Source: Patescibacteria group bacterium
GTDB lineage: Bacteria > Patescibacteriota > Gracilibacteria > UM-FILTER-43-11
Direction: 5' to 3'
DNA length: 11,729 nucleotides
Assembly: GCA_018814945.1 (NCBI GenBank)
Contig: JAHIYT010000151.1
Coordinates: forward strand, 1-11,729
The notes under the pieces are model-generated. The model was not told where the DNA came from. It saw nothing but the letters and a program-made list of their open reading frames with translations, and searched no databases. The position numbers were made by a program, and so were the translations under genes. Within the stretch, counting starts at the first letter, position 1. Each line of letters opens with the position of its first letter. This document shows positions 1-11,729 of the stretch, in pieces.

Positions 1-1074
1 AAAGATGGGATAGTTTCGAGGATATTTAATCCGAGTTATTCTTTGGAGAATTTTATCACTTCTCCTGAAAACAGATTGGCTCATGCTGCCTGCCAGAATG
101 TTGCGAAATATCCGGGGCAAAACTATAACCCACTCTTTATCCATGGTGGCGTTGGTCTTGGTAAAACACATCTCCTTCAAGCAACTGGTAGTGAAATACT
201 GAGAAACGACCCAAGCAGATTGGTTGTATATACAACAACTGAAGGTTTTGTTAATGACGTGGTGAATGCAATTCAGGCGAAAAATATGAATCATTTTAGA
301 AATAAATATAGGAAGGTAAATACATTAATAATTGATGATATTCAATTTATTGCAAATAAAGACAGAACTCAGGAGGAATTCTTCCACACATTTAATGCAC
401 TATATGAATCCGGTAAACAAATAATTATAAGTTCAGACAGGCCTCCGCATGAACTTGCCCTACTAAATGAAAGATTGGTTTCGAGATTTCAATCTGGGAT
501 GATTGTTGATGTGAAGATGCCAGATTATGAAACAAGGCTTGCCATACTTCAAAACAAGTGTCAGGAGGCCAAGGTGTTTATTAATCAGGATGTGCTTGAA
601 TTTATTGCACACAATATTACTTCCTCCGTGCGTGCGCTTGAGGGAATCCTTAAGCAAGCCATAGCGAAATACGAACTTGAACATACTTCTCCTACGGTTA
701 AATCTGTCGCTGAGATGCTTAAACAAACTCAAAAGGAGGTTAAGATGATTGGTTTTGTAGCCCAGGATCCTGTTCCTAGAAGTGCAGTAACCATCGAATG
801 TCTAATAGATTCAGTTACTGATTATTATACCGTTCCCAAGACCGATGTGATCGGTAATTCCAGAACCAGAGAGTGCATGATGCCTAGGCAAATTATTATG
901 TACTTAGCAAAAACCAAGCTTCGCATGTCACTTACTAAAATCGGTCAATTACTTGGTAACAGAAACCATACAACCGTTATGCATTCGGTTAATAGAATTA
1001 CAGATCAAATAAAAAATGATCGCCAATTACTTCGTGATGTTAATGCAATAACTAAGGAGGTAGGTATCCACTAA
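1..1074 (+). CDS. dnaA: Chromosomal replication initiator DnaA, 5'-truncated by the window edge
   Basis: DnaA is the AAA+ ATPase that binds and melts the replication origin. The frame is open from base 1 (K-D-G-I-V-S-R-I-F-N-P-S-Y) and enters at the linker to domain III, so domains I and II lie outside the window; 357 codons remain. A TTG at 43 is internal, not the start. Seen in order, in visible-codon numbering: Walker A GGVGLGKT (49-56), Walker B LIIDD (109-113), sensor I around ISSDRPP, the arginine-finger box ERLVSRF, sensor II SSVRALEG, and the C-terminal DNA-binding helix-turn-helix with signature GNRNHTTVMH (319-328). The signature usually reads GxRDHTTV, so Asn replaces the usual Asp at codon 322. 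The gene ends in a terminator and is followed by a convergent gene rather than dnaN. Identity is essentially certain; only the start is missing. Confidence 0.97.
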   Translation, partial: KDGIVSRIFNPSYSLENFITSPENRLAHAACQNVAKYPGQNYNPLFIHGGVGLGKTHLLQATGSEILRNDPSRLVVYTTTEGFVNDVVNAIQAKNMNHFRNKYRKVNTLIIDDIQFIANKDRTQEEFFHTFNALYESGKQIIISSDRPPHELALLNERLVSRFQSGMIVDVKMPDYETRLAILQNKCQEAKVFINQDVLEFIAHNITSSVRALEGILKQAIAKYELEHTSPTVKSVAEMLKQTQKEVKMIGFVAQDPVPRSAVTIECLIDSVTDYYTVPKTDVIGNSRTRECMMPRQIIMYLAKTKLRMSLTKIGQLLGNRNHTTVMHSVNRITDQIKNDRQLLRDVNAITKEVGIH

Positions 1075-1102
1075 AAAACCTCGAATGAAATTCGAGGTTT
1101 TT
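1074..1102. terminator. Bidirectional intrinsic terminator between dnaA and the convergent zinc-ribbon gene
   Basis: A perfect 13-bp inverted repeat, AAAAACCTCGAAT and ATTCGAGGTTTTT, surrounds a GAA loop. A GC-containing core is flanked by A5 on the left and T5 on the right, so it gives a hairpin plus U-tract in either direction. Its first base is the last base of the dnaA stop codon, and it lies 23 bases beyond the stop of the opposite-strand gene. It probably ends both transcripts. Confidence 0.88.
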
Positions 1103-1125
1103 AATTTACAATTTCTAATTTTAAA

Positions 1126-1479
1126 TTAATAGTATCTACTAAATGCTTCGATAAAACTTCCGCAGAAGTTTTTTAGTTCTTTTTTCATTGCGTCCACTTC
1201 CCATTTAGTAATTCCTTCGTCAACAATGTTATCGTGCATTATCTGTGAAGATTTGTTGTATGTTTTTGCTATGTCATTAACATTCTTTTCAACATGGGCA
1301 GATAATGTCATTTCAGAATCACATCTGTGGCAATCAACATCAAATAGGCATTCATTATCGATAATATCGTTTATTCTAATATTATGTGGAAGAATCTGTG
1401 CGTCACATTCAGGGCAGGATAATGAGTTGGAAATTTGAGAGAAAATCTCATGTATGTCGTGGTGGTTCAAATTTTTCAT
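1126..1479 (-). CDS. Small zinc-ribbon protein of unknown function (117 aa)
   Basis: I do not recognise a named family. The protein has a CPEC motif at C22/C25 and a CHRC motif at C50/C53, about 24 residues apart, which is the layout of a treble-clef or zinc-ribbon site binding one zinc ion; an extra Cys sits at 44. The flanks are polar: an N-terminal helix rich in His, Asn and Asp, and a C-terminal half (about 62-117) predicted from composition to be helical and charged. There is no signal peptide or membrane segment, so it is probably cytoplasmic. The ATG at 1479 lies about 20 bases after the predicted transcription start, and no Shine-Dalgarno sequence is visible. The gene converges on dnaA across a shared terminator and appears monocistronic. 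Nucleic-acid binding or a structural role are both possible. Confidence 0.8.
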   Translation of the reverse strand: MKNLNHHDIHEIFSQISNSLSCPECDAQILPHNIRINDIIDNECLFDVDCHRCDSEMTLSAHVEKNVNDIAKTYNKSSQIMHDNIVDEGITKWEVDAMKKELKNFCGSFIEAFSRYY

Positions 1480-1505
1480 TTTTATTTTTGTGAAGAAATC
1501 CCTTT

Positions 1506-1534
1506 ATTATACCAAAAATAAAACAAAAAATCAA
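1506..1534 (-). promoter_or_regulatory. Sigma70-like promoter of the zinc-ribbon gene
   Basis: On the minus strand TTGATT (1534-1529) and TATAAT (1511-1506) are separated by exactly 17 bases. TGG directly before the -10 makes it an extended -10 (TGnTATAAT). Transcription should start near 1499, leaving a leader of roughly 20 bases before the ATG at 1479. This is the best promoter match in the window. Confidence 0.75.
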
Positions 1535-1556
1535 TGTCTTATCCTATACATATAAC

Positions 1557-1588
1557 AAAAAACCGACTCTAATTATAGAATCGGTTTT
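1557..1588 (-). terminator. Intrinsic terminator of the giant surface-protein gene
   Basis: Minus-strand arms AAAACCGATTCT and AGAGTCGGTTTT pair over 12 positions around a TATAATT loop-side spacer, followed by a run of six T. The single non-Watson-Crick pair is a G-U wobble in minus-strand RNA but would be C-A in plus-strand RNA. This polarity fits termination of the minus-strand gene whose stop codon is 18 bases upstream. Confidence 0.82.
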
Positions 1589-1605
1589 AGCTGTTTAATT
1601 CGTGT

Positions 1606-4600
1606 TTAGTTACACTTTTTGTCGGCATAATTAAGCCACATGGGTATTTCTACCTTTATTAGGCTTATGGATAAGTTCTTAGGTATTGTCAGGCCAAACG
1701 CCTGGAATAATTCACTTATTGTTATTTCACCTTCCTCTACATCCATAGATTCTTGCATTCCCCAGTTTTCCTGAAAAGATATCACATCAAGAATATTAAT
1801 GCCTGTAATACCATCTATATTACCTTCATCCCATGATTCAGGGTTGTTTTTAAGTAAATTACCCCAAGCTATCAAATCATTTTTATTAATCTCGTTGTCA
1901 GATTCATCGAAGTTTCCGTATTTAAAGTGACGATCAAATTCCAATGCAATATTGGCTGTATAATTGTTGTTTGTTAGTTTAGCGTTATTTATTTCCAGAG
2001 TTGCAATTTTTGGCAGGTAATATTTCTCATCTGCGAGCTCTATTCCAATTATATAGGATGTTCCAGCTTTGAAAGAACCTACAGAAACACTAGCTTCTCC
2101 TAATAAATTGGTTGTGGTCTGATAGGTTTCATTAGCTTTATCAATACCGATCCCAGATAAGCTTCCTAAGCTAGAAGGGTTTAAATCAGAAAATGAAGAT
2201 GGTTCAGCGAGCCCCGTAAATGTGTCCGATTTAAATTGTGATAGCTCGCTTACTTCATATTTATTTATTGTAAGATTTGCTCCATGGCTGTTATCTCCAA
2301 AATACTCTTCATTAATCTGGAGAATTAATTCTCTTTCATCTTCAGTTAATTCATCAATACTATTTTTACTAAGTAAACTATCACTTAATCCAAGTTTGCT
2401 AATGTCTTCAAGTACAGTCTCCTCAATCTCAATTTGCTCAACTAAATTTGCAATGATGGGTTCCATAAATTTATCTATAATATCTTCTGAATCTAAATTA
2501 CCATCTGCGCTTAAGGAGAGAAGAATCATGAGAGGGGAGATGATATCTGCCCTCATAGCTTCAATTTTGTGTCTTAATGCATAATTATCTTCTGCGTAAC
2601 ATTCTAATACATATTCAAGAGCTAATTCACTGTTTCTGGCATTTCTGAATTCATTCTGAATTTCCTTACACATACGCCTACTACCAGCTATATTGCTATT
2701 ATCATTTGTTTCAATTAATTCATGAACTCTATCCATTATTAATTGATCATAGGCGCCTTTAATTTTTATATTCAAATCCAATGTTACATCTATCTCAGTA
2801 CCCTTTGCTACAACAGGGTCTATTGCGGCTTTGCCACTATTGCCTATGGCAGTTCCACAATCTGTCTCATTAATTAAATAATAGTTATAGTATTTAGCTT
2901 TATTTGTCTTATTTGCTGGGACGGTTTTATCTGTGTAACTAGTGTTATATGTATTAGTTACTGTGTGAATTTTAGTTCCATCTCTGTATATATGAATAAC
3001 TCCGCCAGTGTTCGCGTTTAAAAAATAATTTCTGTAATAGTCTGTAAATGGAGTAAGATTGCTTCCTGCTTCCTTAAGAGTGCTTTCCAGACTCAACAAA
3101 TCATTGATAAACTTCATGATAATGTTGTCGGTCGATGCTTTTAATGAAATATCTTTCCTTGCGTTAGTTATTATAGATAGTATTGCTTCTGATTGACTGT
3201 TATTACATGTAGAATCATTCGCATTTGTTAGCCCAAGGCGTTCCAACCTATTGTAATAATAGCTACTTAATTCTTTAATATTTGAAATTGCGCCCCTCGC
3301 GTATGTTGTAAAAATATTTGAAAGTCTATTTTTTTCACTTCCGATTTTTGGATTTTGGTCAAAGTAGCTGAGCAAAATGGACACTTTTACATCTGTGTTA
3401 ACGTCCTGAATATTTGTCCAACTTAAATTGACTGCTGGTTTTCCGTCAATAGTACTTACGGGGAGAGTTTTAGATAAATTTAAAGTTATTGGTGTTGTGG
3501 TGCAGGTCTCTTGCCTACTTGAACCACCACTTACTACATATTCCAGAGCTCCGGCTTCACCTGTAGTTGAACTGTCTGGCCTGGTTATTCCTAAATAATC
3601 CGTTGTAGGTGTGTTGGCATGAAGCGAAGCTACTCTATATATGGTGTATGCAGAGGAGGTTAAAGCAAAATCTGCACCAGCCGCAGTCCAATTAGCTCCT
3701 CCGCCTGAATTTGTAAATGGATCATTACTTGTTACCGCAAAATTGTTTCCGGTTCCAAGGTCGGCTGCGGTTTGGTTAGTTAACGCAGGTCTTCCAACAG
3801 CACTTCCGTTAACAGTAATGTCTGCCTCATAATAATAAGTATTTTCTGCGCCACCATTGTCATTATAAACAAGGTTCTGTTTAACTATTAAGGTGCCGGT
3901 AGGGGAGGTATTGGATAAGAAATCTATACGGCTTAGTCCTATATCTCCCAACCCAACATTTCCCGCAGAAGTGTCCGGATTAAAAAAGTCACAATTATTA
4001 TATAGTGTGTTATTAATAACCTCAGCGCCGTTTACTTCGCCAATATATATTCCACCACAGCCAGCGACGTTATCGGTGTTATTAGTAATTATATTATTTT
4101 GGATTGATATATTACTAGAGGCATAATCAAATCCCAATGTACCTGAATAAGCTTCAATAGCTACAATGCCAACTACCATGTTGTGAATGTAATTATTTTT
4201 GGCAATTATATTATCTCCTATGAGTATCAAACCACCTTCGACTGATGATCCATATATCTCAAATCCATCAATGGTTATATTGTTACCGACTACGAGAATA
4301 TTGGCATCGCTAGGTCCAGCATTAATTATTGGATTGATGTTCCATGGTTGAATATGGATTTCCGTAGATGTAACGGTAACTGCAAACAATGCTGGTGCCA
4401 CCTGCTCTGCAGTTGTCGAAGTACCTTCAACATAAACATTTACTGGCTCTTTTGGATCTGTAGATATTATTGTCTGAAATCCTGCTTCTGAAAAAAGATT
4501 TGTGATGCTATCGCAGGGGTTAGTTGTTGTTGACAGGCCACAGTCTCCAGGTACTCCTGAGTCATAATCCACATAATAATTGGCAGGTGGTACGATAGGA

Positions 4601-7600
4601 TCTTGATATTCAATTGCGCCAGCTTCTCCTATTACATATGGTCTTGTCGTGCCTAGGTAGTCGCTTGATGGTGTATTGCCATGAAGCGATCCTATTTGAT
4701 AGGTGACATAAGTGGATGCGGTTAAGGCAAAGTCGACACCTGCATCAGCCCAATCTGTTGTTGGGCCAGAAGAATCTAAAAATGGATCACTCGCGGCTAT
4801 AAAGTTATTACCGGTTCCATGGTCTGCAGCAGTCTGTCCGGTAAGAATCCCTCCCGGATCTGCACTATTGATATTTTCCCATCCTCCAACTCCATCTGGC
4901 ACGTTATAGTAATAGGTATTTGCTCCTCCTCCAAGAGTATTGTATACAAGGTTCTGTTTAACAGTTGTGTTTGTTGGAGCCGATATACCAAAAGAATCAG
5001 TTATTTCTGTTACGGTTATTTCTCCTAATTCCAATGGTTGTCCTATAGTATCCAGACCCCCATCAGCAAAATTATTACAGTTGTTATATGCGGTATTATT
5101 GATAATGGATATATTGTCGGCTGGACCAGTAACCCAGATTCCACCACAGGTGTCTACCGCTCCACCAAAGTTTGTTGTACCTCTATTATTGATAAAAATA
5201 TTATTTGCTATTATGTTGTTGTCAAAAGTAGGGCCACCACCACCGGTATCATCATGCCCCCATATACCTACAGATGTATCATGTATATAGTTATTTCGAA
5301 TGTTTAGACCGTTTCCATATGTATAAATACCAATACTTGTTGCATCACCAGCACCAGCAACTGTTACATCACCATATATTTCAAAATCCTGCACGTTTAC
5401 ACTGGCTGTACTGTTAGCTGCAAGAAGAAGTACTTCACCATTCATTGGTCTTGCTGTTCTAGCGTCTAATATTGGGTTTGTACCAGATGGGTCTTTTAGA
5501 ATATTTATGGTAGCGTTTGTTCCCCCTGACCATCCAAACCTATCTATACAATCACCACCAGGAGTACAGCCAACAATACTAGTCGTTTTCTCACCTGTTA
5601 CATAAACATTTATTGTTGTTGCTGTGAGCAAATTGGCGGTAAAAATACCTTTTTGCCTTAATTCATCCAGACTTGCACAAGGGTCGCTTACTGAACAATC
5701 AACACTAGCACCCGGGGTTGCCGCATAATCAACATAAAAATTAACTGTAGCTGATCCGGTTATATTATGTGTAACCGTTACACCTGCTGATTCTTCTAAT
5801 ATATCTACCTGCCTAAGTGCCCATGCGGCATTAGCACCGTTTAAGCCACTTATGTTGGTCAGATTAATAGTGTTGTTGTCCGCAAAACAGTTTGTACAAC
5901 TACAATCTTGCGTTGTTGGTTCGCAGGCTGAACCGCCATTTCCATTGGCGTTTGTGCCATCGTTAAGAAATGAAATATCGCGAATAATACCACCATTGTC
6001 ACTAAGAGAGATATTTGTTAGATTAATTAAATCTGCTATTGGGGCAAAATCTGAATCTGTCAGGGAAAGCATCCCACAACATAGGTTTATTGATCTAAGG
6101 TTAGGAAATTCACTCACGATTCTAGTTAAGTCAGCAGGAGATAATTGAGTATTATAAAGGAGTATATTAGGGTTTGACCCTAAATTATTTAAGAGTGGAT
6201 AGTTTACTACATTTAATGCGTCAAAATCTGTTATACCAGTGTTTCCACCAATGTTATAAAGGCTAACAGCTGATAGATTTGGCACAGTGCTTATATCGGT
6301 AATGCTATTATTCCAGACACCTAAGTGGAATAGACTCGCTAATCCATCTAAACTACTTATATCTACTATATTGTTATTACCGATACCTAAGTCCAAAAGA
6401 TTTGGAGTATTAGTTGTATTAATTTTACTAATGTCGCTATAAGTGTTACCGGAGCAATCAAAATATTGAAGACTGTTTAAATGCTCGATACCGTTAATGC
6501 TTGCTATTGATAAGCTGTCGCAAGCAAGACTTGTTACGGCAATCGCATCTGTGTAAGCTACAGCTCCAGGTGTTCCCACCTCGGCATCATTGGATACGCA
6601 ACTTAAAAAGTTAGGGTCATTAAAGTCAGCGGTTACATTTAGGTTGTGCGTAACGGTTGCTCCAGCTCCTTGTAATGCTAATACATTGGTATATGCCGCC
6701 GGGGCATTTGAGTTATTAAGACCAGCATTATTAGTTATTGTAATTGAGTTACCACTAGCAAAATCGGCAAGGTTGGCGTTACCTGAGCCAAGAGCATTTA
6801 AACTAGTAATGCCGTTATTATTGCCGATATCAGTACTTACAAGGTTATCTAATCCTGCTATGGCGTTAAAGTTTGTCATGGCATTGTTTCCATCAAAATC
6901 AATGTCCGTTAGGGCTATCATATTTTGTATATTGAGCTGAGCAAACATTGCATCGGTTAGGTTATTTTGATTTATGTGCAATATAGTAAGGCCATTCATA
7001 CCACTGAGCGGTGAAAGGTTGGTAATGCTATGCTTTCCACAGCTAGGCCCTATTCTTAAATCTGTTAAATTAGGGAAATTCGCATTCGTAACACTTGCGA
7101 TACTAGTATTGTCAATGTCGTTACACCATATATGTAGTAAATTTAAATTACTATGTCCTATAAGTGGGCTTAGATCGTTTACATCATTACCGCCTATGCC
7201 GAGGCCTATAATATTACTTAGACTGGCCAGTGGAGTAATATCGGTTACGCTATTATTCATCATATCTATGCTAGTAATTGCTGTTGCTGCCGCAATTGGG
7301 GCAAAACCGGCATCATTAATACTGTTATTATCGATTTTTATTCCGACTAGACTGGTGAAGTGTTGTATACCGGCCAAGCTGGTTACACCCTGGTTATTGC
7401 ATACTATTTCCCCGGAAAATGCAGCAGCAGCAGCATCATCAACTGAACCAGGTGTTCCCAAGGTAGCAGAAGCACAAGCTAAAAAGTTTGCATCAGTAAA
7501 ATCACCAGTTACATCTGCGGCTTGCACTTCTGGTATTTTTTCTTCGAAATTGTATGTCAGTATTGCAATAGAAAAAATTGCTATCGCAAAAACCGGCAAT

Positions 7601-7635
7601 AAATACTTTACATATTTTTTACTCTGTTGATTCAT
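1606..7635 (-). CDS. Giant secreted LRR / parallel beta-helix / dockerin-like surface protein (2009 aa)
   Basis: This is an exported multidomain protein, probably for surface adhesion or polysaccharide contact; that role is inferred from architecture, and no catalytic site is evident. The N-terminus (KK, then a hydrophobic stretch at about 10-27, with VQA before ADV) is a signal peptide likely cut after A39. Residues 44-333 and 337-627 are two internalin-like leucine-rich-repeat modules with recurring NN-I-DI-PL turns. Residues about 632-1011 and 1019-1366 are two right-handed beta-helix modules with NNYIH and NNIITNN rungs, each closing with DFALT...DYLG-TRP...GEAGA-EY, a C-terminal signature common in secreted beta-helix proteins. 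Residues 1380-1590 look like an Fn3 domain with a helical insert. Residues 1610-1785 are helical and charged. Residues 1790-1905 are a beta domain, followed by a dockerin-like pair (1905-1959) and a short tail. No LPXTG motif or C-terminal membrane anchor is seen. It starts 67 bases after pyrC but has its own candidate promoter. Confidence 0.9.
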   Translation of the reverse strand: MNQQSKKYVKYLLPVFAIAIFSIAILTYNFEEKIPEVQAADVTGDFTDANFLACASATLGTPGSVDDAAAAAFSGEIVCNNQGVTSLAGIQHFTSLVGIKIDNNSINDAGFAPIAAATAITSIDMMNNSVTDITPLASLSNIIGLGIGGNDVNDLSPLIGHSNLNLLHIWCNDIDNTSIASVTNANFPNLTDLRIGPSCGKHSITNLSPLSGMNGLTILHINQNNLTDAMFAQLNIQNMIALTDIDFDGNNAMTNFNAIAGLDNLVSTDIGNNNGITSLNALGSGNANLADFASGNSITITNNAGLNNSNAPAAYTNVLALQGAGATVTHNLNVTADFNDPNFLSCVSNDAEVGTPGAVAYTDAIAVTSLACDSLSIASINGIEHLNSLQYFDCSGNTYSDISKINTTNTPNLLDLGIGNNNIVDISSLDGLASLFHLGVWNNSITDISTVPNLSAVSLYNIGGNTGITDFDALNVVNYPLLNNLGSNPNILLYNTQLSPADLTRIVSEFPNLRSINLCCGMLSLTDSDFAPIADLINLTNISLSDNGGIIRDISFLNDGTNANGNGGSACEPTTQDCSCTNCFADNNTINLTNISGLNGANAAWALRQVDILEESAGVTVTHNITGSATVNFYVDYAATPGASVDCSVSDPCASLDELRQKGIFTANLLTATTINVYVTGEKTTSIVGCTPGGDCIDRFGWSGGTNATINILKDPSGTNPILDARTARPMNGEVLLLAANSTASVNVQDFEIYGDVTVAGAGDATSIGIYTYGNGLNIRNNYIHDTSVGIWGHDDTGGGGPTFDNNIIANNIFINNRGTTNFGGAVDTCGGIWVTGPADNISIINNTAYNNCNNFADGGLDTIGQPLELGEITVTEITDSFGISAPTNTTVKQNLVYNTLGGGANTYYYNVPDGVGGWENINSADPGGILTGQTAADHGTGNNFIAASDPFLDSSGPTTDWADAGVDFALTASTYVTYQIGSLHGNTPSSDYLGTTRPYVIGEAGAIEYQDPIVPPANYYVDYDSGVPGDCGLSTTTNPCDSITNLFSEAGFQTIISTDPKEPVNVYVEGTSTTAEQVAPALFAVTVTSTEIHIQPWNINPIINAGPSDANILVVGNNITIDGFEIYGSSVEGGLILIGDNIIAKNNYIHNMVVGIVAIEAYSGTLGFDYASSNISIQNNIITNNTDNVAGCGGIYIGEVNGAEVINNTLYNNCDFFNPDTSAGNVGLGDIGLSRIDFLSNTSPTGTLIVKQNLVYNDNGGAENTYYYEADITVNGSAVGRPALTNQTAADLGTGNNFAVTSNDPFTNSGGGANWTAAGADFALTSSAYTIYRVASLHANTPTTDYLGITRPDSSTTGEAGALEYVVSGGSSRQETCTTTPITLNLSKTLPVSTIDGKPAVNLSWTNIQDVNTDVKVSILLSYFDQNPKIGSEKNRLSNIFTTYARGAISNIKELSSYYYNRLERLGLTNANDSTCNNSQSEAILSIITNARKDISLKASTDNIIMKFINDLLSLESTLKEAGSNLTPFTDYYRNYFLNANTGGVIHIYRDGTKIHTVTNTYNTSYTDKTVPANKTNKAKYYNYYLINETDCGTAIGNSGKAAIDPVVAKGTEIDVTLDLNIKIKGAYDQLIMDRVHELIETNDNSNIAGSRRMCKEIQNEFRNARNSELALEYVLECYAEDNYALRHKIEAMRADIISPLMILLSLSADGNLDSEDIIDKFMEPIIANLVEQIEIEETVLEDISKLGLSDSLLSKNSIDELTEDERELILQINEEYFGDNSHGANLTINKYEVSELSQFKSDTFTGLAEPSSFSDLNPSSLGSLSGIGIDKANETYQTTTNLLGEASVSVGSFKAGTSYIIGIELADEKYYLPKIATLEINNAKLTNNNYTANIALEFDRHFKYGNFDESDNEINKNDLIAWGNLLKNNPESWDEGNIDGITGINILDVISFQENWGMQESMDVEEGEITISELFQAFGLTIPKNLSISLIKVEIPMWLNYADKKCN
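1759..1923 (-). other. Dockerin-like EF-hand pair (residues 1905-1959)
   Basis: Two repeats match the dockerin type I outline G-D-x-N-x-D-x-x-x-N-x-x-D-L. The first is GNFDESDNEINKNDL, one residue longer than usual. The second is GNIDGITGINILDV, with the expected length and the N9 and D12 positions, but with Asn for D1 and Ile for D5. The preceding beta-rich segment (about 1845-1905, GSFKAGTSYIIGIEL...YYLPK) resembles the domain that often comes before dockerins in secreted proteins. Calcium binding by the second loop is doubtful. Confidence 0.6.
3538..4581 (-). repeat. Parallel beta-helix module 2 (residues about 1019-1366)
   Basis: It begins NYYVDY, then C...NPCDSI and VNVYVEG, with rungs ITIDGFEIYG, NNYIHNM and NNIITNN, and ends QTAADLGTGNNF...DFALT...DYLGITRP...GEAGALEY. 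It is shorter than module 1, mainly between the header and the first rungs. The closing parts of the two genes are still alignable as DNA (around 3590-3700 and 4650-4750). Confidence 0.75.
4603..5742 (-). repeat. Parallel beta-helix module 1 (residues about 632-1011)
   Basis: The module begins NFYVDY, then D-C...DPC-SL and INVYV-G, and runs through PbH1-like rungs (NNYIHDTSVGI, NNIIANNIFINN, NISIINNTAYNN). It ends QTAAD-GTGNNF...DFALT...DYLGTTRP...GEAGAIEY. Nearly every landmark recurs in module 2, so the two arose by tandem duplication. The fold is typical of pectate-lyase-like proteins, but I see no conserved catalytic residues to support lyase activity. Confidence 0.75.
5755..6627 (-). repeat. 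LRR module 2 (residues 337-627)
   Basis: The header DFNDPNFLSCVSNDAEVGTPG and the tail GVTVTHN match module 1. The repeats are similar but more divergent. A Cys-rich loop (CEPTTQDCSCTNC, about 571-583) sits between the late repeats and is absent from module 1; it may form disulphides outside the cell. Confidence 0.72.
6637..7506 (-). repeat. LRR module 1 (residues 44-333)
   Basis: The module opens with DFTDANFLACASATLGTPG and closes with GATVTHN; module 2 opens and closes the same way. About nine or ten internalin-type repeats of roughly 22 residues lie between, with Asn ladders such as DNNSI, MNNSV and NQNNL. At the DNA level both modules share CCAGGTGTTCCCA (plus strand 7448-7460 and 6566-6578), which supports duplication of a whole module. 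Confidence 0.75.
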
Positions 7636-7654
7636 TTTTGTTGTTTTTTAAATT

Positions 7655-7676
7655 TAGTTTATAGAATTATAAACTA
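7655..7676. promoter_or_regulatory. 22-bp inverted repeat over the giant gene's -10 region
   Basis: Perfect 9-bp arms TAGTTTATA and TATAAACTA flank GAAT. The repeat contains the minus-strand TATAAT at 7671-7666 and ends 19 bases before the ATG. It is all AT-rich and has no U-tract, so an operator is more likely than a terminator for pyrC. No repressor gene is visible in the window. Confidence 0.5.
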
Positions 7677-7694
7677 GGACAAGCTTTTTTTAAA
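7666..7694 (-). promoter_or_regulatory. Candidate promoter of the giant surface-protein gene
   Basis: TATAAT at 7671-7666 matches the -10 consensus exactly. The best -35 at 17-base spacing is TTTAAA (7694-7689), which is weak. The start point would be near 7659, about 24 bases from the ATG, as with the other genes here. AT-rich sequence makes chance matches common, so this is moderate evidence only. Confidence 0.5.
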
Positions 7695-7702
7695 TGGTTT
7701 TT

Positions 7703-8971
7703 TTATTTATAAGTTGCACCTCTGTAAATCGTGACTTTTGGCCAACCCTTGAGCTTTTTACCGTGAAAAGGTGTGTTTTTACCCTTTGACACAAATTCAT
7801 TTTTATTGACTATTTCTTCAGTTTCTAAATCTATAACCGCAATATTTGCCGTAAAACCCTCCTGAATTCTACCGAGTGGGAGCTTTGCCAGAGTAGCTGG
7901 TTTTAGTGTCATTAATTCAATAACTTTTATTAAATCTATTCCCTGATTTTTATGTAGTTCAGTAATTGAAGCTGGGAGTGATACCTCTAATTCAGAAAAG
8001 CCAAATGCTGATTTACTTATGTCTTCAGTTTTATCTTTTTCAGCGTGTGGTGCATGATCCGTAACAATTGCATCAACTGTTCCATCTTTTACTCCTTCTA
8101 TTAAAGCCATCCTATCAACTTCTGTTCGGAGTGGGGGATTTACTTTAGCCTGAGATCCGGAGGCCAGAACTTCATCTTCCGTTAAACAAAAATGATGCGG
8201 CGTAACGTCACAGGTAATTAAATCTGATCCCTGTTTAGCTTTGCGAACTAAATCAATAGATTCTTTTGTGCTCAGATGGGTGAAATGTGCGCGAGCTCCA
8301 GTTTTTAGAGCTAGGCGAATACCTCTTTCCACCGCCTTCCATTCTTTCTCGTTTGGTTGACCGGGCAAATTTAGCTCTTTACTGACTTTACCTTCGTTTA
8401 CAACTCCGTTTGGCGCAATGCTCATAACTTCGGGGTGTGTCATAACAATAAGCCCCAGATTTCTTGCTTTTTTATAGGCTTCTTCTAGGAGCTCTTCGTC
8501 ATCAATATCAAATCCATCATCGGTTATAAATTTCATTCCAAAGTCTAGATAAACATCTATTTCCGCAAGTCTTTCGCCCATTAGTTTATGTGTAATTGCG
8601 CCGACTATATGAACGTCTACACGTGCATTTTTAATTAGTTCGAGATATCTTTGAATGTTTTCAATACAGTCTAGTTTTGGGCTTGTGTTAGGCATGCAGA
8701 ATACGGTAGTAACTCCGCCTTTTCTTACTGCCTTTGTCCCAGTTTCCACAGTTTCCTTATTCGCCTGATCCATATCCCGAAGATGGACATGAAGATCTAT
8801 GACCCCCGGCATTACCACCTTATTTGTTGCATCAATAATATTGGCACCTAAAATATCGTTACATATTCCAACTTTCGTAATTTTATCATCGACTATCAAA
8901 ACATCAGTCACTTCGTCCAGTTTCGATTCAGGATCGATGACGCGTCCGTTCTTTATTAGGATTTTGCTCAT
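7703..8971 (-). CDS. pyrC: Dihydroorotase, type I (422 aa)
   Basis: It catalyses the reversible cyclisation of carbamoyl aspartate to dihydroorotate, step 3 of de novo pyrimidine synthesis, in the cytoplasm. It is an amidohydrolase TIM barrel. Visible metal and catalytic residues, numbered from the chosen start, are H61 and H63 in DLHVHLR, D151/D152 in ITDDGF, H179 in MTHPEV, H232 in THLST, and D305 in VTDHAPH. These positions and the 422-aa length match class I bacterial dihydroorotases closely. The family's usual REPG after the HxH motif reads RDMD here, and HCED reads HPEV. I chose ATG 8971 because MSKILIKNGRVIDPESKL is the expected N-terminus; the frame stays open upstream to a TTG at 9046, but those 25 codons are a tandem repeat. 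pyrB lies 82 bases upstream on the same strand, so the two are probably one operon. A class I ancestor could also be an inactive homologue, but the intact ligands argue against that. Confidence 0.95.
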   Translation of the reverse strand: MSKILIKNGRVIDPESKLDEVTDVLIVDDKITKVGICNDILGANIIDATNKVVMPGVIDLHVHLRDMDQANKETVETGTKAVRKGGVTTVFCMPNTSPKLDCIENIQRYLELIKNARVDVHIVGAITHKLMGERLAEIDVYLDFGMKFITDDGFDIDDEELLEEAYKKARNLGLIVMTHPEVMSIAPNGVVNEGKVSKELNLPGQPNEKEWKAVERGIRLALKTGARAHFTHLSTKESIDLVRKAKQGSDLITCDVTPHHFCLTEDEVLASGSQAKVNPPLRTEVDRMALIEGVKDGTVDAIVTDHAPHAEKDKTEDISKSAFGFSELEVSLPASITELHKNQGIDLIKVIELMTLKPATLAKLPLGRIQEGFTANIAVIDLETEEIVNKNEFVSKGKNTPFHGKKLKGWPKVTIYRGATYK

Positions 8972-8976
8972 AGTTT

Positions 8977-9048
8977 CCAGTTGCTTATCCAATAGCTTTT
9001 CCGGTTGCTTATCCTGTAGCCATTGGATTAGCCACTGGATTAGCAATT
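8977..9048. repeat. Degenerate 12-bp tandem repeat between pyrB and pyrC
   Basis: On the minus strand six consecutive 12-bp units stand in register: AATTGCTAATCC, AGTGGCTAATCC, AATGGCTACAGG, ATAAGCAACCGG, AAAAGCTATTGG, ATAAGCAACTGG. GC at positions 5-6 and A at positions 1 and 8 never change. A partial unit runs back over the pyrB stop codon. The array is open in the pyrC frame and would read as four-residue steps (LIQW, LIQW, LQDK, QPEK, LLDK, QLET) ending at the pyrC ATG. Confidence 0.75.
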
Positions 9049-9053
9049 GGTAG

Positions 9054-9968
9054 CTATTGGTTATAATTTTTCCAAAGTGTTTTCAAAAGTGCCATTCTCA
9101 TATATATTCCATTTTCAGATTCTCGAAAGTAAGCTGCTTGTTCCATCATATCCACTTCCATTGTAATTTCATCTACACGTGGTAATGGATGAAGCACTCT
9201 CATAGTCGGTTTTCCAAGGCGGACGACATCTGAAGTAAGTATGTATGAGCCCTTTAGAAAATAATATTCTTCCAGATTCTCAAATCTTTCCTGCTGAATA
9301 CGAGTCATGTATAGAATATCCATTTCAGGTACATGCTTGTTTAGCTCGCTGTCTTCCATATATTCGATTCCTTTTTCCTTAAGCATATCCAGATAAAAAT
9401 TTGGAATCTTTAATTGACTTGGGCTAATGAAGATAATTTTCTTTATCTTATACAAGGCTAGTATATATAGGAGCGAATGAACTGTTCGTCCAAACTTAAG
9501 ATCTCCAACAAAACCTATTGTTAGCCCATCTATTCCGCCCATTTCACGGTTAATTGTGTAGATATCCAAAAGTGCTTGCGTTGGATGCTGATTAGCACCA
9601 TCACCAGCATTAAGAAAAGGTTTATCAGTAAATTGAACTGCTTCCGCTGCAGCACCTTCTTTTGGATGGCGCATGACCAGAATGTCAGCATATTTTTCTA
9701 TAACCCTGATTGTATCGTTAAGGGTTTCACCCTTTTTCATTGATGTACTGCTGGCATTTGCAACAGTAATAAGGCGACCACCAAGCCTGTGTACTGCGGA
9801 TTCAAAAGATAGGCGAGTACGAGTACTTGGTTCAAAGAAAAGAGAGGCAACCATAATCCCATCGAGGTCTTTGGTGCGTTTTGTGCGAAGATCTTCAGCC
9901 TCCTTTATTAGGTAGTCTACCTCTTCACGTGCTAGGTCTGCAGAAGTAGTTAATTGAGTTCGGTTCAT
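9054..9968 (-). CDS. pyrB: Aspartate carbamoyltransferase catalytic chain (304 aa)
   Basis: It joins carbamoyl phosphate and L-aspartate to give carbamoyl aspartate, step 2 of pyrimidine synthesis, normally as a cytoplasmic trimer. Seen in order: FFEPSTRTRLSFE (carbamoyl-phosphate loop, about 44-56), the SSTSMKKGE mobile loop (about 73-81), HPKEGAA, GDGANQHPTQALLD (HPTQ motif), GDLKFGRTVHSL (start of the aspartate domain), an MTRIQ-ER segment, and HPLPRVDEI. Length is normal for the family. The ATG at 9968 is chosen because the frame begins with MNRTQLTTSADL and no better start lies upstream; no Shine-Dalgarno sequence is seen. No pyrI regulatory chain and no pyrR are in the window. The 5' end is duplicated 113 bp upstream in damaged form. 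Function is clear; regulation is unknown. Confidence 0.97.
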   Translation of the reverse strand: MNRTQLTTSADLAREEVDYLIKEAEDLRTKRTKDLDGIMVASLFFEPSTRTRLSFESAVHRLGGRLITVANASSTSMKKGETLNDTIRVIEKYADILVMRHPKEGAAAEAVQFTDKPFLNAGDGANQHPTQALLDIYTINREMGGIDGLTIGFVGDLKFGRTVHSLLYILALYKIKKIIFISPSQLKIPNFYLDMLKEKGIEYMEDSELNKHVPEMDILYMTRIQQERFENLEEYYFLKGSYILTSDVVRLGKPTMRVLHPLPRVDEITMEVDMMEQAAYFRESENGIYMRMALLKTLWKNYNQ

Positions 9969-10020
9969 AATTGTTTATGATTAGGTTTTATTAAGTTTTT
10001 TACATGTCACGCTCTTACGA

Positions 10021-10081
10021 AAAATAATCAACTTTCCGCCTCAGGCGGATCAGCTGACGTAGTAAGTTGAGTACGTTCCAT
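10021..10081 (-). pseudogene. Broken second copy of the pyrB 5' end, or a 17-codon pyrB leader ORF
   Basis: From ATG 10081 the frame reads MERTQLTTSADPPEAES and stops at TGA 10030-10028; the pyrB protein starts MNRTQLTTSADLAREEVDY. Over the first 11 codons 9 of 33 bases differ, 7 of them at third positions, and only one amino acid changes. The match stops at a palindrome (10035-10049). After it the sequence encodes V-D-Y again in another frame (10032-10024), matching pyrB residues 17-19. The upstream bases AAACC...TAAACA...ATG also match those before pyrB. This supports a duplicated, then disrupted, pyrB start. A translated leader peptide controlling pyrB, as the enterobacterial pyrBI operon has, cannot be ruled out. 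Confidence 0.7.
10035..10049. repeat. 15-bp GC-rich palindrome inside the pyrB 5' copy
   Basis: TCCGCCTCAGGCGGA has perfect 7-bp arms around one base. It is strikingly GC-rich against its AT-rich surroundings and occurs once in the window. It begins at the last base of the GAT codon where homology to pyrB ends. The RNA could form a 5-bp stem with a TGA loop. A U-rich stretch follows only about ten bases later, so it is not a canonical terminator. Confidence 0.65.
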
Positions 10082-10109
10082 GATGTTTAGGGTTTAAATT
10101 TTCTAAACT

Positions 10110-10139
10110 ATTTTACTATTATTTTTTATGAAATGTAAA
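10110..10139 (-). promoter_or_regulatory. Candidate promoter of the pyrB-pyrC operon
   Basis: TTTACA (10139-10134) and TAAAAT (10115-10110) are 18 bases apart on the minus strand. The predicted start near 10103 is about 22 bases before the ATG of the leader ORF, leaving an mRNA leader of about 135 bases before pyrB. Both hexamers are near-consensus only, in AT-rich DNA. The 9969-10217 region holds this promoter, the pyrB copy and the divergent promoter of the small genes; I see no other element in it. Confidence 0.45.
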
Positions 10140-10158
10140 ACTATATTAGAAATTTGCC

Positions 10159-10186
10159 TTGCCATAATATTTGTTTTATATATAAT
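10159..10186 (+). promoter_or_regulatory. Candidate promoter of the two small MSG genes
   Basis: TTGCCA (10159-10164) and a perfect TATAAT (10181-10186) are 16 bases apart. A start near 10193 gives a leader of about 25 bases before the ATG at 10218, similar to the other genes here. It is divergent from the pyrB promoter, with the -35 boxes about 20 bases apart. Confidence 0.6.
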
Positions 10187-10217
10187 TATGAACCTTTGTA
10201 AATAACCCTCATTTTTT

Positions 10218-10397
10218 ATGTCTGGAGAACTTAACAGGTCTTTAACAGATCAAGAAGTAACCGAAGAGCTATGCCTTCAGATTGCTCAGGAATTAACTAG
10301 AACCGAAACGCCAGTTGAAACATTAACCAGGTTAACTCCAGAGCAAAGACAAATGATAGGTGATCTTATGAACAATGGGGATATTGTTTTAGATTAA
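10218..10397 (+). CDS. Small acidic hypothetical protein (59 aa), start MSGEL
   Basis: I do not recognise this protein. It reads MSGELNRSLTDQEVTEEL and continues as a mostly helical, acidic chain with LTPEQRQMIGDLMNNGD near the end (about 39-55), which has the look of two short helices. It has one Cys (C19), no signal peptide and no membrane segment. The start is supported by a promoter about 30 bases upstream and by the next gene beginning with almost the same sequence, ATGTCTGGA, after a T-rich stretch. The stop is 15 bases before that second gene, so the two are very likely co-transcribed. A short ORF can arise by chance, but the shared start and tight spacing favour a real gene. Confidence 0.65.
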   Translation: MSGELNRSLTDQEVTEELCLQIAQELTRTETPVETLTRLTPEQRQMIGDLMNNGDIVLD

Positions 10398-10412
10398 TTA
10401 ACTTTTTATATT

Positions 10413-10784
10413 ATGTCTGGAAATTTAGAAGCTTCATATGAGGATAGATCGGTTGCTAGAAGAATCCTGACTGAAGATATTATTGGAGAAGGTCGTACAG
10501 TTGATCAATATGGAATAATGGGATGGGCTAGGGACCATTTTCGTGAGTTACTTAGAAGACATGGAAATCTTAGATATGAAGATGCTATAACACTTGCATT
10601 GGAAGATATGGATGATATTGCTCTTGAAGATGTAGTTTTTGCTAGAAATTGTTTGTTGGAGTTAATGCAGACAACTGATAGGACTTTGGATGATATGGGT
10701 TTAGAACATGATTCCAAAAATATAATGAGAAAAGTTATTGCAAAAATCCATGGTCATAATGAAGGAACTACAATAGCTGCATAA
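10413..10784 (+). CDS. Acidic helical hypothetical protein (123 aa), start MSGNL
   Basis: No known family is recognised. The chain is almost entirely helix-forming and charged: SVARRILTEDII (13-24), GWARDHFRELLRRHG (37-51), YEDAITLALEDMDDIALEDVVFARNCLLELM (55-85) and SKNIMRKVIAKIHGH (101-115). It has no membrane segment, signal peptide or metal motif, and one Cys (C80). The first helix is a plausible scaffold for binding a partner, but nothing indicates which. The first five residues, MSGNL, mirror MSGEL of the preceding gene, and the ATG contexts are alike, so the two may be paralogues or share a translation signal. Obg starts 56 bases downstream with no terminator between, so read-through into obg is possible. 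Confidence 0.8.
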   Translation: MSGNLEASYEDRSVARRILTEDIIGEGRTVDQYGIMGWARDHFRELLRRHGNLRYEDAITLALEDMDDIALEDVVFARNCLLELMQTTDRTLDDMGLEHDSKNIMRKVIAKIHGHNEGTTIAA

Positions 10785-10788
10785 TTCA

Positions 10789-10817
10789 TAGACCTAAACG
10801 TCTTTTACAAGTACAAT
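10789..10817 (+). promoter_or_regulatory. Weak candidate promoter of obg
   Basis: TAGACC (10789-10794) and TACAAT (10812-10817) are 17 bases apart. The start would be near 10824, only about 17 bases before the obg ATG. Three CGTTA copies (10820, 10825 and 10837) lie between the promoter and the start, of unknown meaning. Obg may instead be read from the upstream small-gene promoter. Confidence 0.35.
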
Positions 10818-10840
10818 AACGTTACGTTAATTATTTCGTT

Positions 10841-11729
10841 ATGCATTTTGCTGATGAGGCAGAAATCAAAGTTAAGGCTGGAAATGGTGGCAATGGATCA
10901 TCCTCGTTTCGTCGTGAGAAATTTGTGGCGAAAGGCGGACCGGATGGCGGGAACGGTGGTGATGGCGGAAGTATTGTTTTTGAGGGCGATGTTAATCTGA
11001 ATACTTTGGTTAACTTTGTAAGTAAAAGACATTTTAAAGCTGAAAAGGGTGAGCAAGGTCTCGGGCAGAATAGATACGGAAAACATGGTGAAGATCTTGT
11101 GCTGAAAGTTCCCGTTGGTACTTTGGTTTATACAAATGGAAAATTAATTGTGGATATAACCAAAGATGGGCAGCAGTTTGTTGTTGCAAGAGGCGGTTTA
11201 GGAGGTAAAGGTAATGCTAATTTTAAATCTTCTACCAGACAAGCTCCGGATTTTGCTGAACTTGGTGAACCTGGTGAGGAAAAAGAATTAAAACTCGAAT
11301 TGAAACTTATTGCAGATGTTGCGCTAATTGGTTATCCAAGTGTTGGCAAATCCACTTTGATTTCACGAATTTCGAATGCACGTCCAAAAATTGCCGATTA
11401 TCCATTTACTACGCTAATTCCAAATCTTGGAGTAGTAAAGGTTGATAAAACTGATTTTGTTGTGGCCGATATTCCGGGGCTTATTGAAGGAGCTCATGAG
11501 GGTAAAGGATTGGGTATCGAATTTTTAAAACATATTGAACGCACTAAGGTTTTGGTTCATTTGCTCGATATTACCCATGAAGAACTTCGGGATGAATATA
11601 ATAAATTAAATGAAGAGTTAAAATTATTTAGTGAAAAGCTTTCTAAAAAACCTCAGTTACTTGTGGTGAATAAGGTTGATGCAACTATTCCAGAAATTAT
11701 TGATGAAATTAAAAATGAATTTAAAAAAG
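10841..11729 (+). CDS. obg: GTPase Obg/CgtA, 3'-truncated by the window edge
   Basis: Obg is an essential GTPase that binds the large ribosomal subunit and links ribosome assembly to growth state. The first ~155 residues form the Gly-rich Obg fold ([26 protein letters not shown], then repeated GG-DGG turns and [13 protein letters not shown]). The G domain follows: G1 GYPSVGKST (164-172), the switch TT after DYPF, G3 [16 protein letters not shown], and G4 NKVD. The last visible codons are just after G4; G5 and any C-terminal OCT domain are outside the window. ATG 10841 gives [11 protein letters not shown], aligning with typical MFVDEVKIKV starts. No Shine-Dalgarno sequence is present. Identification is certain. 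Confidence 0.97.

Follow-up and report, generated by a model that had tools for sequence, protein, structure and literature searches.

Introduction

Many bacteria place their pyr operons under PyrR control, and attenuators of the trp, his and thr type rely on amino-acid leader peptides. The closest described counterpart of the locus reported here is the pyrL-pyrBI system of E. coli. The pyrL leader of E. coli K-12 has 44 codons and contains a stem and a run of eight T inside the ORF, with the T-run placed 107 nt after the ATG and read as Phe-Phe. The pyrL terminator is reported to be prevented by a coupled ribosome (PMC10135430; PMC5021804), termination takes place at high UTP and the ribosome rescues read-through at low UTP (PMC10135430), and the pause in pyrL is independent of NusA (PMC9291695).

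Our search of the open-access literature, outside which subscription journals mostly lie, returned no paper that links Patescibacteria with attenuation of pyrB or a pyrimidine attenuator, or the Candidate Phyla Radiation with transcription attenuation. Similarly, the titles and abstract openings of articles on intragenic terminators, attenuators and leader peptides mention nothing like an element inside pyrB. One terminator survey considered intergenic regions and regions with short ORFs (PMC2965389), and because of this restriction such an approach would pass over an element located within pyrB.

Here we describe a pyrB locus in which the start of the gene occurs twice in tandem. We consider it probable, judging by features of the sequence, that the upstream copy is part of a translation-coupled transcription attenuator of pyrB resembling that of pyrL-pyrBI, with a leader that originated in a tandem duplication of pyrB's own start.

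Results

Genomic context of the pyrB locus

The window, meaning the whole stretch of DNA analysed, is one entire contig (G000:C88) of 11,729 bp from a Peregrinibacteria-like metagenome genome, whose assembly is 89% complete with 3.9% contamination and consists of 187 contigs. On its minus strand it carries an intact pyrB (9054..9968), which encodes an aspartate carbamoyltransferase of 304 aa with the domains PF02729 and PF00185. The gene pyrC (7703..8971, minus strand), encoding a dihydroorotase (Pfam Amidohydro_1/DHOase), lies 3' of pyrB in the same direction. The PyrB protein shares 91% identity over 304 residues with those of L002 and L003. The order pyrB to pyrC in the same direction is kept in all fifteen loci compared (L001-L015); in L014, pyrC is found about 1.3 kb further downstream of pyrB and is truncated by the end of the locus.

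Upstream of the pyrB leader, obgE is oriented divergently. A 123-aa ORF (10413-10784, plus strand) lies between the two; it matches no Pfam family, and tblastn gave no hit to it in those loci of relatives that were searched. The pyrB-obgE gap exceeds that of several relatives. Two further ORFs of the window are on the minus strand. One, of 2009 aa (1606-7635), has a hydrophobic segment at its start and what by eye are repeat-like stretches of N, L and I, and is perhaps a large surface protein. The other, of 117 aa (1126-1479), has CPEC and CHRC motifs that look zinc-binding by eye and no Pfam match.

The pyrB start occurs twice as a 113-bp tandem repeat

A sequence-only reading of this DNA had pointed to two ATG-led segments on the minus strand, one at 9968 encoding MNRTQLTTSAD and one at 10081 encoding MERTQLTTSAD. 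Both are present, the first being the start of the true pyrB and the second that of the leader. As that reading had counted, seven of the eleven shared codons differ, six of them silently, leaving one amino-acid difference; at the level of bases there are nine differences in 33, seven of which fall at third positions. The near-synonymous character of the divergence, also claimed there, is borne out by simulation, since placing nine changes at random gave at most one amino-acid change in none of 20,000 trials.

The similarity extends beyond the stretch first noted to a unit of 113 bases, 10116-10004 against 10003-9891, which aligns end to end. The first copy (10004..10116, minus strand) comprises the -10 region, 5' UTR, leader ORF, hairpin and tail, and the second (9891..10003, minus strand) comprises the 5' UTR and the first 26 codons of pyrB. 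Their global alignment scores 86, compared with a mean of 27.1 (sd 7.6) and a maximum of 54 in 2000 shuffles. The 11 codons are significant on their own (0/2000 shuffles), as is the 5' UTR part (0/2000), where the match of the upstream bases had likewise been noticed from the sequence alone. Past codon 11, the tail of the upstream copy shows little similarity to the local pyrB (p 0.07 in the alignment of the 113-bp unit). When this tail was locally aligned with 16 family pyrB starts, using 500 shuffles per start, p was 0.002 for four and 0.02-0.26 for the other 12, among them the window's own pyrB (p 0.126). Relative to pyrB, the upstream copy contains a net one-base insertion; in the frame shifted by it, AAGTTGATT in the second arm of the hairpin provides the stop TGA at the hairpin end. 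The same insertion is the source of the V-D-Y that the earlier reading saw, correctly, in another frame after the break.

The upstream copy combines a promoter-like site, a putative leader ORF and a terminator-like hairpin

The promoter-like site (10110..10139, minus strand), with a -35 TTTACA, an 18-nt spacer and a -10 TAAAAT, scores 10/12 matches in a consensus scan and lies 28 nt before the leader ATG. The predicted leader ORF (10028..10081, minus strand) spans 17 codons, MERTQLTTSADPPEAES, ends in TGA and contains no run of one codon; its match with pyrB, almost only with silent differences, covers codons 1-11. Overlapping this ORF and lying about 58 nt upstream of pyrB is a terminator-like hairpin (10027..10058, minus strand), which is predicted to fold with an outer stem of 7 pairs, an internal loop GA/A, an inner stem of 6 pairs (TCCGCC/GGCGGA) and a loop TGA. 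Its minimum free energy is -18.0 kcal/mol (z -4.61), and 0/200 shuffles are as stable. A T-rich tail, TTATTTTT (10020..10027, minus strand), follows directly 3' of the hairpin and is interrupted by one A; in a terminator scan, its 5-T part follows the -18.0 kcal/mol stem.

At several inner pairs the leader differs from its relatives on both sides with pairing kept, and the leader hairpin and that of L011 (-18.7) are the most stable of those folded. An RNA model (R1), built from 16 rows that include the leader, matches the leader with an E value of 5.6e-9. We also note that the frame-shifted part of the leader ORF reads D-P-P-E around codons 12-13 (10043-10048, minus strand), a Pro-Pro pair within the hairpin that could slow a ribosome there.

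The downstream copy has lost the T-run and the promoter-like site. Codons 7-22 of the window's pyrB (9904..9950, minus strand), the site of the in-gene hairpin and T-run of relatives, contain no T-run, the longest in the tail stretch being a single T. They read Tyr19-Leu20 compared with Phe-Phe or Phe-Leu in 15 others, among which Phe19 (codon TTT) is invariant; Tyr is found only in the window. A fold of -9.3 kcal/mol in a shifted register persists here (19/200 shuffles as stable), and we therefore claim the loss of the T-run and promoter-like site only, not of the stem. The best -35/-10 pair for the pyrB ATG is a poor match 8 nt away, and the minus-strand consensus scan finds no promoter site between 10110 and 9968. 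The window's pyrB still matches R1, at 52 bits the lowest of the pyrB-linked hits. The duplication, the predicted hairpins and their conservation, and the division of features between the copies can be read from the sequence itself.

A partial duplicate with a frame break, present beside pyrB in one genome only and carrying a tail that aligns only weakly with the local gene, might also be the decaying remnant of a pyrB start that was once duplicated, with a hairpin that is leftover or accidental. We regard this as unlikely, because the nine base differences in 11 codons are accompanied by one amino-acid difference, the hairpin is among the most stable although its inner-stem bases differ from those of relatives on both sides, and the promoter-like site precedes the leader and not pyrB. 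Selection would, moreover, be expected to purge a strong terminator that stood unrelieved between the promoter and pyrB. The sequence-only reading had presented a broken copy and a selected leader as alternatives; the sequence favours both together, namely a tandem duplicate whose frame was broken and which was kept as a leader. A join of two strain variants of the pyrB start during assembly might be suspected in a metagenome genome with the completeness, contamination and contig number given above, but it is extremely unlikely in view of the 113-bp tandem layout, the 9/33 differing bases, the hairpin re-formed by paired changes and a second copy devoid of T-run and promoter-like site.

Relatives carry the same element inside pyrB

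Sixteen of the 18 family genomes have a PyrB match, and a readable start is available from 15 genomes other than the window's; L021, L022 and L025 have no usable pyrB start, and L045 and L037-L039 are outside the examined set. In the family's pyrB a terminator-like hairpin occupies codons 7-18 and is followed by a T-run, the whole element spanning approximately codons 7-20. The T-run, of 5-7 T at codons 18-20, is found in all 15 non-window starts. Within the first 75 nt, a hairpin with T-run reaches -10 kcal/mol or lower in 12/15 and -7 or lower in 14/15, with L005 the one that fails. The weak hairpins are those of L005 (-5.0, p 0.36), L041 (-7.1, p 0.70) and L012 (-7.7, p 0.08), and in L008-L010 the stem is formed with a shifted 5' arm. 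The best-scoring promoter-like site, whose position is given without shuffle control, lies 21-30 nt before the pyrB ATG in 14 of the 15 relatives and at 63 nt in L005. By eye, the 5' part of the transcripts has no consistent fold and no conserved antiterminator fold.

Hairpin and T-run are absent at all 30 starts compared from outside this set, namely 18 outgroup or paralogous carbamoyltransferase starts (some of the paralogs coming from family genomes) and 12 further class members, taken from loci returned among 147 class genomes with a match. As a background, 214 ORFs of 150 aa or more, drawn from parts of two family genomes, were scored from their first ATGs, in regions that overlap by 2 kb; four qualify at -10 kcal/mol, two of which are pyrB, and ten at -7.

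Two observations concern class members outside the family. In L100, a terminator-like site (-12.2 kcal/mol, T8) lies no more than 150 nt before pyrB, and it may be the terminator of the upstream gene or another attenuator. The pyrB of G056, G177, G251, G263 and other class genomes contains many in-frame TGA, and the family's pyrB matches contain none; in-frame TGA is expected in genomes that read it as an amino acid, as is known among Gracilibacteria.

Codon and folding tests point to selection on the RNA

Among 13 pyrB genes, identity at synonymous codons peaks at the element. The 12 highest-ranking 15-codon windows all begin at codons 5-16, where the synonymous excess reaches 0.217 compared with a gene median of 0.030 and a 95th percentile of 0.134. 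A sliding codon-shuffle terminator score for 13 genes likewise ranks starts at codons 6-9 at the top of 289 positions (mean z 1.95-2.41), the mean over all positions being 0.03 (sd 0.40) and the next non-overlapping peak 0.90. When codons were shuffled with protein and codon usage kept, hairpin energy gave a Fisher value of 1.8e-9 when 14 genomes were pooled and of 1.1e-6 for a set of seven lineages that we picked ourselves; singly, p is below 0.05 in only 8/15 non-window genomes. For the T-run by itself, the excess over codon usage is marginal (Fisher 0.006; 0.07 over the seven lineages). These pooled synonymous, sliding and codon-shuffle tests leave out L001, which is the window, and L003, a near-copy of L002. 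L041, a partial gene with one extra start residue that was read from its second codon, is included in the codon-shuffle test and left out of the other two. Joint hairpin-and-T p values are uncalibrated in their joint tails, and we therefore rely on hairpin energy alone together with the sliding z.

The in-gene hairpin and T-run might be chance products of codon usage and of the encoded residues D-L-T-R-E-E-V-D-F-F. F-F or F-L is itself a protein feature, the T-run alone has codon-shuffle p values of 0.02-0.59 per genome in the 15 non-window genomes, and hairpin p exceeds 0.05 in seven of 15. However, the pooled hairpin-energy result was obtained with exactly these properties held constant, and the element ranks first among the 289 positions of the gene and coincides with the maximum of synonymous conservation, which makes this explanation quite improbable.

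Of ten relatives folded against dinucleotide shuffles, six have at most 10/200 shuffles as stable, and L005, L012, L015 and L041 are not unusual (35-105/200). Standard pairs fill 81.9% of the pair cells in the RNA alignment, a proportion that 5/500 shuffles reach, compared with 32-52% in slid controls. Double-changed cells and the covariation score are each reached by 12/500 shuffles and double-changed pairs by 102/500, so that covariation support for the hairpin is modest. A stem at codons 7-18 could slow early translation, and the hairpin might accordingly act on pyrB translation or RNA stability instead of termination. This is very doubtful given that in 15/15 relatives the T-run comes immediately after the stem region, that the leader has a T-rich tail and that the hairpin of the window ends another ORF about 58 nt upstream of pyrB.

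The element is restricted to one family and split in one genome

R1 has hits at the pyrB start in 16/18 family genomes, with at most 150 candidates scored per genome. Under stricter filters, by which weak hits can be lost, it has none in the 270 non-family genomes among 288 genomes of the class and two in a phylum sample of 379, both in members of the family (G000 and G001). Two R1 copies beside pyrB occur in the window genome only; none of the other 15 family genomes with a hit has a second one beside pyrB, and no second leader was found elsewhere in the window's 89%-complete genome. A second R1 hit in G010 (contig 87, E 0.053) falls in a locus with no match to pyrB, pyrC or obgE and was taken as chance. 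We further considered a dispersed, genome-wide palindromic repeat; the genome contains TCCGCCTNAGGCGGA just twice, in the leader and on C58, and it is therefore not a repeat of this kind.

The split into leader and pyrB is thus seen in one genome of one genus, in an incomplete metagenome assembly. In the PyrB tree the window groups with L002, L003, L004 and L007 (support 92/95); L005 and L006 join them in a larger clade of seven members (96/99). L002, L003, L004 and L007 carry the in-gene element, and this placement suggests that the split is most simply the derived state. The earlier reading had proposed a displaced older pyrB or an allele swapped by transfer as the origin of the second start. 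With a 113-bp tandem repeat, a supported grouping in the PyrB tree taken by itself and no further copy, neither is needed, though a transfer may have occurred. It had also stated that absence of the copy from relatives would refute a leader peptide; the second copy beside pyrB is indeed absent in 15/15, but this does not refute a leader, because in these relatives the same RNA element lies inside pyrB.

Discussion

A proposed model for attenuation by the pyrB start

We lean towards a model in which attenuation by a self-leader is family-wide, the first 20 codons of pyrB acting as leader and intrinsic terminator, and in which a tandem duplication in the window divided this arrangement into a leader and a relaxed enzyme gene. 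The promoters, the termination, the control by the ribosome and the supply of UTP/CTP as signal are putative parts of this model. In relatives, the first ~20 pyrB codons would be enzyme N-terminus and leader at once, laid out as promoter, ~20-nt 5' UTR, ATG, hairpin at codons 7-18 and T-run at codons 18-20. An RNA polymerase running ahead of the first ribosome would allow the hairpin to form, and transcription would stop after ~80 nt. If the polymerase were slowed, for example when pyrimidine nucleotides are short, the ribosome would catch up and cover the hairpin, and pyrB-pyrC would be transcribed.

In the lineage of the window, the 113-bp tandem duplication would have produced two such starts. 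The upstream copy would then have acquired the net one-base insertion, with a stop at the hairpin end, and kept its promoter, hairpin and T-rich tail. The downstream copy would have stayed in frame as pyrB, with promoter and T-run lost and a weaker fold in another register.

If this model is true, one set of bases at the pyrB start serves as protein code and as attenuator throughout a Patescibacteria family, which bears on metabolic regulation in small-genome bacteria where no PyrR is found. It would also make the origin of a leader peptide testable, with the in-gene attenuator first and the separate leader later, and would point to one way in which leader peptides such as pyrL could come about. 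Duplication would here have separated regulatory RNA from protein code, with the released codon visible as the change of Phe19 to Tyr.

Comparison with known attenuators

Attenuators controlled by PyrR resemble this locus in having a terminator ahead of pyr genes. They differ in that no PyrR passes the cut-off here and no Rfam family matches: the PyrR model NF003549 is over its cut-off of 138 in 0/18 family genomes (best 34 bits) compared with 6/14 control genomes, and the region 9850-10250 matches no Rfam entry at E <= 1. Attenuation by a protein or ligand, PyrR-like or riboswitch, in place of the ribosome would be in line with how common PyrR control of pyr operons is in bacteria. Weak, sub-cut-off matches to the PyrR model do occur in 14/18 family genomes, as other phosphoribosyltransferases would give. 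Set against these null searches and a 5' transcript part that by eye has no consistent fold, such control is highly improbable. Attenuators of the trp, his and thr type share with the ribosome-controlled attenuation proposed here a short ORF that overlaps the terminator, but the locus has no run of pathway end-product codons and, by eye, no consistent competing fold.

The likeness to E. coli pyrL-pyrBI is closer. In both, a leader ORF, putative in the window, runs through an intrinsic terminator or a hairpin resembling one just before pyrB with a T-run after the stem, and the reading of the T-run as Phe-Phe in pyrL recurs in many of the family's pyrB genes. By analogy, control by the ribosome may be of the same kind. 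By a crude measure, the T fraction before the hairpin is 0.21 in the leader (first 48 nt) compared with 0.34 in E. coli pyrL (first 88 nt), and it is 0.10-0.25 in the family's pyrB; with so little T ahead of the hairpin, no UTP pause region of the pyrL type can be made out. The adjoining gene also differs, pyrB being followed here by pyrC and not by pyrI. The leader peptide of the window is a copy of the PyrB N-terminus, whereas E. coli pyrL is by eye unlike the start of E. coli PyrB, and among the 15 relatives pyrB itself takes the place of the 'leader'. Attenuation by a leader that was recruited from the start of the gene it controls would be a new form of leader-peptide attenuation.
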